Origin: a virus
DNA: 49,934 nucleotides
Strand: one strand, 5' to 3'
Virus record (IMG/VR): IMGVR_UViG_3300048030_000125
Span: 1-49,934 of that record
The notes under the pieces: model-generated
The model's input: the letters and a program-made list of their open reading frames with translations, nothing else
Told to the model about the DNA's origin: nothing
Database searches by the model: none
Program-made: the position numbers and the translations under genes
Shown: positions 1-49,934 of the stretch, in pieces
Numbering within the stretch: the first letter of the stretch is position 1
How the letters are laid out: every line of letters starts with the position of its first letter

Positions 1-2
1 TA

Positions 3-566
3 AACGGAACAACAACAACAGTTAACTCTACAACAGTAGAAATTGATGACCCTGTATTTGAAATCGGTGAAGGAACTTCAGACGATAACTTAGACAGAGG
101 TATCAAATTCAACTGGCACAATGGTTCTTCTGCAAAAGTTGGTTTCTTTGGTATGGACGACTCTGATGGTAAATTCAAATTTATCCAAGATGCGACAGAT
201 ACATCTTCAGTCTTCTCAGGAAGTGTTGGTGATGCAGAATTTGGTGCATTAACAGTAGGAAGTCTATCAACAACTGGTAATTTATCAGGTGCTGGTCTTG
301 CTTTAAGTGGTTCAATAACATCTATAGACGGTTCTGCTCCAACTGCTGGTCAGTTGATGATTGGAAACGGTACTAACGGTGATATGGAACTTGCAACTTT
401 AACTGCAGGTGAAGGACTTGACGTAACTAATGCTGACGGTGCAATCACATTGTCTGCAGAAGATGCTACAACATCTAACAAAGGTATTGCAAGTTTTGCT
501 TCTGCAAACTTCACAGTATCTTCAGGTGCAGTTGAAATCACAGCAATAGACGGCGGTTCATTCTAA
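3..566 (+). CDS. Tail fibre/adhesin structural protein, 5'-truncated by the window
   Basis: The frame is open from the first complete codon at base 3, so this is the C-terminal 187 residues of a longer protein; the Met at 153 is internal. The visible part begins with a Gly/Thr/Asn-rich fibre module (NGTTTTTVNST, then a DNLDRGIKFNW segment and a KVGFFGMDD segment) that recurs in degenerate form in the proteins at 1934 and 4069. Such modules are typical of marine T4-like phage fibre proteins. The low-complexity Ser/Thr/Gly/Ala composition without Cys fits a beta-rich fibre. Which fibre it is cannot be said. Confidence 0.75.
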   Translation, partial: NGTTTTVNSTTVEIDDPVFEIGEGTSDDNLDRGIKFNWHNGSSAKVGFFGMDDSDGKFKFIQDATDTSSVFSGSVGDAEFGALTVGSLSTTGNLSGAGLALSGSITSIDGSAPTAGQLMIGNGTNGDMELATLTAGEGLDVTNADGAITLSAEDATTSNKGIASFASANFTVSSGAVEITAIDGGSF

Positions 567-578
567 TAGGAGACACAA

Positions 579-1406
579 ATGGCAACAGTAATCCAGTTTA
601 AAAGAAGTTCTACACAAAACAGTGTTCCAGTTACTAGTGATTTATCACTAGGTGAATTGGCAGTTAATACTTACCACGGTAGGTTTTACACTGAAAAGAA
701 CGATGGTAGCGCTGCCATAGTGGAGGTTGGTTCAAACCCATCTTCACTAACTATTAATGACGCTCTAACTTTCCCAACAAGTGATGGAACAAGTGGACAA
801 TTATTGTCTACTAATGGAAGTGGAACAATAGGTTTCACTGATGCTCCATCAAGTGGACTAACTCAGTTCTATTATGCAGTTACGAGTTCAACTCAAACTG
901 TATTTACAGGTTCTGATGATAATTCTGCAACTTTGAGTTATACTCTAGGTTTAGAACAAGTCTATCTAAATGGTGTGAAGTTAGTAAGTGGAGACGACTA
1001 TGTAACCACTTCAACTTCTACTATCACTTTGCAGGAAAATGCTGTACAAGGAGATGTACTTCAAATAGTAGCTCAAACTTCAATATCAAATTTGGTGCAA
1101 GGATTTTTCACTTCATCAAGTTTAACAGCAACAACTGCTGACCAAGTATTGAGTTCTAACGGTGTAGGTAACAAAGCAGTCAAGTATGTCGTAATGGCAT
1201 CACATGCATCTGCAGGAACTCATGCTGCTGAAGTATTAGTAATTAACGATGGTACAAATGCATATTTTGTTCAATATGGTGATGCATTCTCAAATGCCTC
1301 TCTATTCACTTTATCAAGTGATATAGATTCAGGAAATATGAGATTGTTGGTAACACCAGCGAATACAAATACTTCATTTTCAACCTTTCAAATTAGATTA
1401 ACATAA
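579..1406 (+). CDS. Tail fibre-like structural protein
   Basis: A 275-residue protein starting 12 bases after the previous stop, with an AGGAG-type site (aataggagacaca). The N-terminus (MATVIQFKRSST, then LGELAVNTYHGRFYTEKNDG) resembles the N-terminal attachment region of many marine phage fibre proteins. A central segment (FPTSDGT, LSTNGSGTIGF) recurs in the protein at 1934. The last ~95 residues form a domain that recurs as most of the next protein (1420-1830). No enzymatic motif is visible. It is a probable virion fibre or receptor-recognition subunit, inferred from composition and neighbours. Confidence 0.7.
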   Translation: MATVIQFKRSSTQNSVPVTSDLSLGELAVNTYHGRFYTEKNDGSAAIVEVGSNPSSLTINDALTFPTSDGTSGQLLSTNGSGTIGFTDAPSSGLTQFYYAVTSSTQTVFTGSDDNSATLSYTLGLEQVYLNGVKLVSGDDYVTTSTSTITLQENAVQGDVLQIVAQTSISNLVQGFFTSSSLTATTADQVLSSNGVGNKAVKYVVMASHASAGTHAAEVLVINDGTNAYFVQYGDAFSNASLFTLSSDIDSGNMRLLVTPANTNTSFSTFQIRLT

Positions 1407-1419
1407 GGAGAATCATAAA

Positions 1420-1830
1420 ATGGCTAAAACAAATAGTTTTAAAATCGCTGAGTTGATTCGTGCAATTGAGTATGATGTCAGTAATGATGTCATAGTCACT
1501 TCAAAGATTGTTAACTCTAAAACATCCAAAGCAGGTTCATTAACAACAACTGCAACTACAGAAGTAGCATTAGACACTTTTGCACATGCCTCATTTAGAG
1601 CTGCAAGATATGTCATTGCTATGAAAGAAGGGAGTGATTATCACTCTACAGAAGTTGTTCTTGTCCATGACGGTTCTGCTGTCACATTGACTGCATACGG
1701 TACATTGAAATCATCAACATTGGCAACTTTTGATGCTGATATAAATGGTGCAAATGTAGAGTTGAAAATCACACCATCAAGTGCTAGTTCGACTGTAACA
1801 AAGTTTGACAGAACATTGATAGAAGCGTAA
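1420..1830 (+). CDS. Small structural protein, paralogue of the C-terminal domain of the preceding fibre protein
   Basis: 136 residues, with an AAGGAG site before the ATG. From about residue 35 it matches the C-terminal domain of the 579-1406 product: compare RYVIAMKEGSDYHSTEVVLV here with KYVVMASHASAGTHAAEVLV there, followed in both by a DADING/DSDIDSG-type turn and a K/LxxTP segment. It probably ends the fibre operon, because a strong terminator follows 20 bases downstream. Function is unknown; a separate fibre-tip or trimerisation subunit is one possibility. Confidence 0.65.
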   Translation: MAKTNSFKIAELIRAIEYDVSNDVIVTSKIVNSKTSKAGSLTTTATTEVALDTFAHASFRAARYVIAMKEGSDYHSTEVVLVHDGSAVTLTAYGTLKSSTLATFDADINGANVELKITPSSASSTVTKFDRTLIEA

Positions 1831-1850
1831 CAACTTTTTAGATTATCTTA

Positions 1851-1877
1851 AAGGGACTCTTCGGAGTCCCTTTTTTT
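1851..1877 (+). terminator. Rho-independent terminator with UUCG tetraloop
   Basis: Stem GGGACTC (1853-1859) pairs with GAGTCCC (1864-1870), extended by AA/TT, and closes on a C(TTCG)G tetraloop. A run of seven T follows. This is a textbook intrinsic terminator ending the first fibre transcription unit. Confidence 0.93.
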
Positions 1878-1897
1878 GTTAACTACATTTCAAAAAG

Positions 1898-1905
1898 CAT
1901 AAATA
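1898..1905 (+). promoter_or_regulatory. T4-type late promoter box (CATAAATA)
   Basis: CATAAATA differs at one position from the T4 late consensus TATAAATA. It lies just after the terminator and 28 bases before the ATG of the C1q-tipped fibre gene; the predicted start is near 1911. Confidence 0.65.
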
Positions 1906-1933
1906 GTTCTTATTATAGGAACTAAATATACAC

Positions 1934-3463
1934 ATGGCGACCAATTCAAAATTCATTGCAGATATAGGGATAAAAACCGATTCAGATTTACAGATAGGTG
2001 GTAATACTACTATTGATGGAAATGCAACTGTTTCAGGAAATCTAACAGTAAATGGAACAAGTTTAACTGTTAATGCAACAACAACCTCTGTTGAAGATAA
2101 CATGTTAGAACTTGCAAATGCAAACACCTCTTCAGATACCTTAGATATTGGTATATATGGAAACTATGATGATGGTTTATCTGATGGTGGTGCTACAGAA
2201 TACACGGGTCTTTTCAGAGATGCAAGTGATTCGACTTGGAAACTTTTTGATGGTTTAGAGGTTGCACCAACCACAACGGTCAATACAAGTGGGACAGGAT
2301 ATTCTCTTGCAGACTTAACTGTTGGAGATTTAACTGCAACAACTTTAACTGCAACCAACGGTCTTACAGGGTCTTCTATAACCTATCCTACAACAGATGG
2401 AACAAACGGTCAAGTAATTAAAACAAATGGAAGTGGCACATTATCATTCGGTAGTGTATCTTTAGACGGTATAACTACAAGTGGTACAAATACAATTATT
2501 CAATCACCCGATGATACAAATGTTATTCACGTAAACAACTCTGCAGAAGTTGGCATTGGCACTTCATCACCAAGTGCAAAATTTCACGTTGATGGAAATA
2601 TGTTACTTAACACTGGAAGTCCCGATTTATATCTTGGAACTGGTAATGGACATTATAACTGGAGAATTGCAGCTCAAGAAGTTGTCAATAAAGGATTTGA
2701 AATTGCAAGTGGAACTACCGCCGAGGGTTCAACTGCACCAAGTGATACATACACAACTAGATTTTCAGTTCTTGGTGATAATGGTGATGTTGTAATTGGT
2801 AACAGTAGTGGAGTAGCAAGAAGAGATTTGGGTTCTAATACTGCACCCGTAGTATCCTTAGAGGGTTCTTTCCCTGCTCATAATTTAAGAGATTCAGACA
2901 ATTCAACAGGTTCATTTTGGGGAATAAATGGTGATACAATGTATTTCGGTGGACATACTGGAACTGTATTACTTAATCAATATGTAAATGGTTCACCACA
3001 ATTAGAATTAAGAGCAAACGGAAACACTCAACCGAATCAACCATCATTCTTCTGTTACCCTTCTTCATCTTTTAGTGCAAGTGGTGGTTCTCTTAAATAC
3101 ACCTTTGACGGTGAAATGCACGATTCAAACAACGAATATAACCATTCCACTGGAAAATTCACTGCACCAACAGCAGGAAGATATATGTTCTTATGTGATT
3201 TAGCATTGGCTGCTTCTGCTAGTGAATTGACTTATATAGGTATTGGTGTTAGAAAAAATAACACTGGAAGTCCCCATTATGGTGGTTGGGTAGGAAAGGC
3301 AGCAACCAGTGCTGTTCATTACGCACAAGCAAGTTCATCTATAATTATGTATCTTGCACAAGGAGATTATGTAGAACTATACATAGAACTATCAGGTACG
3401 CATTCTGTATTAGGTGGAAACAACGGTGCATACACAAGATTTTGTGGACAATTATTATCATAG
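1934..3463 (+). CDS. Tail fibre/adhesin with C-terminal C1q-like domain
   Basis: 509 residues. The N-terminus (MATNSKFIADIGIKT) leads into the GNLTVNGTSLTVNATTTSVEDN fibre module shared with the 3-566 and 4069 proteins. The middle has TNGSGTLSFG and GIGTSSPSAKFHVDG elements; the latter is common in phage fibres near intramolecular chaperone or trimerisation regions. The last ~140 residues look like a C1q/TNF-like jelly roll: YNHSTGKFTAPTAGRYMF, then YLAQGDYVELYIE, then a terminal YTRFCGQLL, in the order of the family motifs (NxxTGxFTAPxxGxYxF, LxxGDxVxL, FxGxLL). C1q domains trimerise and bind ligands, so receptor binding is likely. Function is inferred from fold motifs and position. Confidence 0.75.
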   Translation: MATNSKFIADIGIKTDSDLQIGGNTTIDGNATVSGNLTVNGTSLTVNATTTSVEDNMLELANANTSSDTLDIGIYGNYDDGLSDGGATEYTGLFRDASDSTWKLFDGLEVAPTTTVNTSGTGYSLADLTVGDLTATTLTATNGLTGSSITYPTTDGTNGQVIKTNGSGTLSFGSVSLDGITTSGTNTIIQSPDDTNVIHVNNSAEVGIGTSSPSAKFHVDGNMLLNTGSPDLYLGTGNGHYNWRIAAQEVVNKGFEIASGTTAEGSTAPSDTYTTRFSVLGDNGDVVIGNSSGVARRDLGSNTAPVVSLEGSFPAHNLRDSDNSTGSFWGINGDTMYFGGHTGTVLLNQYVNGSPQLELRANGNTQPNQPSFFCYPSSSFSASGGSLKYTFDGEMHDSNNEYNHSTGKFTAPTAGRYMFLCDLALAASASELTYIGIGVRKNNTGSPHYGGWVGKAATSAVHYAQASSSIIMYLAQGDYVELYIELSGTHSVLGGNNGAYTRFCGQLLS

Positions 3464-3472
3464 GAAAGAAAA

Positions 3473-3736
3473 ATGGATTATACAATAACATTAACAACAA
3501 CAGAACAGAAATCATTGGAATACATCACACCTGATGTAGATGATTACATAACAAATTTCTCTAAAGAAAGAGCAAGACTTGCAAAAATAGAGATTCTTTC
3601 TCTGTTAGTTGCACATTGTAATGCAAATAGTGTTGCACTTGCAGTCGGTGAAGATGCACAAATACTTCAAGCATATGAACTTGGAGTTGTAAGTGCAGCT
3701 TCATCAGAAATTCCTAGTGCTGGAACATTAGATTAA
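3473..3736 (+). CDS. Small hypothetical protein following fibre gene
   Basis: 87 residues with AGGAAAGAAAA before the ATG, only 9 bases after the fibre stop. It is not Ser/Thr-rich like its neighbours: it has a predicted helical centre (NFSKERARLAKIEILSLLVAH) and a Ser/Gly-rich tail. I do not recognise it. Its place between fibre genes suggests a fibre-assembly or adaptor role, but nothing in the sequence proves this. Confidence 0.6.
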   Translation: MDYTITLTTTEQKSLEYITPDVDDYITNFSKERARLAKIEILSLLVAHCNANSVALAVGEDAQILQAYELGVVSAASSEIPSAGTLD

Positions 3737-3787
3737 AAAATACTTTCATATTTCTCAAATAGATGAGGGTTTAGAGGGTCTACATCT

Positions 3788-3795
3788 ACTAAATA
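3788..3795 (+). promoter_or_regulatory. Late-promoter-like box (ACTAAATA)
   Basis: ACTAAATA lies 44 bases before the start at 3839, in the only gap (3737-3838) of this fibre block. It differs at two positions from TATAAATA. The same variant stands before 7316 and a CCTAAATA form before 11809. Confidence 0.45.
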
Positions 3796-3838
3796 AATGT
3801 GTAGATTTCAATAACCATTTACGACAGGACACCAAAAA

Positions 3839-4069
3839 ATGGCAACACAAAACAAATTTGTTATAGAGTACGGACTAACAGTTGGTTCGACAGACGTAAT
3901 TACATCATCAGGAAAAATAGTTGCAGCTGCAATATCAGACCTAAGTACAGACGACCTTTCAGAAGGTACAAACAAGTACTATGCAAACTCCTTGGTGGAC
4001 ACTCATTTAGCAGATGCAACTGCATCTAAGACTTTGAACAATGTTCAAATAGACGGAGGTAGCATCTAA
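3839..4069 (+). CDS. Short fibre-module protein
   Basis: 76 residues: MATQNKFVIEYGLTVG, then TDVITSSGKI, an LSEGTNKYY element, and a terminal LNNVQIDGGSI. The same N-terminal pattern (KxFxxxxGLxVGxxxVIxSSG) opens the next protein, and SEGxxxxYYT/A elements recur three times there. It overlaps the next gene by one base (TAATG). It may be a detached N-terminal fibre module or a fibre connector. Confidence 0.6.
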   Translation: MATQNKFVIEYGLTVGSTDVITSSGKIVAAAISDLSTDDLSEGTNKYYANSLVDTHLADATASKTLNNVQIDGGSI

Positions 4070-5688
4070 TGGCAGGAGAAAAAAACTTTAACGTAAAAAA
4101 CGGTTTATCCGTTGGTGGTGTAGAGGTAATCGACTCCAGTGGTAATATTGCTGCAGGTGGAGTAGGTGCAGCGGTTCAAGAAGCAATCGCAGATAAAATC
4201 GGTGGAATAATTCAAGGGTCAGGTTCAACAACTGTAACCTATGATGACGCTGCAGATACTATTACAATCTCATCAACAGGAAAAACAACAGAAGAAATAC
4301 AAGACATTGTTGGTGGAATGATGTCAGGTAATACCGAAGCAGGTATTACAGTTGCATACGAAGACGGAGACGGAACTGTAGACTTTACAGTAAGTCTTTC
4401 TTCATTCGATACAGATGCATTATCAGAAGGAAGTTCAAACCTTTATTATACAGATGCAAGAGCAGATGCTAGAATTACAAATGCATTAAAAGATGAAGAT
4501 GATATGTCTAGCGATAGTGCTACTCATGTTCCATCACAGCAATCAGTAAAAGCATATGTTGATGGACAAACAACAGACGAAACTGCAGAGGGGTCAACAA
4601 ACCTTTATTTTACAGATGCAAGAGTGATGACTTCACTAGCAACTGTAGATGCACATATTGTTCCAACTACAGACGTAACATACGATTTAGGTTCTACTTC
4701 AAAACAATGGAGAGATATCTATGTTGGGCCAGGTTCATTATATGTTAATGGACAACAAGTGGTTTCAGATAATTCAGGAACAATTACTGTTTCTGCTGAT
4801 GCAGACCAAAATGTTAGTGTTCAAACAAGTGGTTCGGGTGATATCGAATTAGATGCAACTGGAACAGGTAATATACAAATTAAAGCACCTATGCAGATAC
4901 AAGCATCAAATGCTATATCTTCATCAGATGGAAATGCAATTCAATTCTCAAACTCGATTGATGTAGATGCAATTGAATCAAGAAGTACAGACACTAACTT
5001 AGTGTTAACAGCGAATGGAACAGGTATCGTTACAGTTAATGATGCATTGACCGTTACAGGTAACTTAATCGTTTCAGGAACTACAACAACTGTAAACTCA
5101 GAGACTATCTCACTTGCAGATAATATCATTGCATTAAACAGTAATTTCACTTCAGGTTCACCAACAGAAGACACTGGTATCAGTGTGACTCGTGGTGGTT
5201 CTGCTTCTAAGACACTTCTTTGGGACGAAACAAATGATAAATGGACTGTAGGTTCAGAAACTTTTGTTGCATCGACCTTCGAAGGGAACTTAACTGGTAA
5301 TGTCACTGGTAATGTTTCAGGGTCTTCAGGTTCAACAACAGGTAACGCAGCTACTGCTACAGCACTTGCAACTTCAAGAACAATTGGTTTAAGTGGAGAT
5401 GTTTCAGGTTCAGGTTCTTTTGATGGAACAGGAAACCTTACAATTACAGCAACAATTGCAGATGATTCACATAATCATACCATTGCAAATGTTGATGGAT
5501 TACAGACTGCATTGAACACAAAATATGAAAGTGGTTCAAATGTATCGTTAGGAACAATTGCCTCAGGTGCAATAACAATCACCAATGCAACAAATGCTGG
5601 TGGAACTGCAAGAAATATGTACCAATCAACATCAGCACCTACGAGTGGTGATGGTGCAGTTGGTGATATGTGGATTCTTTACTCCTAA
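4069..5688 (+). CDS. Long tail fibre structural protein
   Basis: 539 residues, Ser/Thr/Gly/Asp-rich, without Cys. In order: an N-terminal GLSVGGVEVIDSSG module; two SxxLYYTDAR / TNLYFTDAR elements; a DLGSTSKQWRDIYVGPGSLY element common in marine phage fibres; beta-repeat sequence; then the GNLIVSGTTTTVNSETIS module with LLWDETNDKWTVGS; and finally LSGDVSGSGSFDGTGNL and a helical HNHTIANVDGLQTALNTKY stretch. It ends with GAVGDMWILYS, a common fibre-tip ending. It is a likely long or side tail fibre protein. Confidence 0.75.
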   Translation: MAGEKNFNVKNGLSVGGVEVIDSSGNIAAGGVGAAVQEAIADKIGGIIQGSGSTTVTYDDAADTITISSTGKTTEEIQDIVGGMMSGNTEAGITVAYEDGDGTVDFTVSLSSFDTDALSEGSSNLYYTDARADARITNALKDEDDMSSDSATHVPSQQSVKAYVDGQTTDETAEGSTNLYFTDARVMTSLATVDAHIVPTTDVTYDLGSTSKQWRDIYVGPGSLYVNGQQVVSDNSGTITVSADADQNVSVQTSGSGDIELDATGTGNIQIKAPMQIQASNAISSSDGNAIQFSNSIDVDAIESRSTDTNLVLTANGTGIVTVNDALTVTGNLIVSGTTTTVNSETISLADNIIALNSNFTSGSPTEDTGISVTRGGSASKTLLWDETNDKWTVGSETFVASTFEGNLTGNVTGNVSGSSGSTTGNAATATALATSRTIGLSGDVSGSGSFDGTGNLTITATIADDSHNHTIANVDGLQTALNTKYESGSNVSLGTIASGAITITNATNAGGTARNMYQSTSAPTSGDGAVGDMWILYS

Positions 5689-5707
5689 TATAGGGGTTTA
5701 GGGTCTT

Positions 5708-5715
5708 TATAAATA
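5708..5715 (+). promoter_or_regulatory. Late promoter TATAAATA
   Basis: Perfect match to the T4 late promoter octamer, 25 bases upstream of the ATG at 5741. The predicted start is at about 5721, giving a ~20-base leader. It drives the repeat-protein pair. Confidence 0.8.
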
Positions 5716-5740
5716 CTAACAATAATTAATGGATAACTAA

Positions 5741-6559
5741 ATGGCAACAGGTTCACAAAAGGTTAAAACACCAACGGGTTGGAATGCAACCCAAGGTGCA
5801 TGGGTAAAAACTGGTTCGTCTACATGGAAAGCAGTAGACCAAGTGTATGTTAAAACACCTTCAGGGTGGAATAATGCATCAGGTCAAACTAATGTACAAC
5901 AACCATATCCGTACATTGCAAATGCACAAAATCCGTATATTGCAAATGCCCAACAACCTTACCCATATATTGCAAATAGTCAGAATCCTTACATTGCTAA
6001 TGCACAGCAACCTTATCCGTACATAGCAAACAGTCAGAGTCCATATATTGCAAATGCTCAACAACCGTATCCGTACATTGCAAATGCAAGACAACCTTAT
6101 ATTGCAAATGCAAGACAACCATTTACGTATAATAATCAACAACCTTATCCGTACATTGCTAGCTCACAAAGTCCTTATCCTGCAAATGCCCAACAACCGT
6201 ATCCGTATATTGCATCTGCACAACAGACAGCTTCAGCAAGACAACCGAATAATGCAAGGGCACCTTACATTGCAAATGCTAGACAACCAAATAATGCACG
6301 TCAACCGAATAATGCAAGGCAACCGTTTACGTTCCAAAACCCATTTACGTTCCAAGCACCGTTCACTTATAATGCAAGGACACCATTTACATATAATGCA
6401 AGGACACCGTTTACCTATAATGCAAGAACACCATTTACGTTCCAAGCACCGTTTACGTTCCAAAACCCATTTATATCTAATGCTAGAATACCTATACCAT
6501 ATCCATTTGGAGGGTTTTTGAAATTCTCAAATAATTCACCAAATCCTTTTGAGCCTTAA
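5741..6559 (+). CDS. Proline/asparagine-rich tandem-repeat protein 1 (probable fibre or surface protein)
   Basis: 272 residues. The first ~45 form a short domain (QKVKTPTGWN and VKTPSGWN, a duplicated Trp motif). The rest is tandem repeat. Residues ~50-120 repeat an 18-residue unit made of QQPYPYIANA plus QNPYIANA; later come RQPNNA, NPFTFQ/APFTFQ and RTPFTYNA units of 6-8 residues, each with a Pro at the second position. The C-terminus is Phe/Pro/Asn-rich (PYPFGGFLKFS). No Cys, no signal peptide and no enzyme motif are visible. Regular Pro spacing suggests an extended rod. It sits between fibre genes and a glycosyltransferase-like gene. I know no characterised family for it. Confidence 0.75.
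   Translation: MATGSQKVKTPTGWNATQGAWVKTGSSTWKAVDQVYVKTPSGWNNASGQTNVQQPYPYIANAQNPYIANAQQPYPYIANSQNPYIANAQQPYPYIANSQSPYIANAQQPYPYIANARQPYIANARQPFTYNNQQPYPYIASSQSPYPANAQQPYPYIASAQQTASARQPNNARAPYIANARQPNNARQPNNARQPFTFQNPFTFQAPFTYNARTPFTYNARTPFTYNARTPFTFQAPFTFQNPFISNARIPIPYPFGGFLKFSNNSPNPFEP
5895..6475 (+). repeat. In-frame tandem repeats encoding Pro-Tyr/Phe-rich units
   Basis: Degenerate 18-, 24-, 30- and 54-base units built on caaccgtatccgtacat-like and aatgcaaggcaacc-like sequence, all in frame with the 5741 gene. Codon choice varies between copies, so the protein repeat is conserved better than the DNA, which argues for selection on the protein. Confidence 0.85.
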
Positions 6560-6598
6560 GTCGATGAAATATAATACTAATACAAATGGAGTTATAAA

Positions 6599-7273
6599 AT
6601 GCCTATAGGATTCATACAGTTTCCACATGCATCAAACATGCGTCAACCGAATAATGCACGTCAACCGAATAATGCAAGGCAACCTTATATTGCTAATGCA
6701 AGGCAACCGTATATTGCAAATGCAAGGCAACCTTATATTGCTAATGCAAGACAACCGAATAATGCTAGACAACCTAATAATGCTCAAAACCCGTTTACGT
6801 TCCAAAATCCGTTTACATTTAGGGCTCCATTTACGTATAATGCAAGGTATCCTTTTACGTTCCAAGCACCGTTTACCTATCAAGTACCGTTTACATATCA
6901 AAGAACTGGAAGAACACCGTTTACATATCAAGCACGACAACCTAATAACTACCCAACACAAGGTGGTACACCTTATATTGCAAATGGTCAAAACCCGTTT
7001 ACATATCAAGCAAGGACTCCTTTTACATATGCTAGACAAGGTCAAACTCCTTTCACATATCAGAACAGACAGCCAGGCACATATGCTAGACAAGGTCAAA
7101 CTCCTTTCACATATCAGAACAGACAGCCAGGCACATATGCTAGACAAGGTCAAACACCATTTACGTATCAAAACAGACAACCTACTACTTATGCAAGACA
7201 AGGTAGAACACCTGTTATTAGATGGGATAATGATTTGAGTAATAACTGGCCAGCAACACCCGTTAGCAGTTAA
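6599..7273 (+). CDS. Proline/asparagine-rich tandem-repeat protein 2
   Basis: 224 residues, with a GGAG site before the ATG (aatggagttataaaatg). After a short start (MPIGFIQFPHASNM) it is repeats throughout: RQPNNA (6), RQPYIANA (8), NPFTFQ, APFTY, then three 18-residue units ARQGQTPFTYQNRQPGTY and part of a fourth. It ends in a unique WDNDLSNNWPATPVSS tail. It is clearly paralogous to protein 1 but lacks its Trp-motif head. The repeat has one Arg or Gln per unit and no acidic residues, giving a strongly basic rod. Function is unknown; it is probably virion-surface or fibre-associated. Confidence 0.75.
   Translation: MPIGFIQFPHASNMRQPNNARQPNNARQPYIANARQPYIANARQPYIANARQPNNARQPNNAQNPFTFQNPFTFRAPFTYNARYPFTFQAPFTYQVPFTYQRTGRTPFTYQARQPNNYPTQGGTPYIANGQNPFTYQARTPFTYARQGQTPFTYQNRQPGTYARQGQTPFTYQNRQPGTYARQGQTPFTYQNRQPTTYARQGRTPVIRWDNDLSNNWPATPVSS
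7031..7192 (+). repeat. Three tandem 54-base units, first two identical
   Basis: Copies at 7031-7084 and 7085-7138 are identical over all 54 bases; 7139-7192 is a diverged third copy, and a partial fourth begins at 7193. Each encodes 18 residues in frame. Perfect identity implies recent duplication, probably by slippage or recombination. Confidence 0.95.
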
Positions 7274-7275
7274 AC

Positions 7276-7300
7276 ACTAAATAAGTGTGTAAAACACTTA
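7276..7300 (+). promoter_or_regulatory. Late-promoter-like box ACTAAATA plus small hairpin leader
   Basis: ACTAAATA at 7276-7283 overlaps an inverted repeat, AAGTGT (7283-7288) with ACACTT (7294-7299), ahead of the ATG at 7316. No Shine-Dalgarno sequence is visible between hairpin and ATG. Function is uncertain; the predicted late start is near 7289. Confidence 0.4.
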
Positions 7301-7315
7301 ACAGTTAGATATATT

Positions 7316-8899
7316 ATGTTAGAAACAATCACATCTTTTGCTGAATTTGAATCCAAAGTACCCGATATTGATTGGGACGTAATAACCCAAAAAGAATTAC
7401 ATGAACTTCCAACCCTTCAGTTGGGTAGAATTAGCAATGTTTTAGATATGACAGAAAAGGACAAGGAAATTCTTGTCCTTTGGAAAGAAGTATTCAAAAA
7501 TAAACTCCCACCATTAAAAAAGTTTGTATGGGGTGATATACTAGAAAAAAGACAAAACAAAGAGTTCGCTGGTTTTAATGGATTAAATAATGAGTCTCAT
7601 GCTTATAATAAGTTTTTACCACATGGGTTTACATGTGAAAACTTTGACCATGAAAGAATGCATAGTGGAATGGGTATAGAGACATTTAAAGATGGTAAAA
7701 ATGTTGTTGATATAAGAGACTTAACTGAATTAACAGAGGAAGAAAAATTACTTGAAAATGGTCAAGAAATTTTATCTTCAATGTACTATCATGCAAGTAA
7801 AGCACATTGGTTAATTCAAAGTATACAAGAAGAAGGATTGAGAGCACCCATTCAAGGGTTTACAGTCAAACATCCAAATAATCACTTTTCACTTCAGATA
7901 CATCCAGGCTCAATTCGTTCAGGATGTTTTGAAGAGATGGAAGACCCGACCCATGAGCTTTTAATATTTGATACGCAGAACGCTCTTCCACATATCGACT
8001 CAGTTTCTATAGAAGAAATATTAGAGTATTGGGGCAAAAAGATAGAATCAAAAGGAGAAAAACCCGAAGTTGGTTTATTATACACTAGAGGTATTGTGGA
8101 GTGGCAAGTGACCTTTACGGGTATAGATTTCAGAGAAGAAGTATATGCCCATGCTAAAAAAGTTCACACACTTTCAAAGGGCAAACCATTAAACATTTAT
8201 GTAGGATATGATTCAACACACAATGGTTTAGAAAAGGTTTGTATAGAATCTATCTATGAAAGCATAGATAGTGGATTGGGTAGTGGTTATTTTGTGAACC
8301 CGACACGGTTTACACCCGAAATCAAATTACTTGACATTTCTAAACTTCCCGACTATAATAGGGAGTATGCAAATCAGTCCACTGAATTTACTTACAGCAG
8401 ATTTCTAATACCACATTTAGAAAACTATGAAGGATTTAGTATCTTTGTAGATGATGATTTCATATTCAAAAAGAACTTATTACCCATGTTCTATTACCTA
8501 AATCCCGATGATGCTGTTGCATGTATTCAATATCCACAATATAAACATGACAATGTTAAGTTTGATGGAGAGGTTAATATAGACTATCCTAAAAAGTTGT
8601 GGTCTAGTATGATGATATTCAATAATGGACATGAAGACTGTAAGAAGTTAACACCCGAAGTTGTTAACACTTGGACTGGTAAACAATTACACCAATTTGA
8701 GTGGACAGATAAAATAAGTAAGATACCCGAAAAGTATATCTTTGTTGAAGGATATGACAACCCTAAAGAGAAATGGAGATACAATGGAGTGCATTACACT
8801 AGAGGTGGCCCATGGATAGATGGGATGGATATAAGTGGTATAAATAACTTAGAGGTATACGAGAAGTATAAAAACCTCTTGCAAAATAAAAAGGTATAG
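7316..8899 (+). CDS. Glycosyltransferase-like protein with N-terminal ParB-like segment
   Basis: 527 residues. Residues ~165-215 contain WLIQSIQEEGLRAPIQGF and IHPGSIRSG, resembling the ParB/sulfiredoxin-like 'SI.eeGl..PI...HPG.R' pattern. From ~290 the C-terminal half looks like a GT-A, GT8-like transferase: NIYVGYDSTHNGLEKVC (sugar-nucleotide-binding start), TYSRFLIPHL, then FVDDDFIF at ~376, a DxD metal-binding motif, and HYTRGGPWIDGM near the end. Predicted role: transfer of sugar to a phage or host acceptor, acceptor unknown. It directly follows the repeat fibre genes, so fibre glycosylation is possible. The fold assignment is by eye. Confidence 0.6.
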   Translation: MLETITSFAEFESKVPDIDWDVITQKELHELPTLQLGRISNVLDMTEKDKEILVLWKEVFKNKLPPLKKFVWGDILEKRQNKEFAGFNGLNNESHAYNKFLPHGFTCENFDHERMHSGMGIETFKDGKNVVDIRDLTELTEEEKLLENGQEILSSMYYHASKAHWLIQSIQEEGLRAPIQGFTVKHPNNHFSLQIHPGSIRSGCFEEMEDPTHELLIFDTQNALPHIDSVSIEEILEYWGKKIESKGEKPEVGLLYTRGIVEWQVTFTGIDFREEVYAHAKKVHTLSKGKPLNIYVGYDSTHNGLEKVCIESIYESIDSGLGSGYFVNPTRFTPEIKLLDISKLPDYNREYANQSTEFTYSRFLIPHLENYEGFSIFVDDDFIFKKNLLPMFYYLNPDDAVACIQYPQYKHDNVKFDGEVNIDYPKKLWSSMMIFNNGHEDCKKLTPEVVNTWTGKQLHQFEWTDKISKIPEKYIFVEGYDNPKEKWRYNGVHYTRGGPWIDGMDISGINNLEVYEKYKNLLQNKKV

Positions 8900-8907
8900 T
8901 ATATACT
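8879..8907 (+). promoter_or_regulatory. Sigma70-like promoter TTGCAA-17-TATACT
   Basis: TTGCAA (8879-8884) and TATACT (8902-8907) are separated by 17 bases and overlap the end of the glycosyltransferase gene. A GTGAGG site and the ATG at 8926 follow. It lacks the CACTTTTT core of the four-member promoter family. Confidence 0.5.
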
Positions 8908-8925
8908 GTAAGTGAGGACTTAAAA

Positions 8926-9492
8926 ATGAATAATAACTGTTTTATATATACAGAAGAAAGTAAACTAATAATTAGAAAACCTAATGGGTTACAATATGAA
9001 TTTGATAATGTTGATAAGCCAGAACTTGGTTTTGACTATGATGTTATTGTTTACGATGATATAGAATTGAAAGTAATTAAGTGGGACGATTCAAAGTCTT
9101 GTTTTGATGAACAAGTCCAAACTCCTTTAACACCATCTGATATGGATGCTATTGAGAACTATATAGAACATTCAGAACCACCTATGGGAGTATCACTTTC
9201 AAATCAGTATTGTGAAGATATAACAAACTTCTGTAATGAACAGGTTGATATAACTTGTGACTGTACTGGATTTGATAATTTAACAGAAGTCCTCATTGCA
9301 GGAAGAGAGGGGTCTAACCACCCACAAAGAAGCAATGCAAGAAGTGTATTAGAGTTTTGTGATGCAATAGCATCTGTATCAGAACAAGTACAAATGGATA
9401 TTCAATCTACAAGAGAAGACCATTTAAAAGACTTAGAAGAATATATGAGTTATATTCCTAGAGCTCAAACTCCAGTTGATGCCCCTAGATAA
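8926..9492 (+). CDS. Hypothetical protein, acidic, cysteine-containing
   Basis: 188 residues with a GAGG site before the ATG. It has a beta-like N-terminus (CFIYTEESKLIIRKPNG, then DYDVIVYDDIELKVIKWDD), a Cys-rich middle (NQYCEDITNFCNEQVDITCDCTGF) that could bind metal or form disulfides, and a helical C-terminus ending in PVDAPR. It overlaps the next gene by one base (TAATG). I do not recognise the family. Its operon places it with the oxygenases that follow. Confidence 0.6.
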   Translation: MNNNCFIYTEESKLIIRKPNGLQYEFDNVDKPELGFDYDVIVYDDIELKVIKWDDSKSCFDEQVQTPLTPSDMDAIENYIEHSEPPMGVSLSNQYCEDITNFCNEQVDITCDCTGFDNLTEVLIAGREGSNHPQRSNARSVLEFCDAIASVSEQVQMDIQSTREDHLKDLEEYMSYIPRAQTPVDAPR

Positions 9493-10217
9493 TGGACTCA
9501 ACTCCCGAAGTTGTCTTTATAGATAAACCCTTTAGAGTTGAAACACTTCCTCTAAAAGATATCTATGTTTTAGATAATTGGTTGCCTTCTTCACTACATT
9601 ACTTTTATGACACACAAATATCACGTGCAAATTTTTGGTCTAAAGGAAATGAAGTAAGAGGAGACAGTCCAACAGGATTACCTCATCATCAATTTTGGGG
9701 AGTATCCATACTTAGTGGTTATGATAAAAATAAAAGACCTATGTCTGTAGATGATATAGAAGATAAATACACGTACTTTCCTAGATACCTTAATAAAAAA
9801 TTACAAACAGAATTTGGATTTAAGTGGGAAAGATTTCAATTCATGGGATTAAACTCACAGACACAAGGATTACATGGAACTTGCCATCAAGACTGTCCAC
9901 CCGAAGATGAGTGGAATATATCATTCTTATACTACACAAATAAATTTTGGGAAGACTCTTGGGGTGGAGATTTGAGATTCTATTCAACAACAGAACATGG
10001 AATACATGCAAGAGATAACAATAAAGAGGTTGCATCAGTTAAGTTTAAACCAAATAGATTAATTATGTTTGATGGTAGAATACCACATGGTGCAGATGCA
10101 CCAACAGCAAAGGCAAGATATGTAGATAGAAAGTCTGTTGTTGTTCGTGGTGATGAAGTCAGACTTGTAGATAAGGAGGAGTTTTACGATGCCAACGATA
10201 GACTTTCATACATATAA
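9492..10217 (+). CDS. 2OG-Fe(II) oxygenase-like protein
   Basis: 241 residues. The iron facial triad of the 2-oxoglutarate/Fe(II) dioxygenase family can be traced: H132-x-D134 (HGTCHQDC), followed by WNISFLYYTN and GGDLRFYS, then distal H199 (DGRIPHGADAP) and an Arg ~10 residues later (R209 or R213) for 2OG. These enzymes hydroxylate protein, nucleotide or small-molecule substrates; the substrate here is unknown. It overlaps the upstream gene by one base and the next by 29, and is one of four such enzymes in the window. Confidence 0.75.
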   Translation: MDSTPEVVFIDKPFRVETLPLKDIYVLDNWLPSSLHYFYDTQISRANFWSKGNEVRGDSPTGLPHHQFWGVSILSGYDKNKRPMSVDDIEDKYTYFPRYLNKKLQTEFGFKWERFQFMGLNSQTQGLHGTCHQDCPPEDEWNISFLYYTNKFWEDSWGGDLRFYSTTEHGIHARDNNKEVASVKFKPNRLIMFDGRIPHGADAPTAKARYVDRKSVVVRGDEVRLVDKEEFYDANDRLSYI

Positions 10218-11103
10218 TCCTACAACAATAAAAGATTTTAAACCCATACTTGCAAAAGATTTAGTTCCCGATTGGTGGAAAAAATCAAAGGTTGCAGAAG
10301 TTGTAAATGGGGTCAAACAACAAACTATAAGAGCATGTCCTGCAATGGATGATTGGTTAAAGATGGGTTGGTACTTATGTGCAAATAGAGATATGGAAGT
10401 CATACAAGGAATTTCTCATAAAGATGAGGAAGGTATTGGTTGGGCATCTGTTAGAGACTTGGATGCAAGAAACTGGTTAAAGGGTACATCCTCTTCTTCT
10501 CATCCACACACTCAACTTATGGATGGGTTTGCATATATGGACAAGTCAGAAAACCCTCCAGTTAAAGATGCATTTAAAATGAGAAACCCATGGTGTATCA
10601 CAACACCCGAAGGATACTCTACATTTTACTTAGACCCATTTCTACATCAGAATAAATACTTTTCTACATGGCAGGGTATAATTGACACCGACAAGTTTAA
10701 CAATGGTGTAGATAATGCACAAATTATTTTTTACCCAAAGGTTGACCACAATTTTACTATTCTTAAAGGAACACCTCTTTGTCAGATAATTCCCTTTAAG
10801 AGAGAAGAATGGGTTGGGACATATGCACTTAAGACTACAAAATCTGAAATGTTAAGTTCATCTCGTCTAACAACAGAAAGGGAAACGATAGGAATGCCAG
10901 AAGCATTCAGAATGTTGGGTGTTGAAGACAATAGAGATGTCTCTGCAAAAACTGTAGGGCCTTATAAGAAGATGAAATATTGGAATCCTAAACAAAGATA
11001 CTTTAATGAAGAGTCACCACCACCCGAGTGTCCATATCATGTAAGTGAAGACTCACCCGAAATACAGTTAGAGTTACCAATAGGAGATACAGATGGCAGT
11101 TAG
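10189..11103 (+). CDS. Conserved phage hypothetical (DUF6065-like)
   Basis: 304 residues. The start is fixed by a very strong AAGGAGGAG site inside the end of the oxygenase gene. Features: DFHTYNPTTIKDFKPILAKD at the N-terminus; MRNPWCITTPEGYSTFYLDP and FSTWQGIIDTDKF in the middle, followed by KGTPLCQIIPFKREEW, a pattern I associate with a DUF6065-type beta-rich family; and a basic YKKMKYWNPKQRYF segment near the C-terminus. Biochemical role is unknown. It is translationally coupled to oxygenase genes on both sides. Confidence 0.6.
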   Translation: MPTIDFHTYNPTTIKDFKPILAKDLVPDWWKKSKVAEVVNGVKQQTIRACPAMDDWLKMGWYLCANRDMEVIQGISHKDEEGIGWASVRDLDARNWLKGTSSSSHPHTQLMDGFAYMDKSENPPVKDAFKMRNPWCITTPEGYSTFYLDPFLHQNKYFSTWQGIIDTDKFNNGVDNAQIIFYPKVDHNFTILKGTPLCQIIPFKREEWVGTYALKTTKSEMLSSSRLTTERETIGMPEAFRMLGVEDNRDVSAKTVGPYKKMKYWNPKQRYFNEESPPPECPYHVSEDSPEIQLELPIGDTDGS

Positions 11104-11791
11104 ATTAATGTTTCCAACATATATTTTTCATAGAAATATGTTAAATGCTGGTGAGAATAGGGGTTTTGCAAAGGACTATTTACTATTACTACAAACAGAA
11201 ATTGATAGCATGAGAAGAAAAGACCCGAAAGGTAGACAGGTATCAAATCAATATACGGGATGGCAATCAAATGATGGATGTGAATCATCTCCTATATTTC
11301 AAAAACTAATGAATGAAATCATTACAACCTTTAATGATGAGGTTTTACCTTTTAATGGATTGAACCCAAATACTGCTAAAGTGACTATAGGAAATTCTTG
11401 GGCAAATATTAATGACAAAGGTGCATGGAATGTACCACATAGTCATGCTGGTTGTTGGTATAGTGGTGTTTTTTATATAAAGGCAGATGGTGATGAAGGA
11501 GACTTGATTATGTTTGATGGTAGTGAAAAGGTTCTTTCAGAGTTCCCTCAAAGTGCAAGAACTAATAATAATTTTCACTTTTCACCCACTAGTGGAGAGC
11601 TCGTTCTATTTCCAAGTGGTGCAACACATATGGTTGAACCAAATCAAACAGATAAAGAAAGGTATTCAATATCATTTAACATAAACATGACTTACACCGA
11701 TAGTAATGCACACCTTAGTAATATTGATAATTACAATCCAAATGAATTTGTCTTTGACTTAGACCAAAATGGAAACCCCATAATGAGTTAA
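11093..11791 (+). CDS. 2OG-Fe(II) oxygenase (TIGR02466-like)
   Basis: 232 residues, overlapping the upstream gene by 11 bases with a GGAG site. The starting FPTYIFHRNM and core NSWANINDKGAWNVPHSHAG followed by WYSGVFYIKA match the TIGR02466 type common in marine T4-like phages. Iron ligands: H116/H118 (HSH), distal H179 (SGATHMVEPN), and R190 for 2-oxoglutarate. The first motif is HxH rather than HxD, as occurs in this subfamily. The substrate is not known; its neighbour at 9492 and the repeat fibres suggest modification of virion protein, as inference only. Confidence 0.78.
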   Translation: MAVRLMFPTYIFHRNMLNAGENRGFAKDYLLLLQTEIDSMRRKDPKGRQVSNQYTGWQSNDGCESSPIFQKLMNEIITTFNDEVLPFNGLNPNTAKVTIGNSWANINDKGAWNVPHSHAGCWYSGVFYIKADGDEGDLIMFDGSEKVLSEFPQSARTNNNFHFSPTSGELVLFPSGATHMVEPNQTDKERYSISFNINMTYTDSNAHLSNIDNYNPNEFVFDLDQNGNPIMS

Positions 11792-11795
11792 TTAT

Positions 11796-11803
11796 CCTAA
11801 ATA
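11796..11803 (+). promoter_or_regulatory. Late-promoter-like box CCTAAATA positioned for a leaderless mRNA
   Basis: The last A of the box is 6 bases before the A of the ATG at 11809, so with T4 late spacing transcription would start on the start codon. The 16-base stretch TAAATAAGGGTATGGA is identical at the 45305 gene. Confidence 0.55.
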
Positions 11804-11808
11804 AGGGT

Positions 11809-12069
11809 ATGGAAATAGTAATAGACACTCACCTCTTATGGAATCTTATGATAACATTTGTGTTAGCACCTTTAGGATTCCTTATAAGAAATCTTTTATC
11901 TGAACAGAAGAGAATAGACATACTTGTTAACAAGACTAGAGAAGAATTAGCAAAAGAATATGTTACCCGTGAAGAAGTAGAAATTGTGTCCGAAAGAATA
12001 ATGGCAACTATGACTAGAATAGATGAAAAAATAGATAGACTACAATCTAAAACATACTTCCAAGAATAG
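11809..12069 (+). CDS. Small membrane protein with cytoplasmic coiled coil
   Basis: 86 residues. One hydrophobic segment lies at ~9-28 (LLWNLMITFVLAPLGFLIRN), followed by a charged helical tail with heptad character (RIDILVNKTREELAKEY, then RIDEKIDRLQS). This topology resembles the small membrane proteins at 45305 and 45601, and phage holin-like or spanin-accessory proteins, but nothing diagnostic is present. It sits between the oxygenase block and the neck genes, with its own late box. Confidence 0.6.
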   Translation: MEIVIDTHLLWNLMITFVLAPLGFLIRNLLSEQKRIDILVNKTREELAKEYVTREEVEIVSERIMATMTRIDEKIDRLQSKTYFQE

Positions 12070-12081
12070 ACTTAAAATTCG

Positions 12082-12089
12082 TATAAATA
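12082..12089 (+). promoter_or_regulatory. Late promoter TATAAATA
   Basis: Perfect late octamer 31 bases before the ATG of gene 13. It begins the long head/neck/tail operon; predicted start near 12095. Confidence 0.82.
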
Positions 12090-12119
12090 GTATTATAGAT
12101 TTAATACTGGAATACAATT

Positions 12120-12935
12120 ATGTCAAAACCAAACTCGAAAGCAACATTTAAAGAGTACATCAAAAGAAAACTGGGTGCGCCAGTTTTAGAAATCAATGTG
12201 GATGATGACCAGTTTGATGACAGAATGGATGAGGCTCTGCAGTACTTTCGTGAATTTCATTACGAGGGTTCAATCAAGTGTTATCTAAAACACCAAATTA
12301 CACAAGAAGAGATTGACTCATTTAAGACAAATGAAACCCACAATGCAGCAACCAGTGGAACACAAGCAATTTCAAACCAAACATATGGTGAAGGACAAAA
12401 CTATATAACACTACCCGAACATGTGTTGAGTGTTATACAAATATTCCCTTTCTCAAGTGGAACAACCTCCAATATGTTTGATATCCAGTATCAATTGAGA
12501 CTCAATGATTTGTGGGACTTAACATCAACAAGTGTCTTATACTATTCACAAGTTCAATCTCACCTATCTCTTTTGAATGATATACTAGTGGGACAGATAC
12601 CGTTAAGATATAACATGCATTCTAACAGACTTTACATTGACTATAATGCAAACAAATTAGTTGCAGGAGAGTATATTGTTATAGAGTGCTACAGAAAAAT
12701 AGACCCCAATGATATGACTGATATCTTTGATGACATGTGGTTGAAGAAATATGCAACTGCACTTGTTAAATATCAATGGGGAGAAAACCTTTCTAAGTTT
12801 TCAGGAATTGCATTGCCAGGCGGTGTAACACTTGATGGACAACAAATGAAAGATGAAGCAAAAGAAGAAATTTTAAGATTAGAAGAAGAGTCAAGACTGA
12901 ACTATGAAATGCCAGTTCTTGATATGATGGGATAA
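12120..12935 (+). CDS. 13: Neck protein gp13-like
   Basis: 271 residues. T4 gp13 joins gp14 to form the neck connecting head to tail. Recognisable family features: FKEYIKRKLGAPVLEINVDD near the N-terminus, the DEALQYFREFHYEG helix, the LPEHVLSVIQIFPF segment, and a C-terminal LKKYATALVKYQWGENLSKF plus LPGGVTLDGQQ typical of this family. The next gene is gp14 and the operon order matches T4. Strong assignment by sequence pattern and synteny. Confidence 0.88.
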   Translation: MSKPNSKATFKEYIKRKLGAPVLEINVDDDQFDDRMDEALQYFREFHYEGSIKCYLKHQITQEEIDSFKTNETHNAATSGTQAISNQTYGEGQNYITLPEHVLSVIQIFPFSSGTTSNMFDIQYQLRLNDLWDLTSTSVLYYSQVQSHLSLLNDILVGQIPLRYNMHSNRLYIDYNANKLVAGEYIVIECYRKIDPNDMTDIFDDMWLKKYATALVKYQWGENLSKFSGIALPGGVTLDGQQMKDEAKEEILRLEEESRLNYEMPVLDMMG

Positions 12936-12938
12936 ACC

Positions 12939-13793
12939 ATGCCAACAAATGTATTTTTTAACCATGCAGTAGGAACTGAACAACATCTTTACGAAGATTT
13001 AGTTGTTGAGTCTATGCGCTTCTATGGTCACGAAACATTTTACCTTCCAAGAGAAGTTGTAGAAGAGGACACTATTCTAAATGAAGATGTGCAATCTACA
13101 TTTGGTGATGCATATTCAGTAGAAATGTATTTAGAAAATACTGAAGGATTTGAGGGAGAGGGAGACCTATTCAGTAAGTTTGGTGTTCAAGTGAAAGACC
13201 AAGCAACCTTTGTAATTGCATTGAGAACATGGGAACGATTCATATCACTAGACTCTAATCTTGCAACATCCCTAAGACCTAACGAAGGAGACCTAATCTA
13301 CTTCCCTCTTAGTGGTTCAATGTTTGAAATCAAATTCGTAGAACATGAGAATCCATTCTATCAAGTTGGAAAACTATTCGTGTTCAAAATGCAATGTGAA
13401 CTCTTTGAATATAGTGGAGAAGATTTCGATACTGGAATGGGTACTATAGATGTTATTGAAAATCAGAATGCTTATGCATTAGACCTAACCATGAATAGTG
13501 GAACAGGTTCTTACACTGTAAATGAACCAGTAACATTTAATGGTACTGTAGTTGGAGAAGTATCCGCATGGTCAGGTGCAACAGAGAAACTAAATCTTGT
13601 ACATAACACTTCAACACTTGCAGTTGGTGACACTATAGTAGGTTCTACTTCAGGAACATCTCGTACCATTAATGCAATTACAGATGTGATGACAATGGAG
13701 AATGACGGTCAAGCACAAAACAAAGACTTTGAAGACAAAGCAGATGGATACTTAGACTTCTCAGAGACAAACCCATTCGGTGAGGTTTCATAG
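12939..13793 (+). CDS. 14: Neck protein gp14-like
   Basis: 284 residues, starting three bases after gp13. The N-terminus (MPTNVFFNHAVGTEQHLYEDL) and the ESMRFYGHETFYLPREVV segment are characteristic of T4-like gp14. The middle includes SKFGVQVKDQATFVIALRTW. A Thr/Ser/Gly-rich ~75-residue segment (GTGSYTVNEPVTFNGTVVGEV onward) looks like an inserted beta-domain, similar in style to one in gp15 next door. Part of the head-tail connector with gp13. Confidence 0.88.
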   Translation: MPTNVFFNHAVGTEQHLYEDLVVESMRFYGHETFYLPREVVEEDTILNEDVQSTFGDAYSVEMYLENTEGFEGEGDLFSKFGVQVKDQATFVIALRTWERFISLDSNLATSLRPNEGDLIYFPLSGSMFEIKFVEHENPFYQVGKLFVFKMQCELFEYSGEDFDTGMGTIDVIENQNAYALDLTMNSGTGSYTVNEPVTFNGTVVGEVSAWSGATEKLNLVHNTSTLAVGDTIVGSTSGTSRTINAITDVMTMENDGQAQNKDFEDKADGYLDFSETNPFGEVS

Positions 13794-14842
13794 TGTTCGG
13801 AACTCATTTTTATCATGAAACAATTAAGAGAAGTGTATCAATCTTTGGAACACTATTCAATAACATATCTGTAGTAAAGAGAAAGGCAGACGGAACAGTT
13901 CTTTCTAAAAGTTTAGTTCCTATTGCATATGGCCCTAAAGCAAAATGGTTAGCACGACTAGACCAAGAACCCAATTTAAATGACGGTAATAGAAGTGCAA
14001 TAAGTCTTCCAAGAATGGCATTCGAGATGAATTCATTTGAATATGATGCAACTAGACAACAAAACAAACTCATAAGAACACAAAAAAATCTACTAGAAAC
14101 CACTGATACTGGAAAGAGAGGATTCCAATATGCTCCAGCACCTTACAATATAGGATTTACACTTAGTATTCTTGCAAAGCATGTTAACGATGCAATCCAA
14201 ATCGTAGAACAAATTGTTCCTTATTTTCAACCCGAGTATACTGTAACTATGAACATGATTGACTCAATGAGTGAAAAAAGAGATGTTCCTATAACACTTA
14301 ATAGTGTATCTATGGAAGACAGTTACGATGGTTCTTTTGAAGATAATAGAATAATAGAATACACTTTAGATTTTACAATGAAAGTGTACTTCTTCGGCCC
14401 TGTTTATACGGGAGAGGTTATTAAGAGTGTTATTGAAAGAGACTATGTCAATATAGATGCAGGTGGATTTACGACTTCACAAATAGATGAATCAGGTTTG
14501 GTTAAAGAAGTTAAACACTATGAACCTGCGTTCGGGGAGGTTGCAAATGCAGTGTCTAATGGTAATAATGTCACCTTCTCAACTGCAATAAATAGTAAGA
14601 TAAGTGTAGGAGATGAGGTGTTTGGAACGAATTTATCAACCAACCCAACGGTTTCTAATATTGGTTCAGATAAACTTACTGTTACATTAAGTTCTGCAAT
14701 TACTATTGATGCAAACACTACACTTAAGTTTGTCGGTTCTGTAGACCCAAGTGATGCATTTGTTGTTGCAGAGACCGTAACTTTTTATGATGATGGTACT
14801 AATTCTACATTTGCAGAAGATAAAGTTACCGATGCGAGTTAA
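13793..14842 (+). CDS. 15: Tail sheath stabiliser / tail completion protein gp15-like
   Basis: 349 residues beginning with GTG that shares its G with the TAG stop of gp14. gp15 caps the tail and binds the neck. Family signals: MFGTHFYHETIKRSVSIFGTLF, VPIAYGPKAKW, LPRMAFEMNSFEYD, and IVEQIVPYFQPEYTVTMNM, which aligns with the T4 IVEQILPYFQP segment. It is longer than T4 gp15 because of a Ser/Thr/Asn-rich extension in the C-terminal third. That extension contains an SxGDEVFGTNL motif seen elsewhere in marine phage structural proteins. Confidence 0.88.
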   Translation: MFGTHFYHETIKRSVSIFGTLFNNISVVKRKADGTVLSKSLVPIAYGPKAKWLARLDQEPNLNDGNRSAISLPRMAFEMNSFEYDATRQQNKLIRTQKNLLETTDTGKRGFQYAPAPYNIGFTLSILAKHVNDAIQIVEQIVPYFQPEYTVTMNMIDSMSEKRDVPITLNSVSMEDSYDGSFEDNRIIEYTLDFTMKVYFFGPVYTGEVIKSVIERDYVNIDAGGFTTSQIDESGLVKEVKHYEPAFGEVANAVSNGNNVTFSTAINSKISVGDEVFGTNLSTNPTVSNIGSDKLTVTLSSAITIDANTTLKFVGSVDPSDAFVVAETVTFYDDGTNSTFAEDKVTDAS

Positions 14843-14845
14843 TAT

Positions 14846-15244
14846 ATGGCAAAAATTGAAGACCAATTAGACGATGTTCTAAACATTTCTAAAGAAATAA
14901 AAAAAGAAACCCAAGTAGTCAAAGTTCCACAAAGAGTAGAAAGTATGGAAAATGACTATAAGTATGGTCGTGAGACTCTCTATGGGCTCGTAGAAAGGGG
15001 TCAGGATGCAATCGATGGAATCTTAGACTTATGTAAAGAAACCGAACACCCACGTGCTTATGAGGTTGCAGGACAACTTATAAAGACAGTTGGGGATACT
15101 GCAGAGAAGTTATTAGATTTGCAGAAAAAGATGAAAGATTTAAACAACGAGAATGAAGGGGTGAAGACTCAACACAACCATCTATATGTTGGTTCAACAT
15201 CAGAGTTACAGAAGTTCCTAAAGAAAGAGAATAAAAAAGATTAA
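14846..15244 (+). CDS. 16: Terminase small subunit gp16-like
   Basis: 132 residues, mostly helical: MAKIEDQLDDVLNIS, then a DYKYGRETLYGLVERGQDAIDG helix and a basic/coiled C-terminus (TAEKLLDLQKKMKDLN). This matches T4-like gp16, the ring-forming small terminase that recognises DNA and activates gp17. It overlaps gene 17 by one base (TAATGG). Size is smaller than T4 gp16 (164), as in many marine T4-likes. Confidence 0.87.
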   Translation: MAKIEDQLDDVLNISKEIKKETQVVKVPQRVESMENDYKYGRETLYGLVERGQDAIDGILDLCKETEHPRAYEVAGQLIKTVGDTAEKLLDLQKKMKDLNNENEGVKTQHNHLYVGSTSELQKFLKKENKKD

Positions 15245-16824
15245 TGGTTAAACCTACAAATGAGGGTTACTTAGGTAACAATCTCATCAAAAGAGCAGGT
15301 ATTGAATCTCAATACACTGAAGAAGAGTTTAAAGAATACTTGAAGTGTTCTAAAGAACCCGTTCATTTTATAGAAAATTATTGTCAAATTATATCATTAG
15401 ACGAGGGTCTTGTCAAATTTAAACTTCGTGGATATCAAGGAAATCTGATAGAACACTATGATAGAAATAGGTTCAATGTAGTTCTTGCATCACGTCAGAG
15501 TGGTAAGTCAATCACATCATGTGCATATCTATTATGGTATCTACTATTTCACCCCGAAGTAACTGTCGCTGTACTTGCAAACAAAGGTGCAATTGCAAGG
15601 GAAATGATATCTCGTATTGTTACCATGTTAGAGAGTGTTCCATTCTTTTTACAGCCAGGCGTAAAGATTCTTAACAAAGGTAATATAGAATTTGCAAATG
15701 ATTCTAAGGTCGTTGCAGCTGCAACATCTTCGAGTTCTATTCGTGGATTATCTATAAACCTCTTGTATCTTGATGAGTTTGCGTTCGTAGAAAATGCAGA
15801 AGAGTTCTATACATCTACCTATCCTGTTGTTACCTCGGGTAAAAATTCAAAGGTTATTATCACATCTACTGCAAATGGTGTTGGTAATATGTTCTATAAG
15901 ATATATGAGAGTGCAGTACAGGAACAATCTGAATACAAAAACTTTCTTATCAACTGGTTTGATGTGCCAGGCAGAGATGAAGAGTGGAAGAAACAGACCA
16001 TTGCAAACACATCCGAAACTCAGTTCGAACAGGAGTATGGTAACTCATTCTTGGGAACTGGTAATACCCTCATAAACAGTAATGTTTTACTAGGACTAAG
16101 GAGTGTAGACCCTGATTGGAATAGAGATAATATAAATATATACGAAAGACCCAAAGAAGGGCATTCATATGTATGTACAGTTGATGTTTCTAAGGGTAGA
16201 GGAATAGATTATTCAACATTTAGTATTTTCGATGTGAGTAGTCAACCATTTAAACAAGTTGCAACATTTAGAGACAATATGCTCTCACCTATGTTACTTC
16301 CCGACATGATAAGTAAGTATGTAAAACCATACAACGAAGCATTAGTGATAGTAGAGAACAATGCAGAAGGTGGTACAGTTGCAACTCAATTACACTATGA
16401 TATAGAATATCCTAATGTTTTTGTGCAAGGGATGACAAAACAAGAAGATATCGGTGTAACAATGAACAGAAAAATCAAAAGGATTGGTTGTTCAACACTA
16501 AAAGAATTATTAGAAGAAAATAGATTAGAATTAATTGACCGTGCAACTATAACTGAATTACTAACATTTGTTAACAAAGGTAATTCTTATGAAGCTGCAA
16601 AGGGATATCATGATGACATGGTTATGAATTGTGTATTATTTGCATGGTTTGTAACAACAGAATTTTTCTATCATTTAACGGATTCACAAGTTAAAGACTT
16701 GTTGTATTCAGAACAACAAAAAATGATTGAAGAAGACCTATTACCAGCAGGTGTTTTTGGTTCAACCCCTGCAGAAGAAGTATCATTTGTAGATAAAGAA
16801 GGAGATAGGTGGTTTCAATCGTAA
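15244..16824 (+). CDS. 17: Terminase large subunit gp17-like
   Basis: 526 residues. DNA-packaging motor ATPase and headful nuclease. N-terminal ATPase: Walker A-like SRQSGKS at 83-89 and Walker B LLYLDE at 173-178, followed by a coupling motif in IITSTANG (~205-212). C-terminal RNase H-like nuclease: CTVDVSKGRGIDYS at ~311-324 supplies the first catalytic Asp (D314), with VIVENNAEGG and YHDDMVMN carrying further acidic residues. Length is shorter than T4 gp17 (610) but complete. Acts at the prohead portal with gp16 and gp20. Confidence 0.95.
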   Translation: MVKPTNEGYLGNNLIKRAGIESQYTEEEFKEYLKCSKEPVHFIENYCQIISLDEGLVKFKLRGYQGNLIEHYDRNRFNVVLASRQSGKSITSCAYLLWYLLFHPEVTVAVLANKGAIAREMISRIVTMLESVPFFLQPGVKILNKGNIEFANDSKVVAAATSSSSIRGLSINLLYLDEFAFVENAEEFYTSTYPVVTSGKNSKVIITSTANGVGNMFYKIYESAVQEQSEYKNFLINWFDVPGRDEEWKKQTIANTSETQFEQEYGNSFLGTGNTLINSNVLLGLRSVDPDWNRDNINIYERPKEGHSYVCTVDVSKGRGIDYSTFSIFDVSSQPFKQVATFRDNMLSPMLLPDMISKYVKPYNEALVIVENNAEGGTVATQLHYDIEYPNVFVQGMTKQEDIGVTMNRKIKRIGCSTLKELLEENRLELIDRATITELLTFVNKGNSYEAAKGYHDDMVMNCVLFAWFVTTEFFYHLTDSQVKDLLYSEQQKMIEEDLLPAGVFGSTPAEEVSFVDKEGDRWFQS

Positions 16825-16854
16825 AAAATCATGTGTTGGTGGGTTTTTATTTGT

Positions 16855-16862
16855 TATAAATA
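16855..16862 (+). promoter_or_regulatory. Late promoter TATAAATA
   Basis: Perfect late octamer in the 81-base gap before the tail sheath gene. Predicted start near 16868 and a ~38-base leader with CAGGAG before ATG 16906. A dedicated promoter fits the high copy need for sheath protein. Confidence 0.85.
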
Positions 16863-16905
16863 AAACAGTAAACAACACTTTTTACATTAACAGGAGTAAA
16901 AGAGT

Positions 16906-18894
16906 ATGACATTTCAAGTATCACCAGGCGTTCAAATCTCAGAAATAGATTTGACAAATGTTGTTCCAGCAGTATCCAGTACAACTGGTGCATTTGCAGG
17001 TTCATTTAATTGGGGCCCTGTTGATGAAGTTGTAACAGTTTCAGATGCAAAGGGTTTGGTAGACAATTTTTCTTCACCAGCAAATTCAGTTGCAGGAGCT
17101 GAAGACTTCTACACAGCAGAATCCTTCCTTAAATATGGTTCTTCTTTAAGAATCGTTAGGGTAAACACAAACGGTCTTTTCAGTGCAAATGCAAGTGGAA
17201 ATGCCTCTTCATTACTAAAAAACAACGATGACTATGTAAACACTTATAAGAGTGGTGGACAAGCAGGAACTGCAGGACAGTGGATAGCAAGAAACCCAGG
17301 CTCACTAGGTAACTCATTAAAAGTATCATCATGTGCTAGTGCAGACGCATACTACAACGATAACGTAACTACAGTAGACGGAAACGAAGGAACAGGACAA
17401 ACTGTTATTTCCGTAGTAAGTGGTGCAGTATTCATCGTTGGAGATATAATCAGATTTGCAGGACACAACACAGAATATAAAATTACTGCAATCAATTCAA
17501 ACGATTTAACAGTAGAAGCAGTAGGACAACCTGCTGGAACTGGTTTAACAGTTGATGTTGCAACTGGTGTTCAAGTATCAAGATATTGGGAACACTATGC
17601 ATTATTCAGTAAAGCACCAGGCACATCTTCAGGTGCTACACTTGCAGGTGCAGGTGCAGACGAACTACACATTGTAGTTATTGACGAAGATGGTGCAATT
17701 TCAGGTGCATCAGGAACAGTTTTAGAATCATATGGTTTTGTATCACTTGCATCAGATGCTAAAGATGCACAAGGTGGTTCATTATACTATAAAGATGTAG
17801 TATCAAATAGTTCATCATGGGTATATTGGAGTGGACATAACACTGCAACAGACCTAACAGTATCAGAAAGTAGAACACTTGCACAATCAGTAAGTAATGT
17901 ATTTACTGGCCCATCAACACCTTTCTCATCATCATTAAGTGGTGGTGCAGATGGTAGAATATCTACTGCAGGTGAGAAACATGGTGCATGGTCAACTCAC
18001 TTCGGTGATGCAGAAACTATCGACTTCTCAATGTTATTAGTAGGTTCAACAAGAACTGATAACGGAAGTGGTGTTCAACAAGACATTCTTGCAGACTGGA
18101 CAACATTAACAAACCAAGCAATCCTTCTTTGTGAAACAAGAAAGGACTGTATGGCAATATGTTCACCAAGATATGCAGATGTCGTGGGTGTTTCATCAGA
18201 AGAAACACAATCAAGTAATGTAATCACAACTGCAAATACAGCAACATCAAGTTCTTATGCAGTTATCGATTCAACATGGGTATATCAATACGATAGATTC
18301 CATGACACATACAGATGGATTCCTGCAAACGGACACACTGCAGGTATTATGGCAAGGTCAGACCTATTAAGAGATGCATGGGTATCTCCTGCTGGGTTCT
18401 CAAGAGGTCAATACTTAGGTATAACTAAACTTGCATTCAATCCAAAACAAGGTTCAAGAGACGATTTATATCGTGCAAGAGTTAACCCTGTAGTCACATT
18501 CCCAGGCCAAGGTACATTGTTATATGGAGATAAGACTGCATTAACAACACCTAGTGCATTTGATAGAATTAATGTAAGAAGGTTATTCATAGTATTAGAG
18601 AAAGCAATTGCAACTGCAGCTAAAGCTCAGTTGTTTGAATTTAACGATGCATTTACTCGTGCTCAATTTAGAGCTGCAGTAGAACCTTTCTTAAGAGATG
18701 TTAAAAACAGAAGAGGATTAGTAGATTATTCAGTTATTTGTGATGAAACAAACAATACAGACACTGTTATAGACAGAAATGAGTTTGTATGTTCAATCTT
18801 CGTAAAACCTGCAAAATCTATTAACTTCATAACTTTAAACTTTATTGCTGCTAGAAGTGGTGTTGAGTTTGAAGAAATATATAGTGCAGTTTAA
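16906..18894 (+). CDS. 18: Contractile tail sheath protein gp18-like
   Basis: 662 residues. The N-terminus SPGVQISEIDLTNVVPAVSSTTGAF followed by FNWGPVDE is the classical myovirus sheath start. The C-terminus has VNPVVTFPGQGTLLYGDKTA, INVRRLFIVLEKAI, and FEFNDAFTRAQFRAAVEPFL, all hallmark sheath segments. The central part carries the variable surface domains. It polymerises around the gp19 tube and contracts at infection. A strong AGGAG site precedes it. Confidence 0.95.
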   Translation: MTFQVSPGVQISEIDLTNVVPAVSSTTGAFAGSFNWGPVDEVVTVSDAKGLVDNFSSPANSVAGAEDFYTAESFLKYGSSLRIVRVNTNGLFSANASGNASSLLKNNDDYVNTYKSGGQAGTAGQWIARNPGSLGNSLKVSSCASADAYYNDNVTTVDGNEGTGQTVISVVSGAVFIVGDIIRFAGHNTEYKITAINSNDLTVEAVGQPAGTGLTVDVATGVQVSRYWEHYALFSKAPGTSSGATLAGAGADELHIVVIDEDGAISGASGTVLESYGFVSLASDAKDAQGGSLYYKDVVSNSSSWVYWSGHNTATDLTVSESRTLAQSVSNVFTGPSTPFSSSLSGGADGRISTAGEKHGAWSTHFGDAETIDFSMLLVGSTRTDNGSGVQQDILADWTTLTNQAILLCETRKDCMAICSPRYADVVGVSSEETQSSNVITTANTATSSSYAVIDSTWVYQYDRFHDTYRWIPANGHTAGIMARSDLLRDAWVSPAGFSRGQYLGITKLAFNPKQGSRDDLYRARVNPVVTFPGQGTLLYGDKTALTTPSAFDRINVRRLFIVLEKAIATAAKAQLFEFNDAFTRAQFRAAVEPFLRDVKNRRGLVDYSVICDETNNTDTVIDRNEFVCSIFVKPAKSINFITLNFIAARSGVEFEEIYSAV

Positions 18895-18907
18895 GGAGAA
18901 ATAAAAC

Positions 18908-19405
18908 ATGGCAACAATAGACCAATTTAAAGCACAATTAATCGGAGGTGGCCCAAGAGCTAACAGATTTAGGGTGTTTGTTCCTAGAACAGGAAACAAG
19001 ATAGAGTTTTTGTGTAAAGCAACAAGTATACCTGCTGCTACAATCACTCCAGTAGAAGTCCCGTTCAGAGGTCAAGTACTTAAACTTGCAGGTGATAGAA
19101 CTTTTGAAGATTGGAGTATCACTGTTATAAACGATAATGAGTTCTCTGCAAGAACTGCTTTAGAAGCATGGCAAGAAGAAATCCAAGGATTTGGAACTTC
19201 TGATGGTGCAACTTCAACTGATTACTTAATTTCTCGTGCATTCGTAGAACAGTTAGGTAAAGATGATTCAGTCCTTGCGAGATATGAGTTCTTTAATATG
19301 TTCCCAAATTCAATCGGTACAATCGATTTATCTTATGAAAACGGTGATGCTTTGGAAGAATTTGAAACAACATTCTCATATTCTCACTGGGAAAGAGTCG
19401 TTTAA
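18908..19405 (+). CDS. 19: Tail tube protein gp19-like
   Basis: 165 residues, close to T4 gp19 (163). Contains RANRFRVFVP, FLCKATSIPAATITPVEVPFRGQ, and EDWSITVINDNEFSARTALEAW, the conserved tube-protein signature, ending in TTFSYSHWE. It forms the hexameric inner tube. It follows gp18 by 13 bases with AAGGAG. Confidence 0.94.
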   Translation: MATIDQFKAQLIGGGPRANRFRVFVPRTGNKIEFLCKATSIPAATITPVEVPFRGQVLKLAGDRTFEDWSITVINDNEFSARTALEAWQEEIQGFGTSDGATSTDYLISRAFVEQLGKDDSVLARYEFFNMFPNSIGTIDLSYENGDALEEFETTFSYSHWERVV

Positions 19406-19441
19406 GTAGAATTAAAGTGAAAATAACACTCACGAAGGTGT

Positions 19442-19449
19442 TATAAATA
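19442..19449 (+). promoter_or_regulatory. Late promoter TATAAATA positioned for a leaderless portal mRNA
   Basis: Perfect octamer whose last base is exactly 6 bases before the A of ATG 19455. By T4 late spacing (-13 to -6) the transcript would begin at the start codon. No Shine-Dalgarno sequence lies within range. Confidence 0.8.
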
Positions 19450-19454
19450 ATAGT

Positions 19455-20984
19455 ATGGAAATATTTGGATTTGAAATATCTCGTAAGAAAGACGAGTTAA
19501 GAGCAACGACTGTTAAACAAGGACAGTCTTTTGTTCCACCTGTAGACGATGACGGAACACCCGTCATTGCACAACAAGCAGGGTATATTGCAGGAGGTGC
19601 TTATGGTGCCTATGTTGATATGGATGGTGGTATTAAGAATGAGGTTGAACTCATTCGTAGATACAGAGAAACATCCCTAGTGCCTGAATGTGATGCAGCT
19701 ATAGAAGACATTATAAATGAGTGTATCACATCGGATAGTGCTGATAGGATAGTTACACTTGACTTAAGAGATGTCAAACTCTCAGACAGCATCAAGAAAA
19801 AGATGCAAGACGAATTTAGTCATATCCTATCTCTAATGAAGTTCAATCAGAACTCTCATGAATTATTCAGAAAATGGTACGTTGATGGAAGAATATACTT
19901 CCATAAAGTCGTTGACACTAAAAGACCGAAACTGGGTCTTGTGGATTTACGAAACGTAGACCCTCTTAAAATTAAGAAAGTTAGAAACGTAGAAGAAGAA
20001 AAGGGTTCAGACGGAATTAAAAGAATCAAGTCTATTGAAGAATTTTATGTCTTCAACGATAAAGGATTCGACAAGAGTAGTGCTGTAGAAGGTTCTACAC
20101 TTAAAATTGCACCTGAAGCAGTATGTTACACTACTTCGGGTCTTTTAGACTACAACAAAAATGCAGTTATCGGGTATCTGCATAAAGCATTGAAAACTTC
20201 AAATCAGTTATCAATGATGGAAGATGCACTTGTAATTTATAGATTATCAAGAGCTCCCGAAAGAAGAATTTTCTACATTGATGTAGGAAACCTTCCAAAA
20301 GCAAAGGCAGAACAGTACCTTGCAGAGACTATGAATAAGTATAGAAATAAACTTATTTACAATGCAGATACTGGTGAGATAAAAGACGATAGAAAACATA
20401 TGAGTATGTTAGAAGACTTTTGGTTGCCGAGAAGAGAGGGTGGTAGAGGAACAGAGATTACTACACTGCCTGGCGGACAGAATCTTTCAGAAATAGATGA
20501 TATAGAATACTTCAAGAAGAAACTATATCAATCACTGAATGTTCCTTCGTCAAGAATGGAGTCCGACAATGGGTTTAACATGGGTCGTTCTTCAGAGATT
20601 AGTAGAGACGAACTTAAATTTAATAAGTTCACTAACAGACTTCAGAAGAAGTTTGCTAGAACATTTACAGACATTTTAAGAACTCAAGTTATTCTTAAAG
20701 AGATAGTAAGTCAAGAAGAATTTGATAAGTTTAAAGACTTTATCCAATACGACTTTACTGCAGATAATCACTTTACAGAATTAAAAGAACAAGAGATTTT
20801 TAAAGAAAGATTAGATGCATTACAAGGTGCATCAGAGTATGTCGGTCAATACTTCTCACATGAATATGTAAGAAAGTATATACTTAGACAAACAGAAGAG
20901 GACATTGAACTTCTTGACCAGCAGATAAAAACTGAAAAGGAAACAATGCCAGACCAAGACGATGACGGTTTTTCATCATATTAG
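19455..20984 (+). CDS. 20: Portal vertex protein gp20-like
   Basis: 509 residues, near T4 gp20 (524). Shows GGIKNEVELIRRYRETSLVPECDAAIEDIINECI, split here as GGIKNEVELIRRYRE and PECDAAIEDIINE, and the later APERRIFYIDVGNLPKAKAE, LPGGQNLSEIDDIEYFKKKLY, and SSRMESDNGF segments that define the T4 portal family. The dodecameric ring is the DNA gate, docking site for gp17 and nucleation point for head assembly. The C-terminus is acidic (PDQDDDGFSSY). Confidence 0.95.
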   Translation: MEIFGFEISRKKDELRATTVKQGQSFVPPVDDDGTPVIAQQAGYIAGGAYGAYVDMDGGIKNEVELIRRYRETSLVPECDAAIEDIINECITSDSADRIVTLDLRDVKLSDSIKKKMQDEFSHILSLMKFNQNSHELFRKWYVDGRIYFHKVVDTKRPKLGLVDLRNVDPLKIKKVRNVEEEKGSDGIKRIKSIEEFYVFNDKGFDKSSAVEGSTLKIAPEAVCYTTSGLLDYNKNAVIGYLHKALKTSNQLSMMEDALVIYRLSRAPERRIFYIDVGNLPKAKAEQYLAETMNKYRNKLIYNADTGEIKDDRKHMSMLEDFWLPRREGGRGTEITTLPGGQNLSEIDDIEYFKKKLYQSLNVPSSRMESDNGFNMGRSSEISRDELKFNKFTNRLQKKFARTFTDILRTQVILKEIVSQEEFDKFKDFIQYDFTADNHFTELKEQEIFKERLDALQGASEYVGQYFSHEYVRKYILRQTEEDIELLDQQIKTEKETMPDQDDDGFSSY

Positions 20985-20996
20985 GAGATATAAATA

Positions 20997-21173
20997 ATGA
21001 GTAGTGAAATAGCAAAACAGATAGTTGACACCATAGAAAAAGGTAGTCTTTCTGATGCAAAGGAACTAATAGACCAAGGTATCAAGCAGAAAGCAGCAGA
21101 GACCGTGGACATGAAAAGAGTAGAACTACAAGTTGATTGGATGAATCAATCAGCAGAAACACAAGGAATGTAA
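20997..21173 (+). CDS. 67: Prohead core protein gp67-like (58 aa)
   Basis: Small frame of 58 codons: MSSEIAKQIVDTIEKGSLSD, then EFxxx-free helical sequence, ending in WMNQSAETQGM. It has a TAGGAG site 9 bases before ATG 20997 and its TAA overlaps the next ATG. Position between portal and gp68/gp21 is where T4 encodes gp67, a small prohead core protein; T4 gp67 is ~80 residues. Assignment is by position, size and helix content. A TATAAATA ends one base before this ATG (20989-20996). Confidence 0.7.
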   Translation: MSSEIAKQIVDTIEKGSLSDAKELIDQGIKQKAAETVDMKRVELQVDWMNQSAETQGM

Positions 21174-21469
21174 TGAAAAGTTTTTCTTCAATGCAAATCG
21201 AACTAAACGAGGCAAAGTTTAAACTTCCTCGTGGAGAGAAAGAGTTGAAGAGAGATGTTACTAAAGTTGGTTCATCGAAAGTTGAAATAGTATACACTGA
21301 TAACAAAGGTAAGGTTAATGTGTATATAGATGGTAATTTATTCAGTGAGAAACCTTACAAAGACTTAAAAGGTGCAGAGAAGGAGATGAAACAGATAAAA
21401 TCTATTATGTCATCATCCGATATGCAAGAAGTAAAATTAGAGGACATTATAAATGAAATTAATAGCTGA
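21173..21469 (+). CDS. 68: Prohead core protein gp68-like
   Basis: 98 residues from ATG 21173, which overlaps the gp67 stop (TAATG); an upstream in-frame Met at 21137 lies inside gp67 and is unlikely to be used. The sequence starts MKSFSSMQIELNEAKFKLPR and is Lys/Glu-rich with two beta-like stretches (SSKVEIVYTDNKGKVNVYID). It overlaps the protease gene by 17 bases. In T4, gp68 is a minor core protein affecting head shape. Assigned from synteny. Confidence 0.65.
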   Translation: MKSFSSMQIELNEAKFKLPRGEKELKRDVTKVGSSKVEIVYTDNKGKVNVYIDGNLFSEKPYKDLKGAEKEMKQIKSIMSSSDMQEVKLEDIINEINS

Positions 21470-22103
21470 ATTTAACGAGACAATATCTCCAATCATCACC
21501 GAATCAAAAGACGGTAAAGGTAAAGACTACTTCATAGAAGGGGTCTTTATGCAAGCAGACATCAAAAATAGGAATGGTAGAATCTATCCTATGGAAGTGA
21601 TGGAAAAGGAAGTTGAACGATATACAAAAGAGTTTGTAGAAAAACAAAGAGCATTTGGTGAGTTAGGACATCCTGAAGGGCCAACAATCAATTTAGACAA
21701 AGTTTCACACTTAATAGAATCACTTACACTCGAAGGTAAAAATTACGTGGGTAAAGCAAAAATATTAAGTACTCCTAATGGAGAAATAGTTAAAGCACTT
21801 ATCAATGATGGTGCAAAACTTGGTGTTTCATCTAGAGGTCTAGGTTCACTAGAACAAAAAGGTGGCGCACAAATGGTAAAAGGTGATTTCCAACTTGCAA
21901 CAGCAGGTGATATAGTTGCAGACCCGTCTGCACCTGAAGCATTCGTTGAAGGAATAATGGAAGGAGTCGAATGGGTATATCAGAATGGTATACTTACTGC
22001 AGTTCAAGTTGAGCAGATGCAAAACGAGTTAAAAACTGCAAAACTAAATAAATTGGAAGAAACCAAGTTAAATCTATGGAAAAGGTTCGTTGAGAGTCTA
22101 TAA
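21453..22103 (+). CDS. 21: Prohead maturation protease gp21-like
   Basis: 216 residues, matching T4 gp21 (212). Serine protease of the phage prohead type: catalytic His in RAFGELGHPEGP (H73) and nucleophile Ser in LGVSSRGLG (S126 or S127), followed by DIVADPSAP. It cleaves core proteins and the gp23 N-terminus, usually after (L/I)xE, before DNA packaging. The start inside gene 68 suggests coupled translation. Confidence 0.93.
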   Translation: MKLIAEFNETISPIITESKDGKGKDYFIEGVFMQADIKNRNGRIYPMEVMEKEVERYTKEFVEKQRAFGELGHPEGPTINLDKVSHLIESLTLEGKNYVGKAKILSTPNGEIVKALINDGAKLGVSSRGLGSLEQKGGAQMVKGDFQLATAGDIVADPSAPEAFVEGIMEGVEWVYQNGILTAVQVEQMQNELKTAKLNKLEETKLNLWKRFVESL

Positions 22104-22105
22104 CA

Positions 22106-22113
22106 TATAAATA
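22106..22113 (+). promoter_or_regulatory. Late promoter TATAAATA
   Basis: Perfect octamer three bases after the protease stop. Predicted start near 22119, with ACAGGAG before ATG 22154. Drives scaffold and major capsid genes. Confidence 0.85.
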
Positions 22114-22153
22114 AATTAAGTAGTTCATTAGAAACTAATAACAGGAGAAAAAA

Positions 22154-23500
22154 ATGGCAGATTTAGAAAACAACCTAGAAAGTATCGAAGAGGTAAAACA
22201 ACCTCATGACGGTGCTGAAAAAGGAGATTCAAAACCAGTCAAACAAGGTTCATCTGATGCCGCAGAAATTGGAAGTGGTAAAGTTGAAGTCGTCAAACCC
22301 GAAGAAAATCCTGTTGACAAAGCAGTTGCATCAGTAAAGAAAGCTGAAACAGCACCATCTAACGAAGGTGATGCTCAGAAGAAAAATGCTGGTAAATCTG
22401 AAAAAGCAGATTCAATCAAAGAAGATGAAGAAGAGTCTAAAAAAGACGAAGTCAAATCTTCAAAAATGGAATCAATCAAAGCTATCGTCAACAATATGAA
22501 GGAAATGACTAAGGAAGACATCCAATCAATATTGGGAACAATATCTGAAGAAGAAGTTGACGAAAGTTTGACAAAAGCAGAAGTTGCTAGAAAAGTAGTA
22601 GAGTCTTTGAAGTCTATGACTGAAGAAGAAGTTACAGAAACTTATGGTAAACTGAACGCAAACAAGAAGAAAGAAGACGAAGAAGGTGAACAAGAAGAAG
22701 AAGAGAAATCTGTTTCTGAAGAAATTTCATCTGAATTAGAATCATCTCTTGTTGAAATTGAAATAGATGACGACCTATCAGCAATTTCAGAAGCATTAGA
22801 CCTTTCTGAAGAAAATGCAGAAAAGGCAAAAACAATCTTCAAAGCAGCAGTTTCAAGTAAGGTACAAGAAGTATCTGAAGAATTGAAAGCTCAATATGAA
22901 GCAGAATTAAAAACCACAGTTGAGACTGTCAAAGGTGACCTATCGGAAGCAGTTGATAAGTACTTAACGTATTGTGCAGAAGAGTGGACGAAAGAAAACG
23001 AACTTGCTATAGAACGTGGTTTAAGGTCAGAAATGACAGAAAACTTTATCGAAGGTTTGAAAACATTGTTCGTAGAACATTATGTTGACGTTCCTGAAGA
23101 TAAGTATGATGTTATCGATGAACTTGCAAATCGTCTTGACGAGATGGAACAAAAACTTGACGGTGAAGTAAATAGAAATATGGACATCACTGAAGAGTTA
23201 GACACCCTCAAAAGAGATAACGTAGTTTCAGACGCATCGAAAGATTTGACTGAAACACAAAAAGAGAAACTATCTTCACTTGCTGAAGGAGTAGACTTTA
23301 AAGATGCAGAAGACTTCGCTGAGAAGATTTCTGAAATCAAAGAAGCATACTTCCCTGCAGAAGGTGAAAGTGTAGTTGAAGAAACTTTAGTTGTTGAAGG
23401 TTCTGAAGAATTTAAAGTAGAGGAATCTACAGAAGTTCAGAAAGACCCTACAATGGCAAAGTATACACAAGCAATCAGTAAGTTAAAACCATTAGGTTAA
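22154..23500 (+). CDS. 22: Prohead scaffold protein gp22-like
   Basis: 448 residues, very Glu/Lys/Ser-rich and acidic, largely coiled-coil, as expected for a core protein that is degraded by gp21. It is much longer than T4 gp22 (269) because of an N-terminal low-complexity half. The C-terminal half resembles the T4-like scaffold: EEWTKENELAIERGLRSEM, TENFIEGLKTLFVEHYVDVP, then DELANRLDEMEQKL, and a terminal MAKYTQAISKLKPLG. Acts inside the prohead with gp20 and gp23. Confidence 0.9.
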   Translation: MADLENNLESIEEVKQPHDGAEKGDSKPVKQGSSDAAEIGSGKVEVVKPEENPVDKAVASVKKAETAPSNEGDAQKKNAGKSEKADSIKEDEEESKKDEVKSSKMESIKAIVNNMKEMTKEDIQSILGTISEEEVDESLTKAEVARKVVESLKSMTEEEVTETYGKLNANKKKEDEEGEQEEEEKSVSEEISSELESSLVEIEIDDDLSAISEALDLSEENAEKAKTIFKAAVSSKVQEVSEELKAQYEAELKTTVETVKGDLSEAVDKYLTYCAEEWTKENELAIERGLRSEMTENFIEGLKTLFVEHYVDVPEDKYDVIDELANRLDEMEQKLDGEVNRNMDITEELDTLKRDNVVSDASKDLTETQKEKLSSLAEGVDFKDAEDFAEKISEIKEAYFPAEGESVVEETLVVEGSEEFKVEESTEVQKDPTMAKYTQAISKLKPLG

Positions 23501-23524
23501 GACTTACTTAATAAAGGAAATAAA

Positions 23525-24826
23525 ATGTTTTTATCAGAAAACTTACAAGAAAAGTGGCAACCGATTCTAGAACACGCCGATTTACCAAAAATCGAAGACA
23601 ACTACAAACGTGCTGTTACTGCTGTTATCCTTGAAAACCAAGAGAATGCTCTAAACGAAGACAGAGCTCAATTGGCGGAAGCAGCACCTTTAAATGCTAC
23701 TGGTAGTTCAATTTCAAACTGGGACCCGATTTTAATATCCCTAGTTAGAAGAGCTATGCCAAATCTCGTTGCATACGACATTTGTGGCGTTCAACCTATG
23801 ACTGGCCCGACAGGACTTATCTTTGCAATGAAAGCAAGGTATAACGACTATCCATCAGAATCTGTTGTAAATAAAACTGAAGCAATGGGAATCAACGAAG
23901 TTGAATCACGTTACTCATCAGAAAATCAAACAGTAACTGCTGGACTACAAGCTACGGCTAACTCAGACCCTTTTAACTCTGACTATGCAACTCATACTGG
24001 AAACGGAATGACTACTGCATCTGCAGAAGCATTAGGTGATGTTGAAGCATCAAACGGTTTTGCTCAGATGGCATTCTCAATAGAGAAAGCAACTGTTACT
24101 GCAAAATCAAGAGCATTAAAAGCAGAATACACATTAGAACTTGCACAAGACCTCAAAGCAATCCACGGTCTTGACGCTGAGTCAGAACTTGCGAATATTC
24201 TTTCATCAGAAATTCTTGCAGAAATCAACAGAGAAGTTGTTAGAACAGTAAACGTACAAGCAAAAACAGGTGCATCAGCAACTGCTTCTGCAGGTACATT
24301 CAACTTAGATGTAGATGCAAACGGAAGATGGTCTGTTGAGAAATTCAAAGGTTTATTATTCCAAATCGAAAGAGAATCAAACACAATTGCTAAAGAAACA
24401 AGAAGAGGAAAAGGTAACTTTATCCTATGTTCTTCAGACGTAGCAAGTGCATTGTCAATGGCAGGTGTATTAGATTACGCTCCAGCTCTTTCAACTAACC
24501 TAAACGTAGATGATACTGGTAATACTTTTGCTGGTTTATTAAACGGTAGAGTTAAAGTATATGTTGACCCTTATGCAGGTGTTGACTACTTAACAGTAGG
24601 TTATAGAGGTACTAACCCTTATGACGCAGGTCTTTTCTACTGCCCATACGTTCCATTACAAATGGTTCGTGCAGTCGGTGAGAACACATTCCAACCAAAA
24701 ATCGGTTTCAAAACTAGATATGGTATGGTTTCAAATCCATTTGTCGGTGCTACACCAGCAAACGGACTTGCATCAGCAGGTACTAACCAGTACTACAGAA
24801 AATTTGCAGTGTCAAACATTCTGTAA
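23525..24826 (+). CDS. 23: Major capsid protein gp23-like
   Basis: 433 residues. NWDPILISLVRRAMPNLVAYD, IFAMKARY, and near the C-terminus YCPYVPLQMVRAVG and FQPKIGFKTRYGMVSNPF are signature gp23 segments. The N-terminal propeptide contains LAE at 50-52 followed by AAP, a good match to the gp21 cleavage rule, so the mature protein probably starts at Ala53. It has an AAAGGAA site before the ATG and is the last gene before a strong terminator. No separate gp24 vertex protein is seen in the window. Confidence 0.96.
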   Translation: MFLSENLQEKWQPILEHADLPKIEDNYKRAVTAVILENQENALNEDRAQLAEAAPLNATGSSISNWDPILISLVRRAMPNLVAYDICGVQPMTGPTGLIFAMKARYNDYPSESVVNKTEAMGINEVESRYSSENQTVTAGLQATANSDPFNSDYATHTGNGMTTASAEALGDVEASNGFAQMAFSIEKATVTAKSRALKAEYTLELAQDLKAIHGLDAESELANILSSEILAEINREVVRTVNVQAKTGASATASAGTFNLDVDANGRWSVEKFKGLLFQIERESNTIAKETRRGKGNFILCSSDVASALSMAGVLDYAPALSTNLNVDDTGNTFAGLLNGRVKVYVDPYAGVDYLTVGYRGTNPYDAGLFYCPYVPLQMVRAVGENTFQPKIGFKTRYGMVSNPFVGATPANGLASAGTNQYYRKFAVSNIL

Positions 24827-24857
24827 GACGAAAGTCTCATTCCTTAATCGGAATACT

Positions 24858-24888
24858 AAAAAGGTCTCTCACGAGACCTTTTTTTTTA
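24858..24888. terminator. Bidirectional intrinsic terminator after gp23
   Basis: GGTCTC (24863-24868) pairs with GAGACC (24873-24878) around TCAC, flanked by five A on the left and ten T on the right. On the + strand the T run ends gp23 transcription; on the minus strand the A run becomes a five-T tail that would end the antisense unit coming from 25230. Confidence 0.9.
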
Positions 24889-25230
24889 TCTTTAAACTGG
24901 GACTGCATCCTTCCGAATCATGCCTTATTATCCTTTCCTTCAAAGTTGACTCTAATCGTTCAATGTCTTGGGGATTAACCCAATTCTTTACACCGTGTCC
25001 TTCTAGTGAGGCCTTACCTCAATTTTATCTAGGTCAATAGGTAGTGACCATAAAGAAATTCGTTTACCATACTTTCCCAATTCGTCAAAAATTTCAAGTA
25101 CTTCTCTGTTCGGATTCTATCCACACCTCACGATTATATGCCACGTCTTAATTGACTTTAACAGTGTGGAACACCTTTTCTATACGGAACAACCTCTCAC
25201 AACCAACTTACTTCCGTCTCGATTTCCTAC
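24858..25230 (-). ncRNA. Antisense transcript of ~370 bases without an intact ORF: candidate noncoding RNA or decayed gene
   Basis: The region 24889-25318 has no + strand gene. On the minus strand a strong promoter (25266-25237) and a terminator define a ~370-base transcript. All three minus frames contain several stops, and no ATG occurs in the first ~190 bases. Local hairpins are visible, such as TTGGG/CCCAA (near 24980) and GAGG/CCTC (near 25010). The strand is purine-rich, and stop-free runs of 36 and 49 codons in different frames look vaguely protein-like, so a frameshifted pseudogene is the main alternative. Retention of promoter and terminator favours a functional RNA. It is the only minus-strand unit found. 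Confidence 0.5.
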
Positions 25231-25236
25231 TTTACT

Positions 25237-25266
25237 AGTATACCAAAAAGTGGAGGGGATTGTCAA
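25237..25266 (-). promoter_or_regulatory. Minus-strand sigma70-like early promoter
   Basis: Read on the minus strand: TTGACA (25266-25261), an 18-base spacer containing CCCCTCCACTTTTTGG, and TATACT (25242-25237). It closely matches the three + strand promoters at 36565, 37306 and 40213 in both boxes, spacer length and the CCCC..CACTTTTT core. Predicted start near 25230. Confidence 0.8.
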
Positions 25267-25318
25267 CCTAAATACAAGGTACAATAAAGTACATTACACA
25301 TACACACAGGAGAAAAAT

Positions 25319-25537
25319 ATGAGTAATTTAAATAAATCGGGGTTCGAAATCAGAGCCGACCTATTATCACAAGCAGAAGGACTATTGACTTCTAATTATC
25401 AGAGGGAAGTTGATGCTATCTACGCACACAACGACTCATTCCCAAATGATAAAAAACCTTTACCATTAAGAGAAATCACTGGTGAAGAAGTCATTAGAGT
25501 TGCAAGACAATTGAATGAGTTCGTCATCGAAAAATAA
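25319..25537 (+). CDS. Small conserved-looking hypothetical downstream of gp23
   Basis: 72 residues from ATG 25319, chosen because ACAGGAG precedes it; the frame is open further upstream only through the promoter region. The sequence (NKSGFEIRADLLSQAEGLL, then REITGEEVIRVARQLNEFV) is helical and looks like a short phage protein found next to gp23 in marine T4-like phages, by memory only. A CCTAAATA late-like box lies at 25267-25274. It overlaps the next gene by 23 bases. Confidence 0.65.
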   Translation: MSNLNKSGFEIRADLLSQAEGLLTSNYQREVDAIYAHNDSFPNDKKPLPLREITGEEVIRVARQLNEFVIEK

Positions 25538-25910
25538 TATTTGTCTATCGTGCAATTTGTGTTGTTCACAACCGAATGAGACAATCCACCTCTTTGATAA
25601 AGAATACGAACTATTCGATGTAAAGGATATTACCTCATATGAAGGTCAAGACTTTACACATAGTGTAACTTTTGATGGGGGTGGTTGCACAAACCTAACA
25701 TCAAATGGCATATGCAGAGTATATGATAAACGACCATACACTTGCAGAACCTTTGAGTGTGGAGTATTGGTAAAATACAAAACAGGTGAGTATGATTATG
25801 ATAAATCCAAACGACTCATACAACTTGTTAAAAATGGTGACATGAAAGTTTGGAGAGAGGAATTTGAGAAAGATTCCATTTCACCAAAAACGGTGATGAA
25901 AAAAACATAA
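25515..25910 (+). CDS. YkgJ-family cysteine-cluster protein
   Basis: 131 residues. It has the arrangement of the YkgJ/UPF0153 family: CLSCNLCC at residues 10-17, then GGGCTNLTSNGICRVYDKRPYTC and a further TFECG. The family is thought to bind a metal ion (Zn or Fe-S) through these cysteines; a precise reaction is not established. It overlaps the preceding small gene by 23 bases, so translation is probably coupled. Its role in the phage is unknown. Confidence 0.75.
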   Translation: MSSSSKNNICLSCNLCCSQPNETIHLFDKEYELFDVKDITSYEGQDFTHSVTFDGGGCTNLTSNGICRVYDKRPYTCRTFECGVLVKYKTGEYDYDKSKRLIQLVKNGDMKVWREEFEKDSISPKTVMKKT

Positions 25911-25913
25911 ATA
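25906..25913 (+). promoter_or_regulatory. Late-promoter-like box CATAAATA
   Basis: Overlaps the stop of the YkgJ-like gene. Predicted start near 25919, giving a 15-base leader that contains CGGAG before ATG 25934. Confidence 0.6.
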
Positions 25914-25933
25914 ACTGTATAACGGAGAATTAA

Positions 25934-26155
25934 ATGACAGATTATGAAAGAACAGTGAAAGTTTTAGAAGGGCCATGGTCAACTAAAGCATTCCCAAATG
26001 GTGAAGAAACAACGGAAGGAGTTATCAGTAGAAAGATTACCACACTATATGAAAAGGACGGATATCTTTGTGAAGAGGTAGTTACAAGAGAATATAGAGG
26101 TAATGACTACATGGACACTTCAACAAACAAGAGAGTATTAAAACTTGACAACTAA
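25934..26155 (+). CDS. Small hypothetical protein
   Basis: 73 residues, ATG preceded by CGGAG. Beta-rich charged sequence (ERTVKVLEGPWSTKAFPNG, then TREYRGNDYMDTSTNKRVL). No recognised domain. It overlaps the next, virion-type gene by 11 bases and probably shares its late transcript. Confidence 0.55.
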   Translation: MTDYERTVKVLEGPWSTKAFPNGEETTEGVISRKITTLYEKDGYLCEEVVTREYRGNDYMDTSTNKRVLKLDN

Positions 26156-26684
26156 TATCAATACATCTATTCTTAATAAGAATAATTTCAGACTCATCAT
26201 AGACAAGATTCCTACAGTGGAATACTATGTTAGGTCTGTTAATATTCCTGGCTTACAGTTTACAGAAGTGGAAACTGGTGCAGGTGTTGGAGTAGATGCA
26301 TTTTTTCCAGGCGACAAAGTTTCCTTTGATAACTTAGAAGTGCAGTTCCTTGTCGATGAAGATTTGGAAAACTTCAAAGAAGTGTATGATTGGATGAATG
26401 CAATTATTCCAATCAAAGACCCATCAGATTTTGAAAACTATGTTGAAACTGTAAAAACTCCAACTGGTAGGTTGTCAGCAATAAACAATGACTTAAATCA
26501 GTATTCAATGATTACACTTGTAATGAACACTAATAAAAACATTCCAAATAAGTTTTTAAGGTTCTATGACTGTTTCCCTACTGGAATCAGTGGAATGGAA
26601 TTAGAGTCAGGTTCTGAAACTGAACCAGTAGTGTGTACAGCAACATTTAGATTTACTTATTACGATATAGAAACCACTTCATAA
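26145..26684 (+). CDS. Tail tube-like / tail completion protein (gp3 candidate)
   Basis: 179 residues; the likely start is TTG 26145 inside the preceding gene. The pattern FRLIIDKIPTVEYYVRSVNIPG, then FFPGDKVSFDNLEVQFLVDEDL and YDWMNAIIP belongs to the tail-tube-like fold used by tube, tube-initiator and tube-terminator proteins of T4-like phages. Its position between gp23 and uvsY is where I recall marine T4-like phages encoding gp3, and its length matches T4 gp3 (176). gp54- or gp48-like baseplate tube proteins are alternatives. Confidence 0.6.
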   Translation: MTTNINTSILNKNNFRLIIDKIPTVEYYVRSVNIPGLQFTEVETGAGVGVDAFFPGDKVSFDNLEVQFLVDEDLENFKEVYDWMNAIIPIKDPSDFENYVETVKTPTGRLSAINNDLNQYSMITLVMNTNKNIPNKFLRFYDCFPTGISGMELESGSETEPVVCTATFRFTYYDIETTS

Positions 26685-26706
26685 AACCCACTTTTTGTGG
26701 TATAAT
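26678..26706 (+). promoter_or_regulatory. Sigma70-like promoter TTCATA-17-TATAAT, near-leaderless
   Basis: TATAAT at 26701-26706 with a spacer containing CCCACTTTTTGTGG, resembling the CACTTTTT core of the four-member early promoter family. The -35 box is weak. ATG 26714 lies 8 bases after the -10 box, so uvsY mRNA would begin at or within a base of its start codon. Confidence 0.6.
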
Positions 26707-26713
26707 ATACAGT

Positions 26714-27157
26714 ATGAACTTAGATGAATTAAAAACCATGTGGAAAGAAGATTGTGAGATAGATGATATCGAATTAGATAATGCATCACTTGAAGTCCCT
26801 AAACTACATGCAAAATACCAAGACTTACTAACCAGTAAACTTTTATTAGCAAAACAATACGAATTTAAATACAATGAACTACTCAAAGATAAGTGGTTAT
26901 GGTATAACGGTAAAATGGACATGGATAGAATTAATGAATTGGGATGGGAACATGACCCACTTGACGGTGTTAATGTCATGAAAGCAGACATGCATTACTT
27001 TTACAATTCAGATAAAGACCTCATGGAAATGAAGGCAAAACAAGATTACTTAAAAATAACAATAGACTTTCTCAAAGAGTGTATGCAAAACATTACTTGG
27101 AGACACCAAACAATTCGTAATACGATTGATTGGAGAAAGTTCATGGCAGGAAGTTAA
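26714..27157 (+). CDS. uvsY: Recombination mediator UvsY-like
   Basis: 147 residues, near T4 UvsY (137). Helical and charged, with MNLDELKTMWKEDCEIDD at the N-terminus, SKLLLAKQYEFKYNELLKDKWLWYNGK in the centre (split by a YNGK turn like YYSGR in T4), and HQTIRNTIDWRKFMAG at the C-terminus matching T4 AIKHIQDMRAFEAG. UvsY loads UvsX recombinase onto gp32-covered ssDNA. UvsW lies two genes downstream, supporting the call. Confidence 0.88.
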   Translation: MNLDELKTMWKEDCEIDDIELDNASLEVPKLHAKYQDLLTSKLLLAKQYEFKYNELLKDKWLWYNGKMDMDRINELGWEHDPLDGVNVMKADMHYFYNSDKDLMEMKAKQDYLKITIDFLKECMQNITWRHQTIRNTIDWRKFMAGS

Positions 27158-27832
27158 ATGATACTAAAGAATTATATTTGGAATGCACCATCCTTTTTCA
27201 ATGACAAAGAAGTAGAACTTTTTCATAAAACTGCAAATAAGATTGATTTCATGGATGCAGAGATTGGAATGGGACAACAAGACCCCGATGGAGATGGTGG
27301 TCTAAAAGGTGATTTCAATGAGGACATTAGAAGTTCGAGAGTAAAATGGTTTGGTGGACACGAAATGCCACAAGAACTTATAGATAAGATGTATGAAGCA
27401 TTGTATCTTGCATGTGATGAAAGTGGATGGACTGATTTAATCACAGAGAATGAACCACCTCAGTATACAGTTTATGATGCACAACCTAATAAGAAGAAAG
27501 GGGACTTCTATACATGGCATACTGATGCAGGGCCAGAACCATTACCAAATGGAGTTATAAGAAAGTTAAGTATGACTATACAATTATCAGACCCCGATGA
27601 TTATGAGGGTGGGCATTTTCAATGGTTAGAACCTCACCGACAGTTAGATAAAATTACAGAGAAAGATACTAGCATAGACATTAATCAATCTATAAGAACC
27701 GTTCCATTTTCTGCAAAGGCAAAAGGAAGTGTTGTGGTATTTCCTTCGTTTGTTTATCATCAAGTAACACCAGTTTTAAGAGGTACAAGAAAATCACTAG
27801 TTGTGTGGTTTAACGGTCAACCTTATGTCTAA
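27158..27832 (+). CDS. 2OG-Fe(II) oxygenase, PKHD/prolyl-hydroxylase type
   Basis: 224 residues starting one base after uvsY. H121-T-D123 (FYTWHTDAGP) with the following IRKLSMTIQLSDPDDYEGGHFQW, distal H201 (FVYHQVTPV) and R211 (GTRKSLVVWF) make a complete 2-oxoglutarate/Fe(II) active site of the PKHD-type hydroxylase class. The substrate is unknown. It is wedged between two recombination genes and overlaps uvsW by 8 bases. Confidence 0.85.
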   Translation: MILKNYIWNAPSFFNDKEVELFHKTANKIDFMDAEIGMGQQDPDGDGGLKGDFNEDIRSSRVKWFGGHEMPQELIDKMYEALYLACDESGWTDLITENEPPQYTVYDAQPNKKKGDFYTWHTDAGPEPLPNGVIRKLSMTIQLSDPDDYEGGHFQWLEPHRQLDKITEKDTSIDINQSIRTVPFSAKAKGSVVVFPSFVYHQVTPVLRGTRKSLVVWFNGQPYV

Positions 27833-29237
27833 TACAGTTCGTGTCTCTAAGATAGACGAAGTTTTTTTAAAAGTAGAGTGTCCCGATGATGGTCTTGCAA
27901 AAGACTTGTTTGACTTCTTTTCCTTTACAGTTCCAAATGCAAAGTTTATGCCTTCCTACAGAAACAAATGGTGGGATGGTAAGGTTCGTTTATTCTCAAT
28001 CAAAACAAGAAAGATATACATAGGATTACTTCCTTACATAGATGAGTTCTGTAAAGAACGAGGATATGAGTTTGAAGGGATTGAAGATGTTATTGGTGTT
28101 AAACATAGAGAGAAGTGTAGTCAGTCATGGTTAGCAGATTTAGACTTACCTTTTCCTCCAAGAGATTATCAGATAGATGCATTCAATACTGCAGTTCAAT
28201 ATGGGAGACAACTATTACTATCTCCAACTGCAAGTGGTAAGTCATTGATTATATACTTACTTGCAAGATACTATGATGTTAAAACGGTTATCATAGTTCC
28301 TACTACATCACTAGTAGAACAAATGACAAAAGATTTTGAAGAGTATGGATATAAGGAAAGAGTCTGTAAGATATATCATGGACAAGAAGTGTTTGATGCA
28401 CCAATAACAATCACCACATGGCAATCATTCGCAAAAGCACCAAAGGAGGTGTTAAGTTCTTTTGATATGGTTGTCGGTGACGAAGCACATTTATTCAAAG
28501 CAGATGTTCTCAAAGGTATCTTAGAGAAGATGAAAAAAACTGCAATACGATTTGGAACTACTGGAACACTGGATGGTTCAGAGGTTCATAGATTACAACT
28601 CGAAGGTTTGTTCGGCCCAGTCAAAAAAGTTATATCAACTAAAGATTTAATGGAAGATGGAACTATTGCAAATCTTTCAATTGATTGTATCATACTTCGT
28701 CATACTAAACAGAAGAAAGGGAACTACCAAGAAGAGATGGACTACTTGGTCGGCAATGATAGTAGGAACGAATTTATTTGTAATCTTGTATATTCACTTA
28801 AAGGAAATACATTAGTCTTGTTTCAATATGTAGAGAAACATGGTGCAGTCTTACATGGTAAAATGTTTAAGAGACTTGATGATAAACTACACTATGTTTA
28901 CGGTGGAACTGATGTAACTGATAGAGAAGAAGTCAGAACAATCGTAGAGAAAGCAGAAGACAATGTTATACTTGCATCTTATGGTACATTCTCAACTGGA
29001 GTGAACATTAAGAAAATTGATAATGTGGTTTTTGCATCACCATCCAAATCAAGAATTAGAAATCTACAATCAATTGGTAGAGGACTTCGTAAGACTGAAG
29101 GCAAAACAGAAATGAGACTGTTTGACATTGCAGATGATTTACAATGTAATAACTATACACTTAACCACCTTAAAGAAAGAATAAATATCTATAACGAAGA
29201 AGGATTTAAATACGAAATAAAACAATTCAACTTATGA
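27825..29237 (+). CDS. uvsW: RNA-DNA/recombination helicase UvsW-like
   Basis: 470 residues from ATG 27825, chosen over an upstream GTG because the sequence then aligns with the T4 UvsW N-terminus (DLFDFFSFTVPNAKFMP, WWDGKVRLF). Superfamily 2 helicase: RDYQIDAF Q-like motif, Walker A SPTASGKS (133-140), DEAH box VGDEAHLF (219-222), motif III TGTLDG, and motif VI QSIGRGLRKTEG. It unwinds R-loops and branched DNA and helps the origin-to-recombination replication switch. Confidence 0.93.
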   Translation: MSNTVRVSKIDEVFLKVECPDDGLAKDLFDFFSFTVPNAKFMPSYRNKWWDGKVRLFSIKTRKIYIGLLPYIDEFCKERGYEFEGIEDVIGVKHREKCSQSWLADLDLPFPPRDYQIDAFNTAVQYGRQLLLSPTASGKSLIIYLLARYYDVKTVIIVPTTSLVEQMTKDFEEYGYKERVCKIYHGQEVFDAPITITTWQSFAKAPKEVLSSFDMVVGDEAHLFKADVLKGILEKMKKTAIRFGTTGTLDGSEVHRLQLEGLFGPVKKVISTKDLMEDGTIANLSIDCIILRHTKQKKGNYQEEMDYLVGNDSRNEFICNLVYSLKGNTLVLFQYVEKHGAVLHGKMFKRLDDKLHYVYGGTDVTDREEVRTIVEKAEDNVILASYGTFSTGVNIKKIDNVVFASPSKSRIRNLQSIGRGLRKTEGKTEMRLFDIADDLQCNNYTLNHLKERINIYNEEGFKYEIKQFNL

Positions 29238-29680
29238 GATACGAAGTAATAAAAATAATAACGGGTGCTGAGATTTGTGGTATGGTAGAAGAAGTAGGAG
29301 ATACTATAAGGATTACTGCACCTATGGTATGTCAACTTTCAAGATTAGATTTAACTAATACTCTTGCAACCTTTATACCTTACACACCTGTAAGTTCAGA
29401 CTCAATGATTTCTATAGACACTGAACATGTTCTTCATAGAAGTAAAATGAGTGAACAATACATCCCCTTTTATGATGAAGCATCCTCAAAGTGGTTAACT
29501 ATGGTAGAAACTGAATCTATCCCTTTAACCAACAAGATGCCTAAAATGGAATACATCAAAGACACCATCAACAAATTAGTTGCAGGAATGTCAGATGAAG
29601 AATTAGATAAACTGGAAGAGGAACAGTTCTTAGAAGAAGATTCTCTTCTTGCACCATCCGACCCTAAGAAAATTCATTAG
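29234..29680 (+). CDS. Hypothetical protein with possible Sm-like N-terminal fold
   Basis: 148 residues overlapping uvsW by 4 bases (ATGA). The N-terminal half (YEVIKIITGAEICGMVEEVGDTIRITAPMVCQ) has the strand-turn-strand pattern of small Sm-like barrels that I recall next to recombination genes of marine T4-like phages. The C-terminus is acidic and helical (MSDEELDKLEEEQFLEED). No catalytic motif. RNA or nucleic-acid binding is possible but unproven. Confidence 0.6.
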   Translation: MRYEVIKIITGAEICGMVEEVGDTIRITAPMVCQLSRLDLTNTLATFIPYTPVSSDSMISIDTEHVLHRSKMSEQYIPFYDEASSKWLTMVETESIPLTNKMPKMEYIKDTINKLVAGMSDEELDKLEEEQFLEEDSLLAPSDPKKIH

Positions 29681-29692
29681 GATTTTAGTTTG

Positions 29693-29700
29693 TCTAAATA
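29693..29700 (+). promoter_or_regulatory. Late-promoter-like box TCTAAATA before the cytochrome cassette
   Basis: Lies in the 85-base gap before ATG 29766. Predicted start near 29706; TTAGGAAAACC gives a ribosome site for 29766. Two of eight positions differ from consensus. Confidence 0.4.
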
Positions 29701-29765
29701 TGTGCGTATAACATAGATTTATATCACATTATACAAAATACTTATAACTTAACTTTAGGAAAACC

Positions 29766-29939
29766 ATGACCACAGCAACTTTTTTTGCGAAGAGCATGGT
29801 GCGAAAAGCTAGAGAAGTCAACCATCAAGTTAGACCTGTAAAGAGAAAACTGGTTGACACTATCGAATTTCTAGTGCTGATGACTCTTCCGTTCTTACTA
29901 CCATTTATGATAATGTATCTATCGAGGGCATCCCTATGA
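29766..29939 (+). CDS. Small membrane protein, first gene of cytochrome cassette
   Basis: 57 residues, preceded by TTAGGAAAACC. A basic amphipathic N-terminal part (AKSMVRKAREVNHQVRPVKRK) is followed by one transmembrane helix (EFLVLMTLPFLLPFMIMYL). Its TGA overlaps the next ATG (ATGA). It is not a family I recognise; the linkage to cytochrome c suggests a role at the inner membrane. Confidence 0.6.
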   Translation: MTTATFFAKSMVRKAREVNHQVRPVKRKLVDTIEFLVLMTLPFLLPFMIMYLSRASL

Positions 29940-30010
29940 GAGATAAATTAGAAATCGGTACACTTACGTTTATTTTTTGTTTATCAGTACTTTCACTTAC
30001 AGGAGTATAA
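29936..30010 (+). CDS. Very short membrane peptide (24 aa)
   Basis: MRDKLEIGTLTFIFCLSVLS then LTGV and stop: a charged head and one hydrophobic segment. It overlaps the previous stop by four bases and ends one base before the cytochrome c gene, so it could be a real micropeptide or a coupling leader for cytochrome translation. Confidence 0.4.
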   Translation: MRDKLEIGTLTFIFCLSVLSLTGV

Positions 30011-30011
30011 T

Positions 30012-30455
30012 ATGAAAGAATTAGGAATGTCTCTATTAGGATGTATTGCAATCGCAACTTTCTTTGTTGCAAAAGTATATCCAAACTTAGAATACAGTGG
30101 ATATAGTAGTAATACTTCATGCACTGGTCAGTGTTATGTTGACTATGTTGCATTGAACGGAACTGCATCAGAAATACAACAAAGAAAAAATGCACTTGCA
30201 AATGCAGATGAGTTCTCTTCTATTAGAAGTCTATGGAGTGGGTGTGCAGCTTGTCACGGTGCAGAAGGTCAAGGTATGGCAGTCTTTCCTAAACTTGCAG
30301 GTCAATCACAAGATTACATTGTAAGTAAACTCAATGCATATAAAAATAGAGAGACAGTCGGTAATATGTCTTCTACTATGTGGGCTCAAGCAGGAATGTT
30401 GAGTGATGCAGATATCAATATGATTGGTAAGTTTATAGAGGTGGAGTTAAAGTAA
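30012..30455 (+). CDS. Membrane-anchored c-type cytochrome
   Basis: 147 residues with ACAGGAG before the ATG. An N-terminal hydrophobic segment (residues 5-21, CIAIATFFVAK) serves as signal anchor. Haem c attachment motif CAACH at 78-82 (SGCAACHGAEGQG), then FPKLAGQSQDYIVSKLNAY and a Met region (M119/M123) for the sixth ligand: the pattern of small class I c553/c4-like cytochromes. An extra CTGQC pair at 37-41 may form a disulfide. Haem attachment would need the host Ccm system. Predicted role: periplasmic electron carrier, perhaps to host terminal oxidase. Phage-borne cytochromes are rare. Confidence 0.88.
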   Translation: MKELGMSLLGCIAIATFFVAKVYPNLEYSGYSSNTSCTGQCYVDYVALNGTASEIQQRKNALANADEFSSIRSLWSGCAACHGAEGQGMAVFPKLAGQSQDYIVSKLNAYKNRETVGNMSSTMWAQAGMLSDADINMIGKFIEVELK

Positions 30456-30661
30456 TGTACGTTCCTTGGTTTACAAAACCCGATACTGAAAAGAAAATAC
30501 TACAGGTTGTAAACCTTTCACCTGATGAATCTTGGATTGAGAAAATTGTTGAAGTTCACCCAATGAAACAAGTTGCAATAATGTCAGTCGTGCAAGTCCT
30601 CGTTTTCGGTTTTATGCTCTTGTCCTTTTACTTAATCAACGTAGGATTGGACAGATTGTGA
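30455..30661 (+). CDS. Small single-pass membrane protein
   Basis: 68 residues sharing one base with the cytochrome stop (TAATG). A soluble charged N-terminus (PWFTKPDTEKKILQVVNLSP) precedes a C-terminal transmembrane helix (MSVVQVLVFGFMLLSFYLI). Coupled translation with the cytochrome suggests a partner subunit, possibly an anchor or oxidase-binding protein. Not recognised. Confidence 0.6.
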   Translation: MYVPWFTKPDTEKKILQVVNLSPDESWIEKIVEVHPMKQVAIMSVVQVLVFGFMLLSFYLINVGLDRL

Positions 30662-30783
30662 AACACTATATAATATATACAATTTTAGGTTGGTGCATGT
30701 TTGAACTTGCCGTTGGTGATATCGATAGAATGAGTCGTGCAATTAATAATCCTGCAAAGAGTAGAGTTATAACCTACACTTAA
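30658..30783 (+). CDS. Short membrane peptide with GTG start (41 aa)
   Basis: GTG 30658 overlaps the preceding TGA (GTGA). The product starts MKHYIIYTILGWCMFELAVG, one hydrophobic segment, and continues DIDRMSRAINNPAKSRV. Overlap style matches the rest of the cassette, which supports it as a real gene despite its size. Confidence 0.45.
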   Translation: MKHYIIYTILGWCMFELAVGDIDRMSRAINNPAKSRVITYT

Positions 30784-30846
30784 TCCCTTATTATAGTATA
30801 TCCCCTCGGGACATATTAATAATATCATATGATTTCAAATTCTACA

Positions 30847-30893
30847 AGAGGGTTTCTTAAAAAAGTTTAATTATTTTATTTCAAAAACCCTCT
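30847..30893. repeat. Perfect 9-bp inverted repeat with AT-rich loop ahead of gp55
   Basis: AGAGGGTTT (30847-30855) and AAACCCTCT (30885-30893) are exact complements separated by 29 bases of A/T-rich sequence. No T run follows on the + strand, so it is not a standard terminator. It lies in a 143-base gap (30784-30926) that also has CCCTCGGGA at ~30801. Operator, RNA stability element or weak terminator are options. Confidence 0.6.
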
Positions 30894-30914
30894 ATGAATT
30901 TAAAGAATTATCCG

Positions 30915-30920
30915 TATAAT
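30915..30920 (+). promoter_or_regulatory. -10-like TATAAT placed for a leaderless gp55 mRNA
   Basis: TATAAT ends exactly 7 bases before the A of ATG 30927, the normal distance to a sigma70 start. No convincing -35 box is found at 17 +/- 1 bases, so strength or an activator is uncertain. Confidence 0.45.
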
Positions 30921-30926
30921 AGAGGT

Positions 30927-31490
30927 ATGACAACAAAAAAAGACCCCAAAAAAGCAATTCATTATGTATCTAATAAAGACTTTACAGCTGCAGTTGCAGA
31001 TTATGTAAGTCAGATACAGTCCAATCTTTCTGAAGGAAAGGAAGCACCACAAATGTCAGAGTACATAGGAGAGTGCATTTATAAAATTGCAACCCGTCTA
31101 TCTACAAGACCAAACTTCATCAACTACACATATAGAGATGAAATGATTTGTGATGCAATTGAAAACTGTATTCAATACATTGGGAACTTTAAAGTAGAGA
31201 AGTCCAACAATGCATTCGCATATGTTACCCAAATCTGTTACTATGCTTTCTTAAGAAGAATACAAAAAGAAAAGAAACAGGTTTACATCAAACAAAAGTC
31301 AACAATAGAATCTGCATTAACATTAGATTCATTTACAACTATAGATGGCATTCATGACCCAACCCTTATTAACACAAATGTTGAGTGGATGAACGAAAAT
31401 ATGAATCATGTCGAGTATAAACCTCGTAAATCTAAAAGAGTATCAACAAAGAATAATTTAGAAACTAACTTCTCAGAAGAAGAGGAATAA
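30927..31490 (+). CDS. 55: Late-transcription sigma factor gp55-like
   Basis: 187 residues from ATG 30927; an in-frame ATG at 30894 would add 11 residues but would place the -10 box inside the gene. Family match: IHYVSNKDFTAAVADYVSQI corresponds to T4 YNYVNNKELLQAIIDWK; RPNFINYTYRDEMICDAIENC and FAYVTQICYYAFLRRIQKEKK correspond to the T4 core-binding and -10 recognition region. gp55 directs host RNA polymerase to TATAAATA promoters, together with gp45 and gp33. gp33 was not identified here. Confidence 0.92.
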   Translation: MTTKKDPKKAIHYVSNKDFTAAVADYVSQIQSNLSEGKEAPQMSEYIGECIYKIATRLSTRPNFINYTYRDEMICDAIENCIQYIGNFKVEKSNNAFAYVTQICYYAFLRRIQKEKKQVYIKQKSTIESALTLDSFTTIDGIHDPTLINTNVEWMNENMNHVEYKPRKSKRVSTKNNLETNFSEEEE

Positions 31491-32558
31491 TTGAAAATAG
31501 CAATCTTAAATGACACCCATGCAGGTGTTAGGTCGGATATGTTGGAAATGGCAAAATATCAAGGTCGTTTCTACGAGGAAATATTTTTCCCATATCTAGA
31601 TGAACATGATATCAAACAAGTGATTCACTTGGGAGATTACTTTGATAGAAGGAAGTATGTAAACTTTTCCAGTCTACATGCTAATCGTAAACACTTCATT
31701 GAACCTTTAGTAGAAAGAGGAATCCAAATGGATTTAATTCTTGGTAATCATGACACTTATTATAAGAATACAAATGATGTCAACTCACCCGAACTTTTAC
31801 TATTCAATGAATCAAACATTAATGTTATACAAGAACCCGAAGTAAAAGAATATGATGGATATCCTATTGCACTTGTTCCGTGGATTAATCCCGAAAATTA
31901 TGCAGATACAGTAGAGTTTTTACACTCTGCAAAGGCAACCCAATGTTGGGGTCACTTTGAGTTTGAAGGTGCATTGATGCAGCCAGGATTCAATTGTCCA
32001 CATGGATTAGACCATACTTATGTAAAAAGATTTGAACAAGTCTTGAGTGGTCATTTCCATCACAAATCAGAAGTTGGTAATATTAGATACTTAGGAAGTC
32101 AAATGCAATTCACATGGTCGGACTATGGAGACAACAAATACTTCCATATCTTCGATACCGAAACACAAGAAATAACACCAGTTCACAATCCACTTGAAAT
32201 GTTTGAGAAAGTTTTCTATGACGACAGCAAAGAAACTTTTGATACTATAACTGAAAAGGACTTATCAAGTGTGAATGGTAAGTTTATAAAACTTATTGTT
32301 ATAAACAAAGACAATCCATATTGGTTTGATACATTCTTGGATAAAGTCCATGCCGAGAATCCTCTTCACCTACAAGTAGTAGATGATAATAAACATATGG
32401 ATTTCTTTGATGATTCAGAGATAGATGATATCGAAGACACTTTAACTATCGTAGAGAAATATGTAGATAGTTTAGAAATACAAGGAAAGAAAAAACCACT
32501 CAATGACTTAATGACATCCCTATATGATGAAGCATTAGACCAACACAATTACTTATGA
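31491..32558 (+). CDS. 47: Recombination endonuclease subunit gp47 (SbcD/Mre11-like)
   Basis: 355 residues starting with TTG directly after the gp55 stop; AGAGGA lies at normal distance. Metallophosphoesterase motifs are all present: D8-x-H10 (ILNDTHAG), GDYFDRR (48-54), GNHD (85-88), and SGHFHHK near residue 185. With gp46 it forms the Mre11-Rad50-type nuclease that resects DNA ends for recombination-dependent replication. Overlaps gene 46 by 4 bases. Confidence 0.94.
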   Translation: MKIAILNDTHAGVRSDMLEMAKYQGRFYEEIFFPYLDEHDIKQVIHLGDYFDRRKYVNFSSLHANRKHFIEPLVERGIQMDLILGNHDTYYKNTNDVNSPELLLFNESNINVIQEPEVKEYDGYPIALVPWINPENYADTVEFLHSAKATQCWGHFEFEGALMQPGFNCPHGLDHTYVKRFEQVLSGHFHHKSEVGNIRYLGSQMQFTWSDYGDNKYFHIFDTETQEITPVHNPLEMFEKVFYDDSKETFDTITEKDLSSVNGKFIKLIVINKDNPYWFDTFLDKVHAENPLHLQVVDDNKHMDFFDDSEIDDIEDTLTIVEKYVDSLEIQGKKKPLNDLMTSLYDEALDQHNYL

Positions 32559-34270
32559 TAAATTTTAAAAAGGTAAGATGGAAAAATTTACTTTCATCGG
32601 GAAATAATTTTACAGAGATAGACCTAAATGCACACCAAACAACCCTAATACTTGGAGAGAATGGTGCAGGTAAATCTACACTTTTAGATGCATTGTGTTT
32701 TGGTCTTTATGGTCGTGGGTTCAGAAACTTAAAGAAAGAACTTCTTATTAATAGTGTTAACGAGAAAGGACTTATAGTAGAGGTTGAATTTAACATAGGT
32801 AAAAAAGAGTATAAGGTTATGCGAGGTGCAAAACCTAATAAGTTTGAGATACATGTTGATGGAGTATTCGTCAACCAAGATGCAACAGTAAAGGATTACC
32901 AAGAACAATTAGAAAAGAATATTCTTAAGATGTCTTATCGTTCATTCACCCAAGTTGCAATCTTAGGTTCTGCAAACTTTGTCCCATTCATGCAATTGAA
33001 AGCAAAGGATAGAAGAGGTCTTATCGAAGACCTATTAGACATATCTATCTTTTCGACTATGAGTGACATCCTAAGAAAAAGAGTCAGTAATTACGTTGTA
33101 GAGCAACGTGAGAATGAACATGAAATAAATATTATGGAAGAGAGAATCAATGGTTTGAATGAACAGTTGACTGCACTTCGTGTAAATCGTGATGAGAAGA
33201 TAGGTAAGTTTCAGTCTACTATAAAAGAAACTGAAGATAATGTCGACTCACTTATGGAAAAGGTTGAATTAAAAACTGAAACCATTAAAGAAAAAACATC
33301 TTCAATTTCAGATAGAGACCCACAAGGAGACCGTCTGAAACAAGCTCTAGAGTTTGAAAAGAAGATGGAAGAGAACAGACGAAAAGTAGAAAAAGAAATA
33401 TCATTCTATGAAAAGAATGATGAATGTCCAACATGTAAACAAGGATTAGATGAGGAACACAAAAAAACTCACATCGCAGAGAAACAGAAGAAGAAGGACG
33501 AACTGGTATCTGCACTCCAACAAATTGAAGACACAATCACAGACTCCTCCAACAGAATGGACGAAATCGGAAAAGTCCAACAAGGAATAGAATCTCTTCA
33601 AAAACAAATTGCAGTTATCCAAACTGAAATTATTTCTAATCAGAAATACATAAAGAAACTTAACAAAGAAATAGAAGACCTACAGATTGAAGCAAACGTC
33701 CCCTCTAACACACATGAATCTATAGAAGAGAATGAAAGTAAATTAGAGATACTATTATCTAAAAAAGAAACACTTGTAGACCAAGGACACTATTACGAGT
33801 TAGCACAAATGTTGTTGAGAGACCAAGGTGTTAAACAGAAGATTATTAAACAGTATGTTCCAGTAATGAACAATATGATAAACAAGTATCTTGCATCACT
33901 GGAGTTCTTTGTAGGATTTGAATTAGATGAATCCTTTGAGGAAACAATCAAGTCAAGATTCAGAGATGTGTTCAAATACGATAACTTTTCACAAGGTGAG
34001 AAAATGAGAATAGATTTAAGTATTCTATTTACATGGAGAACTATTGCAAGAATGAAAAATAGTGTTAACACTAACCTGCTCATTCTCGATGAAGTGTTCG
34101 ACTCTTCACTTGACACTAACGGAACAGACGACTTTTTAAAACTATTGAATACACTTACAGAGAAAACTAATGCATTCATCATATCACATAAAGGTGAAGC
34201 ATTGTATGATAAGTTTAATGATGTAATTAGGTTTGAGAAACATAAAAACTTCTCCCGAATTGCAGAATAG
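32555..34270 (+). CDS. 46: Recombination endonuclease subunit gp46 (SbcC/Rad50-like)
   Basis: 571 residues, near T4 gp46 (560). ABC-type ATPase split by a coiled coil: Walker A GENGAGKS (34-41), Q-loop region FTQVAILGSANFVPFMQL, zinc hook CPTC at ~291-294 in the coiled coil, ABC signature FSQGEKMRIDLS, Walker B LLILDEVFD at ~508, and a late switch His (IISHKGE). Partner of gp47. Confidence 0.95.
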   Translation: MINFKKVRWKNLLSSGNNFTEIDLNAHQTTLILGENGAGKSTLLDALCFGLYGRGFRNLKKELLINSVNEKGLIVEVEFNIGKKEYKVMRGAKPNKFEIHVDGVFVNQDATVKDYQEQLEKNILKMSYRSFTQVAILGSANFVPFMQLKAKDRRGLIEDLLDISIFSTMSDILRKRVSNYVVEQRENEHEINIMEERINGLNEQLTALRVNRDEKIGKFQSTIKETEDNVDSLMEKVELKTETIKEKTSSISDRDPQGDRLKQALEFEKKMEENRRKVEKEISFYEKNDECPTCKQGLDEEHKKTHIAEKQKKKDELVSALQQIEDTITDSSNRMDEIGKVQQGIESLQKQIAVIQTEIISNQKYIKKLNKEIEDLQIEANVPSNTHESIEENESKLEILLSKKETLVDQGHYYELAQMLLRDQGVKQKIIKQYVPVMNNMINKYLASLEFFVGFELDESFEETIKSRFRDVFKYDNFSQGEKMRIDLSILFTWRTIARMKNSVNTNLLILDEVFDSSLDTNGTDDFLKLLNTLTEKTNAFIISHKGEALYDKFNDVIRFEKHKNFSRIAE

Positions 34271-34277
34271 ATAAATA
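34270..34277 (+). promoter_or_regulatory. Late box GATAAATA positioned for a leaderless mRNA
   Basis: Overlaps the gp46 stop; its last base is exactly 6 before the A of ATG 34283. No Shine-Dalgarno sequence is present. It separates an unknown gene from the recombination operon as an independent late unit. Confidence 0.6.
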
Positions 34278-34282
34278 GTACT

Positions 34283-35419
34283 ATGAAATCTTTTAAAGAA
34301 CATCTAGAGAAACCTTTAGTAAGAAGTAAACTAGCATATTCTTACGACATCCCTGTTGACTTACTAGAGAGTAAGAGCATGGGTGAAACTACACAAAATG
34401 CATCCATAACAGAATTGTTTCCGTGTTTAGCATTTAACAAAAAGTTTAGACCCAATAGTGTAGAAGATTTTAAAAAGTTTCTTTACAAGTTAAATATAAA
34501 AAGTGCAAAAACCTCTTATGCATCTTCAGATGCAGATGCTGCTGCAGAAGTTATAGACAGACTCAGCACTATGGAAGAAAGGTTTGTTAAGATGAAAATA
34601 GAAAATGCAATTGGCATTACAAATTTTTTATATGATTTGAATACTTCTAAACCTATACGAAAAGTAGTATGGGGATATCGTGCAAAACCCACTGGAGTTC
34701 CTAAAAATCATGCAGGAGATATTTTTGTATTCTTTAAAAATAAAGAGATACTAGGTATCTCATTAAAGGCAGGAACAACAAAATCTACAGAACCATTATT
34801 AAACTCTTATGTTAAGACTCAACTTAAAAAGATGGATAAAGAATCAGCACTTAAACCTATGGAAGATGAACTTTGGGATGCAGTGTATTCTAAAATTCCA
34901 AACATAGAATCGGTTGCATCAAAAAGTACTTATGCAAGTGGAGATAGAAAAGTCACTGCAGGTGTCAGACAACTATACTTGGATTACCATCTTCAAAATG
35001 AAGAAGAGTCTAACAATTTGTATGCTGCAATGGTAAGAATACAAAGAACTCATGTGTGTAAAGCACTAAATGAATTATCACTAGAAGATTTCAAAAATTG
35101 GGTATATGATAATTTCAATTTACAAAAACCTGCAAAAGTTCCACTAATATTAGTAAAAGCAGTAGGTAAAACAGCAGAACAAAAAGGGGACGACCTTGCA
35201 TCATTATTACCACTGGTCACAAGTTTTAAAGCATATCTAAATAAAGCATCAGTTCAAGAATGGTTTATAGATATAGATACACCCGATGAAATGAAGAAAC
35301 TGAAGATGACAATTAGAAGTGATGCAGGAGTTAGAGAAGGTAAGAAACTCGCAACACTAGGAAGATTGGCAAAATTTAGTATGTTAAAATTACAATATAG
35401 TGGAGTAGTAGATAGATAA
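34283..35419 (+). CDS. Unknown protein with possible nuclease-like core
   Basis: 378 residues, Lys- and Ala-rich, no signal peptide. MKSFKEHLEKPLVRSKLAY is a phage-type start. The central AGDIFVFFKNKEILGISLKAG has an Asp, a hydrophobic strand and a strand ending in SLK, recalling a PD-(D/E)xK core with Ser replacing the acidic residue, but this is weak. The C-terminus has MKKLKMTIRSDAGVREGKK, possibly nucleic-acid binding. Its own late box and position after gp46 suggest a late DNA-related or virion-internal protein. Confidence 0.5.
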   Translation: MKSFKEHLEKPLVRSKLAYSYDIPVDLLESKSMGETTQNASITELFPCLAFNKKFRPNSVEDFKKFLYKLNIKSAKTSYASSDADAAAEVIDRLSTMEERFVKMKIENAIGITNFLYDLNTSKPIRKVVWGYRAKPTGVPKNHAGDIFVFFKNKEILGISLKAGTTKSTEPLLNSYVKTQLKKMDKESALKPMEDELWDAVYSKIPNIESVASKSTYASGDRKVTAGVRQLYLDYHLQNEEESNNLYAAMVRIQRTHVCKALNELSLEDFKNWVYDNFNLQKPAKVPLILVKAVGKTAEQKGDDLASLLPLVTSFKAYLNKASVQEWFIDIDTPDEMKKLKMTIRSDAGVREGKKLATLGRLAKFSMLKLQYSGVVDR

Positions 35420-36045
35420 TGTATACATTAGTAGAAGAAGCATCAAAGGTATTAAGAACACCTCCTTTAGAATTTGATTTTGATAATCCATCAGAAGACC
35501 CAAAGGAAATAGAGAGTCTATTATCTGAAGCAATGGATAGATTTGGTGGTATTGGTTTATCTGCAAATCAAGTTGGATTAGATGTTAGATGTTTTGTTAT
35601 GAAGACTGCAGATGCAGGAAACAAAACTTTCTTTAATCCCGAAATAACAAGACTATCCCAAGAAACAGAATTACAAAAAGAGGGATGTTTATCGTTTCCC
35701 GATTTATTTCTTATGATAAAAAGAGCAAGAGTAATAGAAATGAAATATCAAGACAGTGATGGTACTGAACACACTTTGATATTAGATGGTCTTGGTGCAA
35801 GATGCGCTCAACATGAAATAGACCATTTAAATGGTATAGTGTTTCTACAACGAGCATCTAAATTGAAATTAGAACGTGCATTGAAATCACGTCCTAAAGA
35901 AAAAAGGAAAAGAATAGAAAATGAAAAACGAAGAGCAATTGCAGAGTACATCAAGACCCTTCAATCTGATAAAGATTCCGAATCTAGTGAATCCACAACA
36001 AGCAAAGGAACTGATACACTTCCACAAAACGCACAAACATCTTAG
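35419..36045 (+). CDS. def: Peptide deformylase
   Basis: 208 residues. All three family motifs: GLSANQVG (46-53), EGCLS (88-92, metal ligand C90) and QHEIDH (131-136, metal His and catalytic Glu). It removes formyl from nascent N-terminal Met. Phage deformylases are known in marine phages and may maintain translation late in infection. Unusually there is a ~50-residue Lys/Arg-rich C-terminal extension (RPKEKRKRIENEKRRAIAEY), whose DNA is shared in another frame with the next gene. Overlaps the preceding gene by one base (TAATG). Confidence 0.95.
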   Translation: MYTLVEEASKVLRTPPLEFDFDNPSEDPKEIESLLSEAMDRFGGIGLSANQVGLDVRCFVMKTADAGNKTFFNPEITRLSQETELQKEGCLSFPDLFLMIKRARVIEMKYQDSDGTEHTLILDGLGARCAQHEIDHLNGIVFLQRASKLKLERALKSRPKEKRKRIENEKRRAIAEYIKTLQSDKDSESSESTTSKGTDTLPQNAQTS

Positions 36046-36562
36046 AAGTATTGGAGACGGTTCTGATTACTTTGGATTAGATATAGTCCATATCCATACT
36101 CAGTGGGTTCGAGATATATTCAGAAGAATAGGTTATCAGTGTGTTGCAGAAATCTATAAAGAAAACTCACAAATAGTCTATCCCGAAATGACATCAATTA
36201 ATGAGTGGCCAATAGGTGGTACTCAAGAACCACACTTAGACACTTATTCTAGATGGGAAATAGAAGACGAAAATCTAGACCAACAACCCAGTAGAGAGTG
36301 GACTCTTATCTTAACCCTTAACGATAATTATGGAGATGGAGAGACATACTTTCCCGAACATGGTTATACACACTCTCCTAGTGCTTGTGAGGGCATTCTT
36401 TTCCAAGGTATATACCATTACCATGGTGTAAATGCTGTAAGAAGGTGTTCTAGACATACTATTGCAATGTGGTTTACCTCAAATCCCGACAACCTTTTAA
36501 TTGACGACAGAACCAAAGTCCTTCAAGACTCCTCTTATACTCTAAAAAATAAGTTAAAATAA
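35921..36562 (+). CDS. 2OG-Fe(II) oxygenase (prolyl 4-hydroxylase-like)
   Basis: 213 residues. H105-L-D107 (QEPHLDTYS), a WTLILTLNDNYGDGETYFPEHG core, distal H168 (YHYHGVN) and R178 (RHTIAMWF) complete the iron and 2OG sites. The start at 35921 has AAAGGAAAAG upstream and retains the domain's usual N-terminal strand (FNLIKIPNLVNPQQAKELI). It therefore overlaps the deformylase gene by 125 bases in another frame, far more than elsewhere in the window. Substrate unknown. Confidence 0.8.
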   Translation: MKNEEQLQSTSRPFNLIKIPNLVNPQQAKELIHFHKTHKHLRSIGDGSDYFGLDIVHIHTQWVRDIFRRIGYQCVAEIYKENSQIVYPEMTSINEWPIGGTQEPHLDTYSRWEIEDENLDQQPSREWTLILTLNDNYGDGETYFPEHGYTHSPSACEGILFQGIYHYHGVNAVRRCSRHTIAMWFTSNPDNLLIDDRTKVLQDSSYTLKNKLK

Positions 36563-36564
36563 AT

Positions 36565-36594
36565 TTGACAATGCCCCTCACTTTTTTGTATACT
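36565..36594 (+). promoter_or_regulatory. Sigma70-like early promoter P1 (family member)
   Basis: TTGACA (36565-36570), 18-base spacer with CCCCTCACTTTTTTG, TATACT (36589-36594). The 39 bases 36556-36594 are identical to 37297-37335. Predicted start near 36601; the next gene has AAGGAG and ATG 36622. Confidence 0.92.
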
Positions 36595-36621
36595 ATGTAT
36601 ATAATGAAAAAAGGAGATAAC

Positions 36622-36819
36622 ATGTCAAACATTCACAACGACAACATTAATCAAGAAATTATGGAAGATATCCTGTCTATGGCAGATAAGGATATTTGGA
36701 ATGTAATTTTTGCAATTGAAAACGAATTTGGTATTGCAGAAGTACCAAGTCCTACAGGTGGTGCAAATGGTTTCATTGCAAAACTATTTGAACTTAGAAA
36801 AGAAGCGAGGTCTATTTAA
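36622..36819 (+). CDS. Small early protein
   Basis: 65 residues from ATG 36622, set by AAAAGGAG nine bases upstream and by the promoter, which covers the earlier in-frame start codons. Helical, acidic (NINQEIMEDILSMADKDIW), with a C-terminal FIAKLFELRKEARSI. No recognised family. First gene of an early operon of three small genes; one-base overlap with the next. Confidence 0.65.
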   Translation: MSNIHNDNINQEIMEDILSMADKDIWNVIFAIENEFGIAEVPSPTGGANGFIAKLFELRKEARSI

Positions 36820-37127
36820 TGTTGGATACGAGTTACATAGAAGTTGGGTATGATACCTGTAAGTATACTATAGATGGTATAACAACCACTGCTATAATCA
36901 AAGAGGTTACTCCTAATTATCTTTCAGTAAAACCTATCAGTAGACTAGGTAAGAATGTATTTGAGACCAATCTAAGTACCGATTTTGTGGGTCAGACATT
37001 CTCTTCAGATTGTTATGATGCAATTGACTTAGAGATATGGATGGACGGAAGAGGTTGTGATAACTCTGCAATCGGTGTGAGTGGTTGTTATGAACCATAC
37101 ACTATGTTAATGACAGAGGTTGCTTAA
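36819..37127 (+). CDS. Small early hypothetical protein
   Basis: 102 residues, coupled on both sides by one-base TAATG-type overlaps. Beta-rich with YDTCKYTIDGITTTAIIKEV and four further Cys in the C-terminal half (SDCYDAI, GRGCDNS, SGCYEP), so metal binding is possible. Not recognised; early promoter suggests a host-takeover or metabolic role. Confidence 0.55.
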   Translation: MLDTSYIEVGYDTCKYTIDGITTTAIIKEVTPNYLSVKPISRLGKNVFETNLSTDFVGQTFSSDCYDAIDLEIWMDGRGCDNSAIGVSGCYEPYTMLMTEVA

Positions 37128-37303
37128 TGAAATATCTTAAAGAGATTACAGATTGGGAAGTATCCAATCACACTTACATGGTCAATGATGCTGGACACTT
37201 AGTTGGATACATCAAGACTGGAACTAAAGATGAGATAATCTTTAAGTCCCCAATGAAACAATTTTCTAAATCGAGGAGAAAGTTTGTTGAACTTAAAAAA
37301 TAA
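37127..37303 (+). CDS. Small basic early protein (58 aa)
   Basis: ATG 37127 overlaps the previous stop (TAATG). The product starts MKYLKEITDWEVSNHTYMVN, continues GHLVGYIKTGT, and ends in a basic FSKSRRKFVELKK tail. The stop lies two bases before the -35 box of the next promoter. Function unknown; the basic tail could bind nucleic acid. Confidence 0.6.
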   Translation: MKYLKEITDWEVSNHTYMVNDAGHLVGYIKTGTKDEIIFKSPMKQFSKSRRKFVELKK

Positions 37304-37305
37304 AT

Positions 37306-37335
37306 TTGACAATGCCCCTCACTTTTTTGTATACT
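37306..37335 (+). promoter_or_regulatory. Sigma70-like early promoter P2, leaderless for the CobT-like gene
   Basis: TTGACA (37306-37311), 18 bases, TATACT (37330-37335), identical to P1. The A of ATG 37342 is exactly 7 bases after the -10 box, the expected +1. There is no Shine-Dalgarno sequence. Confidence 0.92.
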
Positions 37336-37341
37336 TAAAAC

Positions 37342-39726
37342 ATGATAAATAAAAACCAAAAAGACCAACTTGCAAAACTCATGGCTACAGAGAACATCAC
37401 TGTTGTCCATAAGAAAATACCAACTGCATACTTCGATGTTAAGAATAGGATACTTGCTTGTCCTATCTTTAAAGAAGATATGTCTGCAGAACTTTATGAC
37501 CTATTCATGGGACATGAAGTTGGACATGCATTGAATACTCCTTATGAAGGACTACACTCTGCATTAGAAATGAATAGAACACTTAAAGGATATCTTAATG
37601 TTGTAGAAGATGTTAGGATTGAGAAAGCAATCAAAAATAAATTCCAAGGATTAAGAAAATCTTTCTTCACTGCATACAATGAATTGATGGAAATGGACTT
37701 CTTCCAACTTAAGAAAAGAAATCTTGCAGACCTTTCATTGATTGACAAAATTAATTTACAAACTAAAGTTGGTTCAAGACTTGGTCTTAAGTTCAACAAA
37801 GTAGAACAAGAATTCCTAGACATGGCAGAATCATGCAAAACTTGGGAAGAGGTTGTTGAATGTGCTACTGCAATCTATGAGTATTCTAAAGAGAATGAGA
37901 CTAGGACTGAAGATGATGAAATGTTAGTTCCTCAAATGTTTGACCTTGGTGACGAAGAAGAAGGTGACGATTCAGAAGAATCAGAAATGGAAGAAATGGA
38001 AAATGAATCTCAAGAATCTTCTGATGGTGGAGATTCAGATGAAGATGAAATAGAAGAGGATACACTTCCCGAGTTAAACACCGACAGTGGTGATGATGCA
38101 GACGATGAGGTCGACCAAGAAGGTGACACTGATGATGCAGAAGAACAAGTCAAGTCTACTGGTGGTAAAGAAGGTGGTCAAACAAATGGATACCACGACC
38201 AAGAAGATGGTGCTAGAGAATCTATCACTGAACACTATGCACACAATAACGAAGACCAATTTCTTTCAGAAGAAAATATTATTAAGACTTCAATCAACTT
38301 AAAACCAATATTCAAGAATACTGATATTAAGAAGAATGTCATTTCATTCCAAGAAGTTTTGAATGAGTGGAAAAACTATGTAGACACTAAACCCGATTAT
38401 GCCCAAGAAGATACTTGGACTAAAAATTATCAGAGGGGTTGTTTTGTTGCAAAAAAACTTGAGAACAAAAACAAAAAGATTGTTGCTCATATGGCAAAAG
38501 AATTTGAAATGAAACAGTCTGCACAACTTTCCAAGAAAGCATTCAGTGGTAAAACTGGTAAGTTAGATATGAATAGACTTGCAAAATACCAAATCGTTGA
38601 CGACATTTTCAAAAGAGCTACATATCTTCCCGAAGGTAAAAACCACGGGTTGAATGTTTTACTTGACTGGAGTGGTTCAATTCACAATCAAGTCACCGAC
38701 CTATTAGAACAATCAATGATACTTGCAGAGTTCTGTAGAAAAGTTAACATCCCTTATAGAATCTATCTTTTCAGTGACTGTTACTATACAGCAGAAGAGA
38801 AAAAAGATGATTACTATGGAAACGGTGGTAAACTAATTGAGATTCTATCTAATGAAATGAACAATAGAAAACATAAAGAAATGATGAGTTACTTAGGTTG
38901 CATCTACTCTAACATGTGGAACTCTAACATGAGTTGGAGAAACTATGAGAAAGCACTTACAACATACAATGAGTTCTATGAAGGGTTTGAGACTATGGAA
39001 CAAGATGGAAGATACTGGGATTTGGAAACAACTTTCCACCCTAGAAACTTCAGACTAGGTGGAACACCATTAGACCAAACACTAGTTTTCCTTAGAAAAC
39101 TTCTTCCCGAGTTCAACAAACAATATGGAATTGAGAAGTCAATCCTAACAGTTATCACTGATGGGTTCTCTCATAGAGCAGACCTACTTGCAAGGACTCA
39201 AGAAGAGAAACAAGACTATGCTGAACAAGAAAAGAACTGTGATGATGATTCATATGCTTGGAGAACCAAACAGTCTAGAGATTTAATCGACCCATATCTA
39301 AACAAGACTTTCCCATTAGAAGAGTCAACTGGATATGTTGGAAGAAACTCCTTTACAGTAACTCAAAATATTTTAGAGTGGATATCACAAACTTGCAATG
39401 TTACCATTACTGGATACTTTGTCTTGGATGGTAAAAGAGAGTTGTGGTCAGTCATTGAACATACTAAAGAGTATAAGAGAAAAGACATTGATGTTGATAC
39501 TGCTTGGAGAGAGATTAGAAAAGAGGGTAAAGTATTCTCTGCTCATGGATACAACAAATTATTTCTTACTTCAGCCAACACCCTCGGGACTGCAGGAAAT
39601 GATGAACTTGGAGAAGAGTTCATCGATGCAAAGAAAACTAGAGTGATGGCTGCATTCAAAAGAAATCAGAAATCAAAAACAACTTCAAGATTTTTAACCA
39701 ATGAATTCATTAAGGAGATAGCATAA
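37342..39726 (+). CDS. CobT-like VWA protein with N-terminal zinc-protease motif
   Basis: 794 residues in three parts. Residues ~50-70 carry HEVGH (58-62) followed by ALNTP, a zincin-type HExxH motif in a helix. Residues ~190-330 are extremely acidic and low-complexity, as in cobaltochelatase CobT. The C-terminal part is a von Willebrand A domain with a MIDAS motif: VLLDWSGSIHN at ~440, a Thr in LGGTPLDQT (~574), and VITDGFSHR at ~602. With the MoxR/CobS-like ATPase encoded downstream it forms the AAA+/VWA pair annotated as CobS/CobT in marine T4-like phages. True cobalt chelation is doubtful without CobN; a remodelling or protease role is equally possible. Confidence 0.8.
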   Translation: MINKNQKDQLAKLMATENITVVHKKIPTAYFDVKNRILACPIFKEDMSAELYDLFMGHEVGHALNTPYEGLHSALEMNRTLKGYLNVVEDVRIEKAIKNKFQGLRKSFFTAYNELMEMDFFQLKKRNLADLSLIDKINLQTKVGSRLGLKFNKVEQEFLDMAESCKTWEEVVECATAIYEYSKENETRTEDDEMLVPQMFDLGDEEEGDDSEESEMEEMENESQESSDGGDSDEDEIEEDTLPELNTDSGDDADDEVDQEGDTDDAEEQVKSTGGKEGGQTNGYHDQEDGARESITEHYAHNNEDQFLSEENIIKTSINLKPIFKNTDIKKNVISFQEVLNEWKNYVDTKPDYAQEDTWTKNYQRGCFVAKKLENKNKKIVAHMAKEFEMKQSAQLSKKAFSGKTGKLDMNRLAKYQIVDDIFKRATYLPEGKNHGLNVLLDWSGSIHNQVTDLLEQSMILAEFCRKVNIPYRIYLFSDCYYTAEEKKDDYYGNGGKLIEILSNEMNNRKHKEMMSYLGCIYSNMWNSNMSWRNYEKALTTYNEFYEGFETMEQDGRYWDLETTFHPRNFRLGGTPLDQTLVFLRKLLPEFNKQYGIEKSILTVITDGFSHRADLLARTQEEKQDYAEQEKNCDDDSYAWRTKQSRDLIDPYLNKTFPLEESTGYVGRNSFTVTQNILEWISQTCNVTITGYFVLDGKRELWSVIEHTKEYKRKDIDVDTAWREIRKEGKVFSAHGYNKLFLTSANTLGTAGNDELGEEFIDAKKTRVMAAFKRNQKSKTTSRFLTNEFIKEIA

Positions 39727-39929
39727 TGGAAGCAAAATATATGATGAATGAGACATTCATTTTAGAGAGAGACGATTACAGGGATTTTACCAATAGGGTT
39801 ATGATTCTACAATCAAGAAATGAGGAAGCACCTTATATCGTGGAACACGATTATATCCTAGACACTTTTGAAGTGACACTACTGGATAACAGATACACTT
39901 TACAAACAATTATGGAGAAGACACAATGA
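39726..39929 (+). CDS. Small hypothetical protein
   Basis: 67 residues, sharing its first base with the upstream stop (TAATGG). Acidic, mixed alpha/beta (NETFILERDDYRDFTNRVM, then HDYILDTFEVTLLDNRYTL). No recognised domain. Overlaps the next gene by four bases. Confidence 0.55.
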   Translation: MEAKYMMNETFILERDDYRDFTNRVMILQSRNEEAPYIVEHDYILDTFEVTLLDNRYTLQTIMEKTQ

Positions 39930-40210
39930 AAACATTACAAGTAGACCAAGCATATTACATATCACATCAAACGGATTATTCTGCATTTGCAGATGCAATT
40001 CAAGATGTTGGCCCAAGTCCATGTGAGAAATTTAAATGTGATAATACCAATGAGTGTGCAACACTAGGTGTTGAGTGTAAAGCATTTAGAGTATGGACTA
40101 ACCAAGGTGAAGGTGTTTATGAGAGACACTTGAACATGGACAAGTTCGGAAACCCTAAAGAGAAACCTATTGAGAACTCAATAAAATCTTTACTGCAAAT
40201 ATGCAAATAG
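39926..40210 (+). CDS. Small Cys-containing hypothetical protein
   Basis: 94 residues with GGAGAAGACACA before the ATG. A central cluster PCEKFKCDNTNECATLGVEC has four Cys in a spacing that could bind Zn; another Cys is near the end (LLQICK). Last gene of the P2 early operon, three bases before promoter P3. Function unknown. Confidence 0.55.
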   Translation: MKTLQVDQAYYISHQTDYSAFADAIQDVGPSPCEKFKCDNTNECATLGVECKAFRVWTNQGEGVYERHLNMDKFGNPKEKPIENSIKSLLQICK

Positions 40211-40212
40211 GG

Positions 40213-40242
40213 TTGACAATGCCCCACACTTTTTTGTATACT
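40213..40242 (+). promoter_or_regulatory. Sigma70-like early promoter P3
   Basis: TTGACA (40213-40218), 18 bases, TATACT (40237-40242). Only one base differs from P1/P2 across the 30-base promoter. Predicted start near 40249; leader of ~38 bases with AAGGAG before ATG 40287. It feeds the CobS-like, gp45 and clamp-loader operon. Confidence 0.92.
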
Positions 40243-40286
40243 ATACAAGATGAGAAAATAAACTGATTTACTAAGGAGACTATATT

Positions 40287-41522
40287 ATGAATCAAAGAAC
40301 TTATGACAGAACCGAGTCCATCGTCATTGACGGGAAGGACTTTCATTTTACACCCGATAGGAAGGAGTTCCTAGAGAGTTTAACCTCAGCATATCCTAAT
40401 CAATCCAACTTCGTTAAAGAAGATTTTGATAAAGTGGGTGGTATGCCATACTGGGTTAAATCATCAAGATACAGTTTTAAAGATAACGGTATCTTCAATC
40501 TACATGCAGTTGTAAGTGGTTACAATGGTGGTTATGAACCCGAAGTTCAAACTCCTGTAAAATCTGCACCGATTCCTGCAATTGCAAATCCATCTAATAT
40601 GCCAGTGGCTGCAAAAACCACTGCTGTCAACTCACTTGACAACGTCAAAATCATTCCCGAGAAGATGTCAAACTATGTTCCTTTTGGACACTTCAAAGAT
40701 ATCAAGAATATCATTAAGTCTAAAATCTTCTTTCCAGTATTTGTTACTGGTCTAAGTGGTAATGGTAAAACATTAATGATTGAACAAACTTGCGCTCAGT
40801 TGAAGAGAGAACTTTACAGGGTCAATATTACTATTGAGACTGATGAAGATGATTTGATGGGTGGTCACACTTTACAAGGTGGGGACGTTCTCTTCAGAGA
40901 AGGCCCAGTTATCAAAGCAATGAGAAAAGGTGCTGTACTTCTATTAGATGAAGTCGACCTTGGTTCAAACAAGTTGATGTGTCTACAATCAGTTCTTGAA
41001 GGTAAAGGATACCTAATCAAGAAAACTGGTGAGTGGGTTTCACCTGCAGAGGGTTTCACAATCCTTGCAACTGCAAACACTAAAGGACAAGGGTCAGACG
41101 ATGGTAAATTCATCGGGACTCAAATCATGAATGAAGCAATGTTGGAAAGATTTGCAATCACAATGCAACAAGAATATCCACCAGTGACTACTGAAAGGTC
41201 TATTCTTAAAAAAGAAATGGCATTGACTGGTGAAGTTGATACCGAGTTCTGTCACAAACTTGTTGACTGGGCAGACATTATCAGAAAAACCTACTATGAA
41301 GGTGCAATAGATGATGTTGTTACGACTAGAAGACTGGTTCACATTGTCAATGCATTCAGAATGTTCAATGACAAACTCAAGTCAATCACAATGTGTATTT
41401 CAAGATTTGACGAAGAGACTAGAAATAGTATCCTCGACCTCTATTCTAAGATTGATGCAGGGGTTGATTTAAATGCTGAAAACCCTCTAGACGAATCAGA
41501 GTCTTCAGAGTATAATGATTAA
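40287..41522 (+). CDS. CobS/MoxR-like AAA+ ATPase
   Basis: 411 residues. Walker A GLSGNGKT at ~154-161, Walker B VLLLDEVD at ~217-224, sensor I TILATANTKGQG, and a MoxR-type VTTRRLVHIVNAF near the C-terminus. An N-terminal region of ~120 residues includes a MPYWVKSSRYSF element and a Pro/Ala linker. It pairs with the CobT-like VWA protein encoded by the preceding operon. Such AAA+/VWA pairs remodel protein or insert metal; marine phage copies are commonly labelled cobS. Confidence 0.85.
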   Translation: MNQRTYDRTESIVIDGKDFHFTPDRKEFLESLTSAYPNQSNFVKEDFDKVGGMPYWVKSSRYSFKDNGIFNLHAVVSGYNGGYEPEVQTPVKSAPIPAIANPSNMPVAAKTTAVNSLDNVKIIPEKMSNYVPFGHFKDIKNIIKSKIFFPVFVTGLSGNGKTLMIEQTCAQLKRELYRVNITIETDEDDLMGGHTLQGGDVLFREGPVIKAMRKGAVLLLDEVDLGSNKLMCLQSVLEGKGYLIKKTGEWVSPAEGFTILATANTKGQGSDDGKFIGTQIMNEAMLERFAITMQQEYPPVTTERSILKKEMALTGEVDTEFCHKLVDWADIIRKTYYEGAIDDVVTTRRLVHIVNAFRMFNDKLKSITMCISRFDEETRNSILDLYSKIDAGVDLNAENPLDESESSEYND

Positions 41523-41817
41523 TATGTTCGGTAAAAAAGTCAAGTCAATAGACTACAAATATAACGAGGACAAGTCCCTTAAGGAACTTGCCTCTTATAT
41601 TGATAACACTTACGACCAACATTATAGTTTAAACAAATACCAGTCTACTGAATTTATAATTGACAGTGGACACGGTGAAGGTTTTTGTATCGGAAACATA
41701 ATGAAATATGCACAGCGATACGGAAAGAAAGGTGGGAGGAATAGGGCTGACTTACTAAAAGTGTTGCACTATGCTCTCTTTATGTTACATGTTCACGATA
41801 AGGAGAAACACAAGTGA
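41515..41817 (+). CDS. DUF3310-like protein (SaV-type)
   Basis: 100 residues, overlapping the ATPase stop by 8 bases; Met at 41524 is an alternative start. The C-terminal half EFIIDSGHGEGFCIGNIMKYAQRYGKKGG then RADLLKVLHYALFML matches the 'GN.iKY..R.g.Kgg..DL.Ka.~y' pattern of DUF3310, frequent in phages and of unproven function. It is followed immediately by the sliding clamp. Confidence 0.72.
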   Translation: MINMFGKKVKSIDYKYNEDKSLKELASYIDNTYDQHYSLNKYQSTEFIIDSGHGEGFCIGNIMKYAQRYGKKGGRNRADLLKVLHYALFMLHVHDKEKHK

Positions 41818-42485
41818 TGAAAATTAGTAATGAAACAAGAGACGTTCTAAAAAACTTCTCAACCATAAACTCGGGTATACGAGTTAAAACTGGAAATAAA
41901 CTCGAAACTATTTCTAACATGAAAAACATTCTTGCGATTGCTACAATCGAAGAATCATTCCCACAGGATTTTGCAATATATAATTTGCCAGAGTTCTTGG
42001 GTGCAACTTCTTTGTTAGACGACCCCGAGTTTAATTTCAACCCCGAAAAATTGTCGGTAGAAGACACCAATTCAAAGATGGATTATTTTTATGCATCTGA
42101 AGGAATGGTTGTTGCACCCGAGAAAATGATAACCATGCCTTCTTCAGAAGTGTCATTCACAATAACATCAACTCTATTAACAGACTTACAGAAAGCATCT
42201 AGTGTTCTAGGTGTCAATGATTTAGTTTTAGAATCTGATGGAACTGCTGTCACACTTACTGTAAAGGACAAAAAGAATGCAACATCAAATACATTTAGTA
42301 GAACGGTTGCAGAAGGTAATGGAGATAAATACCAAATGAATTTCAAGATTGAGAATCTAAAAATTCTAACAGGTAACTATGAAGTGCAAGTTTCCTCAAA
42401 AGGAATATCACACTTTAAAAATACAGATGTTGAAGTTGAGTACTTCATTGCATTAGAACCCGATAGTTCTTATACAGCATCTTAA
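41817..42485 (+). CDS. 45: DNA polymerase sliding clamp gp45-like
   Basis: 222 residues (T4 gp45: 228). ATG 41817 is preferred to GTG 41814 because MKISNETRDVLKNFSTINSG aligns directly with T4 MKLSKDTTALLKNFATINSG. Further matches: FAIYNLPEFLGATSLLDDPEF and a VVAPEKMITMPS segment. The trimeric clamp tethers polymerase and also activates gp55-dependent late transcription. AGGAG lies 11 bases upstream. Confidence 0.94.
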   Translation: MKISNETRDVLKNFSTINSGIRVKTGNKLETISNMKNILAIATIEESFPQDFAIYNLPEFLGATSLLDDPEFNFNPEKLSVEDTNSKMDYFYASEGMVVAPEKMITMPSSEVSFTITSTLLTDLQKASSVLGVNDLVLESDGTAVTLTVKDKKNATSNTFSRTVAEGNGDKYQMNFKIENLKILTGNYEVQVSSKGISHFKNTDVEVEYFIALEPDSSYTAS

Positions 42486-42532
42486 GTTGTTTGGAGTGAT
42501 TAAAGTTCAAGTCTCAACTATTATCACGGGAG

Positions 42533-42579
42533 CAGTCCAACTCATCATGGTGGACTGTACTAGAAACTCGGTGGGGAGT
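42533..42579 (+). promoter_or_regulatory. Structured leader of gene 44 (two hairpins, second holds the ribosome site)
   Basis: Within the 106-base gap 42486-42591, unusually G/C-rich for this genome. Hairpin 1: CAGTCCA (42533-42539) with TGGACTG (42551-42557). Hairpin 2: ACTC (42566-42569) with GAGT (42576-42579), including the GGGGAG ribosome-site candidate for ATG 42592. RegA, encoded downstream, represses clamp and loader genes in T4, so a translational operator is plausible. Not a riboswitch class I recognise. Confidence 0.5.
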
Positions 42580-42591
42580 ATCTAACTTATT

Positions 42592-43536
42592 ATGAACGAA
42601 TTTTTATACGTAGAAAAGTATCGACCACAAAAGATTGAGGAAACGATACTACCAAAAGAATTTCACGACCAATTTTTGGAGTTTGTCAAACAGGGAGAGA
42701 TTCCTAATCTTTTACTTTGTGGTTCTGCAGGTGTTGGTAAAACAACTGTTGCTAGGGCTCTCTGTAATGAGTTAGGTGCAGACTTTATTGTAATCAATGG
42801 TTCTGATGAAGGTAGACTTATTGATACCTTAAGAACTAAAATCAAAAACTTTGCAAGTACTGTTTCATTGGGAGGTGGCCCAAAGGTCGTTATCCTTGAT
42901 GAGGCAGATTACATTTCTGCAGAATCAGTGCAACCTGCACTTAGAGCATTCATAGAAGAGTTCTCTTCTAACTGTAGATTTATCTTTACTTGTAATTACA
43001 AAAACAGAATCATACCTGCATTACATTCAAGAACAACAGTCATTGATTTTAAAATTGCACCAAAAGAAAAACCAGTACTTGCACAAAAGATGTTATTAAG
43101 ATGTAAAAGTATTTGTCATATCGAAAACATAGAAGCAGACGAAAAGGTTCTTGCAGAATTAGTTATGAGATTCTTTCCCGACTTCAGAAGAGTTCTGAAT
43201 GAGATTCAGAGATATGGTGTTGGTGGTGTTATTGATTCGGGTATACTATCATCTTTGTCAGAAGAGAAGTTCACCCCACTTATTGATATGATTAAAGAAA
43301 AGAATTGGAGTGGAATGAGAAAGTGGGTCGGTCAGAATTCTGATAACGACTTCAATACACTATTCAGAAAAGTGTTCAATGCATTAGAACAAAGATTAGA
43401 ACCATCTTCAATACCAGCTGCAGTTCTAATCATTGCAGACTATCAATACAAATCTGCATTTGCAATGGACTCAGAGATTAACTTCACTGCATGTCTAACA
43501 GAGATTATGTCGGAGTGTAAATTCAAAAATGGGTAA
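42592..43536 (+). CDS. 44: Clamp loader large subunit gp44-like
   Basis: 314 residues (T4 gp44: 319). RFC-type AAA+ ATPase: FLYVEKYRPQKIEETILP at the start, Walker A GSAGVGKT (44-51), Walker B ILDEADYI (101-108), sensor I FTCNYKNRI, and SRC-like LHSRTTVIDF with the arginine finger (R147). Four copies plus gp62 load the gp45 clamp on primer-template DNA. Confidence 0.95.
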   Translation: MNEFLYVEKYRPQKIEETILPKEFHDQFLEFVKQGEIPNLLLCGSAGVGKTTVARALCNELGADFIVINGSDEGRLIDTLRTKIKNFASTVSLGGGPKVVILDEADYISAESVQPALRAFIEEFSSNCRFIFTCNYKNRIIPALHSRTTVIDFKIAPKEKPVLAQKMLLRCKSICHIENIEADEKVLAELVMRFFPDFRRVLNEIQRYGVGGVIDSGILSSLSEEKFTPLIDMIKEKNWSGMRKWVGQNSDNDFNTLFRKVFNALEQRLEPSSIPAAVLIIADYQYKSAFAMDSEINFTACLTEIMSECKFKNG

Positions 43537-43630
43537 ACTAAGACAATGGTTTAGAATGTGGTTTGATTCACAAGTAGAGAAATCAATGCAAAGAAAAGCA
43601 GACAGAATGTTTTTAAAAGGGAGAAAATAA
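43529..43630 (+). CDS. Small basic protein (33 aa)
   Basis: ATG 43529 overlaps the gp44 stop by 8 bases and its TAA overlaps the next ATG. The product starts MGKLRQWFRMWFDSQVEK and ends in RKADRMFLKGRK, basic and amphipathic. GGAG lies ~12 bases upstream. The coupling on both sides favours a real gene. Confidence 0.5.
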   Translation: MGKLRQWFRMWFDSQVEKSMQRKADRMFLKGRK

Positions 43631-43899
43631 TGAGTCAATATGACGATAGAGTTGAGAGACAAAGATTAAAACTGGAAGCAGAAAAATGGTCTCAAGGTGT
43701 TAAATCAGTACATGCTCATTCATTGGGTTCAATGCATTATGACAACAGACCACAAGATACTGAAGGTGGTAAAAGTGTTTTAGATGTAGAATTTAATGAT
43801 GGCAGTGTTAAAAGAACTACTTCAGAAAACGAAACAGTTATACTAGGAACACCACTTAGAGGTCAAGACCTTCTTGATTCTTATGTAAGAAACACTTAA
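43630..43899 (+). CDS. Small hypothetical protein between clamp-loader genes
   Basis: 89 residues with GGGAGAAAA before the ATG and one-base overlaps at both ends. Hydrophilic, with DDRVERQRLKLEAEKWSQG at the start and a LDVEFNDGSVKRTTSENET strand pair. T4 has no gene here, so it is an insertion into the 44-62 pair. Function unknown. Confidence 0.55.
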   Translation: MSQYDDRVERQRLKLEAEKWSQGVKSVHAHSLGSMHYDNRPQDTEGGKSVLDVEFNDGSVKRTTSENETVILGTPLRGQDLLDSYVRNT

Positions 43900-44291
43900 T
43901 GTCTAAACGCAACCCTTTTGACTTTGTCAAGTCTGTCTCTTATGACAAAAACGATATCATGATTGATGATGTCGAAGAGAAGAACTATGCCCCATTCCTT
44001 ATAAACAAATCATTATCTTACCACCAAGATTCTGTATTTTTTACTAATGAAATGAATTGTAGACATGGTTTAGACCACCGTCTTCAATACCTCTTTTTAC
44101 TAAATACTCTTAGGAAAAGACAAAGGTTTTCTCAATGGAGTAAACCCTATCTTAGTAAAAAATTAGACACAATTAAAGACTATTATAAAGTATCAACACT
44201 GAAAGCAAAAGAATACATGGAAGTGTTGAGTGATAAAGAAGTCCGTGAGTTGAAAAACAGAATGAAAACAGGTGGACAAAACAATGAATGA
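43899..44291 (+). CDS. 62: Clamp loader small subunit gp62-like
   Basis: 130 residues, shorter than T4 gp62 (187). The NPFDFVKSVSYDKNDIM start and YAPFLINKSLSYHQDSVFF segment are as I recall from gp62 of marine T4-like phages; the C-terminal half has RFSQWSKP and a DTIKDYYKVSTLKAKEYMEVL helix matching the T4 YGKWAK and LLAKRYQVNTNDAINY positions. Works with gp44 as clamp loader. Position 44-62-regA as in T4. Confidence 0.87.
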   Translation: MSKRNPFDFVKSVSYDKNDIMIDDVEEKNYAPFLINKSLSYHQDSVFFTNEMNCRHGLDHRLQYLFLLNTLRKRQRFSQWSKPYLSKKLDTIKDYYKVSTLKAKEYMEVLSDKEVRELKNRMKTGGQNNE

Positions 44292-44697
44292 GAATGAAAA
44301 TCTAGTCAAAGACCTAGTAGAAATAACATTCCCCGAAAAAGACGACTTTTTAAAGATAAGAGAAACACTTACACGCATAGGTGTTGCATCAAGAAGAGAA
44401 CAAGAACTGTTCCAGTCATGCCACATACTCCATAAACGTGGTAAATATTACATTACACACTTCAAAGAACTATTCAAATTAGATGGTAAACCTACAAGTA
44501 TAGATGATTCAGATATAGGTAGAAGAAACACTATTGTTAAACTATTAGAACAATGGAAACTTATATCAATTGTAGATGAAAGCATGGTTTCAGAACCTAT
44601 TGCACCATTATCCCAAATTAAGATTATTCCTCATAAAGAAAAGAATGAGTGGAAGTTAACAACAAAATACTCCATAGGTAACACTAAAAATACCTAA
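44284..44697 (+). CDS. regA: Translational repressor RegA-like
   Basis: 137 residues from ATG 44284, with AGGTGG nine bases upstream; an in-frame GTG at 44272 is less likely. Strong family match: DDFLKIRETLTRIGVASRREQ and FQSCHILHKRGKYYITHFKE align with T4 EDFLKVKETLTRMGIANNKDK and YQSCHILQKKGLYYIVHFKE; the C-terminus EWKLTTKYSIGNT matches T4 EWKLVPKYTIGN. RegA binds start regions of early mRNAs, including 45, 44 and its own, and blocks initiation. About 12 extra residues precede the T4 start. Confidence 0.95.
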   Translation: MNENENLVKDLVEITFPEKDDFLKIRETLTRIGVASRREQELFQSCHILHKRGKYYITHFKELFKLDGKPTSIDDSDIGRRNTIVKLLEQWKLISIVDESMVSEPIAPLSQIKIIPHKEKNEWKLTTKYSIGNTKNT

Positions 44698-44700
44698 ATA
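44693..44700 (+). promoter_or_regulatory. Late-promoter-like box CCTAAATA
   Basis: Overlaps the regA stop. Predicted start near 44706, leaving a leader with TAGGAG before ATG 44732. Marks the change from early replication genes to late membrane/curli genes. Confidence 0.5.
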
Positions 44701-44731
44701 CTAGTTAGATATAACTAATATAGGAGAAAGT

Positions 44732-44938
44732 ATGTTTTCAGGCATCATATCTTTTATTATGGGAATTTGGAACTTATTAATGATTATACCAATTGTCATT
44801 TCAATTGCATCACTCATCATAAGTTTAACACCAACACCTAAAGACGACAAAGTCTGGGCAAAAGTGTATAAATACTTGGAAGTCTTAGCACTTGCAATTG
44901 GTAAGGCAAAAGACAAAAATCCTTTACTGGATAAATAA
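44732..44938 (+). CDS. Small membrane protein
   Basis: 68 residues with TAGGAGAAAG before the ATG. One long or two short transmembrane segments (SFIMGIWNLLMIIPIVISI and ASLIISL), then TPTPKDDKVWAKVYKYLEVLALAIGKAKD. A 'TPTPKDD..W.K.Y...E.LAL..GKAKD' tail occurs in small phage membrane proteins I have seen, of unknown role. Could be lysis-related. Confidence 0.6.
   Translation: MFSGIISFIMGIWNLLMIIPIVISIASLIISLTPTPKDDKVWAKVYKYLEVLALAIGKAKDKNPLLDK
44930..44937 (+). promoter_or_regulatory. Late-promoter-like box GATAAATA
   Basis: Overlaps the end of the preceding gene. Predicted start near 44943; ACGGGAG lies before ATG 44958. One mismatch from TATAAATA. It could be coding coincidence (encodes LDK-stop). 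Confidence 0.4.
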
Positions 44939-44957
44939 CTATAACGGGAGATAAATT

Positions 44958-45227
44958 ATGGAAATTATAGCAGGAATACTAATAGTAGTAGGTGTTGTTT
45001 ATTTCTTTAATAAAGACAAAGGAAGTAAAACACCAGTGTCATCTGCTGCTAAAACCAAGTCAGCACCAGTTGCTGATAAAAATGGTAACGGTATAACATC
45101 TAAGGCAGAGCTTAAGAAGTTAACTAAAAACCAATTGATTGAACTTGCTGATAAGAAGAATCTTAAAGTAAAAAAATCGGGTACTAAAGCTGCAGTTATT
45201 AATGAAATTCATGCGAAACTGAAGTAG
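44958..45227 (+). CDS. Membrane-anchored protein with EF-hand-like loop and SAP/Rho_N-like domain
   Basis: 89 residues with a GGGAG site. Residues 3-17 form a single N-terminal transmembrane anchor (IIAGILIVVGVVYFF). Residues 40-51 (DKNGNGITSKAE) fit a canonical 12-residue EF-hand calcium loop. Residues ~54-88 (LTKNQLIELADKKNLKVKKS then KAAVINEIHAKL) fit the helix-extended-helix SAP/Rho_N nucleic-acid-binding pattern. No known function for this combination; perhaps it tethers DNA to the membrane. A terminator follows. Confidence 0.6.
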   Translation: MEIIAGILIVVGVVYFFNKDKGSKTPVSSAAKTKSAPVADKNGNGITSKAELKKLTKNQLIELADKKNLKVKKSGTKAAVINEIHAKLK

Positions 45228-45244
45228 AATACTTAGTTATTAAG

Positions 45245-45270
45245 AAGGGGTCTTTATGACCCCTTTTTTT
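45245..45270 (+). terminator. Rho-independent terminator
   Basis: GGGGTC (45247-45252) pairs with GACCCC (45258-45263) around TTTAT, with flanking AA/TT pairs and seven T. It closes the upstream unit and isolates the curli region. Confidence 0.93.
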
Positions 45271-45291
45271 GTGTCTTCACTAGACCATTGT

Positions 45292-45299
45292 CATAAATA
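45292..45299 (+). promoter_or_regulatory. Late box CATAAATA positioned for a leaderless mRNA; promoter of the curli region
   Basis: Last base exactly 6 before the A of ATG 45305, 21 bases after the terminator. It is the only promoter-like site found between the terminator and the end of the curli genes, so it probably drives the whole cluster late in infection. Confidence 0.65.
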
Positions 45300-45304
45300 A
45301 GGGT

Positions 45305-45598
45305 ATGGATATATTTGGATTGATAAGTGAAGTCGGAGCCCCTATTGCTGGAAGTTTAGTGATGGGATTCTTTATCTTTACAGTTATCAAACAAATACTT
45401 GAAGGAGTTGTGGATGATATCAAGACCCTTACCATGTTTTGTAAGAGTTTAGAGAATCGTGCAAGAACAATGTCTAACGAAATGATTAAGATAGACTTGT
45501 TAGTGTCAAGTGCATTAGAGTTAAGACCCGATATAGAGAGAGTTGCAAGAGCAGAGAATTTTATAGAGGACGGGAAACTTGATGTAAGAAGGGATTAA
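45305..45598 (+). CDS. Small membrane protein A of curli region
   Basis: 97 residues: N-terminal amphipathic start, one transmembrane helix (APIAGSLVMGFFIFTVIKQIL), then a charged helical tail (NRARTMSNEMIKIDLLVSSAL). Architecture matches the next protein and the one at 11809. The start of the mRNA would coincide with its ATG. Role unknown; holin-like or accessory to secretion. Confidence 0.6.
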   Translation: MDIFGLISEVGAPIAGSLVMGFFIFTVIKQILEGVVDDIKTLTMFCKSLENRARTMSNEMIKIDLLVSSALELRPDIERVARAENFIEDGKLDVRRD

Positions 45599-45600
45599 TT

Positions 45601-45885
45601 ATGGAAGAAATTGCACAACTGATATCAGAATATGGATTTCCAATCGTCATGATGGTTGGACTTGGATACTTTGTATACTATATTTGGTGGTTTGTGGGTG
45701 AACAATTAGAACCCGAAATTGAAAAACAACACTTTGCATTAATCAAAGTGATTGACCAAGTAAGAATGCTTGACCAAGATTTGATTAGACTTCAACAGAA
45801 AGTTGATGTTGTTCTTGAATATAAAGAGAACGAAGAAAAGAGGAAAACTGTAAATGATGATAAAACCAAAGATAGTAATAATTAG
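45601..45885 (+). CDS. Small membrane protein B (YvrJ/holin-like topology)
   Basis: 94 residues, two bases after the preceding stop. ISEYGFPIVMMVGLGYFVYYIWWF resembles the short helix of YvrJ-type and small phage holin-like proteins. A coiled-coil tail follows (LIKVIDQVRMLDQDLIRLQQK) and ends hydrophilic. Probably a paralogue of protein A. It overlaps the csgF-like gene by 32 bases. Confidence 0.6.
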   Translation: MEEIAQLISEYGFPIVMMVGLGYFVYYIWWFVGEQLEPEIEKQHFALIKVIDQVRMLDQDLIRLQQKVDVVLEYKENEEKRKTVNDDKTKDSNN

Positions 45886-46318
45886 TATTTGTTTTGCACT
45901 TAGTGTAAGTGCAGATGAAATAGTTCACAAATTCAAAAGTCCTTCATTCAGTGGAATAGGACAATCATCACATTATCTTACGATTGAGAATCAAGAAAAA
46001 TCAAGACGTGATAAGATAGCACAAGACATAGAAGACCGAATTGCAAAAGCAGAACGTGAGGCAAATAACACTACCCTTGCAAAATTTCTTAGAAATGTCG
46101 AAAGTAGAATTTATGCTCAGATAGCAAAACAGTTAGTAGAAAATATGTTTTCTAACGGAGAAGCAGCATCATATGGTGTCTTCTCTATTGAAGGTAATAC
46201 AGTCACATACGAAAAATTGGTTGGTGAAGATGGTGCAGAATTTATCAGACTAACAATCGTTGCAGAAGACGGAACAACAACAACTTTAGACATACCAGTA
46301 GGTACAGGAAGTTTCTAA
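45854..46318 (+). CDS. csgF: CsgF-like curli assembly factor
   Basis: 154 residues; ATG 45854 or the adjacent ATG 45857. A signal peptide (KPKIVIISICFALSVSA) is followed directly by DEIVHKFKSPSFSGIGQSS, corresponding to the mature CsgF N-terminus (TMTFQFRNPNFGGNPNNG in E. coli) that plugs into the CsgG pore. A helical middle with NTTLAKFLRNVESRIYAQ and a C-terminal strand pair ending TTTLDIPVGTGSF complete the pattern. Acts at the outer membrane as the CsgG cap. The next gene is csgG, three bases downstream. Confidence 0.85.
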   Translation: MMIKPKIVIISICFALSVSADEIVHKFKSPSFSGIGQSSHYLTIENQEKSRRDKIAQDIEDRIAKAEREANNTTLAKFLRNVESRIYAQIAKQLVENMFSNGEAASYGVFSIEGNTVTYEKLVGEDGAEFIRLTIVAEDGTTTTLDIPVGTGSF

Positions 46319-46320
46319 AA

Positions 46321-47229
46321 ATGAGAATTGTCGGATTGGTAGGATTAGTTATCTTGCTCACCAGTGGGTGTGCAAGTATTCCTTCGTCTTATGATTCGTG
46401 TGACTCAACTGTAATGAGTAAGGTAGGCACTTGTATAGAAAAAGCAAAGGTTGTGAAGATACCAACCTATCAAGAACTTTCAAACTTACCAGCTGCAGAG
46501 ACAATGCCAGTGGTTGCAGTTTATGGATTCTTAGATAAGACAGGACAGAGGAAGAGGATGGATGGAGTTGCATCATTCTCAACTGCAGTGACCCAAGGTG
46601 CAGAAGCATTCTTGATTGATGCACTTAAGACTGCTGGAAAAGGTAAATGGTTTAGAGTAGTAGAGAGAACAAATTTAGATGCACTTGTAAGAGAGAGACA
46701 GATTGTTCGTTCTGCTAGAGAAGACTTTGCAAATCAAGAAGGTAATGAGGATTCCCCAACGGGTATTCAACCTCTCTTGTTTGCTGGTATCCTACTTGAT
46801 GGTGGGATAATTGGTTATGACACTAACATCGAAAGTGGTGGTAGGGGTGCAAGAACACTTGGTGTTGGAGCATCGGTTTCCTATCGAAGAGATGTGGTGA
46901 CTGTAAGTCTAAGAGGAATCTCAGTTCTTACAGGAGAAATATTACTTAATGTACAAACCACTAAGACTATTCTTAGTACTGGTGGTGGGTATGACGTGTT
47001 CAAATTTATGGACATGGACACCCAATTAGTGGAAGTTGAAGACGGGGTTGCAAAAAATGAAGGGGTGTCGAAAGCTACTCGTTCTGCAATTGAACTTGCA
47101 GTCTTAGAATTAATATACCAAGGACACGATAGAGGTTTTTGGGTAATTAAAGATGGACATCGTCACCCCCATGGAACTCATGGGAGAAACGAACTCCATG
47201 AAATAGAGGAAAAACAAAATGAGGAATAA
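46321..47229 (+). CDS. csgG: CsgG-like outer-membrane curli secretion pore
   Basis: 302 residues. Lipoprotein signal with lipobox LTSGC (C17). Strong match to E. coli CsgG: PTYQELSNLPAA, VVAVYGFLDKTGQ, FSTAVTQGAEAFLIDALK, WFRVVERTNLDALVRERQI, GGIIGYDTNIESGGRGARTLG, and RGISVLTGEILLNVQTTKTIL. CsgG forms a nonameric beta-barrel that exports unfolded curlin. The periplasmic constriction loop region (YQELSNLPAA) is conserved. The C-terminus has a His/Glu-rich tail. It is longer than the E. coli protein by ~25 residues. Confidence 0.95.
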   Translation: MRIVGLVGLVILLTSGCASIPSSYDSCDSTVMSKVGTCIEKAKVVKIPTYQELSNLPAAETMPVVAVYGFLDKTGQRKRMDGVASFSTAVTQGAEAFLIDALKTAGKGKWFRVVERTNLDALVRERQIVRSAREDFANQEGNEDSPTGIQPLLFAGILLDGGIIGYDTNIESGGRGARTLGVGASVSYRRDVVTVSLRGISVLTGEILLNVQTTKTILSTGGGYDVFKFMDMDTQLVEVEDGVAKNEGVSKATRSAIELAVLELIYQGHDRGFWVIKDGHRHPHGTHGRNELHEIEEKQNEE

Positions 47230-47947
47230 ATTATTCATTACATTATGTTTATCATTAGGGTTAACTGGTTTCGTATCTGCTGGTGCAGATGATAACGAGA
47301 TTTGGTTGCAACAGACAGGTGACAATTTAATTTTAAATTTCACTCAAAGGGGTTATGGAAACAAAGTCGGATTAGATGATTTCTCAGGAACATCTGCTGA
47401 TATGATTATCACTGGTGCATCTAACAGTTTAACATTATTACAAGACGGAGATAACAATAAGTTGTTCGGGCCTTTCCTTGCAGATAGTTCAACAGTAAAT
47501 TTAACTTTTACTGGTGACTCTAACTCAATGGATTGGAACGTAGGATATGTTGGTAGTGCAGATAACTTAAACATGTTAGGAACTGTGACAGGTGATTCAA
47601 ATACATTCGATATTGATGTCGGATATGATGCATCTGCAGAATACCTTAACTGGGATTTAGTGTTAACTGGAGATTCAAACGTATTCACTACTAAAATAGA
47701 TAGTGATAATGCAGTTTGGAACTGGACTATTACTGGAGATTCAAATGATATTAACACTAACCAATCAGATGCAACTGATAACAAAATCACTGCAATCTTA
47801 ACTGGTGGTTCAAATGATATAGATATCATTCAGAAAAGTGGAACTACAGGTTGTCCAAGTGGTCAGTCATGTAGTGGTATTATTGATGTATCTTTCGTGA
47901 CTTCTAATGCAAATATTGATATCGTTCAGAAAGATTCTGGCGAGTAG
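47219..47947 (+). CDS. Curlin-like repeat protein 1 (amyloid-type substrate candidate)
   Basis: 242 residues overlapping csgG by 11 bases. Signal peptide (LFITLCLSLGLTGFVSAG), then repeats related to curlin QxGxxN motifs: IWLQQTGDNLILNFTQRGYGNKV, split as LQQTGDNLILNFTQ and RGYGNKV, followed by at least six LTGDSN/ITGASN/LTGGSN units spaced 20-25 residues. Asn/Asp/Ser/Gly-rich and low in charge. A CPSGQSC loop lies near the C-terminus. Probable substrate of the CsgG-CsgF pore. Whether it forms amyloid is unproven. Confidence 0.75.
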   Translation: MRNKLFITLCLSLGLTGFVSAGADDNEIWLQQTGDNLILNFTQRGYGNKVGLDDFSGTSADMIITGASNSLTLLQDGDNNKLFGPFLADSSTVNLTFTGDSNSMDWNVGYVGSADNLNMLGTVTGDSNTFDIDVGYDASAEYLNWDLVLTGDSNVFTTKIDSDNAVWNWTITGDSNDINTNQSDATDNKITAILTGGSNDIDIIQKSGTTGCPSGQSCSGIIDVSFVTSNANIDIVQKDSGE

Positions 47948-49043
47948 TCTTTTACTTATTGGTTCACTTCAAGGTGAACCGATAGGTGAGATTATAGAAT
48001 ACAAAGGTTCAGCAGGACTTCAGAGAGACGGAGAGTCTTCTGTTGTCAGTGCAAATACTGAACCCGATGTGTTGATGTATGATACAGCACAAACTCAGAA
48101 TGGGAGAATGAAGATTGAGTTCAAAGGTGAAGAACGACTGGACTTAACAGAACACTCCAAGGTTTGGATTGACGAGGTATATTACGACCCCGACCCATCC
48201 AAATCCAAAATGGCCATACGAATGGCACAAGGAACAGCAAGATTTGCTTCGGGTTTCGGTGGTAAGATAAAGAAAAGTAATATTAAAGTGTCGACACCTA
48301 CAGCACAAATTGCTGTGGTTGGAACAGATTTCACTACCAGTATTGATGAAATCGGAAGGTCATTGGTTATATTGCTTCCCGATGAATTTGGTAATCCTTC
48401 GGGAAAAATCATAGTCAGTAATGCAGGAGGAAGTATCACACTTGATGAAGCATATCAGGCGACAATGGTATCTTCTTTTGATGATTCACCTACTAAACCA
48501 GTAACGGTTAGTGGTATTGATGCAAGTATGATTGATAACATGTTTATTGTCAATCCACCCGAAGAGATTCAAGAACAAGTTGCAGAAGAATCCAGTGGTG
48601 GAGAAAATGATAGTAGTAATATTTTAGATGTGGACTTCCTAGAGTTCAATGATTTAGAAGAGGACTACTTTGAAGATGATGAGTTGGAATATACAGAACT
48701 CGACAGAGACTTATTAGATGTCGATTTCTTACAAGATTTACTAGATGTAGTTTTAGAGATTGACCGAAAGGTTGGTATTGATGCAGAAAGAAAGGCAGAC
48801 CCTTTCGGAGTTGCAAGGATAGAAGGAACTGCATTTGGGTTTGATAAAGATTCTCAATACAATACAATTGTTGACAAGGGTCTTGGTCAAATTTGGTTCT
48901 ACAGGGAAGTACAGGGAATTATCTCTATTAAAATCCCAATCTATGCACAAGCAACGATTAGAACCACTACAGACGAAAAAGGTTCACTAATTAAGGTGGG
49001 TGATGGTTCGTCTATAAATATTACCATCACACAAACAAACTAG
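47907..49043 (+). CDS. FecR-domain secreted protein
   Basis: 378 residues; ATG 47907 lies 41 bases inside the curlin-like gene and gives a clear signal peptide (FRKILASSLLLIGSLQGEP). FecR-type domain: IGEIIEYKGSAGLQRDGE, then NGRMKIEFKGEERLDL and VSTPTAQIAVVGTDFTTSID, the conserved 'v.tp.a.iavrGT.f' motif. A long acidic linker (FNDLEEDYFEDDELEYTEL) leads to a second beta-rich domain ending in TTTDEKGSLIKVGDG. FecR domains occur in sigma regulation and surface polymers; here it is likely periplasmic or extracellular and tied to curli assembly. Confidence 0.75.
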   Translation: MQILISFRKILASSLLLIGSLQGEPIGEIIEYKGSAGLQRDGESSVVSANTEPDVLMYDTAQTQNGRMKIEFKGEERLDLTEHSKVWIDEVYYDPDPSKSKMAIRMAQGTARFASGFGGKIKKSNIKVSTPTAQIAVVGTDFTTSIDEIGRSLVILLPDEFGNPSGKIIVSNAGGSITLDEAYQATMVSSFDDSPTKPVTVSGIDASMIDNMFIVNPPEEIQEQVAEESSGGENDSSNILDVDFLEFNDLEEDYFEDDELEYTELDRDLLDVDFLQDLLDVVLEIDRKVGIDAERKADPFGVARIEGTAFGFDKDSQYNTIVDKGLGQIWFYREVQGIISIKIPIYAQATIRTTTDEKGSLIKVGDGSSINITITQTN

Positions 49044-49052
49044 GAGAAATAT

Positions 49053-49202
49053 ATGAATAGTATATTAGAGAAACTTCGTCAATGGCATGAATTTCAGTTA
49101 ACTGGATTTCAAGATGCAATGAGACTAGACGATTACCATATGTTATGGTTATCATTCAGTAAGGGAGTAGTATTTACATTATTATTTTTATGGATTATCT
49201 AA
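49053..49202 (+). CDS. Small membrane protein (49 aa)
   Basis: TAGGAG precedes ATG 49053. The product begins MNSILEKLRQWHEFQLTGFQ and ends with a transmembrane stretch SKGVVFTLLFLWII. Its TAA overlaps the next ATG by one base. Unknown; its position inside the curli cluster suggests an inner-membrane accessory. Confidence 0.55.
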   Translation: MNSILEKLRQWHEFQLTGFQDAMRLDDYHMLWLSFSKGVVFTLLFLWII

Positions 49203-49837
49203 TGAAAAAAAGTTTATTATTAATTTTATTGACACCTCTAACATGGGCTGGGGATAACCACGTCCATGTTGAGCAGGTTTCCTCGGGAGATGTGGAACTC
49301 AACATAACACAACAAGGTTATGATAATGAAATTAAGTTTTCTTTTGCACATAGTGGAAACACATTCAATCTATTGCAAACAGGAAATGGAAACTCTATAT
49401 CTTGGGTCTCTTACTGGGGGCCAGGAAAGTCATGGGGTGGTGATGTAGACGGAACTAACAATACTGAAAACGTAGAACAAAGTGGTGGTGCAACTTATGG
49501 TAGACACATATGGGGCAATAGTAATACAGTAGATGTATATCAAAACGGAAGTCATACACATAACATAGACGTTCACTCAAATTCAGTAGACCACGAAATA
49601 CACCAGTCGGGTAGTGGTTCACATTATGCACATACTTATTTCTATGGAAGTGCAACTGGGTCAGATTCCAGTATCATGCAGAAGGGTTCGGGAAATCATA
49701 ATGCACAAATTACACTACAAGGAAACTATCCAACAATATTGAATCTTTTACAAGAAGGTTCAACAAACAAATCATATACACTAACACAAAATTGTCAAAC
49801 AACTACTGGTTGTTCAGTATCAGTCACACAACAATGA
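49202..49837 (+). CDS. Curlin-like repeat protein 2
   Basis: 211 residues from ATG 49202, chosen because it gives a clean signal peptide (KKSLLLILLTPLTWAG, similar to that of E. coli CsgF) rather than the in-frame ATG at 49190. Curlin motifs: VELNITQQGYDNEI, NLLQTGNGNSI, NVEQSGGATYG, VYQNGSHTHN, IMQKGSGNHNAQI and LLQEGSTNKSYTL, i.e. QxGxxN units every ~20 residues, better matched than in curlin-like protein 1. His-rich stretches may bind metal. Probable CsgG export substrate. Confidence 0.8.
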   Translation: MKKSLLLILLTPLTWAGDNHVHVEQVSSGDVELNITQQGYDNEIKFSFAHSGNTFNLLQTGNGNSISWVSYWGPGKSWGGDVDGTNNTENVEQSGGATYGRHIWGNSNTVDVYQNGSHTHNIDVHSNSVDHEIHQSGSGSHYAHTYFYGSATGSDSSIMQKGSGNHNAQITLQGNYPTILNLLQEGSTNKSYTLTQNCQTTTGCSVSVTQQ

Positions 49838-49934
49838 AATCAGAATGTCCACCCGAGTTTTATGAATGTCTAACTGAAGAAGAGTATGACGACATATTAG
49901 ACCTCTTCGAAGAAAACGATATGGTTATGCCTGA
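49834..49934 (+). CDS. Start of an acidic protein, cut by the window end
   Basis: ATG 49834 overlaps the stop of the curlin-like gene by four bases (ATGA). The visible 33 residues (MKSECPPEFYECLTEEEYDD, then ILDLFEENDMVMP) are very acidic. Continues beyond the window; no function can be given. Confidence 0.5.
   Translation, partial: MKSECPPEFYECLTEEEYDDILDLFEENDMVMP

Follow-up and report, generated by a model that had tools for sequence, protein, structure and literature searches.

Only a few structured RNAs of phages have a known function. Beside its tRNA genes, bacteriophage T4 carries two small stable RNAs, rnaC and rnaD (species 1 and 2), which are annotated with lengths of 139 and 119 nt and for which we know of no function. 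Nearest in kind to the RNA described here are GOLLD and ROOL, phage RNAs of unknown function which are often found near tRNAs. GOLLD, phage- or prophage-encoded, adopts an elaborate covarying fold, often lies near tRNA genes and exceeds 800 nt in many of its members; ROOL, likewise phage- or prophage-encoded, is pseudoknotted, is often situated near tRNA islands and is represented by a solved example of 659 nt (PMC12286853, in the accessible part of that paper). A permuted tmRNA with a glutamine riboswitch has been described in the phage Melnitz (PMC9004378, in the excerpt consulted).

The locus studied here lies on a stretch of 49,934 nt (IMG/VR record IMGVR_UViG_3300048030_000125, positions 1 to 49,934), which as a whole is referred to as the window. 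It is a fragment of a T4-like phage: scaffold, major head protein, tail tube and UvsY match PHROGs, and the portal protein is about 55% identical to that of the nearest isolates, Melnitz and Mosig. Directly after the major capsid gene gp23 (23525–24826, plus strand; PHROG 138, E 1.1e-161), exactly where the initial annotation had located it, a unit of about 373 nt occupies the minus strand, convergent with gp23 and divergent from orfA (25319–25537, plus strand), a small unknown gene without PHROG match. The unit is headed by a sigma-70-type promoter (25266–25237, minus strand; TTGACA, 18 nt, TATACT) which agrees with the consensus at 11 of 12 positions and is the best of 20 promoter-like hits between 22000 and 28000. 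Its proposed origin from the phage's own early promoter family is borne out. It is nearly a copy of three plus-strand promoters of the window at 36565, 37306 and 40213, and TTGACA, the 18-nt spacer and TATACT (59) or TATAAT (6) precede the element in all 65 rows with enough upstream DNA, the window included (70 rows were examined, five of which were left out as too truncated or because the element start was not found). Across nine carrier records scanned with the family pattern, allowing up to one mismatch, it is the sole family promoter on its strand, the other family promoters, present in seven of these records, all being located on the opposite strand. As the number of promoter-like hits in the region is at chance level (20 vs 18.2 expected, sd 4.5), the case rests on the recurrence of the element and on its covarying fold. 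The promoters at 36565, 37306 and 40213 are themselves of early type, nearly identical and have spacer sequence in common; other carriers possess their own versions of them.

The predicted 5' end of the transcript, at about 25230, coincides with the start of a conserved structured core of 284 nt (24947–25230, minus strand; model R1). The core is followed by a variable 3' extension (24884–24946, minus strand) which is present or absent between carriers, being long in the window, L131, L133, L128, L089, L139 and L092 and short in the other rows compared. A terminator had been predicted some 370 bases downstream of the promoter and a perfect inverted repeat is indeed found there (24858–24883), scored in the terminator scan on the plus strand, where it also terminates gp23 (four found vs 3.1 expected). 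Since the repeat is symmetrical, it represents a bidirectional intrinsic terminator which is shared with gp23 and probably weaker for the minus-strand unit.

By means of exact-word scans, nhmmer and a covariance model the RNA was found in at least 118 contigs including the window. The exact-word scans of IMG/VR returned 36, 67, 42 and 38 stretches, some of those from the last two scans being unrelated, while nhmmer yielded 71 contigs including the window at 80 bits or more, many of them near-identical or partial. Three further words were scanned for distant members, two of them contributing 80 of 90 and 80 of 84 matches (as inferred from row counts). Among the matches listed, R1 recognised 47 of 48 new loci with 94 to 287 bits; eight of these are, by sequence, truncated members of the window's clade, and 39 fall into divergent groups whose representatives are 64–73% identical to the window. 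The window core, from which R1 was partly built, scores 349 bits, and in 91 loci regarded as devoid of the RNA (610 kb) model R2 does not exceed 14.5 bits. Uncut matches measure 250–298 nt. A large number of contigs break off within or at the RNA (including L131, L143, L085, L108, L103 and L123), as expected where near-identical sequence of co-occurring phages breaks assembly. Two copies of the RNA, L234 517–814 and L242 7286–7583, harbour a large insertion near the 5' hairpin loop.

In about 70 contigs the element resides at the same place. Their 26 distinct cores gave an alignment of 287 columns with a mean identity of 94%. RNA identity averages 93%, compared with 70–83% nucleotide identity for six neighbouring genes (17–21 carriers each), and the RNA is more conserved than gp23 in 163 of 171 pairs.

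The consensus fold of the window's clade comprises 65 pairs with 99.3% of cells paired and a two-sided change in nine of them. Covariation amounts to 0.134 vs 0.070 in shuffled alignments (0 of 500) and 0.012–0.026 in slid ones; the count of pair types does not exceed that of the shuffles (85 of 500). Alignment A3 consists of 46 sequences fitted to R1, itself a model of the same family; the effective number of sequences is only about nine at 90% identity. Here, 37 of the 65 pairs show a two-sided change, 96.4% of cells are paired and covariation rises to 0.438 vs 0.151 shuffled (0 of 500) and 0.042–0.083 slid; with one representative per group, 32 of the 65 pairs still change on both sides. 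A4 comprises 21 sequences whose alignment made use of no structural model; here RNAalifold predicts 41 pairs, and a two-sided change is seen in 22 of them. This fold repeats helices 3, 4, 6, 8, 9 and the last hairpin, as well as the 75–77/84–86 region in a shifted form. Helices 1, 2 and 7 are not contained in it and, therefore, rest on the fitted alignment across groups. In addition, the A4 fold includes a different 5'-to-3' helix (columns 26–29/291–294) which competes with the pseudoknot described below. The folding energy of the window's RNA does not stand out from that of shuffled sequences (z -1.36, with 6 of 100 shuffles equally good).

Helix 1 is a long-range helix in which 25220–25227 pairs with 25054–25062. 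Within the clade it changes from AU (17) to GC (9) at column pair 8–174 with 100% of cells paired, and in the fitted alignment A3 five of its eight pairs show a two-sided change, 91.9% of cells being paired. The subsequent hairpin (helix 2, 25184–25217), which bears a conserved G/U-rich loop, is free of variation inside the clade, and across groups six of its six pairs change on both sides in the fitted alignment. The region of helices 4 and 5 (25120–25170) contains the most conserved stretch of the RNA. In the helix 8 hairpin (25032–25049) the stem is swapped between CG and GC and between AU, CG and GC at column pairs 186–199 and 187–198; 100% of its cells are paired in A3 and it is predicted again in the A4 fold. 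The helix 9 hairpin (25007–25021) is dispensable, as it is absent in L092/L111 and in a group characterised by an adjacent tRNA-Asp gene. The last hairpin (24968–24983; helix 12 of the clade, helix 13 of A3) again displays two-sided changes, namely AU 15 / UA 11 at clade pair 252–265 and UA 20, AU 18 and CG 8 at A3 pair 335–349. We would like to mention that columns 126–130 of alignment A1 could pair with columns 174–178, i.e. with the 3' strand of helix 1 (pair 130–174), which hints at a conformational switch.

A mutual-information scan was performed on a sequence-only alignment of 45 sequences, from which L234 was left out for its large insertion. Twelve of the top 100 pairs belong to the starting structure (0.16 expected), and column pairs outside the model which rank among the top ones form a helix of five base pairs between 25131–25135 (AATCG in the window) and 24954–24958 (CGATT), thereby creating a pseudoknot. 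Many other top pairs that were inspected made no pairing sense. In A4 the two strands of the pseudoknot are complementary in 21 of 21 sequences (100%), which use eight different helix sequences and show compensatory changes in all five pairs. Its covariation is 0.938 vs 0.318 shuffled (0 of 500) and 0.010–0.150 slid; the numbers of two-sided pairs (64 of 500) and of pair types (315 of 500) are not above shuffles. Inside the window's clade the helix is nearly invariant and thus uninformative. Its columns are misaligned in several divergent rows of A3, which we think is due to R1 containing no pseudoknot; helices 10–12 of A3, in none of which a two-sided change is seen, are located in or near this region. 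RNAalifold, applied to A4, places part of the 3' strand of the pseudoknot into another helix.

Compensatory changes above the controls are hence present within the clade, across the divergent groups in the fitted alignment and in the pseudoknot in the sequence-only alignment, though some measures do not exceed the shuffles. GU cells outnumber AC cells by 335 to 27, which identifies the minus strand of the window as the functional one. We conclude, with a probability of roughly 0.93, that the unit encodes a structured noncoding RNA (core 25230–24947, minus strand) and not a pseudogene, which favours the first of the two readings offered by the initial annotation, a new structured RNA or a gene decaying by frameshift. 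The computation supports a conserved fold, its strand, a promoter-defined 5' limit in several contexts and several genomic sites.

The RNA constitutes a family of about 250–300 core bases which matches no Rfam family. It is improbable that it is a diverged member of a known one, be it RNase P RNA, tmRNA, GOLLD, ROOL or T4 rnaC/rnaD. Such a relationship is suggested by the adjacency to tRNA genes in several groups, which is often seen with GOLLD and ROOL as well (PMC12286853, available part) and which the annotation of T4 also reveals for rnaC and rnaD. It is further suggested by short look-alikes: a stretch of 18–19 bases resembling rnaD occurs in the window, L238, L220 and L005, and a hairpin of 13–15 bases resembling E. 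coli rnpB in L238, L220, L207 and L230. Four queries were compared on both strands with eight references, namely E. coli 16S, 23S, 5S, rnpB, 6S, a stretch taken to hold ssrA (the annotation shows no such gene there) and T4 rnaC and rnaD. Three of these 64 comparisons (window and L238 with rnaD, L238 with rnpB) gave z 3.5–4.0, 1 of 60 shuffles being as high, and all of them concern short stretches.

Against such a relationship, Rfam yields no match at the gathering threshold in the window and, at relaxed E, none at the RNA which reaches the gathering score in ten members (window, L144, L111, L107, L116, L145, L238, L203, L207 and L230), the GOLLD and ROOL covariance models included. Nor does R2 find any match at E<=1 when the T4 record is searched in full. 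The short look-alikes had prompted a reading as an RNase P S-domain, which was dropped; RNase P has no Rfam match in the ten members and no P4-type core could be recognised. ARAGORN detected no tmRNA in the window or in the 39 divergent loci, and an Rfam tmRNA fragment of 14.5 bits in L203 (5487–5503) is situated outside the RNA. Across 16 named T4-like phages, including T4, KVP40, HTVC008M, Mosig, Melnitz, P-SSM2, Syn9, S-PM2 and C48C1, R2 scores 12.3 bits or less. A blastn search with the window element and three divergent elements against 50,697 phage records gave no match. The literature searched, in which few subscription papers were covered, contains no recognisable report of this RNA.

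The description of the unit as antisense is valid as an orientation in the window's clade, where the RNA is opposite to and downstream of gp23 in every carrier with gp23 in its locus. It does not apply elsewhere, since there the RNA either shares the strand of gp23 or is found at a distance from this gene. In members of the tRNA-Asp group, whose gp23 is about 64% identical where full length, gp23 is followed by tRNA-Asp and, 4 nt later, by the RNA on the same strand as gp23; this spacing to the model start is found in 17 of the 39 divergent loci, all from one related group. In three others (L207, L220 and L227) a tRNA-Glu begins 6–11 nt after the RNA end, so that 20 of the 39 loci have a tRNA within 11 nt. 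In two more, L230 and L232, the RNA lies 516 nt after a tRNA-Ser which is itself preceded by a tRNA-Ala. The 50-kb window itself contains no tRNA according to ARAGORN. The RNA of L221 and L240 is situated before a gene of 835 aa, which in L240 encodes a DNA polymerase (PHROG 262; nearest isolates T4-like). The L238 copy follows a gene which carries the annotation nucleotide cyclase in HTVC008M and Melnitz and whose family, PHROG 35576, also precedes the RNA in L207, L219 and L242. The tRNA-Asp group and the polymerase group are T4-like and the other divergent groups are presumably so. In 11 of the 39 divergent loci, representing five distinct upstream sequences, TATAAT with a -35-like hexamer begins 11–16 nt ahead of the start of the model, an arrangement also seen in the window's clade; a simple promoter search found none in the other 28, and a simple terminator search none within 80 bases downstream in the 39.

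Some further neighbours were observed. Glutamine riboswitch matches (gathering 35) are present in L111 (1071–1134, minus strand, 56.4 bits), where the riboswitch lies between gp23 and the RNA and, by eye, precedes a small peptide gene, and in L203 (7349–7491, minus strand, 45.1 bits). In L010, a gp23 relative lacking the RNA, a leader resembling the glutamine riboswitch and a gene for a small peptide are discernible by eye about 60–400 bases after gp23. A gene with weak SprT likeness, below the Pfam cut-off, flanks the RNA in two groups (L238 5580–6068, L225 7371–7784, L230 9356–9793; also L178, L187 and L191) and is, in addition, present in loci around early promoters of the RNA-carrying records G023 and G032; its product may be a partner of the RNA, or the association may be due to chance. 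In most members of the L195–L216 group a NifU-like gene directly follows the model end, its listed start overlapping that end.

Regulation of gp23 by the unit, with minus-strand transcription interfering or the RNA pairing with the capsid transcript, would agree with the position of the RNA in the window's clade and with the shared terminator, but is very unlikely. The conserved core stops at 24947, 120 bases before gp23, pairing with an overlapping transcript needs no compensatory structure, and the other loci, with the RNA on the gp23 strand, before the DNA polymerase gene or behind the cyclase-like gene, largely refute it. Overlap with an opposite-strand target is accordingly not a conserved arrangement. 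Antisense pairing to gp23 as such is unlikely, since conservation concerns structure and unpaired motifs and since other phages have the gene at another site. The core contains no 12-mer complementary to the plus strand of the window (1.25 expected).

Even less probable is a DNA-level element which is not transcribed into RNA, such as an origin or a recombination or packaging site. It would account for the single full-length match per record (30 of 30, two records adding a 12.4-bit fragment) at a fixed site in the window's clade; however, the retention of GU pairs on one strand, the placing of a promoter at the 5' end in differing surroundings and the copies flanked by tRNAs argue against it.

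In accordance with the initial annotation, all three minus-strand frames of the unit are interrupted by stops; its statement that the first half is devoid of ATG does not hold, as an ATG is found at 25070, just inside that half. A protein gene decaying by frameshifts, which protein-like stretches seen by eye in two minus-strand frames might suggest, can be practically dismissed, since stops occur in every frame in eight of eight group representatives checked, three read-through queries with stops masked as X gave no Pfam match, no intact protein homologue appeared, the best short frames are disrupted by indels of one or two bases in some members, two-sided changes keep the base pairs and the six neighbouring genes evolve faster at the DNA level. 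A conserved small peptide was rejected as well: the three commonest short frames of the core are present in 24 or 25 of the 26 clade members, but the stretch is nearly invariant and indels within it break the frames in the remaining members.

The structured RNA has a patchy distribution among related phages. From at least 600 gp23 relatives the best 80 were kept, one of which, L005, is a carrier. R1 detected no RNA in the remaining 79, nor in 11 additional loci, some of all these loci ending at or soon after gp23, and gave a single match of 6.6 bits on 22 whole records of non-carrier gp23 relatives. A gp23 tree was built with 40 rows, of which 25 are distinct carriers and 15 are non-carriers chosen from the 79; in it all carriers fall inside one clade of 33 rows, eight of which are without the RNA, which is therefore dispensable. 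The carrier label requires four changes on this tree, three of them forced by starred branches; hence, losses or exchanges of the RNA have occurred. Among bacterial genomes one exact 18-mer was encountered in a Paenibacillus contig, a locus supported by neither R1 nor R2; R2 on the Paenibacillus genome lent no support either (150 of 377 candidates scored), though an empty result of this kind of search carries no weight. The exact-word scan does not exclude hosts because the 18-mer is specific to the window's clade.

The family is thus compact, under strong sequence and structural constraint, spread over at least 118 contigs of uncultured phages, unmatched in Rfam and not found in the phage isolates searched. 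In the window's clade it is most likely the host RNA polymerase that transcribes the RNA, early in infection, using the early promoter of the phage itself; in other groups, the spacing suggests that it is processed together with tRNAs. It folds into a branched central domain, small hairpins and a long-range helix which closes the structure, with the pseudoknot joining the central domain to the 3' end, as covariation indicates. The folded RNA probably acts in trans and might then most likely bind a host or phage protein, the ribosome or a tRNA-processing component during takeover, any particular partner being doubtful. Tentatively, we envisage a new class of RNA, so far encountered exclusively in uncultured phages which are T4-like where this can be judged, whose members would serve as compact machines built from a pseudoknotted RNA, be it as a ribozyme or as an RNA-protein particle, in host takeover or in the control of tRNA and translation. 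If so, different phage lineages either drive such an RNA from an early promoter or place it next to tRNAs within a joint transcript. Alignment, models and pseudoknot render the family directly testable and enable genome annotators to label what would pass as empty intergenic DNA.

Compared with the described systems, the RNA shares with the tmRNA and riboswitch of Melnitz the occurrence of structured RNAs in marine T4-like phages (PMC9004378, consulted excerpt); it differs in that the window is without tmRNA and R2 reaches only 10.3 bits in Melnitz (E 0.275). T4 rnaC and rnaD, both small and stable, have their genes next to those of tRNAs in a T4-like phage, as the RNA does in several groups here, yet both are shorter and only the short stretch mentioned above is shared with rnaD. 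With ROOL the RNA has phage origin and a pseudoknot in common, and with GOLLD phage origin, a covarying fold and, in some groups, a nearby tRNA, whereas its uncut matches of 250–298 nt contrast with the 659 nt of the solved ROOL and the more than 800 nt of many GOLLD members (PMC12286853, the part accessible). By analogy to these systems we favour a stand-alone RNA which would act in trans, here early, in the manner of GOLLD, ROOL and T4 rnaC/rnaD.
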